64,000 nt of DNA from Acidobacteriota bacterium (GTDB lineage Bacteria > Acidobacteriota > Terriglobia > Terriglobales > SCQP01). Made by a program: the position numbers and the translations under genes. Location of the stretch: positions 62,001 to 126,000 of the forward strand of contig DAIDIE010000023.1 of the NCBI GenBank assembly GCA_027459505.1. The letters run 5' to 3'. The notes below the pieces were generated by a model, which worked only from the letters and a program-made list of their open reading frames with translations, ran no database searches and was not told the DNA's origin. The first letter of the stretch is position 1; each line of letters starts with the position of its first letter. Positions 1-64,000 of the stretch are shown piece by piece.

Positions 1-133
1 ATTGGCAATTCGTCCCCGGCGACTCCTTGTCTTATTGTAGAACTGGCCCCTGCTGGCCGCTGCGGGGATTTGCCGGAGTCCGCAGCTTGGGGAAGGCGGC
101 CGCAGTCAAAGCCTGGAACTGAAGGAGGAACCG

Positions 134-1267
134 TTGCCGAACGTTGCGCCCACTCCCGGCCGGCGGCCGCGCTTGCGGCTTTTCGGTATTCGCATTCAGC
201 TTCATCCCACCTGGTTCATCATTCTTGCGCTGCTGTTCTTTACCCTGGGCAGCTATTTCCGCAGTGCGCAACCGGGTTGGAACGAATGGCTGGTTTGGGC
301 ATGCGGATTGCTAACGACCCTGCTGTTTTTCGCCTCTGTCATTGCGCACGAGCTCTCGCACAGTCTGGTTGCGCGCTGGCGAGGGCTGCCGGTGAAGGCC
401 ATTACGCTGTTTGTGTTCGGGGGCGTCAGCCAGATCACGCGCGAGCCCGAAAAACCGGGTGTGGAATTGATGGTGGCCGCCGCGGGACCGCTTTCCAGCC
501 TGCTGATTGGGGGTGTGCTGTACGGGCTGGGTCGGATGGGCAACGTCCACAACCCGCTGTTTGCCATCATGCTATGGCTGGGCTCGATGAACGTCCTGCT
601 CGGAGTCTTCAACCTGGTGCCGGGCTTTCCGCTGGATGGCGGCCGCGTCCTCCGCGGCCTGCTTTGGCTCTGGTTGGGCGATTTCCTGCAGGCTACCCGC
701 TGGGCGGTGCGCACCGGGCAATTGGTGGCCGTGGGCTTCATCTTGTGGGGACTCTATGAGTTCTTCACCTCCCCGGCCAACTCGCTATCCGGCCTCTGGA
801 TTGGCTTCATCGGCTGGTTCCTGCTCAACGCCGCGGAACAGACCTGGAAAGAAACCGAGTTGACCCGCGCGCTGCATGGCTACCGGGTAGCCGATTTGAC
901 CAACCCGTTCTATTCCTGGATTCCTCCCCAGGCCAGCCTGGAGGAATATTTTTCGCGCGTTTCCGAACAGCATGACTACCGCCCGACGCTGGTGATCGAT
1001 GGCGAGCGCCTGGTCGGCGAGATTGTCCCTGCGGACTTGCGTGATATCCCTCGCGAGAAGTGGGAGCAGACACCGGTTGCGCAAGCCATGCGCGGCCGTG
1101 AGCGGATGGTTACCCTTCCGGCCGACGCCACCCTGGTAAGGGCGGTACAGGTCATGGGACAGGCGGAACTGAACCAAGTGGCAGTCCTGCAAGGGGAAAC
1201 CCTGCGCGGCGTCCTGCGCCAGGAGCGCATCATGCAACTGCTGCAGGATGAATTAAGCAAGCATTAA
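134..1267 (+). CDS. Site-2 protease family (M50) zinc metalloprotease with C-terminal CBS pair
   Basis: Intramembrane metalloprotease of the SpoIVFB/Rip type, expected to cut membrane-bound substrates in the cytoplasmic membrane. The first 230 residues are polytopic. The zinc motif HELSH is at residues 72-76 and the second motif, NLVPGFPLDGG with the third zinc ligand Asp168, is at 160-170. Residues from about 240 to the end look like two CBS domains, which usually sense adenine nucleotides. The start is TTG: a strong AAGGAGG lies at 122-128, six bases before it, and no ATG is well placed. The substrate cannot be told from the neighbours, a pilin cluster downstream with a 126 bp gap. Confidence 0.9.
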   Translation: MPNVAPTPGRRPRLRLFGIRIQLHPTWFIILALLFFTLGSYFRSAQPGWNEWLVWACGLLTTLLFFASVIAHELSHSLVARWRGLPVKAITLFVFGGVSQITREPEKPGVELMVAAAGPLSSLLIGGVLYGLGRMGNVHNPLFAIMLWLGSMNVLLGVFNLVPGFPLDGGRVLRGLLWLWLGDFLQATRWAVRTGQLVAVGFILWGLYEFFTSPANSLSGLWIGFIGWFLLNAAEQTWKETELTRALHGYRVADLTNPFYSWIPPQASLEEYFSRVSEQHDYRPTLVIDGERLVGEIVPADLRDIPREKWEQTPVAQAMRGRERMVTLPADATLVRAVQVMGQAELNQVAVLQGETLRGVLRQERIMQLLQDELSKH

Positions 1268-1393
1268 GACACCCGAAGTGTGCCGCGATTTAGAAAGACT
1301 TTACTCCCGCTACGTTCAACTCTGCTTGCATTGCATGCCCGGTTTGCTAAACTCTGGCCAAGTTCCGCCGATAGGCTGCCGTAGGAGAATGGC

Positions 1394-1912
1394 ATGTCTC
1401 GTAATTTAGTGCCGCCCCAGTCAAGTACTCGCCGGGCTGGTTTTTCACTGCTGGAAACGATGATCGCCATGGTGGTGCTGGTGCTGGCTTTGTTGCCCTT
1501 GGCCGAGACGCTGACCAGAACCATGAGCAGCAACCTCCACCAGACCCAGCGCGAGGATGCCATGTACCTCTCCCAGCAGCAGGCCGAGCAGATCTTGCAG
1601 CAGTTGCAACAACTGAAGACGCCCTGCAGCGGCAATTGTCCCTCGTTCACCGATATCAACAGCAAGACGGTGCAGACCAACGACGGCGGAGCCACCCTGA
1701 CGTCGGCGGGCGATATTGACTGGGCGACCTGCAATGTCACCGGTTACAACGAAGTCGCTGACGGCTACCAAACCGGCACCCCCTTCCACGTTTGCTGGAA
1801 CATCACCACAACCAGCGGCACCAACGCCGTTCACCTGATCACCGTGGCGACGCGCCTAAACGATACCAGTCAGGCCTTTTATCCGGCGGAGGTGCACGTT
1901 GCAACCCCGTAA
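1394..1912 (+). CDS. PilV-like minor pilin (prepilin-type N-terminal domain)
   Basis: Minor type IV pilin of 172 aa. The N-terminus carries a class III signal, with cleavage expected after Gly in RRAGFSLLETMI; Phe+1 and Glu+5 of the mature protein are present, followed by a hydrophobic helix. The body has paired cysteines typical of minor pilins. A GGAG lies about 7 bases before the ATG. It is the first gene of a group with PilW- and PilX-like proteins; the next gene overlaps it by 14 bases, so they are co-transcribed. Minor pilins of this kind prime pilus assembly at the inner membrane. The PilV label rests on gene order and leader, not on the divergent body. Confidence 0.85.
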   Translation: MSRNLVPPQSSTRRAGFSLLETMIAMVVLVLALLPLAETLTRTMSSNLHQTQREDAMYLSQQQAEQILQQLQQLKTPCSGNCPSFTDINSKTVQTNDGGATLTSAGDIDWATCNVTGYNEVADGYQTGTPFHVCWNITTTSGTNAVHLITVATRLNDTSQAFYPAEVHVATP

Positions 1913-2543
1913 GCAATCCGGTTTCAGTCTGCTGGAAATGATGATCGCGTTGATCGTGCTGCTGGTGATCAGCGCCGTGACCTTTGAAGTCTTCGGCCGC
2001 TACGAGCAGCGCTATGGCGTGGAACTGGAATCGGCCAACCTGAATGCCCAGGGCGTCATTGCCATGGACCAGATGCTGCACGAGCTCCGCATGGCCGGTT
2101 ACCCAAGCGCCAGTAAGTTGATGTATGGGAGCGCCTACAACGGCACTGCCGATAATCTGGTGGCGCAAGCGCCCTTCGAGAGCATTTCTGCCACGTCGCT
2201 GACCATGGATGCCGCGCTGGGCAATACCGGGACCACCACCATCGGTGTCACCGGCCCGGTGGTGGATCAGGTGATCTATACCCTGAACGGCAGCCAGTTG
2301 CAGCGCACTTATGCGCCGCGCTCCTCAACCGGCCCGATTGGGACACAAACCACCACCACACTGGCGAGTCACGTCAAAAGCCTTCACTTCAACTACTACG
2401 ATTCCACCGGAGCGGTTACCGCCACTCCCGCCAACGTGGCCGAGGTTCAGGTCCAAATGGTGCTGGAGACCACGGCCAAGGATCTGAAAACTAATCTGCC
2501 CATGGATATTAGTCTGCAGGGAACGGCCTATGTGCGCAATTAA
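1899..2543 (+). CDS. PilW-like minor pilin
   Basis: Prepilin of 214 aa. The leader is short and basic, followed by G|FSLLEMMIALIVLLV with Glu+5, so it should be processed by prepilin peptidase and enter the pilus or its priming complex. The start is TTG inside the end of the PilV-like gene, overlapping by 14 bases; the ORF overlaps the next gene by another 14 bases, so translation is probably coupled. The body is Thr/Ser/Val-rich and beta-like, as in PilW. No PilY1 adhesin gene follows in this window. Confidence 0.82.
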   Translation: MQPRKQSGFSLLEMMIALIVLLVISAVTFEVFGRYEQRYGVELESANLNAQGVIAMDQMLHELRMAGYPSASKLMYGSAYNGTADNLVAQAPFESISATSLTMDAALGNTGTTTIGVTGPVVDQVIYTLNGSQLQRTYAPRSSTGPIGTQTTTTLASHVKSLHFNYYDSTGAVTATPANVAEVQVQMVLETTAKDLKTNLPMDISLQGTAYVRN

Positions 2544-4110
2544 ACGTAAGAATCGCGGCGCCGCGTTGTTGCTCGCTTTGATGATTACCATCGCGGTGGG
2601 CCTTCTGGCGGCCGCCTTGACGATGGGCTATCAGGAGCAGGTTCCGTTTTCCCGGGTGGTAAACATTCGCATGGACAATATCACAACCGCGCAAGGTGGC
2701 GCCGAACTGGGACGGGCCGCGTTGCGCAGCGCCACCTCAAGTGTGGTGACGACCATCAATGGCGATCCCACCGCGGTGGTGTATCTCGTCAACTACGATA
2801 ACGGCGGCAGCCTGGGCGACCCGACTTCTTCTAGCGACCCCTATTTCGACAGCAGCTATTCCAGCGTGACTGACCCATTCACCGGACAGGCGGGCGCCTC
2901 CCCTGGCTACAGCTCCAGTAAAACCAGCATCGTCGCCGCCAGCTCGATTGCCGCCGATTTGTCGCAGTTTAAGTGGGTGCGCATTTCCCTTGAAACCGAG
3001 CTCCGCGTGGGCCAGGCGGTGACTGCCAATTCTTCGCTGGAAAATACGGTGCTGGACTACAGCCCCTTCTATGGCCGCTTTCCTCAAGGCACCACGGGAG
3101 TCACGGGCGTGCCCGTCTATCTCGTGGTCGCGCGCTCAGTGGAAGGCGGCAATCAACGCACTACCATGATTGAGGCCGCGCAACCCAGCCTGGGGCTGGA
3201 CTTGCCCTCGGCGATGACCATGCTGGGAAACAACCCAGTCTACCTGTCTCCCGATTCCAACGGTTGGAGCATTTGCGGCGCCGACGCCGGCTCTCCTCAA
3301 CAACCCATGCTGCCGGCCATTGGTGTGCAGGGCCCCAATTCGGTCACCTACGTCGAGAACAATATCAAAGCGCAGCGGCTGGACTCCACTCATTACACCG
3401 GTTCCAGCACTCCAGGCGGAACTTCCAACGCGACCAGTTGCAAGGACGGCACCGTGGCGGAAGCCGCGCCGCCTTCCACCCCGCGAATCGAACTGGCCCG
3501 CCTGCTCCGGCGCAATGCAAATGGTCTGGGACATTTGCTGAACGTGGGCTTTCAGTCCAGTTCCACCACCAGCACCAGTCCAGCCATTATTGACATCAAC
3601 AGTTACCTCAATACCAACTTCAATACCGTTTCCGGGCTCAAGCAAATCGTTACTGACATGAGTTCCATCGCGGATAACGTCTACACCTCCAGCACCGCGC
3701 CCACTGCGGGGCCTGCGGCGGGGGACATCACCGTGGTGCAGGGCGATTACGCGTTGACGAAATCCAACTACTCGGGTTCCGGCATTTTGGTCGTCACAGG
3801 AACATTGTCGATCGGCTCCAACTTCAGTTGGAACGGGCTCATCATGGTGATTGGTACGGGCTCCATTCAGTATGTCAATAACGGCGGTGGCAGCCCCAAC
3901 ATCAATGGCGCTCTGCTGTTTGGAAACGTCTGCGGCAACACTTCCTCGCCCGCTGCCGACCTGAGCAACTGCACCACTATGGGGACCAGTTCCTTCGCCA
4001 ATTTCAGCGGTGGCGGCAATGGCGACATCCAGTACAACAGCTCCGACATCAATGATGTCTACCAGAACCACAGCTACCTCGAGCTGTCGTACTCCGAGAC
4101 CACCGACTAA
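2530..4110 (+). CDS. PilX-like pilus assembly protein, first of two paralogues
   Basis: A 526 aa protein starting with a PilX_N-type segment (RGAALLLALMITIAVGLL, residues 9-26): one hydrophobic helix after Gly without the usual Phe-Glu. The rest is Ser/Thr/Gly/Asn-rich and probably extracytoplasmic. Residues 400-526 form a conserved block with VVQGDYAL, GILVVTGTL and NGALLFGNVCGNTSSPAADLSN. It is a clear paralogue of the gene at 4566 (matching N-terminus, VYLVNYDNGGS and C-terminal block), so a tandem duplication. It is far longer than classical PilX (about 200 aa). The ATG overlaps the PilW-like gene by 14 bases. Confidence 0.8.
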   Translation: MCAIKRKNRGAALLLALMITIAVGLLAAALTMGYQEQVPFSRVVNIRMDNITTAQGGAELGRAALRSATSSVVTTINGDPTAVVYLVNYDNGGSLGDPTSSSDPYFDSSYSSVTDPFTGQAGASPGYSSSKTSIVAASSIAADLSQFKWVRISLETELRVGQAVTANSSLENTVLDYSPFYGRFPQGTTGVTGVPVYLVVARSVEGGNQRTTMIEAAQPSLGLDLPSAMTMLGNNPVYLSPDSNGWSICGADAGSPQQPMLPAIGVQGPNSVTYVENNIKAQRLDSTHYTGSSTPGGTSNATSCKDGTVAEAAPPSTPRIELARLLRRNANGLGHLLNVGFQSSSTTSTSPAIIDINSYLNTNFNTVSGLKQIVTDMSSIADNVYTSSTAPTAGPAAGDITVVQGDYALTKSNYSGSGILVVTGTLSIGSNFSWNGLIMVIGTGSIQYVNNGGGSPNINGALLFGNVCGNTSSPAADLSNCTTMGTSSFANFSGGGNGDIQYNSSDINDVYQNHSYLELSYSETTD

Positions 4111-4129
4111 ACGTGTAGCCGACCTGGAC

Positions 4130-4147
4130 GGCCGCTGGAATGCGGCC
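4130..4147 (+). terminator. GC hairpin after the first PilX-like gene (possible terminator)
   Basis: GGCCGC and GCGGCC pair perfectly around a 6-base loop, 20 bases after the stop codon at 4110, followed by TGTTCG rather than a true T-run. It could end the first minor-pilin transcript. The gap 4111-4565 (455 bp) otherwise holds no gene; see the possible sigma-54 promoter at 4363. Confidence 0.3.
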
Positions 4148-4362
4148 TGTTCGCCTCCGTATTTGTTCGATCAGTCACGCTCGTTCAGTGCAGCTCACTC
4201 AACCCCGTCACCCCGCCAGCTGACCTGCGCCTTCCTTGAGAGCCCCGCCCGAACGTTAGTCCATTAGCGCGATTCTGCTGCCTTCCCTGGTCGTCATCAT
4301 CGTTCCCGTCTGGCAACCTTTCCCGCTTCGATCCTCCTACCTGCGGTTGTCTGCCCAAGCTC

Positions 4363-4378
4363 TGGCCCACCGTTTGCA
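4363..4378 (+). promoter_or_regulatory. Possible sigma-54 (-24/-12) promoter before the second PilX-like gene
   Basis: TGGCCC, five bases, then TTGCA: the GG and GC dinucleotides are 10 bases apart as required for sigma-54. It lies in a 455 bp gene-free stretch about 190 bp before the ATG at 4566. Pilin genes are often sigma-54 dependent through PilR. The match is short and could be chance. Confidence 0.25.
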
Positions 4379-4565
4379 CAACTGTTTCTGTAAGTCGCCT
4401 CCGAATCGAAGTTTTTGCTAGTGATTCAGTGAAACGATAAGCGGGCGATAATTTTCGGCTGGACACTTTTGGGCACTTTCGGTAGTGTAACGCCATTGTT
4501 TGTACCTCTGGGGCAGGTGCCGGTCTGTACTGCAGTTCAGGCCTGGGCGGTTTTAGGACGGAAAT

Positions 4566-6338
4566 ATGAAAACGGTCTCTTCACGGTTGGCACGCTCGCG
4601 AGGCGCGGCTCTGCTCTTGGCGCTGATGATTTCTATTGCCGTGGGCTTGCTTGCGGCCGCCCTGATCACCGGCTTCTGGGAAACCATCAACTTCAGCAAA
4701 GTCGTTAACGAGCACATGGACTCGCTGACATCGGCGGAAACCGGCGGCGATCTGGGCCGCGCCCTCCTGCGTACCGCTAGCTCCAGCATCATCACCACCA
4801 TCAATGGAAATCTCGGGACCGCGGTTTACCTGGTCAACTACGACAATGGCGGCAGTGTTGGGAATCCAACCACCCAGGGCGATCCCTACTACGACACCTC
4901 ATACTACAAGGCGAATGACCCGCTCAATCCTTCCAAAGAGTTCAGCGATCCAAACAACTCCACCAGTGATGCCGGTTTCACCACGGCCGACATCGTCGAC
5001 GAAACTGGCCTACAGACGGGATCGAGCACCAGCACCACCCTGTCCAGTGAGCTTCCCGGGCTGAAGTGGGTACGCATTTCGCTCGAAACCGAGGTGCGGA
5101 TCGGCCAGGCGCTGAGTACGCAAACCGGAGCGGAGACGGTGGAAATCGACTATTCCAAACTAAATGGCCGTTATCCGGTGGGCTACGGTGGCTCTAGTGG
5201 AGTTCCCGTCTATCAGGTGGTCGCCTACGCCAACGAGAACGGACAGGTGCGTCGGATTACCGAGGAGGTGGTCCAGGCGTTGCCCACCTATACCGCGCCG
5301 GCGGCAGTGACCATGCTGGGGCCCAACCCCTATTACGCCGATCCCCATTCCAACAACTGGAACATTTGTGGCCTCGACGCCGCCGGAACGGGCGCGCCGC
5401 TGCCGTCAGTGGGAACAATCGATACCAGCAGCGCCAGTTGCTTCGCGTCAGAAGCGTTTCGACCCGATGATACCCACTATACCGGCGCGTCGACTCCTGG
5501 CGGGACCACCAACAGCAGCAGCTGTTCTGGTTCCGGCCTAGCGGCGGATGCACGACCGCTCCCCAATTTCTATCTCGCCCGCCTTCTCAAGGAACGCCAC
5601 GTTCAGTTGCCGGTCGAACTGCGGGCCGTCGGGTTTGGAAATGGCAACTCCCCGCATGCCACGCCTTCGCCCACGCCCTCGCCCAGCCCGACCCCGTCGC
5701 CTACTCCGACCCCAACTCCGTCTCCCAGCCCCACCCCAACGGCCACCGCGACCGCCACCCCATCGTGCAGCGTTGCACCCACCGTGGCGCCCTATAGTTC
5801 CACCAATCCCACCGGTCCAGCCGTAGAAAATGTGTCCAGCTCGTTGTCGACTGACAACTTTTCGACAGTCCCAGACCTGATCAATTTTGTCAGTTCGACA
5901 GAAGCCACAGCGGACGGTGTCTATACCAGCGCAACCGCCCCAACCACCCTCAGCGGCGGCATCTACGTGGTTCAGGGCGACTATACCCTGCCTTCATCAG
6001 GCTCCGGCATGCTGGTGGTTACCGGCAACCTTTCGGTGCCCAACAATTTTCAGTTCAGTGGTCTGATCATGCTGATTGGGACGGGGCAGCTGGTGTTATC
6101 CCATGGCAGCGGCGGCGGCGCACCAAAATTCAATGGTGCGTTGTTTTTGGCCAATATTTGCGCCAACACCTCTTCGCCGGCGGCGGACCTCAGCAATTGC
6201 ACGACCTTTGGACAAACGAAGCTGGACACCGGCAACGGCGGCGGCAATGGCGGCATGCAGTACGACAGCAAGGCCATCAACTCGGTCTTCCAGAACCATC
6301 TCTACGCCATTCTGTCGTTCAATGAAGAGGATCAATAG
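4566..6338 (+). CDS. PilX-like pilus assembly protein, second paralogue, with a Pro/Thr-rich linker
   Basis: Paralogue of the 2530-4110 product, 590 aa. It shares the hydrophobic N-terminal helix (RGAALLLALMISIAVGLL), the VYLVNYDNGGS region, a TEV.IGQALS region, and the C-terminal block from about residue 450 (VVQGDYTL, MLVVTGNL, NGALFLANICANTSSPAADLSN). It differs by a run of Pro-Thr-Pro-Ser repeats at about residues 363-397, which probably acts as an extended linker. An AGGACGG precedes the ATG. Having its own 455 bp upstream region suggests separate control from the first copy. Confidence 0.8.
   Translation: MKTVSSRLARSRGAALLLALMISIAVGLLAAALITGFWETINFSKVVNEHMDSLTSAETGGDLGRALLRTASSSIITTINGNLGTAVYLVNYDNGGSVGNPTTQGDPYYDTSYYKANDPLNPSKEFSDPNNSTSDAGFTTADIVDETGLQTGSSTSTTLSSELPGLKWVRISLETEVRIGQALSTQTGAETVEIDYSKLNGRYPVGYGGSSGVPVYQVVAYANENGQVRRITEEVVQALPTYTAPAAVTMLGPNPYYADPHSNNWNICGLDAAGTGAPLPSVGTIDTSSASCFASEAFRPDDTHYTGASTPGGTTNSSSCSGSGLAADARPLPNFYLARLLKERHVQLPVELRAVGFGNGNSPHATPSPTPSPSPTPSPTPTPTPSPSPTPTATATATPSCSVAPTVAPYSSTNPTGPAVENVSSSLSTDNFSTVPDLINFVSSTEATADGVYTSATAPTTLSGGIYVVQGDYTLPSSGSGMLVVTGNLSVPNNFQFSGLIMLIGTGQLVLSHGSGGGAPKFNGALFLANICANTSSPAADLSNCTTFGQTKLDTGNGGGNGGMQYDSKAINSVFQNHLYAILSFNEEDQ
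5653..5763 (+). repeat. In-frame Pro/Thr/Ser microsatellite in the PilX-like gene
   Basis: Low-complexity triplets coding for Pro alternating with Thr and Ser, ending in Ala-Thr repeats, with CCCAGCCC/ACCCCG-type units. It is absent from the tandem paralogue, so it arose or expanded after duplication. In-frame length change by slippage would alter linker length without breaking the protein. Confidence 0.75.
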
Positions 6339-6442
6339 CCAGAATCGAGCCGCTCTACCAGTGGCCGTCGAGAGCTGCAGGCCGCATATGGCTGCCGGCG
6401 TTTTCCCGCTAAACTGATGCTTTGCAGCTTCAGGAGGAACGG

Positions 6443-8311
6443 GTGCGCTCATCGCGACTGCTGCCGGTTTGTGCGGTGCTTTTCATGCTGTTTGGAATGG
6501 GCGCTTCCGCCCGCCTGCGGGCGCAACTTCCTGGCACGCCCGCCCACGCTTATACCATCCAGTACGAACTCGATCTCACCCACCCGGTGAATCACCTGGC
6601 GGGGGTGCGAATTCATGTCTCTCAACTGGGTGCGGCGGCGCTGGATTTCGAGATGCCCGCCTGGTATCCCGGCCGCTACAGCATCTTCAACTACGCGGTG
6701 AACGTGCAAAACGTGCATGCCTATTGCGGCGCCTCGACAACCGCGCGCCCGGTCCGTATTCTCCGCACCGGCCCTTCCAGTTGGCGTGTTCCCACTTTGA
6801 GTTGTCCGGAAATCACCCTGGCTTATCAGGTCTACGGAAACAACCTCTCCGGCTCGTTCTCCCAAATCGACGGCACGCACGCGAACATCAACGGCGGCCC
6901 GGTCCTGATGTACCTGCGTGGCCATAAGCCCGATCCCGTTAGCCTTACCGTGCAGGCCCCCTCCGGCTGGCAGGTGATCAGCTCGCTGGGCGCTCTCAAT
7001 CAAACCACCATCACCGCCCCAAACTACGACGTTCTGATCGACGCGCCCATCGAGGCGGCGCCCGATTTCACTGTGGACCGCTTTCAGGATGCCGGTCGCA
7101 CCTACCGCGTAGTCATCCACAGCTATGCCGCCGAAGGCCGCAACCGCACCGCCTTGCTCTCCGATCTGCAGCGCATCGTGCACGCGGAAAACAGTATCTG
7201 GGGTCCGCCAGCCGACCTTTCCCGCTACACCTTCTTTTTTCACTTCGATCCGCAGGCGGTGAGCGACGGTATGGAGCACCTCTACGGTACCCAAATCATC
7301 GTGCCCTACGCATTGGCTTCTCCCGAGGGCTTGCGTTACGCCTGGGAAGACGCCGCTCACGAGTTTTTTCATCAATGGAATGTCAAGCGCCTGCGGCCAG
7401 TCGAACTGGGGCCCTGGGATTACCAGAATCCCGACCCGACGCGATCCCTATGGATCGCCGAGGGCTTGACGCAATACTATGGCGACATCACGCCGGAGCG
7501 CGCCGGCATTGAAAGTGCCAGCCTCTACCTCCGCGATCTCGCCGATTCGATTTCATCTTTCCGGCAACAGGCGGGACGCTTCAACATGAGCGCCGCCGAT
7601 GCCTCCTTGACCGCCTGGTTCCACGATCGCACTCCCTTCATCCAGCAGACCAACCGTGCGCTCAACACCATCTCGTATTACCAGAAGGGAGAGCTGTTGG
7701 GGCTACTGCTGGATTTGCGGCTCCGGGAACAGAGCGACGGGCGCACTACCCTTGACGACGTCATGCGGGCAATGTGGAAGCGCTACTACCTGGGGCCAAC
7801 CACCACGTACTACCTGCAGGGACACGGATATACCGAGCAGGGCTTCCGGCAAGTGCTCGACGAAGTCTCGGGACATTCCTACGCGGCTTTCTTCCGGGAT
7901 TACGTGGACGGGACCAAGCCCCTGCCGATGACCAGCGTTCTGCATGCCGCTGGATTACGCCTGAGCTGCGCGGTTCCGGCCCACGCGTATCCGCAATGGG
8001 GCATGTTGCTGCGCGGAAATGTGGTGGGACCGGTATTCCCTGGGGGGCCTGCCGACGGCGGCGGTCTGGGGCGTGGGGACGTCATTGAAAAAATTGGCGG
8101 CAAACGCGTCAACAGCGCGAACATTATGCGGGTGCTGCGGGCGCAACCGGCCAGACGCGCAGTCGCGGTCGCGGTGCTGCGCCATGAACATCAGGCGCAG
8201 GCCAGCGTCACTCCTGCTCCTCCAGCGGCGACCGCGTGTGGCATTGAAGCTGACCCGGCCGCCACTCCCGCACAAGCACAACTGCGCCAAAGCTGGCTCA
8301 CCAGCAATTGA
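6443..8311 (+). CDS. Secreted M61-family aminopeptidase with PDZ domain
   Basis: Glycyl-aminopeptidase-like metalloprotease, about 622 aa, exported to the periplasm or beyond by a signal peptide (MRSSRLLPVCAVLFMLFGMG, cleaved near LRAQ). The N-terminal beta domain is followed by a thermolysin-like catalytic domain with zinc motif HEFFHQW (around residue 308) and the downstream ligand Glu in AEGLTQYY. A PDZ domain (PGGPADGGGLGRGDVIEKIGG) is at about 525-575. I chose GTG at 6443 because AGGAGG is at 6432-6437; an in-frame TTG at 6422 would place that Shine-Dalgarno inside the gene. It stands alone between pilin genes and ppk. Confidence 0.88.
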   Translation: MRSSRLLPVCAVLFMLFGMGASARLRAQLPGTPAHAYTIQYELDLTHPVNHLAGVRIHVSQLGAAALDFEMPAWYPGRYSIFNYAVNVQNVHAYCGASTTARPVRILRTGPSSWRVPTLSCPEITLAYQVYGNNLSGSFSQIDGTHANINGGPVLMYLRGHKPDPVSLTVQAPSGWQVISSLGALNQTTITAPNYDVLIDAPIEAAPDFTVDRFQDAGRTYRVVIHSYAAEGRNRTALLSDLQRIVHAENSIWGPPADLSRYTFFFHFDPQAVSDGMEHLYGTQIIVPYALASPEGLRYAWEDAAHEFFHQWNVKRLRPVELGPWDYQNPDPTRSLWIAEGLTQYYGDITPERAGIESASLYLRDLADSISSFRQQAGRFNMSAADASLTAWFHDRTPFIQQTNRALNTISYYQKGELLGLLLDLRLREQSDGRTTLDDVMRAMWKRYYLGPTTTYYLQGHGYTEQGFRQVLDEVSGHSYAAFFRDYVDGTKPLPMTSVLHAAGLRLSCAVPAHAYPQWGMLLRGNVVGPVFPGGPADGGGLGRGDVIEKIGGKRVNSANIMRVLRAQPARRAVAVAVLRHEHQAQASVTPAPPAATACGIEADPAATPAQAQLRQSWLTSN

Positions 8312-8325
8312 ACTGGTTCTGAGAA

Positions 8326-8343
8326 CTGTTACCGGACTGTAAC
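8326..8343 (+). promoter_or_regulatory. Possible Pho box upstream of ppk
   Basis: Two 7-base direct repeats, CTGTTAC and CTGTAAC, are separated by exactly 4 bases (CGGA), the 11-bp period of a PhoB box (half-site consensus CTGTCAT). A TATGAT that could be a -10 element is at 8366-8371. The site is 208 bp before the ppk ATG in a 239 bp gene-free region. Control of polyphosphate kinase by phosphate starvation would make sense. The -10 spacing is wider than in E. coli. Confidence 0.35.
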
Positions 8344-8550
8344 GCGGTGAGCGTGTGGCGAGGGCTATGATGGAAGGGCGTACGTACCGCCTTGTCCGCT
8401 TGCTTTCAGCCGGCAGCGTGAAGCCGGTAGCGCCGCCTCAGGTTCACCACTTCCGCGGCTGTCAGGGCTGGCGCCTCCCGCCAGCTCTGTCCTGAGCGCC
8501 GCAACGGAGCTGCAAACGTCGCTGGCGCGTTTTCTGCTGTTCTCAAACCT

Positions 8551-10713
8551 ATGCCGCCCCTGTCCTTGGATAATCCCGCCTACTACCTCAATCGCCTGGG
8601 CTCCTGGCTGGCCTTCAACACGCGGGTGCTGCAGGAGGCGGTGCGCACCGATCACCCCCTGTTGGAGAGGCTCAAGTTCCTCGCCATCAGCGCCAGCAAT
8701 CTCGACGAGTTTTTCGAAATTCAGGTTGCCTCGTTGCTGCAGCGCATCGAAGACGGTCCCTCCGAGCTCAGCCTTGACGGTCTGCTGCCGGGCGAGGAAC
8801 GCGACCTGGTAGCGCGCGAAACCCACGCCTTTGTCGCCGCACAGTACAGTTGCTGGAATCACCAGTTGCGGCCGGAATTGGCCGCTGAAGGCATTCGCAT
8901 TCACGAACTGCGTTCGCTGGGCCCGGCCGAACTGGAGCAGGTGGCGGCCTATTGCCGCCGCGAACTCGATCCGCTGCTGACGCCCATTACCATTGACCCG
9001 GCACATCCGTTCCCGCATGTCATCAATAAGGCGCTCTGTCTGGCGCTGCTGTTGCGGCGCAAACGGCGCAGTTCCCCGGTTTATTTAGGCGTGGTTACCG
9101 TGCCGCGCATTCTGCCGCGCCTCGTGCGGCTCTCCTTCCGCCCCCACACCGCCGACTACCTTTCCCTCGCCGAACTGGTGGAGTTTCACGCCGCCGGCAT
9201 GTACCGCGGCTTCGAAATTCTATCCAGCGCCGCCTTTCGCGTCACCCGCAACAGCAATCTGTATCTTCAGGAAGAGGAGTCGCGCAACCTGCTGGAGACC
9301 GTGCGCGACGAGTTGCACCATCGCCGCCGCGGCAACGCCGTGCGTTTGGAGATCGATTCCGATGCCGATCCGGAAATCATTGAACGGCTGCGCAGCAACT
9401 TCCAGTTGGACGAGTGGCAGATTTTCCGCACTCCCGGGCCGGTGAACCTGTCGCGCCTGATGGCCCTCTACGACGAAAATCACCGCCCGGAACTCAAGTT
9501 CCGCCCGTTTGTGCCGCGCCCTCTCAAACTGCGGGTGAAGTCACAGAACCTGTTTGACGAACTGCGTCAGCGCGACATCCTGTTGCACCATCCGTTTGAT
9601 TCCTATCAGCCGGTGGTGGATTTCATTCGTACCGCCGCCGATGATCCCAACGTCCTCTCGATCAAGCAGACCTTGTACCGCACCAGCGCCGATTCGCCGA
9701 TCGTGGACGCCCTCATGGACGCGGCCCAGGCCGGCAAGCAGGTTTCCGTCGTGGTGGAGCTGAAGGCGCGCTTCGACGAAACCTCCAACATCAACTGGGC
9801 GCGCCACATGGAAGACGCCGGAGTACAGGTCTTTCACGGTGTGGTCGGGTTGAAGACGCACTGCAAGCTGGCGCTGCTGGTGCGGCGCGACCTCGATGGC
9901 ATCACACGCCAGTATGCTCATCTTGGAACGGGAAACTACAACCCTTCCACGGCGCGCTTTTACACCGACCTAAGCCTGCTCACCTCCAATGCGCAGATGA
10001 CGACCGCCGTGCAGGATGTGTTCGGCTACCTTACGGCCCATGCCGAATATCCGGGGTATGAGCCCTTGCTGGTCGCGCCGCAGTACCTGGCCGCCTCCGT
10101 TCTCGATATGATCGCGCGTGAGGCGGGGCATGCCCGGGCGGGCCGTCCCGCGCGTATCATCGCCAAGGTCAACGGCCTGCTCGATCAGAAGACCATCGCC
10201 GCGCTCTACGGCGCTTCGCAGGCCGGAGTTGATATCGAGCTCTTCGTGCGCGGTATGTGTGCCTTGCGTCCTGGAGTGCGCGGGGTCAGCGGCCGTATAC
10301 GGGTGCGCTCCGTGGTCGGCCGCTTTCTGGAGCACAGCCGCATTTTTATGTTTGCCAATGGTGGCGCCGAAGAGATTTATCTGGGCAGCGCCGACCTGAT
10401 GCCGCGCAATCTTTACGAGCGCGTCGAGGTGGTCTTTCCCGTGCGTTCGCCGTCGCTTCGGGAACGCCTGCGGGACGAGATTGTCGCCGCCTATCTGGCT
10501 GACACGACGGCCTCCCGCATTCTGCAGCCCAACGGAACCTATCTTCCGGCGGCCGAACTGGTGCCGGCGGCCCGCCGCCTGAAGAAGTTCAGTGCCCAGC
10601 AGTTTTTCATCATGGTGGCGGAAGGCAAAGCCGGTGTGGAGGATATTCCGGCCCCCTTGCGCAGCCGCCCCGCCGCGCGGCCCCGTAAGAGCACGACGCG
10701 AAGCAGGCGATAA
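8551..10713 (+). CDS. ppk1: Polyphosphate kinase 1
   Basis: Makes inorganic polyphosphate from ATP, reversibly. It has 720 aa, the usual PPK1 length. The N-terminal helical domain starts with SASNLDEFFEIQVASLLQR. The catalytic histidine is in AHLGTGNYN (His about 457), preceded by GLKTHCKLALLVRR, and the second conserved histidine is in LEHSRIFMF (about 594). The C-terminal 30 residues are a basic Arg/Lys/Pro tail beyond the conserved core. There is no clear Shine-Dalgarno at the ATG. It forms an operon with the sixA-like gene 9 bp downstream and is convergent with a ppx/gppA gene, so synthesis and breakdown enzymes sit together. Confidence 0.96.
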   Translation: MPPLSLDNPAYYLNRLGSWLAFNTRVLQEAVRTDHPLLERLKFLAISASNLDEFFEIQVASLLQRIEDGPSELSLDGLLPGEERDLVARETHAFVAAQYSCWNHQLRPELAAEGIRIHELRSLGPAELEQVAAYCRRELDPLLTPITIDPAHPFPHVINKALCLALLLRRKRRSSPVYLGVVTVPRILPRLVRLSFRPHTADYLSLAELVEFHAAGMYRGFEILSSAAFRVTRNSNLYLQEEESRNLLETVRDELHHRRRGNAVRLEIDSDADPEIIERLRSNFQLDEWQIFRTPGPVNLSRLMALYDENHRPELKFRPFVPRPLKLRVKSQNLFDELRQRDILLHHPFDSYQPVVDFIRTAADDPNVLSIKQTLYRTSADSPIVDALMDAAQAGKQVSVVVELKARFDETSNINWARHMEDAGVQVFHGVVGLKTHCKLALLVRRDLDGITRQYAHLGTGNYNPSTARFYTDLSLLTSNAQMTTAVQDVFGYLTAHAEYPGYEPLLVAPQYLAASVLDMIAREAGHARAGRPARIIAKVNGLLDQKTIAALYGASQAGVDIELFVRGMCALRPGVRGVSGRIRVRSVVGRFLEHSRIFMFANGGAEEIYLGSADLMPRNLYERVEVVFPVRSPSLRERLRDEIVAAYLADTTASRILQPNGTYLPAAELVPAARRLKKFSAQQFFIMVAEGKAGVEDIPAPLRSRPAARPRKSTTRSRR

Positions 10714-10722
10714 TGAAAAGCG

Positions 10723-11253
10723 ATGCTCCTGTACTTCTTGCGCCATGCCAGTGCCGGCCTGCCCCGCAAAGATCCAGTCAAAGACCTCACCCGCGGCTTG
10801 GACGAAGCCGGTATTGAACAGGCGCGCAGCATCGGTCGCATGCTGGCCAGCTTGCGCCTGCAAATGGATGTGATCATTTCCAGCCCTCTGAAGCGTTCCG
10901 CGCAGACTGCGGCCCTGGTCGCCAATGAGCTGGGGCATGAGGGCAAGCTGCTGATGGATAAGGGATTGGCGCCGCAGGCCGCCTGGCAGGACTTCCGCGA
11001 TTTGCTGCTGCGCTATGAGGAGAGTGAGGCGATTTTGCTGGTGGGTCACAAGCCCAACCTCTCGCACTTCCTCGAACGCGTCATCGCCCGCGACGCGGAG
11101 CGCGCCTCGGTGGAGCTCAAAAAGGGCGCGCTGGCGCGCGTGGAACTCACCGCCAAGCGCGGTACTTTACAGTGGTTGATTACCCCGCGCCTGTTTCGCG
11201 CGCTTCAGGAGACCACCGCCTCCAGTTCTTCACCGAAAAAACTGCGGAAGTAG
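10723..11253 (+). CDS. sixA: SixA-like histidine phosphatase
   Basis: Histidine-phosphatase superfamily protein, 176 aa. The catalytic RH motif is at the N-terminus (LLYFLRHASAG, His8), with SPLKRSAQTA and the second histidine in LLVGHKPNLSHF. SixA removes phosphate from phosphohistidine on phosphotransfer or PTS proteins. It starts 9 bp after ppk, so it is probably co-transcribed. Its 3' end overlaps the convergent ppx/gppA gene by 49 bases. The substrate here is unknown; the linkage to ppk recurs in bacteria. Confidence 0.88.
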   Translation: MLLYFLRHASAGLPRKDPVKDLTRGLDEAGIEQARSIGRMLASLRLQMDVIISSPLKRSAQTAALVANELGHEGKLLMDKGLAPQAAWQDFRDLLLRYEESEAILLVGHKPNLSHFLERVIARDAERASVELKKGALARVELTAKRGTLQWLITPRLFRALQETTASSSSPKKLRK

Positions 11254-12722
11254 TCGCGCTCTTTTTCCAGTGCCCAAAGCTCCAGTTCCGCTCCGCTACG
11301 CTGCCGCAAGCCCAGCCGCAGAATGAGCTTGCCATCGCGGCGGCGAACCCCGACCGAGCGCACCAGGGCATTGCGGCTCTGGTTTAAGGCTTTGGCGAGC
11401 CGCAGCAGCAGGACGGCCGCCGGCAGCCGCCGCCGCTCCGCCGCCGGCAGCGCCCGCACAATGCGATCCACCTGTGCGGGCCGCGTGCGCCCCTGATAAC
11501 GGACAATGGCGGCAATCAGCCGTCGCTGCGCCACGCTGTAGCCGAAAAGCTCGCTGTGCGCCACGATGTAATAGGCGTGGCGGTGCCGTCCGGAACGGTT
11601 CACGTAGGCGCCCACCTCGTGCAGCATGGCCGCCGCGCTGAGCCAGTCCTGGTAATCGGGCGGCAACTGATGCAGCGGCTTTAATGCCCGGAAGAGTTCC
11701 TGCGCCAGCCGTTGGACGCACTCCGCGTGCGCCAGCTCCACTCCATAGCGTTCACACATGCCGCGCACCGCGTCCCGGCGGTCGGAAGCCACCATCTGTC
11801 CGGCCCCGGTCTGGCTATCAAATTCGGCCGCCATCTGCGCCAGCAGCCCGTCGCGGAGGCCCAAGGGGGAATAGCGGAATGATGGCAGCTCGCAGGCTTC
11901 CATCAGTTCGGAAAAGACCACCGCGCCGGCCACAATAATTTCCGCTCGCCGCGGCCCCAGCCCGGCCAGGGCGGCGCGCTCTCGCAAACTCATGCCGCTG
12001 AGCCGTTCCGTCAGCCCGTGAACGCGCAACCGCGTAGCCGTGTCACCCAGTTCGCCACGCTTTTGCGCCAGGCTGGCCAGCGCCGCCGCCGACCCGGAGG
12101 TGGCCAGCATGCGCCGCACACCGCGCTGGCGGATGTAGCTCGCGCTCTTCTGTAATTCCTCCCGGACGTATTCGCGTAACCGGGTGACCTCTTTCCGGCG
12201 GGCGGGATCGTGCTGCAGAAATTCCTGCGTCAGCCGCACCGCCCCCAGCGGCAGGCTCACCATGTGCTGAATGTGGCCACGCTCGGTTACGGTCAGTTCG
12301 CAACTGCCGCCACCCAGATCTACCAGCAGATGCGGCGCCGTACCCACCTGGCGGTCCGACACCAGGCCCAGGTGAATCAACCGCCCTTCCTCCAGGCCGG
12401 AGATGATCTCCACATTCCAGCCGGTCGCCGCCCGCACCCAGTTCAGAAACTCTTCCTGATTGCTGGCGTCGCGCAGCGCGCTGGTGGCCACCACCCGCAC
12501 CGTGGTCACGCCCTGGCGCTGCGTATTGCGGTGAAAGCGCCGCAACACCTTAATGGTGTGTGCCATGGTTTCGGGCAGCAAATGACCCTTCTGGAATACC
12601 TTTTCGCCCAGACGGGTCACTTCGCGATCTTCATGAATCACGGTGAGGCGATGTCCCCGTACGCGGGCAATCTTGAGGCGAACAGAGTTGGAACCAATAT
12701 CGACGGCGGCGAAAGTCGGCAT
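11205..12722 (-). CDS. ppx: Ppx/GppA phosphatase with C-terminal HD domain
   Basis: Exopolyphosphatase/guanosine pentaphosphate phosphatase of the ASKHA fold, 505 aa. The first phosphate-binding motif is AAVDIGSNSVRLKI, the second is LVDLGGGSCEL at about 140; GLEEGRLIHLG is also typical. Residues from about 325 form an HD-type helical domain (HEVGAYVNRSGRHRHAYYI), as in long Ppx proteins. It would hydrolyse polyphosphate or pppGpp in the cytoplasm. It converges on ppk1-sixA, with a 49-base overlap with sixA, so antisense interaction of the two transcripts is likely. Ppx and GppA cannot be separated from sequence alone. Confidence 0.93.
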   Translation of the reverse strand: MPTFAAVDIGSNSVRLKIARVRGHRLTVIHEDREVTRLGEKVFQKGHLLPETMAHTIKVLRRFHRNTQRQGVTTVRVVATSALRDASNQEEFLNWVRAATGWNVEIISGLEEGRLIHLGLVSDRQVGTAPHLLVDLGGGSCELTVTERGHIQHMVSLPLGAVRLTQEFLQHDPARRKEVTRLREYVREELQKSASYIRQRGVRRMLATSGSAAALASLAQKRGELGDTATRLRVHGLTERLSGMSLRERAALAGLGPRRAEIIVAGAVVFSELMEACELPSFRYSPLGLRDGLLAQMAAEFDSQTGAGQMVASDRRDAVRGMCERYGVELAHAECVQRLAQELFRALKPLHQLPPDYQDWLSAAAMLHEVGAYVNRSGRHRHAYYIVAHSELFGYSVAQRRLIAAIVRYQGRTRPAQVDRIVRALPAAERRRLPAAVLLLRLAKALNQSRNALVRSVGVRRRDGKLILRLGLRQRSGAELELWALEKERDYFRSFFGEELEAVVS

Positions 12723-12845
12723 AGGGTTCGATCGGCGCTACCGGCGCCGCCTCTTTCGAGAATACGGCAAGTGCGCTGTCGCGCTGAGAGAAGTCAGGAG
12801 AAGTTCCGCTTCGAGGAGGGTGCTTCTATGCGGAGCGAGGTGGCT

Positions 12846-12866
12846 CGTTCCCAGGGGAAGGGAACG
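12846..12866 (-). terminator. Hairpin just after the ispD stop codon
   Basis: CGTTCCC and GGGAACG pair perfectly (7 bp) around a 7-base loop directly beyond the ispD stop at 12868. There is no T-run, so it may be a 3' stabiliser or weak terminator between ispD and ppx, both on the minus strand. Confidence 0.3.
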
Positions 12867-12867
12867 G

Positions 12868-13572
12868 TTACACCTGACCGGATAACCACAACTGCGCCAG
12901 CTCCAGATCGGAGGGAGTGGTGATTTTGAAATTGCGCGGCGAGCCGGGGACCACCATCACCTCGAATCCGCAGTGCTCCATGATCGCCGCCTCGTCGGTT
13001 CCTTTGAACCCCTCCTGGCGGGCGGCCTCAAACGCCTTCCGCAGACGGTCATAGCGGAAAACCTGCGGTGTTTGCGCCAGTGCAATGCGCTCGCGCGGCA
13101 GGGTGCCGACAATGCGCCGCACTTCGCCGCCAACCTGCTCGACCTGCTTCACGGTGTCCACGGCGGGCAGCGCCACGATTGCGGCGCCATGCTGGCGGGC
13201 GGCTTCAGCGGCCCGCTCAATTGTCGCAACGTCGATGAATGGCCGCACTGCGTCATGAACGCCCACCAGTTCCGTCTCAGCTGGCAAGCTCTGCAGCGCG
13301 TTCCAGACCGATTCCTGACGCGTCAGACCCCCTTCCACCACGCGCACCGGATGCCGGAAGCTTTCCGCCGCCACCCGCGCCGAAACGCGTTCGTTATCTT
13401 CCGGGCGTACGGCTACCAGTATTTCTCGTGTGGATGGCGCCTGATCGAACTTGCGCAGTGTGTGAATTAGAATCGGGGCGCCACCTATTTCCAGCAACTG
13501 CTTGCGATCGATGCCGCTGGTCGTGGAGCCCATGCGTGTGCTCAGGCCCGCGGCCGGAATAATGACCGCCAT
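12868..13572 (-). CDS. ispD: 2-C-methyl-D-erythritol 4-phosphate cytidylyltransferase
   Basis: Third step of the MEP isoprenoid pathway: couples MEP with CTP to give CDP-ME. The nucleotide-binding start is MAVIIPAAGLSTRMGS, with Lys in DRKQLLEIGG, VHDAVRPFI and GTDEAAIMEHCG near the end, all standard for IspD. I chose the ATG that gives 234 aa, the family length, with a weak AGGG before it. An ATG at 13608 adds 12 residues, and the open frame runs further up into the PIN gene. No ispF follows. It is downstream of a YacL-type gene, the same order as in Firmicutes. Confidence 0.94.
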   Translation of the reverse strand: MAVIIPAAGLSTRMGSTTSGIDRKQLLEIGGAPILIHTLRKFDQAPSTREILVAVRPEDNERVSARVAAESFRHPVRVVEGGLTRQESVWNALQSLPAETELVGVHDAVRPFIDVATIERAAEAARQHGAAIVALPAVDTVKQVEQVGGEVRRIVGTLPRERIALAQTPQVFRYDRLRKAFEAARQEGFKGTDEAAIMEHCGFEVMVVPGSPRNFKITTPSDLELAQLWLSGQV

Positions 13573-13729
13573 GCTGCCCTGTGTCGAAGTGGAGGAACCC
13601 GGTTTCATGACTCTGGAGTCGGCGCCGAGAACTGCGCCAATCTGCCTGAGAGTAGCGCGAATCAACCACCCGGAGCCAGTGCCCAAGCGGGTACCCCCAA
13701 GCCGGAGCAGCCGCCTGGCCGCGGCCTGT

Positions 13730-14806
13730 TTAATGCGGAGGTGGAGCGCTGGTGTTCTCGGCGGTCTCTTCGGCGCGCTCGCGGCCCGGTACACGGCTGG
13801 CTACCCGCTCGTCATGCTTGCCGAAGATCATTTTGCCGGCCGTGGTCTGCAGCACGGAAGTGACGGTGACATCCACTGTGCGCGAGATGTAGCGACGCGC
13901 ATTGTCGACGACCACCATCGTCCCGTCATCCAGATAGGCAACGCCCTGGTTGGGCTCCTTGCCTTCTTTGAGGATGAAAACCCGCATCAGCTCGCCCGGC
14001 AACACCACCGGTTTTACCGCGTTGGCGAGTTCGTTCACGTTCAAGACTTGTACCTGCTGAACGGCTGCCAGCTTGCTCAGGTTGAAGTCGTTGGTGACGA
14101 TCTTGCATTCGTAAAGTTTGGCCAACTCCAACAGTTTGTGGTCAACTTCGCGAGCCTGAGGCACATCATCTTCGATGATGCGTATCTCCAGCCCGGGCTG
14201 CTTTTGCATGCGCTGCAACAGGTCGAGACCGCGGCGGCCGCGATTGCGCTTGAACGGGTCGGCGGAATCGGCCACTTGCTGCAACTCCCGCAATACGAAC
14301 TGAGGGACGAGCAGCGCCCCTTCCAGAAAACCCGTGGCTGCCACGTCGGCGATGCGGCCATCGATGATGCTGCTGGTGTCAAGCAGCTTGGCCGAGCGGC
14401 GGGTGCGCTCGCCGCCAAACAACCCTCCGAGCGCGGCCAGATTGAGCAGGTCGCCTTTCGCGGCGCCTACGATCAGCCCCACGTAGGCCATCACGAACAA
14501 CACCAGTATCCGCAAAAAGCCCGTCGTAGCCGGCGCAAAGCCTGCACTTTGGATGACCAGCGAAACCAGATACGCACCGGAGATTCCTAGAATGGAACCG
14601 ATCGCTGCGCCGATCAGCTTCTTAAGGCTGGCCTGGTTCAGACGCATTTCAAACAGGATGATCGCGCCCGCCAGGCATCCACCCAGAAGGGCAGCATCAA
14701 TGCTGCTAAACCCAAATGGACGTAGATGATAGGAGAGGCTCGCCACTACGGCGATCAGCAAAAGGCGGATCAGGAGAATGTCGCTGATGAATCTGCGCTC
14801 GCTCAT
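13730..14806 (-). CDS. YacL-type membrane protein with PIN and TRAM domains
   Basis: A 358 aa protein with four N-terminal membrane helices (residues 8-130), a PIN nuclease-like domain (KLLDTSSIIDGRI at about 142, later IVTNDFNLSKLA) and a TRAM-like RNA-binding tail (GVAYLDDGTMVVVDNA). It is the YacL family, often beside ispD as here. Acidic residues expected for a PIN active site are visible (Asp in LLDTS, Asp in TNDF), so it may cut RNA at the membrane. Its substrate is not established. It is transcribed away from the rimP operon; the two share a 304 bp gap. Confidence 0.9.
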   Translation of the reverse strand: MSERRFISDILLIRLLLIAVVASLSYHLRPFGFSSIDAALLGGCLAGAIILFEMRLNQASLKKLIGAAIGSILGISGAYLVSLVIQSAGFAPATTGFLRILVLFVMAYVGLIVGAAKGDLLNLAALGGLFGGERTRRSAKLLDTSSIIDGRIADVAATGFLEGALLVPQFVLRELQQVADSADPFKRNRGRRGLDLLQRMQKQPGLEIRIIEDDVPQAREVDHKLLELAKLYECKIVTNDFNLSKLAAVQQVQVLNVNELANAVKPVVLPGELMRVFILKEGKEPNQGVAYLDDGTMVVVDNARRYISRTVDVTVTSVLQTTAGKMIFGKHDERVASRVPGRERAEETAENTSAPPPH

Positions 14807-15008
14807 GAAGGAGGCCTGAAACTGGAGCGCCGTATTATGAAGGAAGGGCTAGGAGGACGCACTACAGTTCCACCATTCATTATAGCGCCCCCTCCCAAGC
14901 GCGTTGCTCTTTGGAGCCCGGCAGCGCATCGCAAATGGAGGTGTTTTGCCCCGCTGCACTGCCTTCGGTTGCGGCCTGCCTTCAAGTGGTCTAATATGAG
15001 TGCACGGG

Positions 15009-15098
15009 CGACCGCTACTGGTCGGCTTGGCCGTGAGCATTGGGCTCACGATATGGGTGGGCGAAAGCCCACTTTTTTGTTGCGACCGGTTTTGGTCG
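15009..15098 (+). promoter_or_regulatory. Stacked-hairpin leader of the rimP-nusA operon with terminator-like stem
   Basis: Four consecutive hairpins precede rimP: CGACC/GGTCG (15009-15024), GTGAGC/GCTCAC (15033-15049), GTGGGC-GAAA-GCCCAC followed by six T (15057-15078), and CGACC/GGTCG (15083-15098). The third is an excellent intrinsic terminator with a GNRA loop, 32 bases before the rimP ATG. Premature terminators before rimP are known in Proteobacteria (rimP leader); this looks like the same idea in another phylum. It could act as an attenuator of the operon that encodes NusA. Confidence 0.65.
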
Positions 15099-15110
15099 GT
15101 CCTGGCGGTT

Positions 15111-15692
15111 ATGGCTCAGGCGAGATCCAATTCGGCGGCCATCGGAGACGGGCCACGCGAGCATCAGGCTCGTCCCGCCGACCGGCTGGCGCGTCTCCGC
15201 GAATTGGCGGAAGGCGTCGTCTCCGGCGCGGGAATGGAACTCGTCGAGCTGGAGTTTGGCGGCAGCGGGCACAACCGCGTTCTGCGCGTCTTTATCGATA
15301 GAGAAGGGGGCATCACCCATTCTGATTGCGAATTGATCAGTAGGCAGTTGAGCGCCTTGCTGGATGCGGGAGCGGCCGTTCCGGGAGAGAGCTCCTACGT
15401 GCTGGAGGTGTCCTCTCCGGGTTTGGACCGGCGTTTGTCCAAACCAGAGCATTTCCAGCGCTTTGCCGGACAACATATACGGGTACTGCTGCGCGACGGG
15501 CTCCAGCGGGATTCAACAAAAGCGCCACGACGCAAGCTCACCGGCATCCTGGAACAGTTGGAGGGCGAAAGCATCGTGCTACGGCCGGATCCCGGACAGG
15601 TGCCCAATGCCGGCGGTCCATCGCAAACTCCCAGCCTCCGTATCCGGCTGGACAATATCGAGCGCGCCAACCTCATCCCGCAGTGGGATTGA
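15111..15692 (+). CDS. rimP: Ribosome maturation factor RimP
   Basis: Needed for 30S subunit maturation. About 193 aa. The N-terminal alpha/beta domain has GMELVELEFGG and VLRVFIDREGGITHSDCE, and YVLEVSSPGLDRRLSKPEHF is the family signature, followed by a C-terminal SH3-like domain. I start it at ATG 15111 because the open frame upstream runs through the leader hairpins and terminator. An insertion at about 150-175 makes it a little longer than E. coli RimP. First gene of rimP-nusA-infB-ylxP-rbfA-nrnA. Confidence 0.92.
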   Translation: MAQARSNSAAIGDGPREHQARPADRLARLRELAEGVVSGAGMELVELEFGGSGHNRVLRVFIDREGGITHSDCELISRQLSALLDAGAAVPGESSYVLEVSSPGLDRRLSKPEHFQRFAGQHIRVLLRDGLQRDSTKAPRRKLTGILEQLEGESIVLRPDPGQVPNAGGPSQTPSLRIRLDNIERANLIPQWD

Positions 15693-15802
15693 GGGTTTAC
15701 CGAAGAGCGCCGCAACCGTGCGCGGTTCGCCGGCAATAGCAGTCTTTGCGTGAGTTTCCCTGGCCCAGGGGCAAGAAGCCCCGGCCCAGTTCAGGTTTGA
15801 AT

Positions 15803-17356
15803 ATGGCAAGTGCACTGTATCAGCAGGTTGAGCAGCTTAGTCGCGACAAGGGCATTGATCCCCAGGTGGTGGTCAGCGCCATTGAAGACGCCATTCTGGT
15901 GGCGACGCGCAAGTACTACAAGACGCAGGAAGAGCTGCGCTCGCAAATGGATATCGAGACGGGCGAGATTAGTGTCTACGCCATTAAGACCGTTGTTGAT
16001 GAAGTGGTGGATCCTGTGCGGGAGATTTCGCTGGCCGATGCCGCCAGCATCGAACCGGCTGCCGAGGTGGGCGGAGAAATCCGGATCAAAAAGCCCACGG
16101 ACGTGCTGGGCCGCATCGCCGCGCAGACGGCCAAGCAGGTGATCTTTCAGAAGGTGCGCGAAGCCGAGCGCGATACCGTCTACAACGAGTATGCCGACAA
16201 GGTGGGCGAGGTGGTCAACGCCCTGGTGAAGCGTACGGAAGGTTCCGATGTAATCCTGGACCTGGGCCGCGCCGAAGCCCGCTTGCCCCGCCGCGAGCAG
16301 TCGCGCTTGGAGTCGTTTGCCCCCGGGGAACGTATCCGGGTGGTCATTAAGAACGTGGATAAAGCGGTCAAAGGGCCGCAGGTCGTCGTCTCCCGTGCCG
16401 AACCCGTTCTGGTGCAGCGGCTGTTTGAAGGCGAGGTTCCGGAAATCTATGACGGCACGGTGGTGATTAAAGGCGTGGCGCGCGAGCCTGGCGAGCGCAC
16501 CAAGATCGCCGTGTATTCGCGCGATAAAGATGTCGACTGCGTCGGTGCCTGCGTAGGCATGAAGGGCATGCGCGTGCAGAGTATCATTCGTGAATTGCGC
16601 GGCGAAAAAATCGATATCATCGAGTACGACGAAGACCCGGTGCAGTACGCCGCCAATGCCCTGAGCCCGGCCAAGATCAGCCGCGTGACAATCCTGGACT
16701 CCGAGACCAAGCACCTGGAAGTGGTGGTGGACGATACCCAGCTTTCCCTCGCCATTGGCAAGAAGGGGCAGAATGTGCGCCTGGCCGCCAAGTTGCTGGG
16801 TTGGAAGGTAGACATCAAGAGTGAGGAAGAGAAGCGGCGGGAAGTGGAAGAACAGATGACGGCGCTGGTGGGCGATGGTGGCGCTACCGAAACGCCCCTC
16901 GCCGAATTGAGCGGCCTCACCGAAAAGGTGGTGAGCGCGCTCAGCGCCGCTGGTGTCACCACCGTGGAGCAGTTGGGGGGCATGACCCCGGAGCAGTTAC
17001 AGGATATTCCCGGCATTGGGCCCAAGTCGGTGGAACAGATCTTTGTCGCGGTGAATCAATTCTTTGGGGCCAACGTGGATGAGGCGGTAGTCGCTCATGC
17101 GCAGGGCGCCCCCGACGAAGACGAGTTGGTGCGCTCTGACGAAGAGCAGACCGCCGGCACCGAAGGGCTGGCCAACGAGGCTGGCGCGGGCGAAATTCCG
17201 CAGCACATTGTCCCGGAAACCGAGTTGGAAAAAACCGGACAGGACTTGGAAGCGGAGTTGGAGCGGGGCATTGAAAACGCCCCCTCCGCCGACCAGGGCG
17301 AAGTGCCGCAGCGGCAGGATACCCCGGCGGAGCCCCCGCGAGAGCCTTCGGAGTAA
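15803..17356 (+). CDS. nusA: Transcription termination/antitermination factor NusA
   Basis: Binds RNA polymerase and controls pausing, termination and antitermination. It has 517 aa: N-terminal RNAP-binding domain, S1 domain near residues 135-200 (GERIRVVIKNVDKAVKGP), two KH domains (GMKGMRVQSIIRELRGEKIDI; LSLAIGKKGQNVRLAAKL) and a helix-hairpin-helix region (LQDIPGIGPKSVEQIF). The tail is acidic and low in complexity. Start chosen at MASALYQQVEQL, where homologues begin; a longer frame from 15746 lacks similarity. The 110 bp gap after rimP carries a GGGGC/GCCCC hairpin at 15768-15782. NusA may act on the terminator-like leader of its own operon. Confidence 0.96.
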   Translation: MASALYQQVEQLSRDKGIDPQVVVSAIEDAILVATRKYYKTQEELRSQMDIETGEISVYAIKTVVDEVVDPVREISLADAASIEPAAEVGGEIRIKKPTDVLGRIAAQTAKQVIFQKVREAERDTVYNEYADKVGEVVNALVKRTEGSDVILDLGRAEARLPRREQSRLESFAPGERIRVVIKNVDKAVKGPQVVVSRAEPVLVQRLFEGEVPEIYDGTVVIKGVAREPGERTKIAVYSRDKDVDCVGACVGMKGMRVQSIIRELRGEKIDIIEYDEDPVQYAANALSPAKISRVTILDSETKHLEVVVDDTQLSLAIGKKGQNVRLAAKLLGWKVDIKSEEEKRREVEEQMTALVGDGGATETPLAELSGLTEKVVSALSAAGVTTVEQLGGMTPEQLQDIPGIGPKSVEQIFVAVNQFFGANVDEAVVAHAQGAPDEDELVRSDEEQTAGTEGLANEAGAGEIPQHIVPETELEKTGQDLEAELERGIENAPSADQGEVPQRQDTPAEPPREPSE

Positions 17357-17534
17357 TACACTAAGAGATGGTGCATGCGCTGGAACAAGAAGCGCTCCCA
17401 GCTAGAGTGGTGAGCGTTTCGCCGGGGCGGCTTTTTCGCCAAGGCGGCAGAGCTGCTGGGACGCCGCGGGGCAATGCGATTGTCCGCCGGAAAACGGCGG
17501 TTCCAGACGGAGTGTAAGGACGAAGTAAACGCGA
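17357..17534 (+). other. Gene-free spacer between nusA and infB with hairpins
   Basis: 178 bp where many bacteria have ylxR (DUF448); I see no CxGC-type remnant. It contains GCCG/CGGC followed by five T near 17420-17436 and a perfect CCGCCG-GAAAA-CGGCGG hairpin at 17484-17500, about 35 bases before infB. Possibly processing or attenuation sites. Confidence 0.5.
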
Positions 17535-20333
17535 ATGGCAAAAACGAGAATTAACGATCTGGCCCGCGAGTTGGAAGTAAAGTCGCGCGTCATTCTGGAC
17601 GCCCTGCTAGCGGTCGGATTCACCGAGCATAAGACCCACTCCAGTGCGGTGGAGAACGAGGTCGCCGATAAAGTGCGGCGTTACCTGCGCGGCGAAGCTG
17701 TGCCTGCTGACGGCCAGCCCGCTGCCGCTCCCGTCGAGAGCGCGCCTTCCGCCGAAACGCCTACTCCGGAACCCGCCGATGCCACCCCGCAAGCGCCGGC
17801 CGTAAGCGGCAAGACGGCCTCTGCCGCCAAAAAGTCAGAAGCAAAGACCGAGGCGAAAGTGGAATCGCGTGAACTGCCGCGTCCTACTTTGCGCACCTCA
17901 CCCACGCCGGCGGCTCCGGCCAGCTCTGGCCCCAAAATGCCGGTCGCTCCTCCGCGTCCGGTATATCAGCCTCCCGCTCCCAAGGCGCCCGCTGTCGCTA
18001 CGCCTTCGCCGGCTCCCCCTGCGGCCAGGCCGGCGGCTCCGCAGCAGCCCTCGGCGGCCGCCACTCCAGCCGCGCCAGCGCCCCGCCCCTCGATTAAGCC
18101 TGCCGCGCCCCTAACGCCCCCTGCGCCACCGGCGCCCAGCGCGCCCCGCGTTCCATCGCTCAATATCGCCACTGGCGCCCCCGGCTCCGAGTCCGGTGCG
18201 CCGCAACGCCGTGTGATTGTTCCCGTGGCGCCCCAGCGTCCGGTTTACCAGGCGCCGGCCCAGCCCGTACGTCCCACTGCCGGACAACCCATTGCCGGTC
18301 GCCCCGCCCCGGGCCGTCCCATTTATCAGCGACCCGGCGCCCCTGCGCGACCTGGCGCTCCCGGCGCCGGCCGCCCAGTCCCCGGAATGCCGGAAGGCCG
18401 CCGGCCCATGCACCCCACCCGTCCCGGCGTCAGCCGTCCTGGCCCGACTCCGCCCCGCGGTGCACAGCATGGCCGCCGCGAGCCCCGCGTCAAGGAAGGG
18501 CCGCTGCGCTATGTGCCTGACACCAATGTGCCCTCCGGGCCGTTGCCCATTACCCGCTCCATCACCATTACCGAGGGAGTGACGGTAAAGGACCTCTCCG
18601 AGGCATTGCAGGTACGCGCCAAGGACGTCATCCGCAAGCTGCTCGATCGCGGATTGATGGTCACCGTCAATCAGTCGCTCGATTCCGAGATTGCCACCCA
18701 GATCGCTCGTGAATTTGGCGCCGAGGCCAAGACCGTCTCCTTTGAAGAAGAGGCGCTCAAGGGCGTCGACCAGTTGGTTACCGAAGATCCAAGCAAATTG
18801 GAGCCGCGCGCCCCGGTGGTCACCATCATGGGCCACGTCGACCACGGTAAGACTTCGCTGCTGGACGCCATTCGTGTCACCAACGTGGCCGGCGGCGAGG
18901 CGGGCGGTATCACGCAGCACATTGGCGCCTACAAGGTCGAGGTGAGCGATCCCAATTCGCCCGCGCATGGACGCCAGATCGTCTTCATCGATACCCCAGG
19001 CCACGCCGCCTTCACCCGCATGCGTGCCCGTGGCGCCCGCGTCACCGATATTGTTGTCCTGGTGGTCTCCGCCGATGACGGCGTCATGCCACAAACCCTG
19101 GAGGCGATCGACCACGCTCGCGCCGCCAATGTGCCCATTATTGTGGCGGTGAACAAGATCGATAAACCCGACGCCCAGCCGGACCGGGTCAAGAAACAGC
19201 TCACCGAACACGGCCTCATGCCAGAGGCTTGGGGTGGGCAGACGGTCACGGTGGATGTCTCCGCCAAGGCCAAGATCAATCTCAACCTGCTGCTGGAAAT
19301 GATCCTGCTGGTCGCCGATCTGCAGGATCTCAAGGCTTCCTCCGAAGGGCCCGGGCAGGGAACCGTATTGGAAGCCGAACTGGACCGCGGTCGCGGCCCG
19401 GTTGCTCGTCTGCTGGTGCAGAGCGGTACGCTCAAGGTGAGCGATACCGTCATTGTCGGCTCAGTACTGGGCCGCGTTCGCGCTATGTTCGATGATCGTG
19501 GCCGTTCCGTTGCCGAAGCGGGGCCCTCCACGCCAGTCGAATTGTTGGGATTGGAATCGCTGCCCGAGGCCGGTGATCGCCTCGTGGTGGTCAATGATCG
19601 CTACAAGGCTAAGCAGATGGCCCTGTACCGCGAAGAGAAATTGCGCGAGCAGGCACTGGCCAAGTCGGCCCGGCTCAACCTCGAATCGCTCAGCCAGCAG
19701 ATGGCCAGCGGCGAAGTCAAGGAGCTGCCGCTGATCATCAAGGCCGACGTGCAGGGTTCCGCCGAGGTGCTCGTCGATACCCTCAGCAAGCTGTCCACCG
19801 ACAAAGTGCGCGTGCGCGTCATTCACTCCGGTGTGGGCGCCATCAATGAAAACGATATTCTGCTGGCCTCCGCCTCCAACGCCATCATCATCGGCTTCAA
19901 TGTGCGGCCGGAACGCAAGGGCGTGGAGTTAGCCGAGCAGGAGAAAGTCGATATCCGCCTGCACTCGATCATCTACGAGCTGAGCGACGAGATCCGGAAG
20001 GCCATGCACGGACTGCTGGAACCGGTGCTGAAAGAGACCGTGATCGGGCGCGCCGAAGTGCGCGAAACCTTCCGCGCTCCCAAAGTGGGCGCTATCGCCG
20101 GCTGCTACGTCCGCGAAGGCAAACTGGTGCGCGATGCCCAGGTGCGGGTGGTGCGCGACGGAGCGGTGATTTATACCAGCCGCATCGGTTCTCTGCGCCG
20201 CTTCAAGGAAGATGCCACCGAGGTGCGCGCTTCCCTGGAATGCGGCGTGGTGGTGAACAACTTCAGCGATATCAAGCCGGGCGATCAACTGGAAGTCTTC
20301 AGCATCGAGAAGGTCGCTCCCGCCATGGTTTAG
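17535..20333 (+). CDS. infB: Translation initiation factor IF-2
   Basis: GTPase that places fMet-tRNA on the 30S subunit. It has 932 aa. A small N-terminal domain ([24 protein letters not shown]) is followed by about 270 residues extremely rich in Pro and Ala, then a second IF2N domain ([20 protein letters not shown]). The G domain has GHVDHGKTS (about 433), [15 protein letters not shown] and NKIDKPDA. The C-terminal domains end in the tRNA-binding barrel. The Pro/Ala region has high GC and collagen-like short repeats, probably disordered. Clear operon position after nusA. Confidence 0.97.
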
Positions 20334-20363
20334 GATCTGCCGTTCGCCCCTCGGGAGGTGGAT

Positions 20364-20651
20364 TTGCCTGTCGGCATTGTCGAGTTCGACATCCATCTTC
20401 CCGGCGCGCATTCGCTCAAAGACCGCCGCATGGTGGTGCGCAGCCTCAAAGACCGGCTGCGGCACAGCTTCAACATCTCCATTTGCGAATTGGATGATGA
20501 GGTGGTCTGGCAGCGGGCCCGCATTGGCGTGGCCGCCATCAGCCGCGACCGCTCCTACCTCGCCGGCCTGCTGCAAAAGGCCGCCGATCAGGCCCTGGAG
20601 ATCCTGCGCGGCGAAGAGGTGGACGTGGGTCCCATTGAAATCTTGGATTGA
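20364..20651 (+). CDS. ylxP: YlxP/DUF503 family protein
   Basis: Small (95 aa) cytoplasmic protein usually found between infB and rbfA. The family pattern is visible: GIVEFDIHLPGAHSLKDRRMVV, then a helix with LRHSFNISICELD and WQRARIGVAAIS. The start is most likely TTG at 20364, five bases after GGGAGG at 20353-20358; the GTG at 20358 overlaps that Shine-Dalgarno. The function is not firmly known; a link to ribosome biogenesis is inferred from position. Confidence 0.88.
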   Translation: MPVGIVEFDIHLPGAHSLKDRRMVVRSLKDRLRHSFNISICELDDEVVWQRARIGVAAISRDRSYLAGLLQKAADQALEILRGEEVDVGPIEILD

Positions 20652-20681
20652 ATCGCGCAGCAGGAGTAAACTGACTGTTTT

Positions 20682-21092
20682 ATGGCGCAGCATCGACCCG
20701 AACGTATGAGCGAAATGATCCGCGAGGAGCTCACCGATCTGATCTCGGGTGAGTTGCGCGATCCGCGTGTGGGGCTGGCTCAGGTCACCGAGGTCAAGAT
20801 GGCGCCCGATATGCGCGTGGCGCACGTTTTCTTTAGCGTGATGGGCGACCAGCAGGACGAGCAAAATACGCTCAAAGGGCTGATGGCTGCCAAGGGCTAT
20901 TTGCGGACCGAACTGGCTAGCCGCTTGCAGACCCGCCAGGTTCCCGAACTGCGTTTCGAGCTGGACCGCTCCGAAGAGCTCACCAAACGCCTGGACACCC
21001 TCTTGACGCGTGCCCAAAAGCGTTCCGCCAGCGCCGGCCGCAAGGCGACTCCACCGCCGGACGAAGATCCCGCAGCGAGCCCCAAGCGATGA
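20682..21092 (+). CDS. rbfA: Ribosome-binding factor A
   Basis: 30S maturation factor with a KH-like fold, 136 aa. The N-terminal ERMSEMIREELTDLISGELRDPRVGLAQVTEVKMAPDMRVA pattern (given in part) is diagnostic. The C-terminus is extended by about 20 residues rich in Lys, Pro and Asp. It follows ylxP by 30 bp and overlaps nrnA by 4 bases (ATGA), consistent with one operon. Confidence 0.94.
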   Translation: MAQHRPERMSEMIREELTDLISGELRDPRVGLAQVTEVKMAPDMRVAHVFFSVMGDQQDEQNTLKGLMAAKGYLRTELASRLQTRQVPELRFELDRSEELTKRLDTLLTRAQKRSASAGRKATPPPDEDPAASPKR

Positions 21093-22069
21093 ACGCGGCA
21101 GAGATCGCCTCGGCTCTTCAGGCGCGCGAACGATGGCTGTTGACTTCCCACGCCCGTCCGGATGGCGATGCCATGGGCTCCTTGCTGGCCCTCCGCCTGG
21201 CTCTGTCCGCCTTGGGCAAGAAGGCCGACGTACTGCTGCGCGAAAGCGTTCCCCAGGTGTACGGCTATCTTCCCGGCGCCTCCACGGTCACCTCTTGCGC
21301 GCAGCTCACCCCGGAACTGGCGGCGGCATACGATGGAGTGGTCCTGCTGGAGTGTGGCGGCTTCGCACGCACCCATATCGGCGGCGTTGAGCGGCTTTTC
21401 AGCATCAACATCGATCACCACGTCAGCGCAAATTGTTTTGCCTCGGTCAACTGGATCGACCCTCAGGCTTGCGCCACCGCCGAGATGGTCTACCGCGTCA
21501 TTCACGCCCTGGGCACTCCGGTCACAGCCGATATCGCCACCTGCGTCTATACCGGCATCGTCGCCGATACGGGCTGTTTCGTTTTTTCCAATACCACACC
21601 GCGCACCTTGGAAGTCGCCGCCGAGTTGGCCCGGCTGGGCGCCCAGCCACACTCCATTGCCGCCTCCATCTACCTGGGTTGTGCCGAGGCCAAAATGCGC
21701 GTTCTGGGCGCCGCTCTCGCCAACCTGAAAGTCGAGCCCCCTTTGGCCTGGATGTATGTGGCTGAAGGCGATTTCGCCGCCACCGGGGCGTTGGAGGAAG
21801 ATGCCGAGGGCCTGGTCAACTATGCTTTGGGCATTCGCGGCGTGGAACTGGCGGCGTTCTTTCGCCCCGCCGCCGACGGTGGCACGCGCGTGAGCCTGCG
21901 CTCAAAAACCGATCTCAGCATCTGCGGCTTGGCCGAGTCTTTTGGCGGCGGGGGGCACCACCAGGCCAGCGGCTGCCGTATCGATGCCCCTTTAGAGCAG
22001 GCCCTGCAACAGGTCTTGCCCCGCCTACGTGCCCTGGCCTGCAGCGGAAGCCACAACGGCAGGCACTGA
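21089..22069 (+). CDS. nrnA: DHH/DHHA1 phosphoesterase, NrnA-like nanoRNase/pAp phosphatase
   Basis: Degrades 2-5 nt RNAs and may dephosphorylate pAp in the cytoplasm. It has 326 aa. The DHH domain shows SHARPDGDAMGS and the DHH motif in INIDHHVSANCFA (about 110), with ADTGCFVFSNT; the DHHA1 domain ends in FGGGGHHQASG (about 290). It overlaps rbfA by 4 bases and closes the rimP operon. The usual next gene, truB, is absent. Confidence 0.93.
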   Translation: MNAAEIASALQARERWLLTSHARPDGDAMGSLLALRLALSALGKKADVLLRESVPQVYGYLPGASTVTSCAQLTPELAAAYDGVVLLECGGFARTHIGGVERLFSINIDHHVSANCFASVNWIDPQACATAEMVYRVIHALGTPVTADIATCVYTGIVADTGCFVFSNTTPRTLEVAAELARLGAQPHSIAASIYLGCAEAKMRVLGAALANLKVEPPLAWMYVAEGDFAATGALEEDAEGLVNYALGIRGVELAAFFRPAADGGTRVSLRSKTDLSICGLAESFGGGGHHQASGCRIDAPLEQALQQVLPRLRALACSGSHNGRH

Positions 22070-22314
22070 GCGAGCTAGGGCCGAGTCGAACTGCTTTCGA
22101 GTTCGAGATCGCAGGCCGAAGCCGCAGCGAAGGTCCGGGGTTGCCGTTTAGGTCCCGCACCGCTGGCGACTAGGGAAGCGCGGCCACCATCCGTCAGCTT
22201 CGGCCAGACGACGAAGCAGTGGAATAAAGGCGGCCGCGCCGCAGCCCTCCGCCGATGGGCTGAAGTCTTGAAATGCTGGTTTGATTCCGGCGCCGGTTCT
22301 ATACTGACTGCGTC
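22070..22314. other. Gene-free stretch between the rimP operon and the accessory region
   Basis: 245 bp without a supported gene. It holds a small hairpin (CGAACT/AGTTCG near 22087-22105) and a CCGGCGCCGG palindrome near 22287. A TATACT at 22300-22305 sits close to the next ATG but has no well-spaced -35, so I do not call a promoter. This is where the density of core translation genes ends. Confidence 0.4.
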
Positions 22315-23256
22315 ATGACCAACCGCCGCTCATTCCTCCGTCAGGCTGCCGCGGGCATTATCGGGCTCGGCGCCACACAAGAACTGTTCGCCTCCCCGGC
22401 CGCCGCTGCGGACGCGCCCGCCTGGTCTGGTCCCATTGGACTGGAACTCTATACCGTTCGCCACCAGTTGGCTCGCAATCCGCTGGCAACCTTGCGCGCC
22501 GTGGCCGCCGCGGGCTACCAGTTGGTGGAGGGCGATATTGTCAATGTGCCCGCCGCCTTTCCCGATTACCTTCGGCAGTCGGGCTTGAAGATGATCAGTA
22601 CCCTGGTCATGCAGCCCGAGCCGGGCTCCGTTGCACAATGGCAGCCGCTCATTGAAAAAGCCGCGCGCCATCACCTGCAATACTTCGTCACCATGAATGT
22701 GGGCGTGCACGACGCGGAAGGCTGGAAGCGCATCTCCGATTCCTATAACCAGGCCGGCAAGCTGGCTCATCAGCATGGCATGACCTTCTGCTACCACAAT
22801 CACATCACCGAATTCATTCCCACACAGGGGACCACCGGATACGCGGTGATGCAGAAGAACACCGATCCCAACCTGGTGAAATTCGAAATGGACGTCTTCT
22901 GGATGACCTATGCGCGGCAGGATCCCATTGCATGGTTCAAACGCGCGCCCGGACGCTACCCGCTTCTGCATATCAAGGACATGAAAAAACAGGTGCCCGC
23001 CGCCTACAACCCCCAGAAGTTCCCCCAAGGTTTCAACCCGTTCACGGAGGTGGGTCGCGGCCGCATTGATTGGGCGTCCATCTTTGATCACGCCAAGCTG
23101 GCGGGAACCCAAAACATTTTTGTCGAGCAGGACCAGACCGGTTCTCTCACGCCCGAACAGGCCATCCGCATCAGCTATAACTACCTGCGTCACTTGAAAC
23201 TGCCTCAGCAAGCCGAGCTGCCAATGCGGCGTATCCGGCCGATTCACGGCTGCTGA
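22315..23256 (+). CDS. Tat-exported sugar phosphate isomerase/epimerase-like TIM-barrel protein
   Basis: Xylose-isomerase-like TIM barrel (AP endonuclease family 2 fold), 313 aa. The N-terminus NRRSFLRQAAAGIIGLGA is a twin-arginine signal, so it is folded and then exported. Barrel metal and substrate residues are visible in HGMTFCYHNHITEF (about 162), KFEMDVFWM and PLLHIKDMKK (about 220), and a Glu in NIFVEQDQTG. It probably isomerises or oxidises a sugar in the periplasm; the substrate is not known. Repeat element copy 1 starts 8 bp after its stop codon. Confidence 0.85.
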   Translation: MTNRRSFLRQAAAGIIGLGATQELFASPAAAADAPAWSGPIGLELYTVRHQLARNPLATLRAVAAAGYQLVEGDIVNVPAAFPDYLRQSGLKMISTLVMQPEPGSVAQWQPLIEKAARHHLQYFVTMNVGVHDAEGWKRISDSYNQAGKLAHQHGMTFCYHNHITEFIPTQGTTGYAVMQKNTDPNLVKFEMDVFWMTYARQDPIAWFKRAPGRYPLLHIKDMKKQVPAAYNPQKFPQGFNPFTEVGRGRIDWASIFDHAKLAGTQNIFVEQDQTGSLTPEQAIRISYNYLRHLKLPQQAELPMRRIRPIHGC

Positions 23257-23263
23257 TTGCGCC

Positions 23264-23493
23264 AGGAGCGAGCCACCGAGTCCTCCCTGCGGGAGGAGAT
23301 CCCGCCCAGCAACGGCAGACTACGCCGTTGCTGGGGCCCGTCGCAGGTGGAGGGCCGCGAAATTCCGAAGGGCGGCTCCCTCGCGGGGGAGAGGAGCCCG
23401 GCATCGGCGGCTTCACGTTCTCACTGGAGAACGTGCCAGCGACCCAACGGAAAGCAATGCCAGCGGGCGGCTCAGGAGACGAGGCCGTGCCTC
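23264..23493 (+). repeat. Interspersed hairpin element, copy 1 (full length, module type +A)
   Basis: Reference copy, 230 bp, from AGGAGCGAGCC to GAGGCCGTGCCTC. Hairpins: TCCTCCC-TGC-GGGAGGA; a 12-bp stem CCCAGCAACGGC/GCCGTTGCTGGG with a 7-base loop; CACGTTCTC-ACTG-GAGAACGTG (9 bp); and GAGGC-CGT-GCCTC at the end. Seven further copies lie in this window. I see no target-site duplication and no terminal inverted repeats. Confidence 0.93.
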
Positions 23494-23688
23494 CTCGGTG
23501 CTCGGCGAAGATGTCACCGGTTGGCAACTGCTGCCGGTCGATGCGCCGGATTTTGAAAGCAGCGCTATGCGAGCCTGTGAACTCGTTGCCAGGCGCGACC
23601 CGCGTATTGGCAAGGTAACAAAAACCAGTAGGCTGCTTGCCTGAATCGCCTGTCCCGTGGCCGGGGGATCAAGGCGCCGGGAATCCAT
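23494..23688. other. Gene-free stretch after repeat copy 1
   Basis: 195 bp between element copy 1 and the stop codon of the next minus-strand gene. No gene, hairpin terminator or further repeat was recognised. Confidence 0.4.
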
Positions 23689-24543
23689 TTACTTGGCGGG
23701 CAGCCGAGGCGCTGGGGCGGATGCAATCGGTTGATCGTTTACCATGACAATCCGGTGATCGATGCTGAGCAGCTTCCATCCCAACAAACGGAGTTTGGCC
23801 CGGGTAAAGTCGCGGCGCGGCAACCAGAACGGACCGATGTGCTGGTAGTCGCGCACGAAATGGACCTCCTCAACCCAGAAGGAGGGATTTTTCGCCGGAG
23901 CTCCGGAGATCCGCACGATGCCGAAATCCGGCTCATTGATCCACATGCGGCCGCTGAACAGGTACTTGCCCTTGCGTAGCGGTGTGGCCTGCACCACATA
24001 ACAGCGATAAGCCCCCAATTGCTGAACCCCCCAAAGTTCGAATCGGTAGTTTTGCGGGGTGATGGAGCTTTGTCTGTGGCGCTTGCCCGATGCCGTTTTT
24101 TGCTGGCTTTCCACCAGCCGGTTCAACACCAGATGGCGCACCACTGCGGAACCTCTCTGCGAGACGGTTTGGAATTGTTTGTGGTCCGGCGCCTGAAACT
24201 GCAGCCGCACCACCTCGCTGGCGTAGACTTTGCCGCCCGGATTCGCCGCTGCAAGCGTCTGCAGTTCCGTAAAGCGTTGCAGCAGGTGATCACGCGTTTC
24301 GCTATGCGCCACCAGTTGCTGAAATATGCTTGCGCCGTTGAGCCCTGGTGGCGGAGGCGCCAGGGGCGGCTCTGTTCCTGGAGTGGGCAGCGGAGTGCTA
24401 TCGACGGTGAGCGTTGCCTCGGCCGCTGCGCGATGCTTTGCCGGGCTACGGCCTGGAGCTTGGGCGAAACAGGCGACTACAAAAGGCCCCGCCAGCATGA
24501 ACACTACGCCATAGGATCGGAGGCGCTTTGGGAAGGGAACCAT
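23689..24543 (-). CDS. Exported LolA/LolB-fold lipoprotein-sorting-like protein
   Basis: A 284 aa protein with a signal peptide (hydrophobic stretch to VVACFAQA) and a Pro-rich linker around 50-70. The second half has the pattern of acidobacterial outer membrane lipoprotein-sorting-like proteins: YRCYVVQATP, FSGRMWINEPDFGIVRISG, FWLPRRDFTRAK. It probably works in the periplasm as a half-barrel binding a lipid or lipid-anchored chain, but the true ligand is unknown. It stands alone, with element copies 1 and 2 on either side. Confidence 0.6.
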   Translation of the reverse strand: MVPFPKRLRSYGVVFMLAGPFVVACFAQAPGRSPAKHRAAAEATLTVDSTPLPTPGTEPPLAPPPPGLNGASIFQQLVAHSETRDHLLQRFTELQTLAAANPGGKVYASEVVRLQFQAPDHKQFQTVSQRGSAVVRHLVLNRLVESQQKTASGKRHRQSSITPQNYRFELWGVQQLGAYRCYVVQATPLRKGKYLFSGRMWINEPDFGIVRISGAPAKNPSFWVEEVHFVRDYQHIGPFWLPRRDFTRAKLRLLGWKLLSIDHRIVMVNDQPIASAPAPRLPAK

Positions 24544-24590
24544 TCTGTCTCAATTAAACCAGAGGCGCGGAGAGCGTTGCAGGTTGCCAT

Positions 24591-24811
24591 AGGAGCGAGC
24601 CACCGAGTCCTCCCTGCGGGAGGAGATCCCGCCCAGCAACGGCAGACTACGCCGTTGCTGGGGCCCGTCGCAGGTGGAGGGCCGCGAAATTCCGAAGGGC
24701 GGCTCCCTCGCGGGGGGGAGGAGCCTGGCATCGGCGGCTTCACGTTCTCACTGGAGAACGTGCCAGCGACCAACGGGAGCGGGCGGCCTGAAGGAGACGA
24801 GGCCGTGCCTC
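24591..24811 (+). repeat. Interspersed hairpin element, copy 2 (full length, module type +B)
   Basis: Same boundaries and hairpins as copy 1, but near the 3' end it has the variant ACCAACGGGAGCGGGCGGCC, shared only with copy 4. It ends 28 bp from the stop codon of the LytTR regulator, which is read on the opposite strand, and lies 47 bp before the start of the 23689-24543 gene. Confidence 0.93.
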
Positions 24812-24839
24812 TGGACCAAAGCGGATTCGCTCCGCAGCT

Positions 24840-25661
24840 CTACGCGCCCCAAAGGCCGCGCAGCCGCTCATAGCCGCTGCGGCTGACCGGTATCCGGCGC
24901 CCGTCCTGCAGCAGAAGTACGTAGCGTTCCCGCCCCATTGGCTCCAGCCGGCTGATCGCCGACAGGCTCACGATCCAGCCGCGGTGCACCCGGACGAAAC
25001 TGGCTGGGTCGAGTCCCGCCTCCAGGCTGCCAATCGTTTGCTTCTTTAGCAAGCATTTTTCCGCCGTGTGCAGCGCCACGTAATCGTCCTGAGCTTCCAC
25101 TGCAATGAGTTGCTCAAGCGGAATCAGGGCAATGCGTCCCCCATCTTTGACCACCAGGCGCGTCAGTGGCTGGGTGCGCGCCTGGCGCGCCAGCTCGGCC
25201 GGCGCCGGCGCCGCTGAAGCCGCTGCCGTGGGCGTCTGCGCCTCGTCTTGCCCGGCGTTTTCCGCGCTCAGACGATGCAGCCGCAATTGCTGGCAAGCAC
25301 GCTTCCATGCGGTCAGAAAACGTTCCTGGCTGAACGGCTTCAAAAGGTAATCAACCGCGTTGGCGTCAAAGGCACGCAAAGCGTATTGATCGTAGGCGGT
25401 GGTAAAAATCACGACTGGCAGGCGGGCTTCTTCCGGCGTGTCGAGCAGTTCCAGGACCTCAAAGCCGTTGAGCTTGGGCATTTGCACGTCGAGAAAGATC
25501 ACATCCGGCCTGTCGTCATTAATGCATTTGACGGCGCTGAATCCATCCCCACTCTCGCCAATGATTTCCGCCTCCGGAATCTTGGCGAGAAACTCACGCA
25601 AAAGCTGTCGGGCGAGTTCTTCGTCGTCGGCAATGTGAATCCTTATCGGCATGTTCTTCAA
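24840..25661 (-). CDS. LytTR-family response regulator
   Basis: Two-component regulator of 273 aa. The receiver domain has the acidic pocket ADDEE, phospho-acceptor Asp58 (VIFLDVQMPK), a Thr in VIFTTAYD and Lys in YLLKPFS. A Pro/Ala linker leads to a LytTR DNA-binding domain (LIAVEAQDDYVALHT, FVRVHRGWIVSLSAI). It lies 53 bp after the LytS-like kinase gene, its presumed partner. LytTR regulators commonly control envelope or exopolysaccharide genes. Confidence 0.92.
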   Translation of the reverse strand: MKNMPIRIHIADDEELARQLLREFLAKIPEAEIIGESGDGFSAVKCINDDRPDVIFLDVQMPKLNGFEVLELLDTPEEARLPVVIFTTAYDQYALRAFDANAVDYLLKPFSQERFLTAWKRACQQLRLHRLSAENAGQDEAQTPTAAASAAPAPAELARQARTQPLTRLVVKDGGRIALIPLEQLIAVEAQDDYVALHTAEKCLLKKQTIGSLEAGLDPASFVRVHRGWIVSLSAISRLEPMGRERYVLLLQDGRRIPVSRSGYERLRGLWGA

Positions 25662-25714
25662 GCGCTTGGATATAGCTTAATGCCGCTCCTGGCGCGGCCG
25701 CCCTATCGTTTCAA

Positions 25715-26893
25715 CTATGGGTTCAATCTGATCGCGGGAAGTTCCAGTTGAACGGTGAAGCGCTCGGCGCCTCGTTGCAGGCGCAGCCCCGCCCTCTCTC
25801 CTCGCCCTTCCCGGTCAAGGGCGGCCAGCCGCTGCCGCACGTTCTGCAGGCCGTGGCCACTGGCGGCGGGCGTGGGCGAGTCTGGGTCGAAATCGTTGAT
25901 CAGTTCCAGCAGCAGATGTCCCTCAACGCTGCGCGCGCGCAGCAGCAAGTCTCCCGGCCGGGTCAGGCCGGCAATGCCGTGCTTGATCGCGTTCTCCACG
26001 AGAGGTTGCAGCAAGAGCGCTGGCATTGCCAGATCCAATGCCTCTTCGGCCACTTCCTCCCGATAGCGGAGCCGCTCGCCAAAGCGAACCGCCTCAACCG
26101 CCAGATAGGCGCGCACCACCGCCAGTTCTTCACGCAATGAGGTGCGTTCCCGCTGCCCCTGCCCCAGCGTCAGGCGGTAGAGCTCGGAAAGATGCAGACA
26201 CATTTGCCGGGCGCGGACGGCATCCACGCCGGCCAGCGTGCTGATGGAATGCAGGCTGTTGAACAAAAAATGCGGGTTTACCTGGGCGCGCAAGGCGCGC
26301 AGTTCCGCCTCGCGCGCCTGCAGCCGGGCTTCCGCCAGCGCCCGCTCCGCCTCTCGCGCCGCCCGCCAGGATTGCAGCAGGTATGCAATCGCAACCGACA
26401 GCGTCCAAAAACCCAGCGCCAGTGGCGTAAGAGTTCGGTTGAGGCTCGCTATGCTGACGGTGCTCCCCGTCCCGGCAAAGTGCAGGAGCAGTTGTGCCGT
26501 AAGCCAACTCCAAGCCAGGGAAAACAACAGCGCCGCCTGACTCTGTACCCATAGCGCGCGAATGATGGCGCCCTCGCGCAGCGGAAAGGCACGGCAGATC
26601 CAGCGAACATTCGTGCAGAGCAGCGCAAACACAACCGCCATAAGAGCTCCCGCGCTGTATGCTTCCACGGGATGGGCGGGGTGCAGCGGACGCAGCAAGC
26701 CGATCCAGGCCAGATCCAGAATTTCAGCAATGAATCCTATCGTAGCCAGGCGCGGTAGGACTTTCGCAGCTCTGGAAAATAGCCATTTGTCCCGCCAAGG
26801 GCCCCCAAGCGGCCTGCGTCCGCTGACGCTCTTGGCCCAGGACTCGGCGGAGTGTTCGGCCGGCTCCGGAATGATGGGGAATGCGAGTGACAT
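25715..26893 (-). CDS. LytS/YehU-type sensor histidine kinase
   Basis: Membrane kinase of 392 aa. Several transmembrane helices occupy about residues 45-175; a short coiled coil follows (REAERALAEARLQAREAELRAL region), then the His_kinase motif QVNPHFLFNSLHSI (about 207) and an HATPase domain with PLVENAIKHGI and a GHGLQNVRQRL glycine motif. It should phosphorylate the LytTR regulator encoded next. It is 26 bp after the LiaF-like gene, giving a three-gene operon on the minus strand. Confidence 0.9.
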   Translation of the reverse strand: MSLAFPIIPEPAEHSAESWAKSVSGRRPLGGPWRDKWLFSRAAKVLPRLATIGFIAEILDLAWIGLLRPLHPAHPVEAYSAGALMAVVFALLCTNVRWICRAFPLREGAIIRALWVQSQAALLFSLAWSWLTAQLLLHFAGTGSTVSIASLNRTLTPLALGFWTLSVAIAYLLQSWRAAREAERALAEARLQAREAELRALRAQVNPHFLFNSLHSISTLAGVDAVRARQMCLHLSELYRLTLGQGQRERTSLREELAVVRAYLAVEAVRFGERLRYREEVAEEALDLAMPALLLQPLVENAIKHGIAGLTRPGDLLLRARSVEGHLLLELINDFDPDSPTPAASGHGLQNVRQRLAALDREGRGERAGLRLQRGAERFTVQLELPAIRLNP

Positions 26894-26919
26894 AGCTGCT
26901 CCTGATAGCGCCGTAGGCG

Positions 26920-27876
26920 CTAGTTACGCACTGCCACCTGGCCGAACGCCGCCGTGCCGCGTACCAAAAGTTGCACATCGTTTTCCGAAAAGGGCGTCAC
27001 CGGAGGAATGGTTTCATCCTGGAAATTCCCGAACACCCCCACGCCTTGCACATGCACCTTCCAGGTCGAGGGAATATAAATCTGTACCTCGCCGAAGACC
27101 GCGTTGGCATCCAGTTGCAGCCGCGCTCCGGGAGGTTGTGGGGCGGTTCGCAGGTCCAGTTTGCAGGCGCCAAAAAAGGCCGCCACCCGCCCCCCCTGCA
27201 GCCCTGGCGCGACGACGCGGCGCTTGTTCTCGCTAAAGTAGGCTTCCATGTTGAGCCAGCCGCTGCCGTTAAGATCGGCACTTGCGGCGCCACTGTCGTT
27301 GCCGCTCTCGGTGGCCGCGGACGGAAAAGAGCTCGTCGGAGCGGGGTAGGGAACCGGCCCCTGCCCCCATCCGGCTTTCCACTGCGCCCAGCCGGCACGC
27401 TGCTGTGCGCGCCAGGCGCGCCTCTGTTGCCGCCACGCGTGGCGATCCTGCCAGCTACCCATGCGGCCGCCCATGCAACAGCCACTTCTGCGCCCACCGT
27501 ATCCCATCGCTTCGATGATGAGCATGACCCCGGCGCCAATGAGCAGCAACGGCCAAAAGCGCCACACGTTTTGCCAGTAACCCAGGCCCTGCATCATCAG
27601 CGCGCCACCCACCGCGGTGATCATGGCCCCCGCGGTGAGCTCGTGGGGTGTGCCCCGGCTCATCTTCATCAGCCCTACCCACACAATCAGCGCCCATGGC
27701 CACAGCCGCAGGTAGCGCCACGGTACAGCGACCAGCCCCAGCGAGTGGAAAAGGAACATCGCCCCCAGCGTGATAACCAGCAGTCCGGGAATAAACGCCT
27801 GCCAGGGCGGCCCGCCTCTTTGGCCTTGCGTTTGAACCGGGCCTGGATTGGAAACCGGTGTCTCTGTGTTGCTCAT
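26920..27876 (-). CDS. LiaF-like membrane protein (DUF5668 and LiaF C-terminal domains)
   Basis: A 318 aa protein. The N-terminal 15-20 residues are hydrophilic, then four membrane helices in two hairpins (LWPWALIVWVGL, FWPLLLIGAGVMLI), a Trp/Arg/Gln-rich linker, and a beta-helix-like C-terminal domain (FFGACKLDLRTA, NAVFGEVQIYIP, VFGNFQDETIP, GTAAFGQVAVRN). LiaF is an inhibitor of an envelope-stress two-component system, which fits the LytS/LytR-like genes directly downstream. Start set at ATG 27876, which has GAGGAG 6 bases upstream; the open frame continues 62 codons further. Confidence 0.85.
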   Translation of the reverse strand: MSNTETPVSNPGPVQTQGQRGGPPWQAFIPGLLVITLGAMFLFHSLGLVAVPWRYLRLWPWALIVWVGLMKMSRGTPHELTAGAMITAVGGALMMQGLGYWQNVWRFWPLLLIGAGVMLIIEAMGYGGRRSGCCMGGRMGSWQDRHAWRQQRRAWRAQQRAGWAQWKAGWGQGPVPYPAPTSSFPSAATESGNDSGAASADLNGSGWLNMEAYFSENKRRVVAPGLQGGRVAAFFGACKLDLRTAPQPPGARLQLDANAVFGEVQIYIPSTWKVHVQGVGVFGNFQDETIPPVTPFSENDVQLLVRGTAAFGQVAVRN

Positions 27877-28119
27877 GGTCACTCCTCGTGGGCCGTTCGG
27901 GGTGAATACCCCTGCCCATTTCCAGTCAACCGCATCGCTATCCATGGCGCATCCGCAAATCGGCGAATGCCGCTTCCCGGTCGGCAAGCAACGCAAAGCC
28001 AGCCGCCTGCGCCCCCGCCCCACCCGTTTGGGGGTGTTGACACTGCCTCCTGCCCTTCGCACACTGGGTTACGCCTTAAGCCGCCTCCCATTCCGGCAAA
28101 GAAGCTGGCGCAAAAAACT

Positions 28120-29160
28120 ATGGGTAAACGAATTGCCTTTTGTGCTGACGGAACCTGGGATTCCCCTGCGGTGTCAGACCCCAGCAATGTCTACCGTCTC
28201 TACAAGTCGTTGGCCAGCGGCGCCGATCAGTTTCCGTTGTATGACGATGGTGTCGGCGCCGATGGAACGCCCTTGGATCGTGTCGCGGGCGGCGCGCTCG
28301 GGCTGGGACTGTTCCAGAAGGTTAAAGACGGTTACGCGCAAATCGCACACCTCTATGAGCGCGGCGACGAACTTTTCATTTTCGGTTTCAGCCGCGGCGC
28401 CTACACGGCCCGCAGTCTTGCCGGCATGATCGCTGTATGCGGCTTGCCACAAGTCTCGCTCGATCCCACTGACACCACCTTCGTTGACACCGCCTTCGAA
28501 GCCTATCGCAATCCGTTGCTTCGGCAGTTGCTGCTGGATTCCCTGGCGCATTATCAGCTCTTCGACGCGAAGATCACGATGCTGGGCGTTTGGGATACCG
28601 TGGGCTCGTTAGGCATTCCCGCCATCTTCGGCGGCGTTGACCCAGTGCTGTGCGGTTTCCTTGATACGTCGCTGCACCCCGATGTCCTGAATGCTTTTCA
28701 TGCGCTTTCTGTCGACGAGCGACGGGTGGAGTTTCCGGCAACCCTGTGGACCTCCAGGCCCGCCCCTGGCCAGATCTTGGAACAGGTCTGGTTTGCCGGA
28801 GTTCATTGCGACGTCGGCGGTGGCTATCCACGTCCCGGACTAGCCGACATCCCGCTGCAATGGATGCTGGCCAAGGCGAAAAAACTGGGCCTGCGCTGCG
28901 CGGATAGCGCGCCCCAAATCATGGTGGGGCCGCAGTTCGCCCTCGATGCGGCCCACGAATCCTGGAATCTTTTCTGGGGCTTTCCCCGCCATCGCGAGAT
29001 TCCCGCTGACGCCTGTCTCTCCGATAGCCTGGCCATCCGGCTGCAGTACCTTCCCTCCTACCGTCCTGCCAACTTGAAGCTGGACGGCAACGGCGATCCT
29101 GCTTCTGGCTACAGTTTGGTTGACGTGGTGGGCCCGCTGGCACAGGCCGCCGGCCGCTGA
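28120..29160 (+). CDS. DUF2235 alpha/beta-hydrolase (Tle1-like phospholipase domain)
   Basis: A 346 aa protein with the DUF2235 fold: FCADGTWDS near the N-terminus, then the nucleophile elbow FGFSRGAYTARSLAG (Ser about 90), an Asp in LGVWDTVGSLG and a His in WFAGVHCDVGGGY. Such domains are phospholipase effectors (Tle1) of type VI secretion, but also occur in stand-alone proteins. No VgrG, PAAR, adaptor, immunity gene or signal peptide is nearby, so a housekeeping lipase or esterase role is as likely. It is divergent from the LiaF-like operon. Confidence 0.85.
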   Translation: MGKRIAFCADGTWDSPAVSDPSNVYRLYKSLASGADQFPLYDDGVGADGTPLDRVAGGALGLGLFQKVKDGYAQIAHLYERGDELFIFGFSRGAYTARSLAGMIAVCGLPQVSLDPTDTTFVDTAFEAYRNPLLRQLLLDSLAHYQLFDAKITMLGVWDTVGSLGIPAIFGGVDPVLCGFLDTSLHPDVLNAFHALSVDERRVEFPATLWTSRPAPGQILEQVWFAGVHCDVGGGYPRPGLADIPLQWMLAKAKKLGLRCADSAPQIMVGPQFALDAAHESWNLFWGFPRHREIPADACLSDSLAIRLQYLPSYRPANLKLDGNGDPASGYSLVDVVGPLAQAAGR

Positions 29161-29184
29161 GCACATGCCCAGAGCCTGTGCGCT

Positions 29185-29414
29185 AGGAGCGAGCCACCGA
29201 GTCTTCCCTGCGGGAGGATATCCCGTCCAGCAACGGCAGACAACGCCGTTGCTGGGGCCCGTCGCAGGTGGAGGGCCGCGAAATTCCGAAGGGCGTCCCC
29301 CTCGCGCGGGAGAGGAGCCCGGCATCGGCGGCCTCACGGTCTCACTGGAGAACGTGCCAGCGACCCAGCGGAAAGCAATGCCAGCGGGCGGCTCAGGAGA
29401 CGAGGCCGTGCCTC
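29185..29414 (+). repeat. Interspersed hairpin element, copy 3 (full length, module type +A)
   Basis: 230 bp copy starting 25 bp after the DUF2235 stop and ending 41 bp before yicC. Substitutions inside stems are informative: C to T in the first hairpin (TCTTCCC) and in the outer pair of the 12-bp stem, both keeping U-G pairs in a plus-strand RNA. The loop is AGACAAC instead of AGACTAC. One change in the third hairpin (CACGGTCTC) does break a pair. Confidence 0.93.
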
Positions 29415-29455
29415 GTTGCCGCCTGCGCGCGCCACAACTTGTTATCCTGTGGCTG

Positions 29456-30418
29456 ATGAGCGCGCCACTCTCCCCCACTTCCCCTGCCGCCTCCTCCGCT
29501 TTCGCCTGTACCTCGATGACCGGTTTCGGTCAGGGCCGCGGCGAAATTGCGGGCCGCTGCTTCCAGTTGCGGCTGCGCTCGGTCAATCACCGCTTCCTCG
29601 ACATTCATTACCGTCTGCCGGAGGAGGTCGAGCCGTTTACCGCCGCCATGGAGAAGTTGCTCAAGCAGCACCTGCATCGCGGACACGTGGACGTCACCTT
29701 TTTATGGGAGAAGGGCGGTACGGCCTCAGGCGTTCGCATCGACACCGCATTGGCTCGTTCCTACCTTGAAGCTTACAACGCTCTCAGCCGCGATTTACAG
29801 GGACCCTCGGCAAAAATTCCCGCGCCCGCCGCAATGGAGCTGTTGCGCCTGCCTGGAGTGGTGAGCCCGAACGGGGAATTCGCCGGCGACGATGAACAAG
29901 CCCAGCGTCAGTTTGAGCAGGCCCTGTTGCCCGCTTTGGAGAGCGCTCTTGGCCAGCTCACGGAAATGCGCCTGCGCGAGGGCGCCGAGTTGCTGCGCGA
30001 TATACGCGGCCGCCTGCAAATGCTTGCCTCCGGCGCCGAGGAGATTGCCAGCCTGCGGGAGCAGATTCGTCAGGCGCTGTTTGACAAACTCCGGAAGAGA
30101 CTTGACGAACTGCTGGCCGGCGCAGTGCCCCAGGAGCGGCTGGCGCAGGAGGCGGCGCTACTGGCCGACCGCAGTGACATCAGTGAAGAGATCACTCGCC
30201 TGCGCACCCATCTGGGGCAGTTTGGCGAGATCCTGCGCCAGGGCGGCGAAACCGGCAAGCGCTTGGACTTCCTGCTGCAGGAGATCAATCGCGAGGTCAA
30301 CACCCTGCTTTCCAAAACCGGCAGCATCGCCGGTGAGGGGCTACGCCTTTCCGAACTCGGGGTCAACATGAAAGCCGAACTGGAGAAAATCCGTGAACAG
30401 GTGCAAAACCTGGAATAG
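29456..30418 (+). CDS. yicC: YicC/YloC family endoribonuclease
   Basis: A 320 aa protein of the YicC family, now known to cut RNA. The N-terminal pattern SMTGFGQGRGE and LRSVNHRFLDIHYRLPEE, and the C-terminal GKRLDFLLQEINREVNTLLSKTG, are diagnostic (shortened here). The true start may be the ATG at 29516 just before TGFG, as in most homologues; 29456 is the first ATG after the repeat element. The open frame runs back into element copy 3, which is not coding. The usual neighbour gmk is absent. Confidence 0.92.
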   Translation: MSAPLSPTSPAASSAFACTSMTGFGQGRGEIAGRCFQLRLRSVNHRFLDIHYRLPEEVEPFTAAMEKLLKQHLHRGHVDVTFLWEKGGTASGVRIDTALARSYLEAYNALSRDLQGPSAKIPAPAAMELLRLPGVVSPNGEFAGDDEQAQRQFEQALLPALESALGQLTEMRLREGAELLRDIRGRLQMLASGAEEIASLREQIRQALFDKLRKRLDELLAGAVPQERLAQEAALLADRSDISEEITRLRTHLGQFGEILRQGGETGKRLDFLLQEINREVNTLLSKTGSIAGEGLRLSELGVNMKAELEKIREQVQNLE

Positions 30419-30540
30419 CGGCAGGTGCGTGGCCGCCGGCCCCCCTGCGAAGGCGCGCCGATTATTTGTTTCCACAAATATCGTAACCACTGCATTCGCT
30501 CCGGCGTCCTGATCTAATTGTGTTGTCCGAGGCTTACACC

Positions 30541-31230
30541 ATGATCCCATCTCACTCGATCCCGAACCCCTCGCGTTGTTGGCGAGGCCGCTGGTCATCC
30601 GCGGCTCTCATCCCCGTCGTACTATTTGCCGTCCTTGCTCTCCCCGCCGCGGCGCAGGCGCCTCACTTGTTTCCCGCGCCGGCCGGCGCCTACCACTTTG
30701 ATCCCATGCATACCGCCGTGCACTTCAGCGTGCGGCATATGGGGATCTCCACCGTTCACGGCCGCTTTACCAAGGTGCAGGGGCAGGTGACCTATGATCC
30801 CCAGGACCCATCCCGCTCCAGCGTGCAGGCCACCATCGAGACTGCCTCGGTGAGTACCGGCGTTCAGTTCCGCGATAACGACCTGCGCAGTCCGCATTTT
30901 CTCGATGTCGCGAAGTACCCCACCATGACCTTCACCTCGACCAAGGTGGAGAGCGCCGGGCCGGGCCGCCTCAAAGTCACTGGAAACCTCACTTTGCACG
31001 GAGTGACAAAACCAGTCGTTTTGAACGTAGAGGGCCCCACCCAGGCGCTCCGTGACCCCCGCGGAAACATCCATATGGGCGCCACCGCGACCACAACGCT
31101 GAATCGCGACGATTTCGGCGTGAGTAGCCTCCCGGGCATCGTTGGGACTACTCTGAACATTGAAATCGATATGGAACTGGTTCAGCCATCACCGGCTGCA
31201 ACTGCAACCCGGCCTCATACCGCTCACTGA
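30541..31230 (+). CDS. YceI family periplasmic protein
   Basis: A 229 aa protein with signal peptide (cleavage near LPAAAQA) and a YceI lipocalin-like barrel: YHFDPMHTAVHFSVRHMG, GRFTKVQGQVTYDP, SPHFLDVAKYPTMTFTS, LTLHGVTKPV. YceI proteins bind isoprenoid chains such as polyprenols. Start taken at the ATG before the signal peptide; an in-frame TTG is 21 bases upstream. It ends 41 bp before the GH3 gene. Confidence 0.9.
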   Translation: MIPSHSIPNPSRCWRGRWSSAALIPVVLFAVLALPAAAQAPHLFPAPAGAYHFDPMHTAVHFSVRHMGISTVHGRFTKVQGQVTYDPQDPSRSSVQATIETASVSTGVQFRDNDLRSPHFLDVAKYPTMTFTSTKVESAGPGRLKVTGNLTLHGVTKPVVLNVEGPTQALRDPRGNIHMGATATTTLNRDDFGVSSLPGIVGTTLNIEIDMELVQPSPAATATRPHTAH

Positions 31231-31271
31231 ACCGAAAGCCCACGCAACAAGAAAAAGGAGAAGACAAGGCG

Positions 31272-33854
31272 ATGAAAGCACACTCGCGGACGTTTACGCT
31301 GCGCAAGCTGCCGTTGTTTCTGGTGCCCGTTCTGGCGCTTGCGCAGGTTCCCCACCGGCCGGCGACCCACAAAAGCGCGAGCCGTTCCAGCAAGCCTGCC
31401 GCACATGCCCGTGCCGCGGCTGGCGCGCAGTCGCTGACTTCGCCCGCGGTGACACGCCGCGTGAATGAGCTGATGAGCAAGCTCACCTTTTCCCAGAAAG
31501 TTCAACTGCTCTCCGGCTACGAGAGCATGTTCACCCATCCCATTCCGGCCCAGGACCTGCCCGCCATCAAGATGAGCGACGCCTCGGTTGGCGTGCGGGT
31601 TTGGGGGCCCTCGACCGCCTATCCGGCTTCGGTGGCGCTGGCCGCGACCTGGGACCCGGCCTTGGCTTACCGCGCGGGCCGTTCCGTCGGGCGCGACGCG
31701 CGCGCGCGCGGCGTGAACATTGTGCTGGGTCCTGGCATGGACCTCACCCGCGAGCCACAATGTGGACGCAATTTCGAGTACCTCGGCGAAGATCCCACTC
31801 TGGCGGGCCGCATGGCCGTGGCCTGGGTCCGCGGCATTCAATCCCAGGGCGTCGCCGCCTGCTCCAAGCATTACGCCGGCAATGAACAAGAAACCAACCG
31901 CATGACGGTGAACACCATCATCGGCAAACGCGCTCTGGAAGAGCTCTACCTGGCGCCCTTCCGCGACGTCATTGAGGAGGGGCACTCCATGACGATCATG
32001 CCGGCCTATAACAAGCTCAACGGCCTCTATTGCACCGCCAGCCCCTATCTGTTGGACACCATGTTGCGCCAGCATTGGGGCTTCGAGGGCGTGGCCATGT
32101 CCGATTGGGGCGCGGTGCACGATACACTCGGCCCCCTCAATGCCGGACTCGATTTGGAAATGCCTGGCGACCGCTACTTCAATCGCAAGGCCATCGATCC
32201 GCTGCTCTCCAGCGGCGATCTCACCGTCGATACCATTGATCAGCACGTTCGCCGCTTGTTGCGCGTGATGGTGGCCATGGGGTGGCTGGATCGCCCGCAG
32301 AAGATCGCCTCGATTCCGCTCAATGATCCCACCAGCGCCGCCACTGCTCTGCAGGAGGAGCGCGAGGCCATAGTCCTGCTCAAGAACAAGAATGGCGTCC
32401 TGCCCCTGAATCGCTCTCGCCTGCACACCATCGTGGTGGTCGGCCCCAATGCCACCCCCGCCATTACCGGCGGTGGCGGAAGCTCCTTCACCACCCCCAT
32501 CGTGAAGCCCGTCAGCATGCTGCAGGCGATTCGCCGCGCCGCCGGAGCGGGGGTGAAGGTTATTGATCTGCCTTATCCGCTGTCGCTCACTCCGCCGCAT
32601 ATGTGGCCTCCCTCGCCCAACCAGGCGCCCGCCACGCTGCCGCCGTTTACCAGCCAGCAGACTGCGGAGATCCGCAATGCCGATGCCGTCATCGCCTGTG
32701 TGGGTCCGCGCGAGAGCGAAGGAGTGGATCGCCCCTTCAACATGCCCGGCCAGCAAAACCAATATCTGCACGAAGTGGGCAGCCTCAATCCGCGCACGAT
32801 TGTGGTTGTCAATGCGGGCTCCAACGTCGGCATGAGCCCCTGGATCCACCAGGTTTCCGGCCTGCTCTATGCCTGGTACCCCGGCGAGAATGGCAACACC
32901 GCGGTTGCTGATGCGCTGTTTGGCCGTTTAAACCCCAGTGGCAAACTTCCCGACAGTTTCGAGAAGCACTGGAAAGACGCCGCCGCCTACGGCAACTACC
33001 CTGGCAAGAACGATACGGTCAACTTCAAAGAAGGGATCTACATGGGCTATCGCTGGTTCGACTCCAAGCACATTGCCCCACGTTTTCCCTTTGGCTTCGG
33101 CCTCAGCTATACCACCTTCGCCATTCGGCACATGAGCGTGGCTGATCACGGTCAGGGCGCCGGACGTGTCATTGATGTGAACGCTGATGTCACCAACACC
33201 GGCAAGCGCGCTGGCGCTGAGGTGGTGCAACTCTACGTACGCCCGCTGAACAGCTCCGTGGAACGCACCTTCCAGCAATTGCGCGACTTTGCCCGGGTGC
33301 AGTTGGCCCCCGGCCAGACCCGCCGTGTGCACCTCAGGCTTCCCTGGCAGGCATTCGCCTATTACAACACTGGCCACAGCGACTGGGAGGTTCCCGCCGG
33401 CAGCTACACCCTGGCGCTGGGAAGTTCCAGCCGCGACATTGCGGCAACCAAGAACGTGAGCTGGACCAGCACCCTGAAGCAGCCGGAATTCCGTCCGCAA
33501 TTCGCCGAACACGCCACGGTGACGCCTCCGCCCTCCGCGCTGCTGCGCTCCGCCCTGCACGGCGCTTGGCGCATTACGCAAACGACGGTTGGCAATCAAA
33601 CCTCGAGCACCTGCAACTTTGATTTGGACGGCAACAATTTGAGTGGAAGCTGCACTGGCCCCACCGGCCAGAAGCAGAGCATCAAGGGTACCGCCAGCGG
33701 CGACACGGCAACCTGGGTGGCGCACGTGCACTTTGGCCGCCGTGACCTGCTCCTGCTCTACAAGGCGCAGGCGCAATCGGCCAACAGCATGAAAGGCACA
33801 CTCCAGATCCCCGCCTACGACGTGAAGGGAACCTTCACCGGCAGCCGGCAGTAG
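31272..33854 (+). CDS. Secreted GH3 beta-glucosidase with extra C-terminal domain
   Basis: Glycoside hydrolase family 3 enzyme of 860 aa, cutting beta-linked glucose or xylose from oligosaccharides. It has a signal peptide (LPLFLVPVLALAQ) with an AAGGAG before the ATG. The (beta/alpha)8 domain shows GPGMDLTREPQCGRNFEY, SKHYAGNEQE and the nucleophile Asp in AMSDWGA (about 277). The second domain has VVVGPNA and the GGGGSS loop; a fibronectin III-like domain follows (VTNTGKRAGAEVVQLYV). The last 110 residues form an additional beta-rich domain (WRITQTTVGNQ, LSGSCTGPTG, VKGTFTGSRQ), beyond the usual GH3 architecture. The GH9 gene at 59.4 kb could work with it on cellulose. Confidence 0.94.
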   Translation: MKAHSRTFTLRKLPLFLVPVLALAQVPHRPATHKSASRSSKPAAHARAAAGAQSLTSPAVTRRVNELMSKLTFSQKVQLLSGYESMFTHPIPAQDLPAIKMSDASVGVRVWGPSTAYPASVALAATWDPALAYRAGRSVGRDARARGVNIVLGPGMDLTREPQCGRNFEYLGEDPTLAGRMAVAWVRGIQSQGVAACSKHYAGNEQETNRMTVNTIIGKRALEELYLAPFRDVIEEGHSMTIMPAYNKLNGLYCTASPYLLDTMLRQHWGFEGVAMSDWGAVHDTLGPLNAGLDLEMPGDRYFNRKAIDPLLSSGDLTVDTIDQHVRRLLRVMVAMGWLDRPQKIASIPLNDPTSAATALQEEREAIVLLKNKNGVLPLNRSRLHTIVVVGPNATPAITGGGGSSFTTPIVKPVSMLQAIRRAAGAGVKVIDLPYPLSLTPPHMWPPSPNQAPATLPPFTSQQTAEIRNADAVIACVGPRESEGVDRPFNMPGQQNQYLHEVGSLNPRTIVVVNAGSNVGMSPWIHQVSGLLYAWYPGENGNTAVADALFGRLNPSGKLPDSFEKHWKDAAAYGNYPGKNDTVNFKEGIYMGYRWFDSKHIAPRFPFGFGLSYTTFAIRHMSVADHGQGAGRVIDVNADVTNTGKRAGAEVVQLYVRPLNSSVERTFQQLRDFARVQLAPGQTRRVHLRLPWQAFAYYNTGHSDWEVPAGSYTLALGSSSRDIAATKNVSWTSTLKQPEFRPQFAEHATVTPPPSALLRSALHGAWRITQTTVGNQTSSTCNFDLDGNNLSGSCTGPTGQKQSIKGTASGDTATWVAHVHFGRRDLLLLYKAQAQSANSMKGTLQIPAYDVKGTFTGSRQ

Positions 33855-33876
33855 CTTTGCCCTCATCTGCAATGGA

Positions 33877-33916
33877 GCACTGTGCTCTCCCTTGTTCGGC
33901 ATGGAGAGCACAGTGC
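33877..33916 (+). terminator. Perfect 14-bp hairpin after the GH3 gene
   Basis: GCACTGTGCTCTCC and GGAGAGCACAGTGC pair perfectly around a 12-base loop, 22 bases after the stop codon. There is no T-run, so it may be a transcript-end stabiliser, a Rho-linked end or a protein-binding palindrome. The rest of the gap to 34038 shows nothing else. Confidence 0.55.
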
Positions 33917-34038
33917 CACTCGCTCGATCCGCATCGGTCCACTTGGGTTACACTAGCCGCGACACGGGTTTTTACTTGGGCTTGGACTGCGGTGGCGCTT
34001 GATCCGCTGCATTGCATGCTCCAGATACATTCATTCCC

Positions 34039-35286
34039 ATGAATCTCTGGCATTTTTCGGCGCCCCGTGGGCTGCGCCTTCTTCTTTGCGCCCTCTGGAC
34101 TGCTTCCGTAGTCGCTCTTGGCGCCACGCAATGGAGCTACAGCCTTCCCTTAGAGAGCCATTTCGTCGAATATGCCCTGGTTGGGGTCTGCACACTTTAT
34201 CTCTTCGTCTTTCCTCGCTGGCTGGACTTCTTTGGCATGCTCGCTCTGGCGGTTAGCCTGCTCGCCTTTGACCATCTGGGGCGGGGTTTTCCCCTGCATT
34301 TCGACGGCTGCGTCTCAATGGTGGGGGTCGGTGCGCTGCTGCTGCTCGGTAAGCGCGCCTTCTGGGATGAGGTGCCTGCGGCGCGTTGCGGTCTTACGTT
34401 CACGATCTGCTACCTGGGCACTAGCTTGCTGTCGCCCTGGCTGCTGGAGGGGCTGATCCGCCTCAACCCCACCCTGCTTGACCTCTATCTGTACTCTTTC
34501 GAGAGCAGCTTGCATGTTCAGGTTAGCTATTTGGCCGCCCAGTTCATGCACAGCTCGCGCTGGATCTTTTTGCCTGCCTACCTCTGCTACTTGGCTATTG
34601 GTTTCCCTTTGGCATTGTGTTTTGGGGGGCAATTGGCGCGATTGCGGGAAAAAGCTGCCCCACTCATGCTTCCCTACCTGCTGGCTGCTCCTGTCGGGCT
34701 GTTCTTATTTAACTGGATTCCCGCCATTGGGCCCCGCCGGCTCTTTCCCCAGCTCTTCCCCTATCACCCATTTCCCACGGCCTACTCCCGCCACCTTGTC
34801 GTAGGTCCAATCCTCGCCACTGGAGCCCCGCCTAATTCCATCCCCTCCCTCCACCTCACCTGGGCGCTGTTGGCTTGGTGGACAAGCCGTGGCTTGCACT
34901 GGAGTATTCGGGCCGTCCTTTTGTTCTTCTTGCTAATGACCGCTCTAGCTACCATGGGGACTGGGGAGCACTACCTCGTGGATCTGGTCGTCGCCCTCCC
35001 GTTTAGCGTGTTTTTGGAGGCTCTCTGCGCCTACGATCGGCTCCCAATGCCTAACACCCGGCGCGCCAGCCTTATTCTTTATGGCGGAGGGGGGCTGCTG
35101 TTGTGGTTTTCCCTTTTGCGTTACCTTCCGAGCGTGTTTTGGATTTCCCCCTTTATTCCATGGGCGCTTGTAGCGCTTACGATTGGCACCTCATTCTGGT
35201 TGGAGCGCCTGCTCCCGCCCCCGGGCGCTCGTGCCCAAACCGCGGTGGCAATCTCGGAGATCCTCGCGGTTGAGCAGCCGGATTGA
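34039..35286 (+). CDS. PAP2-superfamily polytopic membrane phosphatase/phosphotransferase
   Basis: A 415 aa protein with about 10 hydrophobic segments. Near residues 275-330 it has the two histidine motifs of the inositolphosphotransferase-like PAP2 group: SIPSLHLTWALLAW and GTGEHYLVDLVVALP, with RHLV upstream. It probably moves a phospho-headgroup or dephosphorylates a lipid at the outer face of the inner membrane. Start chosen at ATG 34039; a TTG at 34012 also fits and neither has a clear Shine-Dalgarno. Base composition is a little lower in GC than its neighbours. Confidence 0.75.
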   Translation: MNLWHFSAPRGLRLLLCALWTASVVALGATQWSYSLPLESHFVEYALVGVCTLYLFVFPRWLDFFGMLALAVSLLAFDHLGRGFPLHFDGCVSMVGVGALLLLGKRAFWDEVPAARCGLTFTICYLGTSLLSPWLLEGLIRLNPTLLDLYLYSFESSLHVQVSYLAAQFMHSSRWIFLPAYLCYLAIGFPLALCFGGQLARLREKAAPLMLPYLLAAPVGLFLFNWIPAIGPRRLFPQLFPYHPFPTAYSRHLVVGPILATGAPPNSIPSLHLTWALLAWWTSRGLHWSIRAVLLFFLLMTALATMGTGEHYLVDLVVALPFSVFLEALCAYDRLPMPNTRRASLILYGGGGLLLWFSLLRYLPSVFWISPFIPWALVALTIGTSFWLERLLPPPGARAQTAVAISEILAVEQPD

Positions 35287-35587
35287 TCCCAATTTGCTCC
35301 CCCAACCCCTTCCCAGACAGTGGCGTTGGTGACGAAAAACGTCCATCCAAACGACAGCAAGTGTAGACTGTCCCCTTGCTTTAAGCCGAAGTTCATGAGA
35401 ATATGCTGTGGCGCAAGAGAAAACATCTGAAAACACAGGGCTTTTGCCAAGCTTGGTTCCTGCCGTAGGGAAAGGCAGCTCAATTGCAAATTGTGGAGCG
35501 CGTGATGCGATCGGCCGCGCTCAGGGGTGCAGCAAGCTCCGAAACGGCGAGGCAGCACCAAACGGATTAGAAAAGAGGAGATTCCCA
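35287..35587 (+). promoter_or_regulatory. Structured 5' region of the pilin operon
   Basis: 301 bp without a gene before the first pilin. Hairpins follow one another: TGCC/GGCA (35461-35477), CAATT/AATTG (35480-35493), GAGCGCG/CGCGCTC with a 13-base loop (35496-35522) and GGTGC/GCACC (35526-35559), then AGAGGAG and the ATG. I compared it with the cyclic-di-GMP-I riboswitch because pilin genes often carry one, but the conserved core is not present. It may be an unnamed leader. Confidence 0.35.
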
Positions 35588-36061
35588 ATGCGTTCCAAGC
35601 GCTCGCAAGGTTTTTCGTTGATCGAAATGCTGATCGTCGTGGTGGTCATCCTGATCATTGTCGCTATCGCTATCCCGAAGCTGCTCGCCGTGCGCATGAC
35701 AGCCAATCAGACCGCCGCCGCCGCCAACATGCGCAGCATTGACACTGCCGCAACCGGCTACGCTTCCCAGTACACTTCTGTTGGTTATCCCGCCGCGCTG
35801 GCCGATTTGGGCGGTGCCGATCCCTGCACCCCCAGCTCTACCACCGCCTGTCTGGTGGACAACACTCTGGCAAGCGGTTCCAAGCAGGGCTACACCTTTA
35901 CCTATGCCCAGGTCAGCAGTGGCACCGATTTCACTCTTTCTGGAGCCCCAACCAACGTCAATACCACCGGCCGCCGCTACTACTACAGTGATTCGACCAA
36001 CGAAATTCACTACAACGATGGCAGCGCGGCTACGGCTGCCAGTCCTGTGATTGGCAGTTAA
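35588..36061 (+). CDS. pilA: Type IV pilin (PilA-like), first of two
   Basis: Prepilin of 157 aa: leader MRSKRSQG, then FSLIEMLIVVVVILIIVAIA with Glu+5, followed by an amphipathic helix. A disulphide-type loop GGADPCTPSSTTACLVDN is shared with the next gene. Start chosen by AGAGGAG 7 bases before the ATG and by the short leader; the frame is open 60 codons further up but that part has no similarity. Together with the PilH/PilI-like genes downstream, this looks like a Myxococcus-type pilin locus, and it is the best candidate for the major pilin. Confidence 0.88.
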   Translation: MRSKRSQGFSLIEMLIVVVVILIIVAIAIPKLLAVRMTANQTAAAANMRSIDTAATGYASQYTSVGYPAALADLGGADPCTPSSTTACLVDNTLASGSKQGYTFTYAQVSSGTDFTLSGAPTNVNTTGRRYYYSDSTNEIHYNDGSAATAASPVIGS

Positions 36062-36126
36062 TTCGTCCAATGGTAGGCTTTGGCGACGAGAGCATGGCCT
36101 TCGTCGCCAAAGCTGTTTACAGCGCT

Positions 36127-36621
36127 ATGTGCGAAACGCGATCGAGGTCACTTCAAGGCTTTTCTCTATTGGAGCTGTTGATTGCACTGGCAATTATTCT
36201 GCTTATTGTTGCCATAGCGATCCCCAAATTCCTCGCGGTTCATAGCGCCGCCTTGGCGGCGGCAGCAGCATCCAATCTGCGCAGCCTTGATCACTCTCTG
36301 ATCGCCTATTCCACTACCTACCCTGAAGTGGGATTGCCCAGCACTCTTGCCAAGCTCGGCGGCGCCGACCCTTGTACCCCTTCCAGTGCTACTGCTTGTC
36401 TGATCAGTGATGCTCTTGCGCAGTCGAGCACGACGCCATATGAGCAGTACCTGTTTACGTACTCCGTCACTGCGGCGGGAGGCGTCAATGTCAGTGATAC
36501 TGTCAGCGCGGATCCGGTCAACGGCACAGTGCCGCGTCATTTCTTCCTTGATAATGAAGGCGATATTCATTACAAGGATGGAGGTGCGGCCAGCGCTAGC
36601 GATTCGCTGCTCGGAAATTAA
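36127..36621 (+). CDS. Type IV pilin-like protein, second of two
   Basis: Prepilin paralogous to the preceding gene. The leader MCETRSRSLQG is followed by FSLLELLIALAIILLIVAIA with Glu+5, and the GGADPCTPSSATACLISD loop is conserved. I chose ATG 36127 because it gives an 11-residue leader; ATG 36070 in the same frame would give an unusually long 30-residue leader. Neither has a good Shine-Dalgarno. It lies between the first pilin and the PilH-like gene, 12 bp before the latter. Confidence 0.8.
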   Translation: MCETRSRSLQGFSLLELLIALAIILLIVAIAIPKFLAVHSAALAAAAASNLRSLDHSLIAYSTTYPEVGLPSTLAKLGGADPCTPSSATACLISDALAQSSTTPYEQYLFTYSVTAAGGVNVSDTVSADPVNGTVPRHFFLDNEGDIHYKDGGAASASDSLLGN

Positions 36622-36633
36622 GTTGCTTTCCCC

Positions 36634-37575
36634 ATGAACGTAGTCGAAGCCGAAGGTCTGAAAAAGCACTACCACCGGCGCAAGGGGCTGCACAGGAACC
36701 GCCAGCTCGCCCTCCATGGCCTTGATCTACAGGTGGGCGAAGGCGAGATTTTTGGCCTCCTGGGGCACAACGGCGCCGGCAAAACCACTACCATAAAGTG
36801 CCTGTTGGGCCTTATGCGCCCCTCTGCCGGCCGGGTCCGTTTGCTGGGTGCCGAGATGCCCGCAAGCAGGGTCCTGAAAAGCGTTGGTTACCTGCCAGAG
36901 TCTCCGTATTTTTATCAATATTTGACTTGTCGTGAACTGGTGACGTTCTACGCCGCGCTGGCGGGAGTCCCCGCTTCTCAACGCTCGGAGCGCGTCAATT
37001 CCTCGCTGCTTCGCACCGGCATGCTTGCTGCCGCTGACATGCCCTTGCGGAAGTGTTCTAAAGGCATGTTGCAGCGGGTTGGACTGGCACAAGCCATCGT
37101 TCATGGTCCGCAACTTCTCATCCTCGATGAGCCGATGAGCGGCCTGGACCCACTTGGCCGGCGCGAAGTCCGCGAACTCATCCTGGAACTGCGCCGCGAG
37201 GGCGCCACCATTTTATTTTCCACCCACATCCTCAGCGATGCCGAACAGCTTTGTGACCGCGTCGCCATCCTGCGCCAGGGCAGCCTCGCCGCCGCGGGCA
37301 GGATGGACGAGATCCTGCAGGTGAGCCAATCCCAGTTTGAACTTACCTGGCGGCAGGAAGGCTCCAGCCCTCCCTTGCTGAGTGGCGCACGCCAGTTGGC
37401 CGCTTCCCAATTCCAGGTGCAGGTCGCGGCCAGCCAGCTCTGGCAGGCGCTGCACGTTTTGCAAGGCGCGGAACTGATTTCCGTTCAGCCCCTGCGGCGC
37501 AGTTTGGAAGAAGTGTTTGTCGCATCCACGGCCAGCCCTACTTCTGCCAGCCAGCTTCAGGAGGCCCCACAATGA
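36634..37575 (+). CDS. ABC transporter ATP-binding protein, PilH-like
   Basis: A 313 aa ATPase of the ABC-2/DrrA type. Walker A is GHNGAGKTT (about 45), the signature KCSKGMLQRVGLAQA, Walker B LLILDEPMSGLDP, with the switch His in LFSTHILSDAEQ. It overlaps the permease by 4 bases. In Myxococcus xanthus an ABC transporter, PilG/H/I, is encoded next to pilA and is needed for pilus assembly. The same position here supports a pilus-related role, although the substrate is unknown. Confidence 0.9.
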   Translation: MNVVEAEGLKKHYHRRKGLHRNRQLALHGLDLQVGEGEIFGLLGHNGAGKTTTIKCLLGLMRPSAGRVRLLGAEMPASRVLKSVGYLPESPYFYQYLTCRELVTFYAALAGVPASQRSERVNSSLLRTGMLAAADMPLRKCSKGMLQRVGLAQAIVHGPQLLILDEPMSGLDPLGRREVRELILELRREGATILFSTHILSDAEQLCDRVAILRQGSLAAAGRMDEILQVSQSQFELTWRQEGSSPPLLSGARQLAASQFQVQVAASQLWQALHVLQGAELISVQPLRRSLEEVFVASTASPTSASQLQEAPQ

Positions 37576-38345
37576 AGGCGATCAGCATTATTGGCGGTAA
37601 TACCTTCAAGGAGGCGGTTCGAGATCGCGTTTTTCTTGGCCTGTTGCTGTTCGCTGTTTTCGTCAGTGGCATCACCCTGCTGGCCGGGCAAATGTCTTTT
37701 GGCATCGATTCCGGCGTTCTGATCAACAGCAGCCTGCTGGCAATGACCTTGATCGGCGTCGGGGTCGCCGTTTTCTTCGGCGCGCAACTGGTGTTGAAGG
37801 AAATCGAGCGCCGTACGATTTATACCCTGCTCGCCCACCCTGTCGCGCGCAGCGAGTTTGTGCTGGGCAAGTATGTCGGGCTCCTGCTCACTCTTGGGCT
37901 CAATTGCTTTTTCATGGCTTTGCTGCTTTGGGCGGCTCTCAGCCTGCAAATACGAGGCTTCCATCCCGGCGAATGGGTAGTGCTGACGGCGATCTACTTT
38001 CTTTTTCTTGAACTCAGCCTTCTCACCGCCTGGACGCTGCTGTTTTCCAGCTTTGCCACTCCGGTGATGGCCGTCGTCTTTTCTCTGGCCATCTTTGCGG
38101 TGGGCTCGTTCACCGAGGACCTGCGGGCGTTGGCACGAGCCGGTCATGCCGGCCTTCCGCGGACGCTGGCCCTGGCCACCTGTTATTTGCTGCCAGACTT
38201 TTCTGTCTTCAATATCAGCTCCCGCGCCGCGCACTTCATCACCGTGCCCGCCCGGATGATTTGGCTCAATTCCGCCTACGCCCTGCTCTACTCCGGGTTT
38301 TTATTGCTGATGACGATTGTGGTTTTGGAACACCGGGAGTTTTAA
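37572..38345 (+). CDS. ABC transporter permease, PilI/NosY-like
   Basis: A 257 aa integral membrane protein with six hydrophobic segments, starting ISIIGGNTFKEAVRDRVF, the standard beginning of ABC-2 permeases, and ERRTIYTLLAHPVARSEF. It overlaps the ATPase gene by 4 bases and its stop codon abuts the next ATG. It should form the membrane part of the PilH-like transporter. Confidence 0.88.
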   Translation: MKAISIIGGNTFKEAVRDRVFLGLLLFAVFVSGITLLAGQMSFGIDSGVLINSSLLAMTLIGVGVAVFFGAQLVLKEIERRTIYTLLAHPVARSEFVLGKYVGLLLTLGLNCFFMALLLWAALSLQIRGFHPGEWVVLTAIYFLFLELSLLTAWTLLFSSFATPVMAVVFSLAIFAVGSFTEDLRALARAGHAGLPRTLALATCYLLPDFSVFNISSRAAHFITVPARMIWLNSAYALLYSGFLLLMTIVVLEHREF

Positions 38346-39245
38346 ATGAGCCCTGTTGCGCGACGCCATTGGCTGCTGGCTCTCCTCCTGGCGGCCTTCG
38401 GGTTTTTGCCACTCAATTATCTTGTGCGCAATCAACTGCGCGGCTATGACCTGGCGCCGGGCGGCCCGCAAGGAAATTGGCTGGTGCCCAGCTACTCCGC
38501 GACCCATATCATGAGTCTCGGGTTCGATGGCTTCGCAGCGGATGTCTACTGGACCGAGGCGATTCAGTATTTCGGCACTTTCAAACTGGCTCACGCCCAA
38601 AACTTCCCTCAACTGGTCTCTCTTCTGCGCCTGGCGCAGCGGCTTGATCCCGATCTGTCCGCCGTTCCTGAATACGGCGCTCTGCTTCTTTGCGATCAGC
38701 CGCCATTGGGCGCGGGTCATCCGCGGGCCGCCGTGGAGCTGTTGCAGGCCGCCCTCCGGCGCCATCCCACCCGCTGGCGCTTGTATTACAATCTCGGTTT
38801 CGTCTACGCTCTCAACCTGCATGATCCCGGCGATGCCGCCCAGGCTTTCCTGCGCGGGGCGCAGTTGCCCGGCGCTCATCCCATCATGAAAACGATGGCG
38901 GCACTTTATGCCGCCAAGGCCAGCCAGAATGAGCTGGCCTGGAATCTGTGGATGTCGATCTACAAGACCTCTCCCGACCAGGGCCTGCGCAACTCGGCTC
39001 TCGATCATCTGCAAAGTATGGTCGCCCAGCGCCAAATCCGCCGCCTCCAACAGCGTACCTGTCAGCTGATCAGAAAGGGCGAGTGGGTGTCGTGGCGCGG
39101 TCTGGTTTCCGCCCGGCTCACCACCGGAGTGATCCTGGATCCGCAGCGCCGCCCCTACCGCTTGCATCCGGATGGCAGCGTGACGCTTTCCCCACAGACC
39201 CACTTTTACTCTTTCCAACAGCCTCCGCCCTTGTCATGCCGATGA
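38346..39245 (+). CDS. Membrane-anchored TPR-like protein in the pilus cluster
   Basis: A 299 aa protein with one N-terminal transmembrane helix (LLALLLAAFGFLPLNYLV) and a periplasmic part with helical repeats: ADVYWTEAIQYFG, RLDPDLSAVPEYGA, RRHPTRWRLYYNLGFVYAL, which resemble TPR units. Its start abuts the permease stop, and its end overlaps the next gene. The function is unknown; tight coupling to PilH/PilI-like genes suggests it belongs to that complex or to the following glycosyltransferase. Confidence 0.7.
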   Translation: MSPVARRHWLLALLLAAFGFLPLNYLVRNQLRGYDLAPGGPQGNWLVPSYSATHIMSLGFDGFAADVYWTEAIQYFGTFKLAHAQNFPQLVSLLRLAQRLDPDLSAVPEYGALLLCDQPPLGAGHPRAAVELLQAALRRHPTRWRLYYNLGFVYALNLHDPGDAAQAFLRGAQLPGAHPIMKTMAALYAAKASQNELAWNLWMSIYKTSPDQGLRNSALDHLQSMVAQRQIRRLQQRTCQLIRKGEWVSWRGLVSARLTTGVILDPQRRPYRLHPDGSVTLSPQTHFYSFQQPPPLSCR

Positions 39246-40951
39246 GAATCTTCGCTGCGCCCTCCGAACAGCGCCCGCAGGTACCCCTGCCGCCTGTCCG
39301 TCGGTTGCAATTAAGCACGGGGTTCATCACAGCCGCGCTTGCCCTGACGGCGTTTTCGCTCTTTATTCGTTCGGCAACGAATTTCGCTGCTTATGACGAT
39401 CTGCTCATCTTTTACGGCAACCCCTATGTGCAGCACCTGCACTACTGGCGGCAGTTGTTTATGCAGGACTACTGGAGGCCGGTTGCCCATGGGGGTCTCT
39501 ACCGCCCCTTGACGCTGCTCAGTTTCAATCTGCTCTGGCATCTCCGGCCGCGTGACCCCTTTTGTCAACATGTTGCGAACCTCTTACTATATGCGGCCAT
39601 CACAGCGTTGTTGTATTTATGGCTGCGGCGCTTGCTTCCGGAACGCGCCGCCGTCGCCGGGGCGCTTTGGTTTGCCGCCACGCCTCTGCACGTCGAGGTC
39701 GCGGCAACTATTGTTGGCCGCGAGGACTTGCTGGCCACGTTTTTCTTCCTCGTAGTGCTGGTGCTGTTTACCTATGGGCGAGAATGGCGCAGTGGATGGC
39801 AAGCGCTGGCTTTGCTCGCTATCATGCTGGCCAGTCTGGGCGCGCTGCTTTCAAAAGAAAGCGCCATCGTTCTGCTCCCCATGCTCCTGGTCTTATGCGC
39901 GGTCAACTATTGCCAAGGCGCCGTCCGCCCGGGGCGCTTTGAGCTGACCGCCTGTGCCCTCTCCCTGTTGGCGACCCTGCTCTATCTTGCCGCCCGGCTC
40001 GCGGTCGTCGGCCTGCTTACGCATAAGCCGGCTTTTTACAGCAACCCCTTGGCCTATCAGCCTGCCGGCTGGCGCATGCTGAGTGCTCTGGCGGTCAGCG
40101 GGGTTGCCCTGAAGGCCTTGCTTTGGCCGGTGCGCTTGCCGCCCGATTACTCGTTTAATCAGATCCCCATGGTCACCCACTGGAGTGATTGGCGCCCGTG
40201 GTTAGTGTTGCTTGTCCTCTCCGTGTTTGCCCTGTTGTGCTACCGCGGTCGCCATCAGCCGGCACTGCTCATCGGCGCGGCGCTGCTCTTCGGTGCGTAT
40301 GCGCCGGTCTCCAATCTGCTGTTTCCGATCGGCACCATTTTTGGCAATCGCCTGCTGTTTTTACCGTCCCTGGGTTTTGCCCTTCTGGTTGCTTTTGCCT
40401 TCAGCCGCTTGCCTGTCATCCCCCGCCGCCTCGTCGCCGTGCTGGCCTTGCTCGGCTTGGTTTTCTTGGCTCGCCTGGACTGGCATGAATGCGATTACTG
40501 GAATGACAACGCCCTGCTGTTTCCCATGGCCGCCCAGCGCGCCCCCAATTCGGCGGTGGCGCAAGCCTATTGCGGCATCGCGCTCATCGACAGCGGTCAT
40601 ATGCATACCGCGCTGGCCCACTATCAGCGTGCCCTCTCCATCGCTCCCGCCTACCCACTCGCGCTGGAGGGTAAAGGTGAAATTCTGCTGGTGCTCGGAC
40701 AGACCAATTCGGCCAGGCCGTTGTTGCGGCAGGCCCTTCTTCTGCAGCCTTCCCCCAACTTCCTTCATGAGGATGTGTTGGCCGAGGCGCGGGGGGGCGA
40801 TCCCGCTTTTGCCTGGCGCCAACTGCCGCGCGTCCAGCCGCTGCCGGCCGGCTTTCTCTCCTGGATGAAGCTGGTTCTGACAAACCCCCGCAAACCGCTG
40901 CCGCCTCCCCCCCCAGGCCTCCGCCATGGGACCGGCGCTCATGTAAAATGA
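39236..40951 (+). CDS. TMTC-like GT-C membrane glycosyltransferase with TPR tail
   Basis: A 571 aa polytopic protein with about 11 membrane segments. Signature regions are AAYDDLLIFYGN and VVGREDLLATFFFL in loops, LLSKESAIVLLPML, and NLLFPIGTIFGNRLLFLPSLGFALL, all typical of bacterial TMTC/O-mannosyltransferase-like proteins. The last 120 residues hold TPR repeats (NSAVAQAYCGIALIDSGHMH, HYQRALSIAPAYPLALEGKG). It may transfer a sugar from a polyprenyl carrier to an exported protein. Placed between pilus genes, pilin glycosylation is an inference worth testing. Two starts (39236, 39242) are possible. Confidence 0.8.
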   Translation: MPMRIFAAPSEQRPQVPLPPVRRLQLSTGFITAALALTAFSLFIRSATNFAAYDDLLIFYGNPYVQHLHYWRQLFMQDYWRPVAHGGLYRPLTLLSFNLLWHLRPRDPFCQHVANLLLYAAITALLYLWLRRLLPERAAVAGALWFAATPLHVEVAATIVGREDLLATFFFLVVLVLFTYGREWRSGWQALALLAIMLASLGALLSKESAIVLLPMLLVLCAVNYCQGAVRPGRFELTACALSLLATLLYLAARLAVVGLLTHKPAFYSNPLAYQPAGWRMLSALAVSGVALKALLWPVRLPPDYSFNQIPMVTHWSDWRPWLVLLVLSVFALLCYRGRHQPALLIGAALLFGAYAPVSNLLFPIGTIFGNRLLFLPSLGFALLVAFAFSRLPVIPRRLVAVLALLGLVFLARLDWHECDYWNDNALLFPMAAQRAPNSAVAQAYCGIALIDSGHMHTALAHYQRALSIAPAYPLALEGKGEILLVLGQTNSARPLLRQALLLQPSPNFLHEDVLAEARGGDPAFAWRQLPRVQPLPAGFLSWMKLVLTNPRKPLPPPPPGLRHGTGAHVK

Positions 40952-40981
40952 CCAGAGATTCCGCTCCGTGGACTTCATGGC

Positions 40982-42175
40982 ATGCCGCAATTTAGTGTCA
41001 AAATCCTCAATGATCAGGGCCAAACTCTGGAGCAATTGGAAGATGCTCCCTCCGAGCAGGAACTCCGCGAGCGCTTCCAGCGCCAGGGGCTGCTGGTTAC
41101 CTCCGTCAGCCCCCGGATTTCTTTTTCCCGATCACGCAAGCGGGGCGTCAAACGCGACGCCTTCCTGGTTTTCAATCAACAGTTTGTGACCCTGATCCGC
41201 GCCGGGTTGCCCATTCTTTCCGCCCTGGAGTTGTTACAGAAGCGATCTCGTGACCAGCGTCTGTCCGCGCTGTTGGCCGCCGTCTCCGAGCGCGTGCGGG
41301 GGGGCGCTATTCTGTCCGCCGCTTTCCGGCAAGAACCTTCTGTCCCAGAAGTCTATGCCACAGTCCTCAGCGCCGGCGAGCGCAGTGGCAACCTCGATGA
41401 GGTCCTTACCCGCTACATTCACTATCAGCGGGTGGCGCAATCCATCCGCAAAAAGCTGCTCAGCTCGTTGGCCTACCCCACCCTGCTGGTGGTTATGGTG
41501 GTTGTGGTGTTAACGTTCTTGATCACTTTTGTGGTTCCGCGCTTTGGTGCCCTGTACGGATCTTTAAACGCACAACTCCCTTCCATTACTGTTTTCATGC
41601 TCCACCTCGGCCTGGGTGCCAAGCATTACTTCCCAATCCTGCTGCTGGCCCTGGTGGCTTTCGTTATATTTGCGCGCTCGGCTTTGCGTCAACCCGGCCC
41701 CCGAGCTTTTAGCGAACGCCTCCTGCTCCATCTGCCGCTGGTTGGCGAGTTATGGTGGAAATATCAAGTGGCGCTGCTCAGCCGCACCCTGAGCACCCTG
41801 CTTCAGGGCGGTGTTCCCCTCGTGCAGGCGCTGCAAACTTCCTCTACCGCGCTGTCCAGTGTTCATCTCCAGAAGGCGCTGATGATGTCGGCCAGTGACG
41901 TCCGGGAAGGCCGTGGGTTGGCGCTCAGCCTGGCCGCACATCAGGTAATGCCAAGCTTGGCTATTGAAATGATTGAAGTGGGCGAGGGAAGCGGCGCCTT
42001 GCCGCCTATGCTCGCCAGCGTTGCTGAGTTTTACGATGAGGACATTACCACCGCGCTGACGGCCATTCTTTCCTTGATCGAACCCCTCATCCTTATTGTT
42101 GTCGGCGTCGTTGTGGCCGTGGTGCTCATTTCTTTGTACATGCCCATTTTTTCTCTCGGCCAGAGTATTCATTAG
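40982..42175 (+). CDS. pilC: Type IV pilus inner membrane platform protein PilC
   Basis: GspF/PilC family, 397 aa. Two T2SSF domains are visible: FNQQFVTLIRAGLPILSALELL...SGNLDEVL, and LLSRTLSTLLQGGVPLVQALQ...VGEGSGALPPML, each followed by long hydrophobic segments. It anchors the PilB motor and connects to the pilin filament. It begins 30 bp after the TMTC-like gene, so the operon from the pilins continues through it. Confidence 0.94.
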   Translation: MPQFSVKILNDQGQTLEQLEDAPSEQELRERFQRQGLLVTSVSPRISFSRSRKRGVKRDAFLVFNQQFVTLIRAGLPILSALELLQKRSRDQRLSALLAAVSERVRGGAILSAAFRQEPSVPEVYATVLSAGERSGNLDEVLTRYIHYQRVAQSIRKKLLSSLAYPTLLVVMVVVVLTFLITFVVPRFGALYGSLNAQLPSITVFMLHLGLGAKHYFPILLLALVAFVIFARSALRQPGPRAFSERLLLHLPLVGELWWKYQVALLSRTLSTLLQGGVPLVQALQTSSTALSSVHLQKALMMSASDVREGRGLALSLAAHQVMPSLAIEMIEVGEGSGALPPMLASVAEFYDEDITTALTAILSLIEPLILIVVGVVVAVVLISLYMPIFSLGQSIH

Positions 42176-42215
42176 CCCTGGCGTCGGTTTAATTTTCGGT
42201 ACGGCCCGCCACAAA

Positions 42216-42238
42216 AGCGGCCGCAATGCGGCTGCTTT
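42216..42238 (+). terminator. Hairpin after pilC (possible terminator)
   Basis: AGCGGCCGC, loop AAT, GCGGCTGCT followed by TTCGC: 8 of 9 pairs form. It lies 40 bases after the pilC stop and may separate pilC from the gene at 42319. Confidence 0.3.
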
Positions 42239-42318
42239 CGCGAAAGGGAACTCTGCCTGCCCGCTGAAATATTCCTGAGCCGCGCAACAGCGTTATCTCA
42301 CTGCAGCCGCGCATCCCT

Positions 42319-44247
42319 ATGCACCCATCACCACAGTGGTTGATTTGGTTTGGTTGGAAACGCCCCTTTCTACGTGCTCAGCTCATCAGCTTGGCGGTAG
42401 CTGGACTGCTGGCCACCATTTGCCCGAACTTGGGTGAAAGATTCTTTGCCCGTTTTCAGTCGCGCTGTTCGCGACTGGCTTCCCGGCCCTGGTTTTGCCC
42501 CAGCTTGCTGTTTTGCTCGACACTGCTAGTGGCTCTTCTGTTTGGGTTGCGGCGGCAACCCGTTCCAGCCGTTCATGATGAGTTTAGTTACCTGCTCGCG
42601 GGCCGCACCTTTTACGCCCGCCATCTGGCCAACCCTGCGCCTCCGGCTTGGCCCAGCTTGCAGACCTTCCACGAGATCCTCTCTCCTGCTTACCAATCCA
42701 AGTACCCGCCGATGCAAGGCGTTTTCTTGGCCCTCGGCTTGGTTTTTGGCCGCGCTATCGTTGGTGTATGGATTTCGGCTGCTTTAGCCGTGTGCTCTCT
42801 CTACTGGATGCTGGCCGGCTGGATTTCCCGTTCTTCGGCTTTTGCCATGGCCGTGCTTGTGTTGGCGGTCACGGCTAACAGTTACTGGGCACAGAGTTTT
42901 TGGGGAGGCATGCTCGCCTTCGCTGGGGGGAGTCTGGTTTATGGGGCGCTGCCGCGCATCTTGCAGGAAAAACCATGGTTTGGCTGGCCGATGTTGAGCG
43001 CTGGTTTGCTCCTGTTGGCCAATTCCAGACCCTACGAAGGGCTATTAGTGAGTCTTCCCGTGCTGTTTCGCCTCGCCTGGGCCGCACTGCACGGTAAGTT
43101 CAGCCCCGCCGCCTCTCAGGTCGCGAAAGCCCATCGCGCACCTTTCGTTAGCGCCCTGACGCTGCTGGCGGCCGGCTTTGCCTGGATGGGCTTCTATAAC
43201 TTCACTGTCACGGGCTCCCCTTGGCAGATGCCCTACATGCTTTATACCCGCCAGTTCGATCCCTCCCCGATTTTTCGCTTTCAAACACCTCGCCCGTTCC
43301 CTGCCTATCTGATTCCCGCAATGGCTGAGTTCTATCATGGGGTGGAGCACGCCACCTACTTGGAACAGATGGTGTCGTTTCACGCCTGTGAAACCAATGC
43401 CTTTCTTTTGCTCAGTTTGGGACGATTGTTGCTGGGCCCGGCCCTGTTGCTTCTGGTGTTGCTCAGCCCGCTTGGTGCTCCTACTCGCAAAACCAGAATC
43501 CTGGGTTGCGCGTTGGCCCTCTTTGTGGTCTGGTTTGCGGCGGGCGGAAGTTGGTGGTTTCAATTTCAGACCGGTCTTGAGGTCTGGATTTCGGTGCTGG
43601 TTCTGATCGCGGCGCTTCTTTGCTGGACCGCACCTGAGCTGCTGATTCCTGTTGCCGGCTCGTTGGCTGTGCTGGCCGGAGTGTACCTTTCTATTTGGCA
43701 GTTTCCGCACTATGCCGCTCCAATGGCGGCTCCTTTCCTGCTCCTCTGTGCGGCGGGACTGCGTGTCTGGTGGCGATCTCCCTGGGGACGGCCGGTGCTG
43801 CGTTGGATGGGCCTGGGAATGCTCGTGAGCCTGGGTGTCGCTCTCGCCATCACTCCTCGGCCTCGATCACCAGTGGCTCTGTTTGGGCGGCGGCGCGCTC
43901 GCATCGCTCGCCTTCTGGCCCAGCAACCTCGCAAGCAATTGGTCTTCGTCAGCTATGGTCCCTTTCACAACCTGAACACCGAATGGGTGTTTAACCGTCC
44001 CGCTCCGGCGAGCGCTCAGGTCGTTTGGGCACATAAGCTGGACACGCAGCGCAACCGGCAACTCGTAGCTGCTTACCCTGACCGGCAGGTTTGGTTGCTC
44101 TGCGCAGATTTCAACCCTCCGGCGCTGCGCCCCTATCCGGCCTCCTGCCATTACCCGTCGCTCTTGGCGCCCAGCTGCCCTTGGGCGAAGGACTTTCCGA
44201 TCAATCGCCTGTGGCAGGCGTCCTCCTTCGCCCCTCGCAGCCCCTAA
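42319..44247 (+). CDS. Polytopic GT-C (family 39-like) glycosyltransferase-like protein
   Basis: A 642 aa protein with about 12 membrane helices. The first external loop has an acidic pair in PAVHDEFSYLLAGRTFY, similar to the catalytic DE of GT39/ArnT-type enzymes, and SKYPPMQGVFLALG follows as in those families. The C-terminal 120 residues are soluble. I cannot assign donor or acceptor. It sits between pilC and pilB and, like the TMTC-like gene, could modify surface proteins. Divergent element copy 7 starts about 15 bp after the stop. Confidence 0.7.
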   Translation: MHPSPQWLIWFGWKRPFLRAQLISLAVAGLLATICPNLGERFFARFQSRCSRLASRPWFCPSLLFCSTLLVALLFGLRRQPVPAVHDEFSYLLAGRTFYARHLANPAPPAWPSLQTFHEILSPAYQSKYPPMQGVFLALGLVFGRAIVGVWISAALAVCSLYWMLAGWISRSSAFAMAVLVLAVTANSYWAQSFWGGMLAFAGGSLVYGALPRILQEKPWFGWPMLSAGLLLLANSRPYEGLLVSLPVLFRLAWAALHGKFSPAASQVAKAHRAPFVSALTLLAAGFAWMGFYNFTVTGSPWQMPYMLYTRQFDPSPIFRFQTPRPFPAYLIPAMAEFYHGVEHATYLEQMVSFHACETNAFLLLSLGRLLLGPALLLLVLLSPLGAPTRKTRILGCALALFVVWFAAGGSWWFQFQTGLEVWISVLVLIAALLCWTAPELLIPVAGSLAVLAGVYLSIWQFPHYAAPMAAPFLLLCAAGLRVWWRSPWGRPVLRWMGLGMLVSLGVALAITPRPRSPVALFGRRRARIARLLAQQPRKQLVFVSYGPFHNLNTEWVFNRPAPASAQVVWAHKLDTQRNRQLVAAYPDRQVWLLCADFNPPALRPYPASCHYPSLLAPSCPWAKDFPINRLWQASSFAPRSP

Positions 44248-44261
44248 ATGCCGTACACTCG

Positions 44262-44420
44262 CGCCGGGGCCCCGGCGAATCCGCAGTTTGGCTTTCGTGG
44301 GGTGGCTCGTGCGGGAGAGATGCCCGGCATCCGCGGCTTCACAGCCTCACTGCAGAACCGGCCAGCAACCCGCCAGCAAGCTATGCCGGCGGGCGGCTCA
44401 AGAGACGAGGCCATGCCTTT
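44262..44420 (+). repeat. Interspersed hairpin element, copy 7 (divergent, alternative middle module)
   Basis: Recognisable by GCCCGGCATCCGCGGCTTCAC, a decayed third hairpin region, and ATGCCGGCGGGCGGCTCA to GAGGCCATGCCTT. The 5' half is replaced by CGGCGAA...TTTGGCTTTCGTGGGG, which matches copy 8 but not copies 1-6. It lacks the first and second hairpins of copy 1. Confidence 0.75.
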
Positions 44421-44603
44421 GGCGCGCGCGCGCAGCCCCCCTCCCCGTTTTCGCAACTCCCGCGCAGTGTTAGAATAACCGTACTCTCGTCTGCAGTTTG
44501 CGAGTGGCAGATCCCGGCCTTTCCCAAGCGCCGGGGCGGGGTATCGTTTCCGATTTCCGCCGCTTGCCGTGCGACGCGAGCGCCACGAGCGCAGTTCCCA
44601 CGC

Positions 44604-46271
44604 ATGACTTCCCGCATCTCGAATCCAGTCGCCGGTCCGGCTTCCGCCGCCCCCAGTCCGGCCGCTCCCCCCTTTGCCGTCAGCGACGAGCTGGGCCGCG
44701 CCCAGGATCTGGCCCGTCGCTATCATTGCCCCTTCATCGACCTGCGCGACCAGCGCATCGATCCGGAACTGTTCCGCCGCGTCCCGGTGGAACTCATGTT
44801 CCGCTACAACTTCGTGCCGCTGCACGGCGATGAGGAAAGCGTCACCATCGCCCTCGCCGATCCCAGCATGCTCATGATGGTGGACGAGATCGGGCTGCTG
44901 CTCAACCGCCGCATCGAGATGCAGGTGGCCACCCTCGGCCAGATCTCCGACATCCTCAAGAAAAATGAGCAGTCGCAGCGCGTCCTCGACGAGGCCACCG
45001 AGGGCTTCACGCTCGATGTCATTCGCGAAGATGAGAGTGGCGACGAGACCATCTCCATCGAGAAGCTCACCGGCGACCGCGACATCAGCCCCATCATCAA
45101 GCTGGTCGACACCACGCTGTTTACCGCCCTGGAGCGCCGCGCCAGCGACATCCACATCGAAACCGGCGACGCCGAAGTCATGGTCAAGTACCGCATTGAC
45201 GGGGTGCTGCACCAGGCCATGGCGCCCATCGCGCGCGAATTTCATTCGCCCATCATCTCCCGCATCAAGGTGATGAGCGAGTTGGATATCTCCGAACGCC
45301 GCGTGCCCCAGGACGGCCGTTTCCGCGTGCGCTATAAAGGGCGTTCCATCGACTTCCGCGTCTCCATCATGCCCAGCATCCACGGCGAGGATGCCGTGTT
45401 GCGCGTGCTCGACAAGGAGGCGATGAGCGAGAAGTTTCACAAGCTCACCCTCGACGTCGTCGGCTTCGATGAAGACGACCTGCGCAAATTTCGCCGCTAC
45501 ATCCACGAGCCCTACGGCATGGTGCTGGTCACCGGTCCCACCGGCAGCGGGAAGACCACCACCCTCTACGCCGGCCTCAACGAGATCCGCACCGACGAGG
45601 ACAAAATCATCACCATCGAGGATCCGGTGGAGTACCAGCTCCGCGGCATCACGCAGATCCCGGTGAACGAGAAAAAGGGCCTCACCTTTGCCCGCGGCCT
45701 GCGCTCCATCCTGCGCCACGATCCCGACAAGATCATGGTGGGCGAAATCCGCGACGCCGAAACCGCCCAGATCGCCATCAACGCCGCCCTCACCGGTCAC
45801 CTGGTTTTCACCACGGTGCACGCCAACAACGTCGTCGACGTGATTGGGCGCTTTCTCAATATCGGCGTCGAAGCCTACAACTTCGTTTCCTCGCTGAACT
45901 GCATTCTGGCGCAGCGCCTGGTGCGCATGATCTGCACCTCCTGCAAGCACCCGGTCAGCTACCCGGCGGAATTTCTGGAAACTTCCGGCATCCGCCCCGA
46001 AGCGCTCGACTTTGAGTTCTACGAGGGCGCCGGTTGTCTGGAGTGCGCCGGCACGGGTTATCGCGGACGCACCGCTATCCACGAGCTGCTGGAGATGACC
46101 GACGCCGTCCGCGAACTCATTCTGGCCAAGCGCCCCAGTTCGGAAATCCGCCGCATGGCGCGCGAGCAGGGCATGAAGTTTTTGCGCGAGTCCGCCCTGG
46201 ACCGGGTGCGCGCCGGAGTGACGACGCTGCGCGAGATCAACAAGGTCACCTTTATCGAACTGGCACGTTAA
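44604..46271 (+). CDS. pilB: Type IV pilus assembly ATPase PilB
   Basis: Hexameric extension motor of 555 aa. The N-terminal MshEN-type domain (residues 20-150) precedes the ATPase core: Walker A GPTGSGKTTT (about 310), Asp box, Walker B MVGEIRDAETA, His box GHLVFTTVHAN. A zinc-binding set of four cysteines is present (CTSCKHPV and GCLECAGTGYRGR), typical for PilB/GspE and absent in PilT. Start set at ATG 44604; the frame is open upstream through element copy 7 but lacks similarity there. First gene of pilB-M-N-O-P. Confidence 0.95.
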   Translation: MTSRISNPVAGPASAAPSPAAPPFAVSDELGRAQDLARRYHCPFIDLRDQRIDPELFRRVPVELMFRYNFVPLHGDEESVTIALADPSMLMMVDEIGLLLNRRIEMQVATLGQISDILKKNEQSQRVLDEATEGFTLDVIREDESGDETISIEKLTGDRDISPIIKLVDTTLFTALERRASDIHIETGDAEVMVKYRIDGVLHQAMAPIAREFHSPIISRIKVMSELDISERRVPQDGRFRVRYKGRSIDFRVSIMPSIHGEDAVLRVLDKEAMSEKFHKLTLDVVGFDEDDLRKFRRYIHEPYGMVLVTGPTGSGKTTTLYAGLNEIRTDEDKIITIEDPVEYQLRGITQIPVNEKKGLTFARGLRSILRHDPDKIMVGEIRDAETAQIAINAALTGHLVFTTVHANNVVDVIGRFLNIGVEAYNFVSSLNCILAQRLVRMICTSCKHPVSYPAEFLETSGIRPEALDFEFYEGAGCLECAGTGYRGRTAIHELLEMTDAVRELILAKRPSSEIRRMAREQGMKFLRESALDRVRAGVTTLREINKVTFIELAR

Positions 46272-46277
46272 ACCACC

Positions 46278-47213
46278 ATGTCCCTGCAAAGCGCCTTCAG
46301 CAGCCTGATTAACTCGCCTCCGCCGCAGGTTGCGGTCGAGGTCAGCTCCGGCTTTGTCGCCGCCGCCCGCGTGGGCAAAGCCGGCGAGCCGCTCAACTGC
46401 CTGCGCCCACTGCCAAGCGGGGCACTGAGCCCCTCGCCCGCGCAGCCCAATGTGCTGGATGCGGAAGCCCTCACCACCGCCCTCCGCGCCGCCCTGGAAA
46501 TGGTGGGCGGCGCCGGCAAAGAAGTTTGCTGTCTGGTGCCGGACGTGACCGCGCGTCTCGTGCTGCTGGATTTTGAGACCATTCCCCCCAAGCGCGATGA
46601 CCTGCTGGCGCTGGTGCGCTTCCGGCTGCGCAAGACCCTGCCCTTTGACGCGGACGGCGCCGCTGTCAGCGCCCAGGTCTTCAGCAATGGCGTCACACGC
46701 CGCGTGCTGGCCACGGTCGCCGACCGGCAGCGCCTGGACGAGTACGAGGACTGCCTGGAGCGCGCCGGCGCCCGCGCCGCCCTGCTCTGGCCCGCCGCGC
46801 TCGGTTACCTGCGCTGGATGGATACCGCGATGACGCCCCACCTGCTGTTGCGCGCCGCTGCCGAGAGCCTGACCTCCGTGATCGCCGATCAGCATCAGGT
46901 GTCGTTTTATCGCGCCTTTTCGCATTCCTCCACGCACGCTCTGCGGCTGGAGGATCTGTTTCCCTCGGTGGCCTTCTACCAGGACCTGCTGACCGGAAAT
47001 GATGGCTGGAGTGCCTCCGGGCAGGCCACCATCGTCTGCTGCGGACTTGCGCCGCAATTGTTGCAGGAGCTGCGCCAGGAATGCGACTGGGCGCAGATTG
47101 AAGACGCCGCCGCCTTGCTCCCCGCCAGCCGCGGCGATGCCGACCGGCTGTTGGGTGTTCGCGGCGCCCTGCTGCCGCTGCGGCAAATCGCGCATGGAGG
47201 GCTGAGCGCGTGA
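46278..47213 (+). CDS. pilM: PilM-like pilus assembly protein
   Basis: Actin-like cytoplasmic protein of 311 aa that binds the PilN N-terminus. It begins 6 bp after pilB. Visible features: VAVEVSSGFVAAARVG (phosphate-1-like loop), VCCLVPDVTARLVLLDFE and PPKRDDLLALVRFRLRKTLPFD, a pattern common to PilM. It overlaps pilN by 4 bases. Somewhat shorter than E. coli/Pseudomonas PilM (about 350 aa). Confidence 0.87.
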   Translation: MSLQSAFSSLINSPPPQVAVEVSSGFVAAARVGKAGEPLNCLRPLPSGALSPSPAQPNVLDAEALTTALRAALEMVGGAGKEVCCLVPDVTARLVLLDFETIPPKRDDLLALVRFRLRKTLPFDADGAAVSAQVFSNGVTRRVLATVADRQRLDEYEDCLERAGARAALLWPAALGYLRWMDTAMTPHLLLRAAAESLTSVIADQHQVSFYRAFSHSSTHALRLEDLFPSVAFYQDLLTGNDGWSASGQATIVCCGLAPQLLQELRQECDWAQIEDAAALLPASRGDADRLLGVRGALLPLRQIAHGGLSA

Positions 47214-47896
47214 ACCTGCAACTCAATCTCGCCCGCCGTCCCGCCGAAAACCGCCGCCGCGTCTGGGTCGTCTGGGGCGGTCTCTTTGCGATTTCCTTTG
47301 CCTGCTTTCTGGTCTTCCTGCTGGCATCCCTCGCTGACTGGAACAGCACCGCGCGCGTGCGCCGTCAGATCACCGTGCTCGACCACAGCCTGAATCCCTT
47401 ACGGAAACAGGAGCGCGAGCTCTATGGCCGCCTCAGCCGCCCCAGCGTCAAAGACGAGATGCAGCGTTCCGCGTACATCAACAGCCTCATTGACCAGAAG
47501 GCGGTTTCCTGGACACTGCTCTTTGAACGTTTGGAGGCGCTGCTTCCCCAGCGTGTGCAACTGGTCGAGCTGCGTCCCGGCCGTCAGCGCCGCGAGTCGG
47601 CGGTGCAGATCACCGTGGCCGCTCCCGACGTGACCGACGCCATTGCCTTCATCCGCCAGCTCGAGGGGGCTCATGATTTCAGTGACCCACAGGTACTAGA
47701 CGTGCGGCACCGCTCGGCGCAGCAGGGTAATGGGGTGTTGATGAGCGTGCGGACTTCCTATCACCCGCCCTTGGCTTCGCCCACCTACTGGGGGCAGCCG
47801 CAGTCGGCCGAAAGCGGCCTGGCGGCATCACCCACCCTCGCCGCCAACCACTTCACTCAGGGCAGCGGGAGCGCCGCCAACCGGAGGCAGCCATGA
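47210..47896 (+). CDS. pilN: PilN-like pilus assembly protein
   Basis: A 228 aa bitopic inner membrane protein. The N-terminal peptide MNLQLNLARRPAENRR is the PilM-binding INLL-type motif; one membrane helix follows (LFAISFACFLVFLLASL), then a periplasmic coiled coil and a ferredoxin-like domain. GTG start overlapping pilM, and overlaps pilO by 4 bases. Confidence 0.88.
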   Translation: MNLQLNLARRPAENRRRVWVVWGGLFAISFACFLVFLLASLADWNSTARVRRQITVLDHSLNPLRKQERELYGRLSRPSVKDEMQRSAYINSLIDQKAVSWTLLFERLEALLPQRVQLVELRPGRQRRESAVQITVAAPDVTDAIAFIRQLEGAHDFSDPQVLDVRHRSAQQGNGVLMSVRTSYHPPLASPTYWGQPQSAESGLAASPTLAANHFTQGSGSAANRRQP

Positions 47897-48525
47897 ACCT
47901 GAGCGACACACGCGATCTCCGTCACGTCCTGCGTGGCTGCGCCCTGTTGTTCTGCGCCCTGGACGTCTTTCTGATCGTCTGGCTGCTTTCCCCCTGGGCG
48001 CCTTCGCGCGCGCGCGCCGAGCAGCGCCTCCGCGATCGCCAGCAGGAATTCACCCGCCTGCAAAACGAGGTCAGCGGCCTGCACCGCTTCGACCACGACC
48101 TGCTCCTCAGCCATAAGCAGATGGCCGAATTGTTTTCCCAGGGAATGCCGCCCGCCGATAAGGCGTATTCAACGATCCTGCTGGAGTTGCAGCGCATCTC
48201 CTCCGACACCGGCGCCCAGGCGTCGGCGGTGAACTTTCATCCCAAGCACAAAGCCGTCAACGGCCTGCTTCAGGTGCAGGTGAATGCCAGCTTGTCAGGG
48301 AATTATTCCCAGGTGGTTCACTTCATCAACGAGCTGGAGCGTTCGCCACTGTTTCTCATCATCAATTCCGTGTCGCTCTCCCCCACCCAGAGGCAGGGTG
48401 CGGCAGGCGCATTGCGCCTGAACATTGGGCTGGAATCGTTTGTGCAAGCGCCCCCGGGCGCAGCCACTTCTAAACCCACGGCCACGGCTACCACCGCGAA
48501 TGCGGGCGCTGCGGAGGCTCTGTGA
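47893..48525 (+). CDS. pilO: PilO-like pilus assembly protein
   Basis: A 210 aa bitopic protein with one membrane helix (ALLFCALDVFLIVWLL), a coiled coil (residues 45-85), and a periplasmic domain with SLSGNYSQVVHFINELERSPLFLIINSVSL, a standard PilO core motif. It should pair with PilN in the alignment complex. Overlaps the next gene by 4 bases. Confidence 0.9.
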   Translation: MNLSDTRDLRHVLRGCALLFCALDVFLIVWLLSPWAPSRARAEQRLRDRQQEFTRLQNEVSGLHRFDHDLLLSHKQMAELFSQGMPPADKAYSTILLELQRISSDTGAQASAVNFHPKHKAVNGLLQVQVNASLSGNYSQVVHFINELERSPLFLIINSVSLSPTQRQGAAGALRLNIGLESFVQAPPGAATSKPTATATTANAGAAEAL

Positions 48526-49073
48526 ATACCAGGACTTCTCCCAAGCAAATCGCTATTCTCGCGGCCCTGGGCGCCGTTGCCGCGCTGGCGCTTTGGCACG
48601 CCTTTTCCGGTCATTCGGTGAACAACCTGCGCCAGGCGGCGGGCATTCGCGTGAACGCGCATGGCAATCTGGAGAACCAGGATCCGGCATTGCGACTCGA
48701 CCTGTTGAAACGACTGCGCGATGTGCGCTATCACGGCAGTCTGCGGGATCTGTTCCATCCCGGCGTCACCCTAAGCGCCAGCGCCAACCCCGCCGGCCGC
48801 ATGCCGGCGAAGCCGCGGCGCATTGTTCCTCTGCCCCCGGTTCAGATGGGTCCCCCGCCGCCGCCCCCGATACCGCTCAAGTTCTACGGTTACGCCAAGG
48901 GCGCCGATGTGCCACAAAGTGTGTTCCTGCAGATGGGCGATGACTTTTACGTGGTGCGCGCCGGGCAGGTGATCCAGAACCGGTATCAAATTCTGAGCAT
49001 CAGCCGGACGGCGGTGCAGGTGAAAGACCTGCAATCGCAACAGACGCAGCAGCTACCGCTGCTGAACGGCTAA
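48522..49073 (+). CDS. PilP-like periplasmic protein
   Basis: A 183 aa protein with an N-terminal hydrophobic segment (IAILAALGAVAALALW), a Pro-rich linker (about 95-120) and a small beta domain (LKFYGYAKG, VFLQMGDDFYVVRAGQVIQNRYQIL, AVQVKDLQSQQTQQLPL) resembling the C-terminal domain of PilP/GspC, which contacts the secretin. No lipobox. GTG start coupled to pilO. The expected pilQ secretin gene does not follow in this window. Confidence 0.75.
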   Translation: MNTRTSPKQIAILAALGAVAALALWHAFSGHSVNNLRQAAGIRVNAHGNLENQDPALRLDLLKRLRDVRYHGSLRDLFHPGVTLSASANPAGRMPAKPRRIVPLPPVQMGPPPPPPIPLKFYGYAKGADVPQSVFLQMGDDFYVVRAGQVIQNRYQILSISRTAVQVKDLQSQQTQQLPLLNG

Positions 49074-49143
49074 ACGCCGCGGCCGGCGTCGCCGCGCTGG
49101 TAGACAGCAGATTGTTAAAATAGCGGCACTGAAGAAGCAGCTT

Positions 49144-50130
49144 ATGGCAGTACCTCCCATCAAACGGCGCCGTTCTCAGGGCTACGCGCTGATGATCATC
49201 TTTCTGATGTTGGCGCTGATTTCCATCTATTTCGCGGAAGCGGCGCCCAATTGGAAAGTCAAGATCCAGCGTGAGCGCGAGGTGCGCTCCATCGACTACG
49301 CCAAGCAGTACGCCATGGGGGTGCGCCGCTACTATCACAAGTTTGGTTCCTACCCGCCCAACCTTTCCCGTTTGAAAGAAACCAACGGGCAGCACTACCT
49401 GCGGCGCGCCTGGAAAGACCCGCTCACCAAGAGTGGGCGCTGGTATTTCCTGACCCCAGCCGACGTGCTGGCCAACAGCATCGTGCCCACGCCCGCGAAC
49501 GCCAATGCCAATGGAGCCAACACGGGTGGACAAAATGGCGGAAACCCCAGCAGTGGTTCCGGCAACACCGGAGCTGGCAACTCACCCGCTGTCGCCCTGG
49601 GGGGTATGTTCAGCGGCGGCGTCTCTCAACCGCCGTCCAGTAGCGACAACGCGGATGGTTCGGGCAGCGGCTCGGGCGCTGACCAAACCGGCGATGGTGC
49701 GAGTGACGATTCCGATTCGACCGATTCGCTGAATGCCAAGCTCAAAAAGAGTCCCGCCTGCAGAGCTGGCGATAGTGGTGGCGGATCGATGGACGACAGC
49801 AGCGACAGTGACAACTCGTCGCCGTCCCCCGCCCCCTCCGGTCCCGCTCCTGGCGGTCCGCAGTTTGGCGGGGCGGGAATCGCCGGTGTCTCCAGCCGGA
49901 GTGATCGCCCGGGTATTCACGAATTCGCGGGCAAAGATCGCCCCTGCGAATGGAAATTCATGTACGACCCACGGCTGGACGTGGCGGCGGGCGGCGCCCC
50001 CGGTGCCCCCGGCGCGCCCGGAACACCTGGCGGCGCGCCGACCGGTCCTACCGGACCGACTGGTCCCACCGGACCAACTGGTCCCACCGGACCGACCGGT
50101 CCTATGGGCGGCGGTCCGGGCGGAGCCTAA
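49144..50130 (+). CDS. Pseudopilin-like protein with collagen-like C-terminal tail
   Basis: A 328 aa protein of three parts. Residues 1-110: basic leader ending RRSQG, hydrophobic helix YALMIIFLMLALISIYF, and a GspG-like domain (RSIDYAKQYAMGVRRYYHKFGSYPP). The mature residue +5 is Ile, not the Glu needed by most pilins. Residues 120-250: Gly/Ser/Asn/Asp-rich spacer. Residues 280-328: Gly-X-Y collagen-like triplets (GAPGAPGAPGTPGG, then repeated GPT). A family of pseudopilins near pilP is common in Acidobacteria (from memory), but the collagen-like tail is unusual. Element copy 4 starts 59 bp after its stop. Confidence 0.8.
   Translation: MAVPPIKRRRSQGYALMIIFLMLALISIYFAEAAPNWKVKIQREREVRSIDYAKQYAMGVRRYYHKFGSYPPNLSRLKETNGQHYLRRAWKDPLTKSGRWYFLTPADVLANSIVPTPANANANGANTGGQNGGNPSSGSGNTGAGNSPAVALGGMFSGGVSQPPSSSDNADGSGSGSGADQTGDGASDDSDSTDSLNAKLKKSPACRAGDSGGGSMDDSSDSDNSSPSPAPSGPAPGGPQFGGAGIAGVSSRSDRPGIHEFAGKDRPCEWKFMYDPRLDVAAGGAPGAPGAPGTPGGAPTGPTGPTGPTGPTGPTGPTGPMGGGPGGA
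50040..50105 (+). repeat. Collagen-like tandem DNA repeat (GGACC/GGTCC alternating)
   Basis: Nine-base units coding Gly-Pro-Thr alternate GGTCC and GGACC, so neighbouring units are inverted copies and the tract can fold into nested hairpins. It is in frame within the pseudopilin-like gene. Length change by slippage would add or remove whole triplets. Confidence 0.8.
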
Positions 50131-50188
50131 CAGCAGCAAAAACGGGGATGCGAGCACGGCCGGAATGCGGACCGGTCATCAATACTCT

Positions 50189-50369
50189 AGGAGCGAGCCG
50201 CCGAGTCCTCCCTGCGGGAGGAGATCGCAGGTGGAGGGCCGCGAAATTCCGAAGGGCGGCCCCCCGCGCGCGGGAGAGGAGCCCGGCATCGGCGGCTTAA
50301 CGTTCTCACTGGAGAACGTGCCAGCGACCAACGGGAGCGGGCGGCCTGAAGGAGACGAGGCCGTGCCTC
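50189..50369 (+). repeat. Interspersed hairpin element, copy 4 (short, module type -B)
   Basis: 181 bp. The 41-base module with the 12-bp stem is cleanly missing between GGGAGGAGATC and GCAGGTGG, and the 3' variant is type B as in copy 2. First and third hairpins are intact apart from one outer pair. It lies between convergent genes, 59 bp after the pseudopilin stop and 56 bp from the stop of the minus-strand gene. Confidence 0.92.
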
Positions 50370-50425
50370 CATCCCCGTTGGCGTGTTTTTGACGTCTCTT
50401 CTCTATTGCAGCTATTGCAGCCCCG

Positions 50426-51505
50426 CTACTGTACATAGAGCGGCTGTGACAGCGTGATGGTCATGGCCGTTCCGGGCTTCAGGTCCACGGCGGCGCCATG
50501 TTGTGAAGCCAGCACCACTCCCAGGCCGGCGCCCACAGCCGCGCCAATCCCCGCGCCCTTGCCGCCTCCGGCAATCGCGCCAATGATCGAACCCACCGCT
50601 CCGCCGGCGGCCACATCGCCCACCGTCTGCCGTGTGCGCGAACGTTGCACGCCGCCTTCCGTGTTCGTGCTCGTACTGCCTTCCGTCGCGCTCGCGATCG
50701 CCCCGGTCACGCCGCTACTGCCGTTTTGAACCCGTCCCAGTTGCGCCGTCAGGCTGGCGGTGTGTCCGTCGGGCAACACCAATTGCTGGAAGCGCAACTG
50801 CAGGCGCCCCGAACCCGTGAGCTTGCCCGCCCGCTGCACCGACGCCACCTCACCCCGCACCAGGCTGCCGTCGGGGATCAGGATGCGTCCTTGCGCGTCG
50901 CGGACCGGGCTGACCACGGTCGCCGAAAACGGATCGCCCGCTTTGCTGGAGCGTGTGCTCAGCGTGGTGTTCAAATGCAGCTGCAGCACCGTGCCGCTGG
51001 GCACCGTCCCGGTGGCGTGTTGCACCTGGCTTTCGGATTGAACGTTGCCGTAGGTTGTGCTTTGCGGCTGTCCCAGCGGCGTCTGCACCGGGAAGGTGGC
51101 GTTACGGTTGCTTACCGGCTGGGTCGCGTTGATATTGCTGTTGAACTGGCGCCCGTGATATCCGTCGTCGTAGCCGCGCTCGTAGCCGTAGCGGAAGTTG
51201 TAACGGTAATCCTCCAGTGACAGCGGGCCGGCCTGTTGATACCCGTAAGAGCCCTGGCTGAATGTCGAGTGGCTCTGGTAATCGTAGGGGTTGCTCGCTT
51301 TGAAGTCGGATTGCCCTGCCTCGAATCCGTAGCGGTATCCCAGACTGCGCACGCTGTTTTGCTCGGCGACGGTATTGCTGGTGTTGACCGTGTTCTGCGT
51401 GGCCGGAGGGCTGGGTACCGAACTCACCTGCGCCGCCAATACGGGAGGAGCGGCGCAGAGGGCTCCACCCAGAAAGAATGGCAACATACCTTGAAACGTC
51501 CGCAT
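50426..51505 (-). CDS. Exported protein with TrbI-like barrel and glycine zipper
   Basis: A 359 aa protein with signal peptide (FFLGGALCAAPPVLAAQ). A Tyr/Gly/Arg-rich repeat region is at about 70-120 (YRYGFEAGQSDF, YRYNFRYGYERGYDDGY). From about 165 a beta domain follows (GTVPSGTVLQLHLNTTLST, DGSLVRGEVASV) similar to TrbI/VirB10-like barrels and found in many acidobacterial exported proteins, then a glycine zipper (GAVGSIIGAIAGGGKGAGIG) that could enter a membrane. Start set at ATG 51505 with GGAGGAG upstream. Function unknown. Confidence 0.7.
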   Translation of the reverse strand: MRTFQGMLPFFLGGALCAAPPVLAAQVSSVPSPPATQNTVNTSNTVAEQNSVRSLGYRYGFEAGQSDFKASNPYDYQSHSTFSQGSYGYQQAGPLSLEDYRYNFRYGYERGYDDGYHGRQFNSNINATQPVSNRNATFPVQTPLGQPQSTTYGNVQSESQVQHATGTVPSGTVLQLHLNTTLSTRSSKAGDPFSATVVSPVRDAQGRILIPDGSLVRGEVASVQRAGKLTGSGRLQLRFQQLVLPDGHTASLTAQLGRVQNGSSGVTGAIASATEGSTSTNTEGGVQRSRTRQTVGDVAAGGAVGSIIGAIAGGGKGAGIGAAVGAGLGVVLASQHGAAVDLKPGTAMTITLSQPLYVQ

Positions 51506-51650
51506 GCGATCTCCTCCGTGATGGATTTTGGGGCTTTGAAGTCTATACAAAGAGAAGAAGGAGTCTGGGGCGAAACCAGTTGCTTGGAACGTGAGTGGAC
51601 GTGATGGAGCGCTCGGTTTGACTTGCCCAGGCTTTATCCGGAGGCACCCT

Positions 51651-51869
51651 AGGAGCGAGCCACCGAGTCCTTCCTGCGGGAGGAGATCCCGCCCAGCAAC
51701 GGCAGACTGCGCCGTTGCTGGGGCCCGTCGCAGGTGGAGGGCCGCGGGCGGGCCCCTCGCGTGGGAGAGGAGCCCGGCATCGGCGGCTTCACGTTCTCAC
51801 CGGAGAACGTGCCAGCGGCCCAACGGAAAGCAATGCCGGCGGGCGGCTCAGGAGACGAGGCCGTGCCTC
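51651..51869 (+). repeat. Interspersed hairpin element, copy 5 (full length, module type +A)
   Basis: 219 bp with all hairpins. C to T in the first stem (TCCTTCC) keeps a U-G pair in plus-strand RNA; the second loop is AGACTGC and the third loop ACCG. A segment between GGCCGCG and CCTCGCG is shortened and altered. It ends 8 bp from the stop codon of the TrmJ-like gene, which is on the other strand. Confidence 0.93.
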
Positions 51870-51877
51870 TTGGTTTT

Positions 51878-52723
51878 CTATTCCTGTGTTTCTTCCTGCT
51901 GCCGCAGCGTGCGGCGCAACTCCCGCGCCACGCCCATGAGCAGTTGAATGTCGCCGGGCTCCAGGTTCCAGCGCAGCAGCACCCTGCGCAGGCGGCGGCT
52001 TTGGCTTCGCCGGTGCAGCGGTTGTAAAACGCCCAATTGCTCCAGCAGCGGCAGAAAGGTCTCCACCAGCCGCTCGCGTTCCGCCAATGGAGCGCTTCCC
52101 GCGGGGGCAGGCGCGGTTACGCCCGGCGTGCTGCCCGCAATGGAATCGCGGGCGCCTGCCGCTGCCAGGCTCAGCTCGTAGCAGCAGATTGCCACCGCCT
52201 GGCCGAGATTCATCGAGGGCGCCGTCTCCAGCGTGGGAATACGCGCCAGCGCCGTGCAGTAGCTCAGGTCTTCGCTGCTCAGGCCCGTCTTTTCCGAGCC
52301 AAATAAGAGCGCGGTGCGGCCCTGCGGCCAGCTCCGGCTCAGGGTGGGCCAATCCTGCAGCGGCAATGCCGGGGTGCGGTTTGTTCCCGCCGTGGTGCCC
52401 ACCACATGCCGGAAGCCCGCAACCGCCGCCGCCAGCGTGTCATGACAGGTGGCGTTTTGCAGGAGAACCGCCCCGGCGCGTGCTGAGCGCGCCTCCCGGA
52501 AGGCTTTGTCGTAGGGGTCAACCAGCGCCAGGTCGCGGAACCCGAAGTTCGCCATGGCCCGGGCCGCCGCGCCCATGTTCAAGGGATTGCGCGGCCGCAC
52601 CAGCACCACCCGTATATCGCTGGGGCGCCAGGCAGGCTGGCTGCCCGATTGCCCGGCGGTGCTGGCCGGATGCCCGGATGCTGTCGTCTCGTGGACAGAA
52701 CGGCTGGATTGCTGTGTGGACAC
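51878..52723 (-). CDS. TrmH-family (TrmJ-like) RNA 2'-O-methyltransferase
   Basis: SPOUT methyltransferase of about 281 aa. The family start IRVVLVRPRNPLNMGAAARAM and the knot motifs LLFGSEKTGLSSEDL and PSMNLGQAVAICCYEL, which bind SAM, are clear. It probably methylates a ribose in tRNA (position 32 in TrmJ) or rRNA. The start is uncertain: GTG at 52723 is proposed, while the frame is open to a TTG at 52819; neither has a Shine-Dalgarno, and no ATG exists before the domain. The C-terminal helical part follows the knot, as in TrmJ. Confidence 0.85.
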   Translation of the reverse strand: MSTQQSSRSVHETTASGHPASTAGQSGSQPAWRPSDIRVVLVRPRNPLNMGAAARAMANFGFRDLALVDPYDKAFREARSARAGAVLLQNATCHDTLAAAVAGFRHVVGTTAGTNRTPALPLQDWPTLSRSWPQGRTALLFGSEKTGLSSEDLSYCTALARIPTLETAPSMNLGQAVAICCYELSLAAAGARDSIAGSTPGVTAPAPAGSAPLAERERLVETFLPLLEQLGVLQPLHRRSQSRRLRRVLLRWNLEPGDIQLLMGVARELRRTLRQQEETQE

Positions 52724-52950
52724 GTTTTTTGACTTTTTCTGAATCTTTGTTCTCTGGTAGTGCTCTAAATATCCTAGCCGGGCACGCTCTGGCAAACCAG
52801 TTGAGCGCTTGGGTCGCAAGCTGAATACGGCTTTGCAGGCCCCTTTTCAGGCCATCGAAGAGTCCAAAGCCAACCCGCGCCGCCATGCGGCCAGTTCTGA
52901 ACCGGCCAAACCCCCCCGGAGCGGTTTTCCTGGGGATCTCAGGAGAAACA

Positions 52951-53283
52951 ATGAACAAGCTGTATTTGCGTACCGCGTTTAGCCTTGCCTTTCTGAGCGG
53001 GGCTGCCTTGGCCGCTTCGGCCACCACGCTCACCGGCCGCGTCTCCGACACCATGTGCGGCAAACAGCACATGATGGCTGGCAACGGCGCCGCCTGCGCC
53101 CGTGGCTGTGTGAAGAAGGGCTCCGGCTGGGCTCTGGTTTCCGGCAACAAGGTTTATGCCCTCAAGTCCCACAAGAAAGCCGTCCTCGCCACTTTGAACA
53201 AAGAAGCGGACAAGAACGTCACCGTCAGCGGTTCCGTCAAGGGCAACACCGTCTGGGTGAGCAGCGTAAAGCCCGCCAAGTAA
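52951..53283 (+). CDS. Small secreted Cys-containing protein
   Basis: A 110 aa protein with signal peptide (cleavage near GAALAASA) and a mature part VSDTMCGKQHMM, ACARGCVKKGSGWALVSGNKVYAL, with three cysteines and a beta-rich core. Proteins with this pattern are frequent in Acidobacteria (from memory, DUF5818-like); the function is unknown. An AGGAG is 6 bases before the ATG; the frame is open 22 codons further up. Confidence 0.75.
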   Translation: MNKLYLRTAFSLAFLSGAALAASATTLTGRVSDTMCGKQHMMAGNGAACARGCVKKGSGWALVSGNKVYALKSHKKAVLATLNKEADKNVTVSGSVKGNTVWVSSVKPAK

Positions 53284-53379
53284 CCATGCTCCGAGGGGCC
53301 GCGGCTTCGGGAGCGGCTTCGGGAGCGAATGCAATCGCGCTAAAGCATCGGCGCGCTCAGCCTTCACTCCCGCAGCCGA

Positions 53380-53568
53380 AGGAGCGAGCCACCGAGTCCT
53401 CCCTGCGGGAGGAGATCGCAGTTGGGGGGCCGCGAAATTCCGAAGGGCGGCTCCCTCGCGGGGGAGAGGAGCCCGGCATCGGCGGCTTCACGTTCTCACT
53501 GGAGAACGTGCCAGTGACCCAACGGAAAGCAATGCCAGCGGGCGGCTCAGGAGACGAGGCCGTGCCTC
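53380..53568 (+). repeat. Interspersed hairpin element, copy 6 (short, module type -A)
   Basis: 189 bp. It lacks the 41-base second-hairpin module as copy 4 does, but has the type A 3' segment of copy 1. First and third hairpins are perfect. It lies between convergent genes, 97 bp after the small secreted protein gene. Confidence 0.92.
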
Positions 53569-53596
53569 ATCCCTTGCCGCTCCCACGACTGCGGTC

Positions 53597-54727
53597 TCAT
53601 CGTCGCAGTCTCGCGCCGTTCCGCACCCGCTCCGCCGCGGCCAGTTCTGTGTAGAGTTTCCAGTAGCCCTCCACCATGCGCCGGTAATTGAAGCGCCGCT
53701 CCGCGACGCGGCGGCATTCTGTCCGGTCAATCTGGCCCAGCCGTTTCCATCCCTCCCAAAGCTCATCCAGGTCCGCGCCCAGCCAGCCGGTGCGCCCCTC
53801 CTCAACGATTTCCGGCAACGCGCCGCGCCGCAGGGCCAGTACCGGCGTTGCGCTGGCCGCCGCCTCCATGGCCACCAGCGAACTGGTCTCGTCCACCAGC
53901 GATGGAATCACCACCGCGGCGGCGTTGGCCAGCAATTCACGCTTTTCCGCGAGTGTGGGCGCCTCGCGCCACATCACCGCCGCACCCAGCGCGGGAGCGA
54001 TCCGGGTGGCGAAGTAGTTCTGGTGATAGGGCAGCGGATAAACGCAGCCGGCCAGCACCAAACGTCTCCCACAGCGCCGGGCAAACTCGATGGCGAGGTG
54101 CGCCCCCTTCTCCTCGCACACCCGCCCCAGATAAAGCAGGTATCCGCCATCACCGGCGCCGGCAATAAACTGCTCCACCGGAATCCCGTTCTCGACAACG
54201 CCCATGAGTCTGTCTTGCAAGCCGGGGTCGCGCTCGTACTGTTCGTGTTGGGTGCGGCTGACGCACTGCAGACGCACGTTTCCGGGCAGGTGATCGAAGA
54301 AGTCCGCCGGGTACAGGCTGCGCGCCAGGTGGACGGTAAACAGCACGGGGATAGGCGCAATGGCTTCCGCCCACGGCCGCGGGTCGGCGCCCTGGTTGTG
54401 CACCAGACTCCAGGACTCGCGCCGGGTCAACGCAAGAATCCGGCGGCATTGCTCCCGCTGCAAGGTTTCAAGCCGCGCATCGCCGCTCACCAGCGCCGCG
54501 ATATCTCCGGCGACCGTGCTTCCTTGGCGGGCGAGCGTTGTTGCACGGAAGCTGGATTCTCCCGCCGCGGCCGCGCGTTCCTGCAAGCCGCGCAGCAGCC
54601 AGTAGAGCACCTGCTCGCTTCCGCCCGCCGCGGCTTCCGTCACCGGCAAGAGCGGATAGGCGGTGTAGAGGATCTTCATCGCGGTCGCGTCCAATTCCGG
54701 CGTGCGGCATGTTGGACGGAAAGTCAT
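53597..54727 (-). CDS. GT4-family glycosyltransferase
   Basis: GT-B fold enzyme of 376 aa. N-terminal domain: AAAGGSEQVLYWLLRGL, a sugar-acceptor side pattern; C-terminal nucleotide-sugar domain: YLLYLGRVCEEKGAHLAIEFA, PSLVDETSSLVAMEAAASATPVLA with the EX7E-type glutamates, and REGRTGWL-like GRTGWLGADL. Start ATG 54727 overlaps the preceding PIG-L gene by one to three bases; an alternative Met 16 codons in (MKILYTAYPLL) fits homologues better. With the PIG-L deacetylase it may build a glycoconjugate. Confidence 0.88.
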   Translation of the reverse strand: MTFRPTCRTPELDATAMKILYTAYPLLPVTEAAAGGSEQVLYWLLRGLQERAAAAGESSFRATTLARQGSTVAGDIAALVSGDARLETLQREQCRRILALTRRESWSLVHNQGADPRPWAEAIAPIPVLFTVHLARSLYPADFFDHLPGNVRLQCVSRTQHEQYERDPGLQDRLMGVVENGIPVEQFIAGAGDGGYLLYLGRVCEEKGAHLAIEFARRCGRRLVLAGCVYPLPYHQNYFATRIAPALGAAVMWREAPTLAEKRELLANAAAVVIPSLVDETSSLVAMEAAASATPVLALRRGALPEIVEEGRTGWLGADLDELWEGWKRLGQIDRTECRRVAERRFNYRRMVEGYWKLYTELAAAERVRNGARLRR

Positions 54728-55548
54728 CAGGTCCCCACCGGCAACGCCGCGAGAAAGTTGGTAAACAGTTGGGAGAGCCGCGCCGGTGCGATGGGCCAGC
54801 CCCAGCTTTGCCAGACCGCCGGGCCCTCCGCGGCGGGTCTGGAATAATCATGCAACTGCAAGGGGCGCACCCACTCCGGCTGCAGGGGAAAGTGCTTGAG
54901 CGTTTCCCACTGCGAGCGGTAGCACTCCAGCGCCGTGCGTTTTTTCTGTAACGCCTCGGGCGCGGGCCAAATGGGGTGCGCGGCGGCGGGATCGGCAAAT
55001 TCGAGATAGCGCAGCCCGCCGTCCGCCGCCATGCGATAGAGCGGATACTCCCAGAACCGTACCTTCTGCTTGAGACGGTTATGCAGCGCTGTTGCCAGCA
55101 CGTTGCAGGCATCATGATCGGGATGGCCGTTTTCATAGGCCGGCGCCAGAACGTGGGCCGGCCGGTACTTTCGCACCAGGGTGAGTAAGAAATCCAGGGC
55201 CGGGTTTAGTTGATTGGCGAGATCCTGATCGCGAAAGCTGGCCTGGTACACATCCTGCGCCGCTAACCCCAGCATGGACGTGGCGGCAAGCAATTCCTCG
55301 TGCCGTCGTTTGCGGTAACTCGTGTCAGTCCAGGCGGCTTCTCCAAGCGGCGCCGCCGGGATAGCCGTCGCGTCGAGCGGGACGCCATCGGTGAGGACCG
55401 CGACCGCAACTCTTTCCCTGGGCGAGTCGTTCTGCAGGCGGCTGGCGAGCAGAGCGCCCAGCCCCGCCGTTTCGTCATCGGGATGAGCGGCCAGCAGAAG
55501 CAGCGGGTCGCTCAGCAGTGCGGAAGGGATTTGCAACGCCTCGGCCAT
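54727..55548 (-). CDS. PIG-L/LmbE-family deacetylase
   Basis: Zinc-dependent N-acetylglucosamine-type deacetylase of 273 aa. The metal motif AAHPDDETAGLGAL is at about 19, and ENGHPDHDACNV at about 136 gives the third ligand; both match the LmbE family (MshB, BshB, PIG-L). It is directly upstream of and overlapping the GT4 gene, the gene pair seen in bacillithiol or glycan synthesis (BshB/BshA-like). There is no bshC here, so the product is unresolved. Confidence 0.88.
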   Translation of the reverse strand: MAEALQIPSALLSDPLLLLAAHPDDETAGLGALLASRLQNDSPRERVAVAVLTDGVPLDATAIPAAPLGEAAWTDTSYRKRRHEELLAATSMLGLAAQDVYQASFRDQDLANQLNPALDFLLTLVRKYRPAHVLAPAYENGHPDHDACNVLATALHNRLKQKVRFWEYPLYRMAADGGLRYLEFADPAAAHPIWPAPEALQKKRTALECYRSQWETLKHFPLQPEWVRPLQLHDYSRPAAEGPAVWQSWGWPIAPARLSQLFTNFLAALPVGT

Positions 55549-55795
55549 TCCAGCTTAGATGGCGAAGAGGGCGGGCGTGCCGCATCGCGGCAGGGCGGCG
55601 GGGTGGGCGCATGTGCCGCGGCGCGGCGGCGGCGCGCAGGCACGAGGAGCCAAGCGCGCGTTCCTGGGCCCCTTTTCCCCACCCCCATTGGTGGACTTCT
55701 TCTACTCTCACCATCCCTGAGGTGAGCTGCGGAATTCTGAGGAGCACAGCGGTTCGGGTCCTGCTCAAGGCGTTGCGCCGCAATTGAGGCACTCT
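55549..55795. other. Gene-free stretch between PIG-L and the NHL lipoprotein gene
   Basis: 247 bp between divergently transcribed genes; promoters for both should lie here. No conserved repeat, hairpin terminator or RNA was recognised. Confidence 0.4.
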
Positions 55796-58700
55796 ATGAA
55801 TTTGCAGCCGTCAAAATGGGGCGCACTGGCCCTGCTTGTGAGCTTTCTGGCCCTCAGTGCGGGTTGTGGCAGTTCCAGCGGCACACCCACCAATCCGACT
55901 CCGAAGCAGGCCATCTCGATTGCCATCACGCCCGCCCAGGCTACCGTGATCCTGGGGCAGACGCAGCAGTTCACCGCCAGCCTGAAAAACGCCGGCAACA
56001 CCAACGTGACCTGGGCGGTGAATCAGGTGGTGGGCGGCGGCGCCGATACCGGCACGATCGACAAGAACGGCCTCTACACCGCTCCCAGCGTGTTGCCCAA
56101 TCCGGCGACGGTAACCGTCAGCGTGACCAGCGTGGAGGACACCAGCAAATCGGCTCAGGCCACCGTGACCTTGCAGGCGCCGGTAGCGGTCAGCGTGAGT
56201 CCCACCCAGGCGACGGTGCGGCTGGGGCGCAGCGTGCAGTTCAGCGCCAGCGTGCAAAATGATGCCCAGAACGCGGGCGTGACCTGGGCGGTGAATCAGG
56301 TGGCGGGTGGGAACGCCAACGTGGGCACGATTGACAATACCGGGCTCTACACCGCGCCGGGCGTGATGCCCAGCGCAACGGTGGTAACGATCACCGCCAC
56401 CAGCGTGACCGACGCAACCAAATCCGCAAATGCCCAGGTGACGTTGCAGCCCGATGTCAGCGTCGCGGTCGTGCCCGCGACGGCAACCGTGGCCACCGGG
56501 GGCAAGCAGGCTTTCCAAGCGACCGTCACGGGAGACAGCAACATCGCCGTGACCTGGCAGGTCAATCAGGTGGCCGGCGGCAACGACACAGTCGGCACCA
56601 TCGACAGCAGTGGCAACTACACCGCGCCCAGCGCCTTGCCCAACCCGGCAACCGTGACTGTCACAGCCGTGAGTCAGGCGGACCCCACCGCCAGCGGCAG
56701 CGCACAGGTTACCTTGGAGGTGGTCAACGTCAACCTGGAACTGGCGCCCACAGCCGCCAGTTTGCAACTGGCCAAGGCGGCAACCGCGACTGACAGCGTG
56801 AATGTAACTGCCCCGGACGGGTTTACCGGCAGCATTCAACTGGCGGTCACCGGACTGCCCGCAAACGTGAGCGGCAGTTGGGACAACAGCACGCTGACCG
56901 GCAGCGGAACGGCCACCCTCACTTTGACCAGCGCCAGCTTCAGCCTGGCGCAGACACTTCCCATCACCATCAGCGCCAGCAGCAAAGACAGCAACGGGAA
57001 TACGCAGCATCAGACCGCGACCGTCAATCTCACCATCACTGGTTGGCAAGGCCAGGTGCATACCCTGGCGGGCCAGCCCGGCGGGGTGGGGTTCGAAGAT
57101 GGTTCCGGCACGGTCGACGAACTCGAAGCGCACGGCATTACCGCCGCCAACGGCCAGCTGTTCTTTGTGGATGGGCGCGGCAAGGCGCTGCGCAGCCTCG
57201 ACTTGGGCAGCGATACGGTCAGCACCCTGGTCGGCGGTCCCTTCTCCTATGCTGTGCCCTTCGGCTCCGCGGTAGCCTATGACGCCAGCCGCGCCACCTG
57301 GTACATTGCCGACACCGACTTGAGTTCGATCCTCGCCTATCAGCCCGGCGCCGGCAACACCTTCATCTTCGCCGGTACCGGACACAGCGGCAGCGCGGAT
57401 GGAACGCTGACCAGCGCCAGCTTCAATCAGCCGCACGGGCTGGCGCTCAGCGCCGACGACAACACGTTGTACGTCGCCGATTCCGGCAACGGCACCATTC
57501 GCAAAATCGATCTGGTGGCGGGCATGGTCAGCACGGTCGCCGGGCAGGCCGGGCACCAGAGCAGCATCGATGGTGTGGGAACCAGCGCCGGCCTGGATTG
57601 GCCCTGGGGACTGGACATCGATCCAAGCGGGCAAAACATTTACTTCACCGAGCATTGGGCGCTGCGCATCCGGCGTTTCAGCCTGCTGGACGGCACGGTG
57701 ACCACGTTGACCGGAGGCCCGGGCGCCGGCCCCGGCATGCTGGATGGGCCGCCGGGCACGGCCACCTTCAGAATCCTGCGCGGCTTGCGCGTCGATCCCC
57801 ATCCCGGAGCGAACCTGCTGTACTTCGGGGATGGCAATCTGATCCGCGCCCTCACACTCACCGCAACGCCTACCGTGGTCACCCTCTCCGGACAGTGGAA
57901 CTCCGGCGATGCCGACGGCTACGGATGGAAGCCGTCGTTCTTTACCCCACGCGACCTGGTGGCGGTGCCCGATTTTATTGGGGCGGGATCGACCAGCCTG
58001 TTTATCGCCGACACCGATAACGGACTGGTGCGGGAGCTCGACATTCCTGACATCAGCGCCATCACCTCCGCGGCCGCGCCGGATGAAGGCACCCTGGATC
58101 TGCAGGTAAAGACGATTGATGGCCAGAAGCCTCATTTCGGCCTGGTCGATGGCGCCGGAACGGGCGCGGATTTCACCACCCCTTCCACCGCCTTGTTTGA
58201 CTTGCCACAGGGCATTACCACCGATGGAACCGTCGCCTACATTGCCGACAGCTCCAACGACGCCATTCGCAAACTCGATCTCAGCACCGGTACGGTCACC
58301 ACAATTGCCGGCGGACATGCCGGCTCGAGCGATGGGGTGGGCTCAGCGGCCAACTTCTACTTCCCGGACGGAGTCGAGCTGGACGCGCCGCGCAACCTGC
58401 TCTACATTGCCGACACCGCCAACTCACGCATTCGCGTTATGGATCTCACCACCGGCATGGTCACCACCATTGCCGGTTCCAGCACGACCGGCTGGCAGGA
58501 CGGCGTGGGTTCCAACGCGCACTTCAACCACCCCTACGGCATGGCCATCACCAAAGACGGCTCTACGCTGTACATCGCCGACGTGGGCGACAACGCGATC
58601 CGTGTGCTCAACACGGCAACGGACGCGGTCACCACCATCGCCGGTCCGGCTTATGGCTGGCACGATGGGGTGGGGGCGAAGGCGCAGTTTTTCGATCCTA

Positions 58701-59140
58701 CCGGCCTGGCGCTGACCCCCGACGAGAGCACGCTCTATATCACCGACTTCAATAACCACCTGATCCGCAAACTCGACATTGCCAGTGCGACGGTCACCAC
58801 CATCGCCGGCCAGCCCAACGTCTGCGGTTACCACGACGGTATCGGGACCGCCGCGACTCTCTGTTCGCCCGCCATGCTGGCCACCGACGGGCGCAGCCTG
58901 TTTTGGGGCGATTCGCTGACTGGGCAATTGCGCGTGATGAACCTGAGCAGCGGGCAGGTAACGACCCTGACCGCCAATCCGGGCATCCTGCACCTGCAGG
59001 ACGGCTCGCTGCGGGAAGTGCCGGGAGGCATCCGCTCCACCGTGCAGTGCAATGAGCCCTTCGGGGTGGCGCTGGCCCCCGACGACAGCTTCCTGCTGAT
59101 CACCGATATGCATGGCAACACGGTCCGTATCCTGCAGTAG
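55796..59140 (+). CDS. Large lipoprotein with bacterial Ig-like domains and NHL beta-propeller
   Basis: A 1114 aa protein. The lipobox LALSAGC near residue 23 marks a lipoprotein. Three BIG2-like Ig domains follow (each with Q-FTA/SA-, V-TWAVNQV and GLYTAP/NYTAP motifs), then a further beta domain and, from about residue 420, NHL repeats with the phrases LYIADTANSRIR, VTTIAGG and DGVGS. These form one or two beta-propellers, probably for binding proteins or sugars at the surface. Start ATG 55796 has GAGG upstream. Repetitive composition suggests domain shuffling. Common type in Acidobacteria. Confidence 0.85.
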   Translation: MNLQPSKWGALALLVSFLALSAGCGSSSGTPTNPTPKQAISIAITPAQATVILGQTQQFTASLKNAGNTNVTWAVNQVVGGGADTGTIDKNGLYTAPSVLPNPATVTVSVTSVEDTSKSAQATVTLQAPVAVSVSPTQATVRLGRSVQFSASVQNDAQNAGVTWAVNQVAGGNANVGTIDNTGLYTAPGVMPSATVVTITATSVTDATKSANAQVTLQPDVSVAVVPATATVATGGKQAFQATVTGDSNIAVTWQVNQVAGGNDTVGTIDSSGNYTAPSALPNPATVTVTAVSQADPTASGSAQVTLEVVNVNLELAPTAASLQLAKAATATDSVNVTAPDGFTGSIQLAVTGLPANVSGSWDNSTLTGSGTATLTLTSASFSLAQTLPITISASSKDSNGNTQHQTATVNLTITGWQGQVHTLAGQPGGVGFEDGSGTVDELEAHGITAANGQLFFVDGRGKALRSLDLGSDTVSTLVGGPFSYAVPFGSAVAYDASRATWYIADTDLSSILAYQPGAGNTFIFAGTGHSGSADGTLTSASFNQPHGLALSADDNTLYVADSGNGTIRKIDLVAGMVSTVAGQAGHQSSIDGVGTSAGLDWPWGLDIDPSGQNIYFTEHWALRIRRFSLLDGTVTTLTGGPGAGPGMLDGPPGTATFRILRGLRVDPHPGANLLYFGDGNLIRALTLTATPTVVTLSGQWNSGDADGYGWKPSFFTPRDLVAVPDFIGAGSTSLFIADTDNGLVRELDIPDISAITSAAAPDEGTLDLQVKTIDGQKPHFGLVDGAGTGADFTTPSTALFDLPQGITTDGTVAYIADSSNDAIRKLDLSTGTVTTIAGGHAGSSDGVGSAANFYFPDGVELDAPRNLLYIADTANSRIRVMDLTTGMVTTIAGSSTTGWQDGVGSNAHFNHPYGMAITKDGSTLYIADVGDNAIRVLNTATDAVTTIAGPAYGWHDGVGAKAQFFDPTGLALTPDESTLYITDFNNHLIRKLDIASATVTTIAGQPNVCGYHDGIGTAATLCSPAMLATDGRSLFWGDSLTGQLRVMNLSSGQVTTLTANPGILHLQDGSLREVPGGIRSTVQCNEPFGVALAPDDSFLLITDMHGNTVRILQ

Positions 59141-59178
59141 GGTGGCTGCAGGCGGAAAGCGGCAGCCCTATAAACAGG

Positions 59179-59380
59179 AGGAGCGAGTCACCGAGTCCTC
59201 CTTCGCCGCGCGCCAGTGCTCCCGGCGAAGCCCCGTGGGCATTGAGGGTCTGGCTTCGTGGGGCGGCTCGCGCGGGAGGGGCGCCCGCCGTCGGCGGCTT
59301 GGCGGCCCCACTGGAGGACGTGCCAGCGGCCCAACGGAAAGCAATGCCGGCGGGCGGCTCAGCAGGCGAGGCCGTGCCTT
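59179..59380 (+). repeat. Interspersed hairpin element, copy 8 (divergent, alternative middle module)
   Basis: It has the standard 5' start AGGAGCGAGTCACCGAG and 3' part (CCCAACGGAAAGCAATGCC to GAGGCCGTGCCTT), but the middle is a different hairpin, CGAAGCC...GGCTTCG, related to copy 7. First and third hairpins are decayed. It starts 39 bp after the lipoprotein stop and ends about 50 bp before the GH9 start. Confidence 0.8.
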
Positions 59381-59431
59381 TCTGGGGCGAGAGCCTATAA
59401 TGAAGGGGCTGTCTGGAAGGCAATAGATCCC

Positions 59432-61246
59432 GTGAACCGCCGCTATTTTTTGAATTCACTCCTGGCGCTGCCCCCGGCGCTGGCTCTGCAGAAGACCAAG
59501 CCCAGCGATGACCTTTACACCGCATTGGGACATGCGCTGGATGAGCCTTCCGGCATCATCTCCCCGGAATCGATTCGCGCCTTCAAGGTCAACCAGCTCG
59601 GCTATCTGCCGCGGGCGCGCAAGCTTGCCATGTTCAGCGCCTCGCGGCCAGGGCGCGACTTCCATGTCTATCACGCGGGAACCAGCACCATTGCCTTTTC
59701 CGGCACGTTGAGCGAGGCGCGCTTCGACGCCGATTCGGGCGATCACGTGCAGGCGGCGGATTTCACCTCGCTGCGGCAGCCCGGCCGCTACGAGCTGGGC
59801 GGACCCGGCCTGCAGCGCAGTCAGAGCTTCGAAATCGGCAACGAAATCTACCGCCACGCCTATCTGCTGGCGGCGCGCTTCTATTACGGGCAGCGCTGCG
59901 GGACGGCAGTCGATCTGGCGCCGCTGTTTCCGCAATACAAACACCACGTCTGCCACCTCAAGGCCGGCTATGATCCCTCCTCGGGCAGGAGCGGCGAACT
60001 GCACAACCGGGGTGGCTGGCACGACGCCGGCGATTACGGGCGCTATGCCGCCAACGGCGGGCTCAGCACCGCCTCGCTCTTGTGGGCCTATGAACTGTTC
60101 GCGCCGGCGGTGGGCGCCATCAGCCTGCACATTCCCGAGTCGGGCAATGGAATCTCCGACCTGCTGAATGAAGCGCGCTGGAATCTGAACTGGATGATGA
60201 CGCTGCAGGATGCGGATGGGGGCGTCTGGCACAAGCAGACCAGCACGCATTTCGCTCCGTTTGTCATGCCGGAAAACGATCGCCTGGCAAGCTTCGTGAT
60301 TGGAACCGGTCAGTCACCCTACAAGTGTTCGGCTGCGACTGGCAATCTTGCCGCGGTTGCCGCCATTGCCGCACGCCTTTTCGAGCCCCACCACCCGGCC
60401 TACGCCCGCGAATGTCTGCGGGCGGCGCGCAAGGCGTGGGCGTGGTTGAGTAAGAATCCCGATTCCTTGTTCCTGCGCAACCCCGCCGGCATCTGGACTG
60501 GCGCCTATGGAGACCCCAGCGCCGGCGACGAGCGCTTCTGGGCCGCCGCGGAATTGTTCCGCACCACCGGCGAGGAAGAGTTCCACAATTACTTCCTGGA
60601 GAACTATGCTCACTACCTCCAGCCGGAGTTGAGCGCGCCCAATTGGGGACAGGAAAGCGCTATGGGATTGTGGACTTACGCGCTGGCGCCCGCCCGCCGC
60701 GGACGCGTGGTGCTGAGGAAAGACGAGCGCGCCCTGCAGGCGATTCGCGACGCCAGCCTGCGTTCCGCTGACGCGCTGGTGCGCCGCGCCGAAGGCAACG
60801 GATACCGCACCACCATGCGCGCCTCCGATTACGTCTGGGGCTCCAACAGCGTCGTTGGCAACTACGGCGTGCAACTTTTAATCGCCAGCCATCTGCAGCC
60901 CAAGCCGGAGTATGTCGACACCGCGCTGGAGAACCTGCATTACCTGCTGGGCCGCAACCCTCTCTCGCTGAGTTACGTTACGCAAGTCGGCTCCCATGCG
61001 GTGCGGCGTCCGCATCACCGCCCGAGCGCCAGTGATGGCGTTGAGGCGCCCTGGCCGGGCATGCTCTCCGGCGGCCCCAACCGCCACCGCCAGGACGCGG
61101 CCATGCGCAAGTACATTGCGGAAGACCATCCGCCGATGAAGAACTACATCGACAACGCGGCCGCTTATTCGTGCAACGAGGTGGCCATCAACTGGAATGC
61201 CCCACTGGTCTTCCTGCTGGCCGGCGCCTGCGCCGCGAAGGAGTGA
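59432..61246 (+). CDS. GH9 cellulase (endoglucanase) with N-terminal Ig-like domain
   Basis: Glycoside hydrolase family 9 of 604 aa. An N-terminal CelD_N-type Ig domain (SIRAFKVNQLGYLPRARKLA, residues 40-130) precedes the (alpha/alpha)6 catalytic domain. The nucleophile-assisting Asp pair is in GGWHDAGDYGRY (about 195), later SDYVWGSN, NPLSLSYVTQVGSHAV, PHHRPS and the acid Glu in SCNEVAINWNAPLV (about 583). The N-terminus (RRYFLNSLLALPPALAL) looks like a signal, possibly Tat. I chose GTG 59432; the frame is open upstream into element copy 8. Together with the GH3 enzyme it fits cellulose or beta-glucan use. Confidence 0.9.
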   Translation: MNRRYFLNSLLALPPALALQKTKPSDDLYTALGHALDEPSGIISPESIRAFKVNQLGYLPRARKLAMFSASRPGRDFHVYHAGTSTIAFSGTLSEARFDADSGDHVQAADFTSLRQPGRYELGGPGLQRSQSFEIGNEIYRHAYLLAARFYYGQRCGTAVDLAPLFPQYKHHVCHLKAGYDPSSGRSGELHNRGGWHDAGDYGRYAANGGLSTASLLWAYELFAPAVGAISLHIPESGNGISDLLNEARWNLNWMMTLQDADGGVWHKQTSTHFAPFVMPENDRLASFVIGTGQSPYKCSAATGNLAAVAAIAARLFEPHHPAYARECLRAARKAWAWLSKNPDSLFLRNPAGIWTGAYGDPSAGDERFWAAAELFRTTGEEEFHNYFLENYAHYLQPELSAPNWGQESAMGLWTYALAPARRGRVVLRKDERALQAIRDASLRSADALVRRAEGNGYRTTMRASDYVWGSNSVVGNYGVQLLIASHLQPKPEYVDTALENLHYLLGRNPLSLSYVTQVGSHAVRRPHHRPSASDGVEAPWPGMLSGGPNRHRQDAAMRKYIAEDHPPMKNYIDNAAAYSCNEVAINWNAPLVFLLAGACAAKE

Positions 61247-61295
61247 AGCGGGCTGCCGGCGAGCAGCTGGCGCCTGGCAGCGGACAGTTGGGAAC

Positions 61296-61438
61296 CAGTT
61301 GTCGGTTGCCAGTTGTCAGTTGCCAGTTGCCAGTTGCCGGTTGTCAGTTGTCCCTCTCTCCTTGCGTCGAGCACAGCATCCGGCGCGTACTCCACTCCCC
61401 AGGGACTACGGACAACTGACAACTGACAACGGGCAACT
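61296..61438 (+). repeat. Inverted heptad array A
   Basis: Eight 7-bp units (CAGTTGT/CAGTTGC/CGGTTGC types) in exact register at 61296-61351, a 59 bp spacer beginning CCCTCTCTCC, then four inverted units (GACAACT) at 61411-61438. Array B at 62303 has the same spacer sequence. The two flank the transposase. Confidence 0.85.
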
Positions 61439-61452
61439 CCTCAGCCGGATGC

Positions 61453-61479
61453 CCCACTCAACGTATTTTGTTGAGTGGG
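61453..61479 (+). repeat. REP-like hairpin 1
   Basis: CCCACTCAAC and GTTGAGTGGG pair perfectly (10 bp) around a 7-base loop. It is the first of three related hairpins around the RAYT gene and is typical of REP elements mobilised by these proteins. Confidence 0.8.
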
Positions 61480-61608
61480 CGGCGCAGAGGTTTGAGGCGC
61501 CGCGGAGTGAGTGCACATGGTCTGCCGCTGCAGCCTCGCGTTGCAGGGCCGCTCACCCCGCCCGTCTGTGTGGTACTACGGCGACGCAAGCTGCGGTAGG
61601 TCCTCGCA

Positions 61609-62242
61609 ATGACGGCTGGACTACAGCGCCGTTACGGCTCCGGACACCTGCACTTTATAACCTGCAGTTGCTATCGGCGCCCACCCCTTGTTGGCCACCG
61701 CGGAAAGACGCCAAGTGTTTCTTGGCGTCCTCGAGCTTATCCGCCAGCGGTATATCTTTGCGATCGCCGGCTATGTCGTCATGCCAGAGCACTTTCATCT
61801 CCTGATGAGCGAGCCGGAGCAGGGAAACCCGTCTATTGTAATGAAGGCATTGAAGCAGACCGTGGCCCGCCGCGTGCTTTCGGAGCGGCCGGCGCCGTTG
61901 CACGGCCTGGCTTCGGAACAGCATTTTTGGCAGAAGCGTTTTTACGACTTCAACGTTTGGAGCGGGCGCAAGCGAATCGAGAAGCTGCGCTACATGCACC
62001 GCTACCCAGTAGCGCGCGGCCTCGCTGAATCACCTGAACAGTGGCTCTGGAGCAGTTTTCGCGCCTACGCGTATGGCGAGTCCGGAATCGTGCAAGTCCA
62101 AGCGGTAGTAGATGGTATGGCGATGCCCACTCAACAAGAGGCGTTGAGTGGACCCGGTCAAGCTGCCATGGAAAGGACTAGCTCCGCTCAGATAGTCCGG
62201 GAGAGAGTTGGAGCACGCTCTGGGATGAGTTCTAGCGAATAG
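61609..62242 (+). pseudogene. REP-associated tyrosine transposase (RAYT, Y1_Tnp), frameshifted
   Basis: IS200-like single-strand transposase related to TnpA-REP. The N-terminal part (ATG 61609: LQRRYGSGHLHFITCSCYRR) is in one frame and the remainder from about 61688 (RRQVFLGVLELIRQRYIFAIAGYVVMPEHFHLLMSEP, shortened) in another, so a one-base shift near 61680-61690 splits it. The HUH motif HFH and the catalytic-Tyr region LRYMHRYPV are intact. The coding frame reads through REP hairpin 2 and ends at 62242. A TTG at 61688 could still make a truncated protein. The flanking REP hairpins confirm the family. Confidence 0.85.
62127..62151 (+). repeat. REP-like hairpin 2 (inside the 3' end of the RAYT frame)
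   Basis: CCACTCAAC/GTTGAGTGG (9 bp) with loop AAGAGGC, preceded by CGATG and followed by CCCGGTCA, as in hairpin 3. It lies inside the reading frame after the conserved transposase domain. Confidence 0.82.
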
Positions 62243-62257
62243 TTTCAGTGCGACGAT

Positions 62258-62286
62258 GCCCACTCAACAAAAGACGTTGAGTGGGC
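62258..62286 (+). repeat. REP-like hairpin 3
   Basis: GCCCACTCAAC/GTTGAGTGGGC (11 bp) with loop AAAAGAC. It has the same borders as hairpin 2 (CGAT before, ACCCGGTCA after), 15 bp after the RAYT stop. Confidence 0.82.
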
Positions 62287-62302
62287 ACCCGGTCACGTGG
62301 AA

Positions 62303-62430
62303 AAGTTGTCAGTTGTCAGTTGTGGGTTGTCCCTCTCTCCTTGCATCGAGCACAACATCCGACGCGTACTCCACTCCCCACGGACAACGGACAACCGACA
62401 ACCGGCAACTCGTTCCGACAACCGGCAACT
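62303..62430 (+). repeat. Inverted heptad array B
   Basis: Four left units (to 62330), a spacer of 52 bp beginning CCCTCTCTCC and closely matching that of array A, then inverted units GACAACG/GACAACC/GGCAACT with a partial extra repeat (GACAACC, GGCAACT) to 62430. Confidence 0.82.
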
Positions 62431-62504
62431 CGTAAGCGCCGCCTGAAACCCGCCGCGCCGTACGGTGAACTGTGAACTGTAAACTGTGAACTCTTCGAAT
62501 GCGT

Positions 62505-63566
62505 TCACAGCTTTGGCAGGACCGGGTTGCGCGGGTCGCCTTCGCGGTAGATCTTGATGACCCGCGGCGACATGCGGTTGCGGAGTTCGTCAATGCGGCG
62601 CAGCAGCGAGCCCATCTCCGGGTTGCTGGTGCGGTCCTGCAACCCCTTCTCCCAGTATTTCAGTGGCGTATGGCCGTTGCGGTCGGTGAAGGTCTGGTCC
62701 GCGTGGGCGTTCAACAAAAAGATTGCCAGACTGTTCTGGCCGTACTGGGCGGCGATCATGAGTGCCGTACTGAACCTGCCGTCGAGTTCTTCCAGGGTGG
62801 TATCCACGTCCCAGCCGCGGCTGAGAGCGTTTCTGAAGTAGTCGATATCACCGGTGCGCGCGGCGCGCTCGACGTCCGCCGCGGGAAACGGATTCGGCGG
62901 CGGCTCGGGCGTGGCCGGTTTGTAGGGCTCTGGTATGGTTCCGTCCATGCGCGGCGTGGGAGGCGCCGGGAAGGTGCCAATCTTGTATCCCATCTCCTTT
63001 TCCCAGTGCGCTGGCCAGTCCTCATTGCTGACCTTGGGGGGATACTTCACCACATTCTCGATCTTGATGGGAGGCGTGCCCTGGCGCGCCACGCGGTTGG
63101 CGCGGCAGCCGGTATACGACGGCCGGTCGGTGGGAGGCGGCGTGTCGTTCTCGGCGTCCTTCTTTGCCTCCTCTTCCGCTTCCGCCCCGGTCTTCGGCGG
63201 CCCGAACTCTGCCTCGTGCTGATCGCGCTGCTGGGTCAGGTAGTCCACCGTGCTGGTCCAGGCTTCACTCGACCGCCCTTTGGCAAACGTCGCCAGCACC
63301 ATCTTCACGGCATTGCGGTCGCCGGCAATGGCGTCGTTGCAGCCCAGCAGCATCAGCAGGGAAGCGGTGGTGCGCAGGTGATGTTCGGCTTTCACCGCCA
63401 GCCACAGCGAGAAGTGCGGGTTGTCGAACCAGCGGAAAAGGGTTTCCGGGGTGATACCCGCCTTGTGGCACAAGTCTGCCAGGCACTCGCCCTGGTCCTG
63501 GGTGCGGAGTACGTGCAGGAAGCGTGCCTGATTCGGTGAGGGAGCGTAGCCGTGGGAGTCGTACAT
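62505..63566 (-). CDS. Ankyrin-repeat protein with N-terminal HTH-like domain
   Basis: A 353 aa protein. Residues 10-60 (ARFLHVLRTQDQGECLADLC, AGITPETLFRWFDNP) resemble a phBC6A51-type or terminase-small-subunit helix-turn-helix. A charged linker follows (about 120-210), then ankyrin repeats (AARTGDIDYFRNALSRG, TALMIAAQYGQNSLAIFLL, NGHTPLKYWEKG). No signal peptide. It may be a DNA-linked regulator with a protein-binding part; the function is unknown. Heptad array C directly adjoins its start region. Confidence 0.65.
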   Translation of the reverse strand: MYDSHGYAPSPNQARFLHVLRTQDQGECLADLCHKAGITPETLFRWFDNPHFSLWLAVKAEHHLRTTASLLMLLGCNDAIAGDRNAVKMVLATFAKGRSSEAWTSTVDYLTQQRDQHEAEFGPPKTGAEAEEEAKKDAENDTPPPTDRPSYTGCRANRVARQGTPPIKIENVVKYPPKVSNEDWPAHWEKEMGYKIGTFPAPPTPRMDGTIPEPYKPATPEPPPNPFPAADVERAARTGDIDYFRNALSRGWDVDTTLEELDGRFSTALMIAAQYGQNSLAIFLLNAHADQTFTDRNGHTPLKYWEKGLQDRTSNPEMGSLLRRIDELRNRMSPRVIKIYREGDPRNPVLPKL

Positions 63567-63571
63567 GGGGT

Positions 63572-63606
63572 GAGTTGCCGGTTGTGAGTTGTCAGTTGTC
63601 AGTGGT
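63572..63606 (+). repeat. Heptad array C (left arm only)
   Basis: Five 7-bp units (GAGTTGC, CGGTTGT, GAGTTGT, CAGTTGT, CAGTGGT) directly upstream of the ankyrin gene start. No spacer or inverted arm follows, so it is a partial copy of arrays A and B. Confidence 0.7.
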
Positions 63607-64000
63607 TGGCGGCGCGGTGATCGTTATGCGGCGTCGCTGGCCTCGGCGCGCTAGTCCCGGCAAAATAGTTGCGCTCTTCTGGTTGGATGGGGTTGGAAGG
63701 GCATGGGGTTCGATCGAGGGGCACTCACTTTTTTGTTACTAAATTGTTGCGGGTTGTTACGGAGGGTGTGAGGAAGGGCGCGTGGCGGAGCCAGGTTTGG
63801 GAGCATAACCAGCGATGAAGACCCTGGTTAGCGGCCGGGCGGAGGGAGTCTTCAACTTCTGGTTGGCGGTAGTTCTTTGGGAGGGTTCGATCCGAGTATC
63901 GGGCGCGAGCCGGCTGACGCCGGGGCCCCGTCCTGCCTGCAATGGAAGTGGGCTTTTGCGTTGTGGCGGGACGGGGCGTGGAGGCTGCGCGGCTTTTCTT
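63607..64000. other. Window end without recognisable gene
   Basis: 394 bp up to the edge. There are only short open frames with no similarity that I recognise, some homopolymer-like runs (TTTTTTG at 63728) and no repeat of the families described. A gene may begin beyond the edge. Confidence 0.4.

Follow-up and report, generated by a model that had tools for sequence, protein, structure and literature searches.

Glu5-less pseudopilins at filament tips and the PP3 family

GspK (PulK/XcpX) is a minor pseudopilin of the type II secretion system (T2SS), which carries an alpha-helical domain inserted between its strands 1 and 2 and is seated at the tip of the pseudopilus. An incoming pilin subunit uses its Glu5 to pair with the N-terminal amine of the one above it, and the first subunit can do without this residue (PMC5207764). 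The lack of Glu5, a size larger than that of the major pilin and a gene placed last (3′) in the pilin cluster were proposed in 2016 as signatures of tip-initiating pilins (PMC5207764), and in known tip complexes the cap is a subunit without Glu5 (PMC10191384). A literature search combining Acidobacteria, type IV filaments and secretins found no paper.

The window analyzed here, a stretch of 64,000 nucleotides from an Acidobacteriota bacterium, encodes a pseudopilin without Glu5. The family to which it belongs is defined by this loss and is named PP3 in the following. Its gene and conserved domains are laid out as follows:

49144..50130, plus strand: PP3, Glu5-less pseudopilin of 328 aa (intact ORF; orthologs in relatives)
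49144..49182, plus strand: class III leader MAVPPIKRRRSQG, cleavage predicted from sequence after Gly13, at the 49182 end
49195..49197, plus strand: codon of mature residue 5, Ile replacing Glu
49183..49464, plus strand: conserved N-terminal pilin part, a long helix followed by YYxKFGxYPP, LR and DP motifs (alignment)
49471..49866, plus strand: low-complexity insertion from the helix part to the C-terminal strands (pLDDT about 30)
49867..49980, plus strand: conserved C-terminal block GGAGIAGVSS...CEWKFMYDPRLD with two predicted strands (model of a relative)

The protein starts with MAVPPIKRRRSQG^YALMIIFLML, with Gly at position −1, Tyr instead of Phe at +1 and Ile at +5. The first-pass annotation had read Ile at mature position 5, and this reading holds, with the leader being followed by YALMI in exactly the ORF 49144-50130. 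A basic leader, Gly −1 and a hydrophobic N-terminal helix, all features of a class III signal, are present, and Gly −1 is found in 67 of 70 aligned PP3 orthologs, the remaining three having a gap at that column. A profile search places type IV pilins nearest to PP3 among solved structures, although this match is weak (E 7e-4). No Pfam or NCBIfam model scored above its cut-off for PP3, and an Rfam search together with a promoter/terminator scan of the locus yielded nothing above chance.

With residues 1-108 as query, PP3 was detected in 99 of the 100 order-level relatives searched, and this conservation at the protein level shows that the reading frame is real. Of 297 genomes across the phylum, 233 gave a match when this domain was taken from a relative and used as query. 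The named relatives found by a contig search with a six-sequence alignment were metagenome-assembled genomes of Acidobacteria/Terriglobia. Glu5 was absent from all of about 125 PP3 orthologs (68 from the order with a letter at this position and 56 from elsewhere, the latter being those orthologs read there that are Glu5-less). Among the 70 aligned orthologs of the order, position 5 is occupied by Ala (26), Gly (14), Val (12), Ile (6), Thr (5), Phe (3) or Leu (1), with two gaps; Ala, Leu, Gly, Val, Met, Thr, Ile, Tyr and Ser were found in the 56 orthologs from outside. This suggests that the loss of Glu5 is old and fixed. The idea of a peculiarity of this one gene was rejected, as the family alignment exhibits the loss throughout PP3. 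In a tree, Glu5-bearing and Glu5-less classes lie apart with no misplaced sequence, at a modest support of 0.65. Measured from residue 1, PP3 proteins have a median length of 202.5 aa, compared to 129 aa for 60 Glu5-bearing matches of the PP1/PP2 type, the two short pilin-like proteins discussed below, of which 55 end in Trp.

Four residues of the C-terminal half (G248, W270, F272 and Y274) are conserved at 97-99% across 70 PP3 orthologs, and the insertion preceding them varies in length and composition. AF2 modeling of the window protein with a 10-sequence alignment yielded a confident helix for residues 10-67 and little else (mean pLDDT 40.9, pTM 0.21). A likewise weak model of a shorter relative, also built on ten sequences (mean pLDDT 51, pTM 0.39), contains the long helix, three strands and a disordered tail, with the insertion sitting between the first and the second strand. 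A fold search of the PDB with an AF2 model returned type IV pilins among the best matches, none of them significant. Cys206 (49759-49761) and Cys268 (49945-49947) seem to be matched by cysteines in some close relatives (GFGAC...RPC-W), and possibly they form a disulfide which closes the low-complexity insertion.

Gene order and likeness to GspK and GspG

The PP3 gene lies directly 3′ of the PilP-position gene, and the machine genes upstream of it run in the same direction:

40982..42175, plus strand: platform protein GspF/PilC (PF00482)
42319-44247: ORF between GspF/PilC and the ATPase, no Pfam match
44091..46271, plus strand: assembly ATPase PilB/GspE (PF00437, PF05157); mechanical ORF with a probably internal start
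46278..47213, plus strand: PilM/GspL-position protein, named from position and conservation, no Pfam match
47210..47896, plus strand: PilN-like protein (PF05137)
47893..48525, plus strand: PilO/GspM-like protein (PF04350, PF10741; GspM_XpsM below cut-off)
48522..49073, plus strand: PilP-position inner-membrane protein, at the same place in relatives, no Pfam match

Distant members possess a contiguous run of pilP-secretin-PP1-PP2-PP3, in which PP3 is the last gene. Most of the loci examined from this order keep GspF-E-PilM-N-O-P-PP3 together. In the genome under study the run is split, with secretin-PP1-PP2 being located on another contig (C31) and PP3 remaining behind pilMNOP. The order-level relatives sampled have the same split, and secretin and PP1-PP2 were both recovered in eight of ten such loci; L205 exhibited no secretin above threshold, and for L209 PP1 alone, and no secretin, was recovered. 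Several relatives have PP3 located away from pilMNOP. As profiles for GspI, GspJ and GspK gave no match in this genome, PP1, PP2 and PP3 are likely to be the pilin set of the machine.

Three further observations were made at these loci. The secretin whose gene accompanies PP1 and PP2 (L165:8314-10998, contig C31) has a C-terminal match to the cohesin domain (PF00963, E 1.4e-8), which is unusual in a secretin. Upstream in the window lies another pilin-like gene (35585-35701, plus strand), whose canonical GFSLIEML start includes Glu5. Just 3′ of PP3 (50188-50370) lies a copy of a repeat that is dispersed through the genome; it measures about 182 bp and is present in at least 41 places (40 of 198 first-look candidates scored), with copies mostly 87-97% identical. 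Translated fragments resembling it seem to be present again near 51.7, 53.5 and 59.3 kb of the window.

All three of the signatures proposed for tip-initiating pilins are found in PP3 of distant members. There PP3 shares with GspK the absence of Glu5, a size exceeding that of the co-encoded pilins and the last place in the pilin run, and the low-confidence model of the relative adds an extra segment between the first two strands. Unlike the alpha-helical domain of GspK, however, this segment is of low complexity and predicted to be disordered in low-confidence models, and PP3 is accompanied by two GspG-like proteins instead of GspI and GspJ. It scores 21.7 bits on NF037980 against a cut-off of 130, and PF03934 (T2SSK) has no match across this genome. 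As PP3 fails the GspK profile, it is said here to work like GspK and is not named GspK. With GspG it has in common the layout of a helix, a YP..L...LR..DP region and a C-terminal Y-x-x-W, and several members show weak GspG profile matches. In contrast to GspG, PP3 lacks Glu5, stays below the GspG cut-off and has both the extra insertion and a tail past the Trp at which PP1 and PP2 stop. Conservation across the family, gene order and size lend good support to the suggestion of the first-pass annotation that Glu5 loss marks a GspK-type tip pseudopilin.

The C-terminal tail and its triplet array

PP1 and PP2 mostly end at Y-x-x-W, whereas PP3 runs on via F-x-Y-D-P into a tail:

49981..50127, plus strand: C-terminal low-complexity tail (pLDDT <50; 34-115 aa in the order)
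49993..50028, plus strand: GAP GAP GAP GTP block (triplet analysis)
50044..50097, plus strand: (GPT)6 array with an 18-bp tandem period and only synonymous variation

The Gly-X-Y triplets noticed earlier at the end of the protein are real, as (GAP)3GTP and (GPT)6GPM can both be read there. In full, the C-terminus GGAPGAPGAPGTPGGAPTGPTGPTGPTGPTGPTGPTGPMGGGPGGA consists of GAP GAP GAP GTP, the interruption GGAPT, six GPT, GPM and GGGPGGA, i.e., of four and seven triplets split by the interruption. None of 500 composition shuffles of the tail attained seven triplets. The shuffles were also exceeded by three members of another genus of the order (L068, L074 and L089), whose tails contain 7-10 Gly-Ser/Thr-Ser/Thr triplets without any proline; their period-3 glycine array is independent of that in the window.

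At the DNA level, the GPT array is an 18-bp tandem unit in 3.6 copies with 89% matching. The differences among its six GPT units all fall on third codon positions and are synonymous, which suggests that the Gly-Pro-Thr motif may be under selection and argues against pure neutral slippage. Counting about six independent changes, a rough estimate from one genome gives a chance of (1/3)^6, i.e., about 0.001, under neutrality. The codon pattern thus hints at a maintained Gly-Pro-Thr sequence. Within the 4.06-Mb genome, (GPT)3 occurs nowhere but in the PP3 tail, and (GPT)4 was not found in any of 99 other related genomes.

Every complete order-level ortholog carries a tail of 34-115 residues in which Gly, Pro, Ser, Thr, Asn or Gln abound, and tails in this order are as a rule non-collagenous and of low complexity. 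The repeats differ from tail to tail, e.g., (GST)n, (GFGGSS)n, (GQP)n and (FGQPSS)n; in the most closely related genus, whose N-terminal domain is 66-68% identical, the Gly/Pro/Thr tail is irregular. In 68 tails taken together, the spacing of glycines is enriched alike at periods 3, 4, 6 and 12 (z 6.2, 5.4, 6.05 and 5.2), so that period 3 is not special. Among the 56 orthologs from outside the order, none has a tail with five or more Gly-X-Y triplets, and in 13 of them W-x-F is followed by less than 25 residues. The GAP/GPT ending is thus a private variant of a variable tail predicted to be disordered. When homologues were checked for the same tail, as had been proposed, the collagen motif was lacking in relatives, which by the refuting condition named there speaks against that motif, whereas a tail as such was present throughout the order.

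Alternative readings and the tip model

The best explanation, which we regard as probable, is that PP3 is a tip pseudopilin with a disordered, non-collagen tail. PP3 would belong to a type II secretion/type IV filament machine of Acidobacteriota and, judging from its sequence, would be made as a prepilin and cut after Gly13. Its most likely role, by analogy, is that of a Glu5-less cap and initiator of the pseudopilus which acts like GspK. It would cap a short pseudopilus of two Glu5-bearing GspG-like subunits, PP1 and PP2, supplied from elsewhere in the genome where they are encoded with the secretin. As a subunit without Glu5 has no need of docking on a subunit above, PP3 could start the filament and then sit at its tip, from where the disordered insertion and the C-terminal tail may point toward the secretin. 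The (GAP)/(GPT) triplets probably arose through expansion of the 18-bp unit and would act as a flexible Gly/Pro/Thr extension which forms no collagen triple helix. Counting against the tip model, position 5 of PP3 is often Ala or Gly and the substitution of Glu5 is therefore not always bulky and hydrophobic; the weak AF2 models, the non-significant fold matches and the relatives in which PP3 lies away from pilMNOP count against it as well.

The machine might instead be a type IVa pilus with PP3 as an ordinary minor pilin, as its inner-membrane genes can be read as a pilMNOP set and its ATPase has a slightly higher score for PilB than for GspE (550 vs 532 bits). The co-inherited secretin, however, matches GspD better than PilQ (129 vs 110 bits, both below cut-off), the PilO protein also matches GspM-type families, and PP1 and PP2 are short, GspG-like and end in Trp, which makes this reading unlikely. 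A different question, which concerns the tail alone and is compatible with a tip pseudopilin, is whether selection maintains the tail as a functional low-complexity segment whose bulk and flexibility count more than its exact sequence, perhaps as a secretin plug, a spacer or a substrate contact, maybe glycosylated on Thr. Its presence in all complete orthologs read from the order despite repeat turnover, as well as the exclusively synonymous variation within the array, speak in favor of such a function; the nearly tailless proteins among the distant orthologs (13 of 56), however, indicate that the PP3 family as a whole does not need a tail, and we consider this possibility tentative.

The first-pass annotation had taken the triplets to suggest that the pilus machine carries a trimeric stalk or tether, for which three PP3 copies would zip together via their (GAP)/(GPT) tails. 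It is true that the triplets exceed composition chance, that codon variation in (GPT)6 is silent and that bacterial collagens commonly choose Pro in X and Thr in Y (PMC8968730). Gly-Pro-Thr triplets are also what PP3 shares with bacterial collagen-like proteins (BclA, Scl and Lcl). Unlike these, however, it has only 11 triplets in two blocks at its extreme C-terminus instead of an uninterrupted extended Gly-X-Y domain, and the repeat is not retained in its homologs. In collagens, a non-collagenous domain of 20-250 residues directs trimer formation (PMC8968730), and a Pfam search found no trimerisation domain in PP3. With eleven triplets in two blocks and no such domain found, the tail is poorly suited to form a triple helix. 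It is moreover predicted to be disordered in a monomer model, no relative read has a (GPT) tail, and family-wide glycine spacing at period 3 is no stronger than at period 6 (z 6.2 vs 6.05). The stalk idea was thus not borne out by the short, interrupted array, the differing repeats of other tails and the near absence of a tail in some distant members, and it appears very improbable. CofB, a minor pilin, is known as a tip-located trimer in type IVb pili (PMC10191384), and by analogy a selected short GAP/GPT tail might let three tip subunits associate into a collagenous trimeric tip; this variant is likewise very improbable. A literature search on Gly-Pro-Thr triple-helix data found no paper combining these.

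PP3, a probable tip pseudopilin with a probably non-collagen tail, represents a pseudopilin of most sampled Acidobacteriota genomes which has been missed by Pfam and NCBIfam cut-offs. The seeming collagen tail of the window protein is one version of a fast-changing tail predicted to be disordered. PP1 and PP2 with Glu5 and PP3 without it form a candidate three-pilin set where the GspI, GspJ and GspK profiles match nothing. If true, this would provide a simple natural case for asking whether one Glu5-less subunit can suffice to start a pseudopilus.
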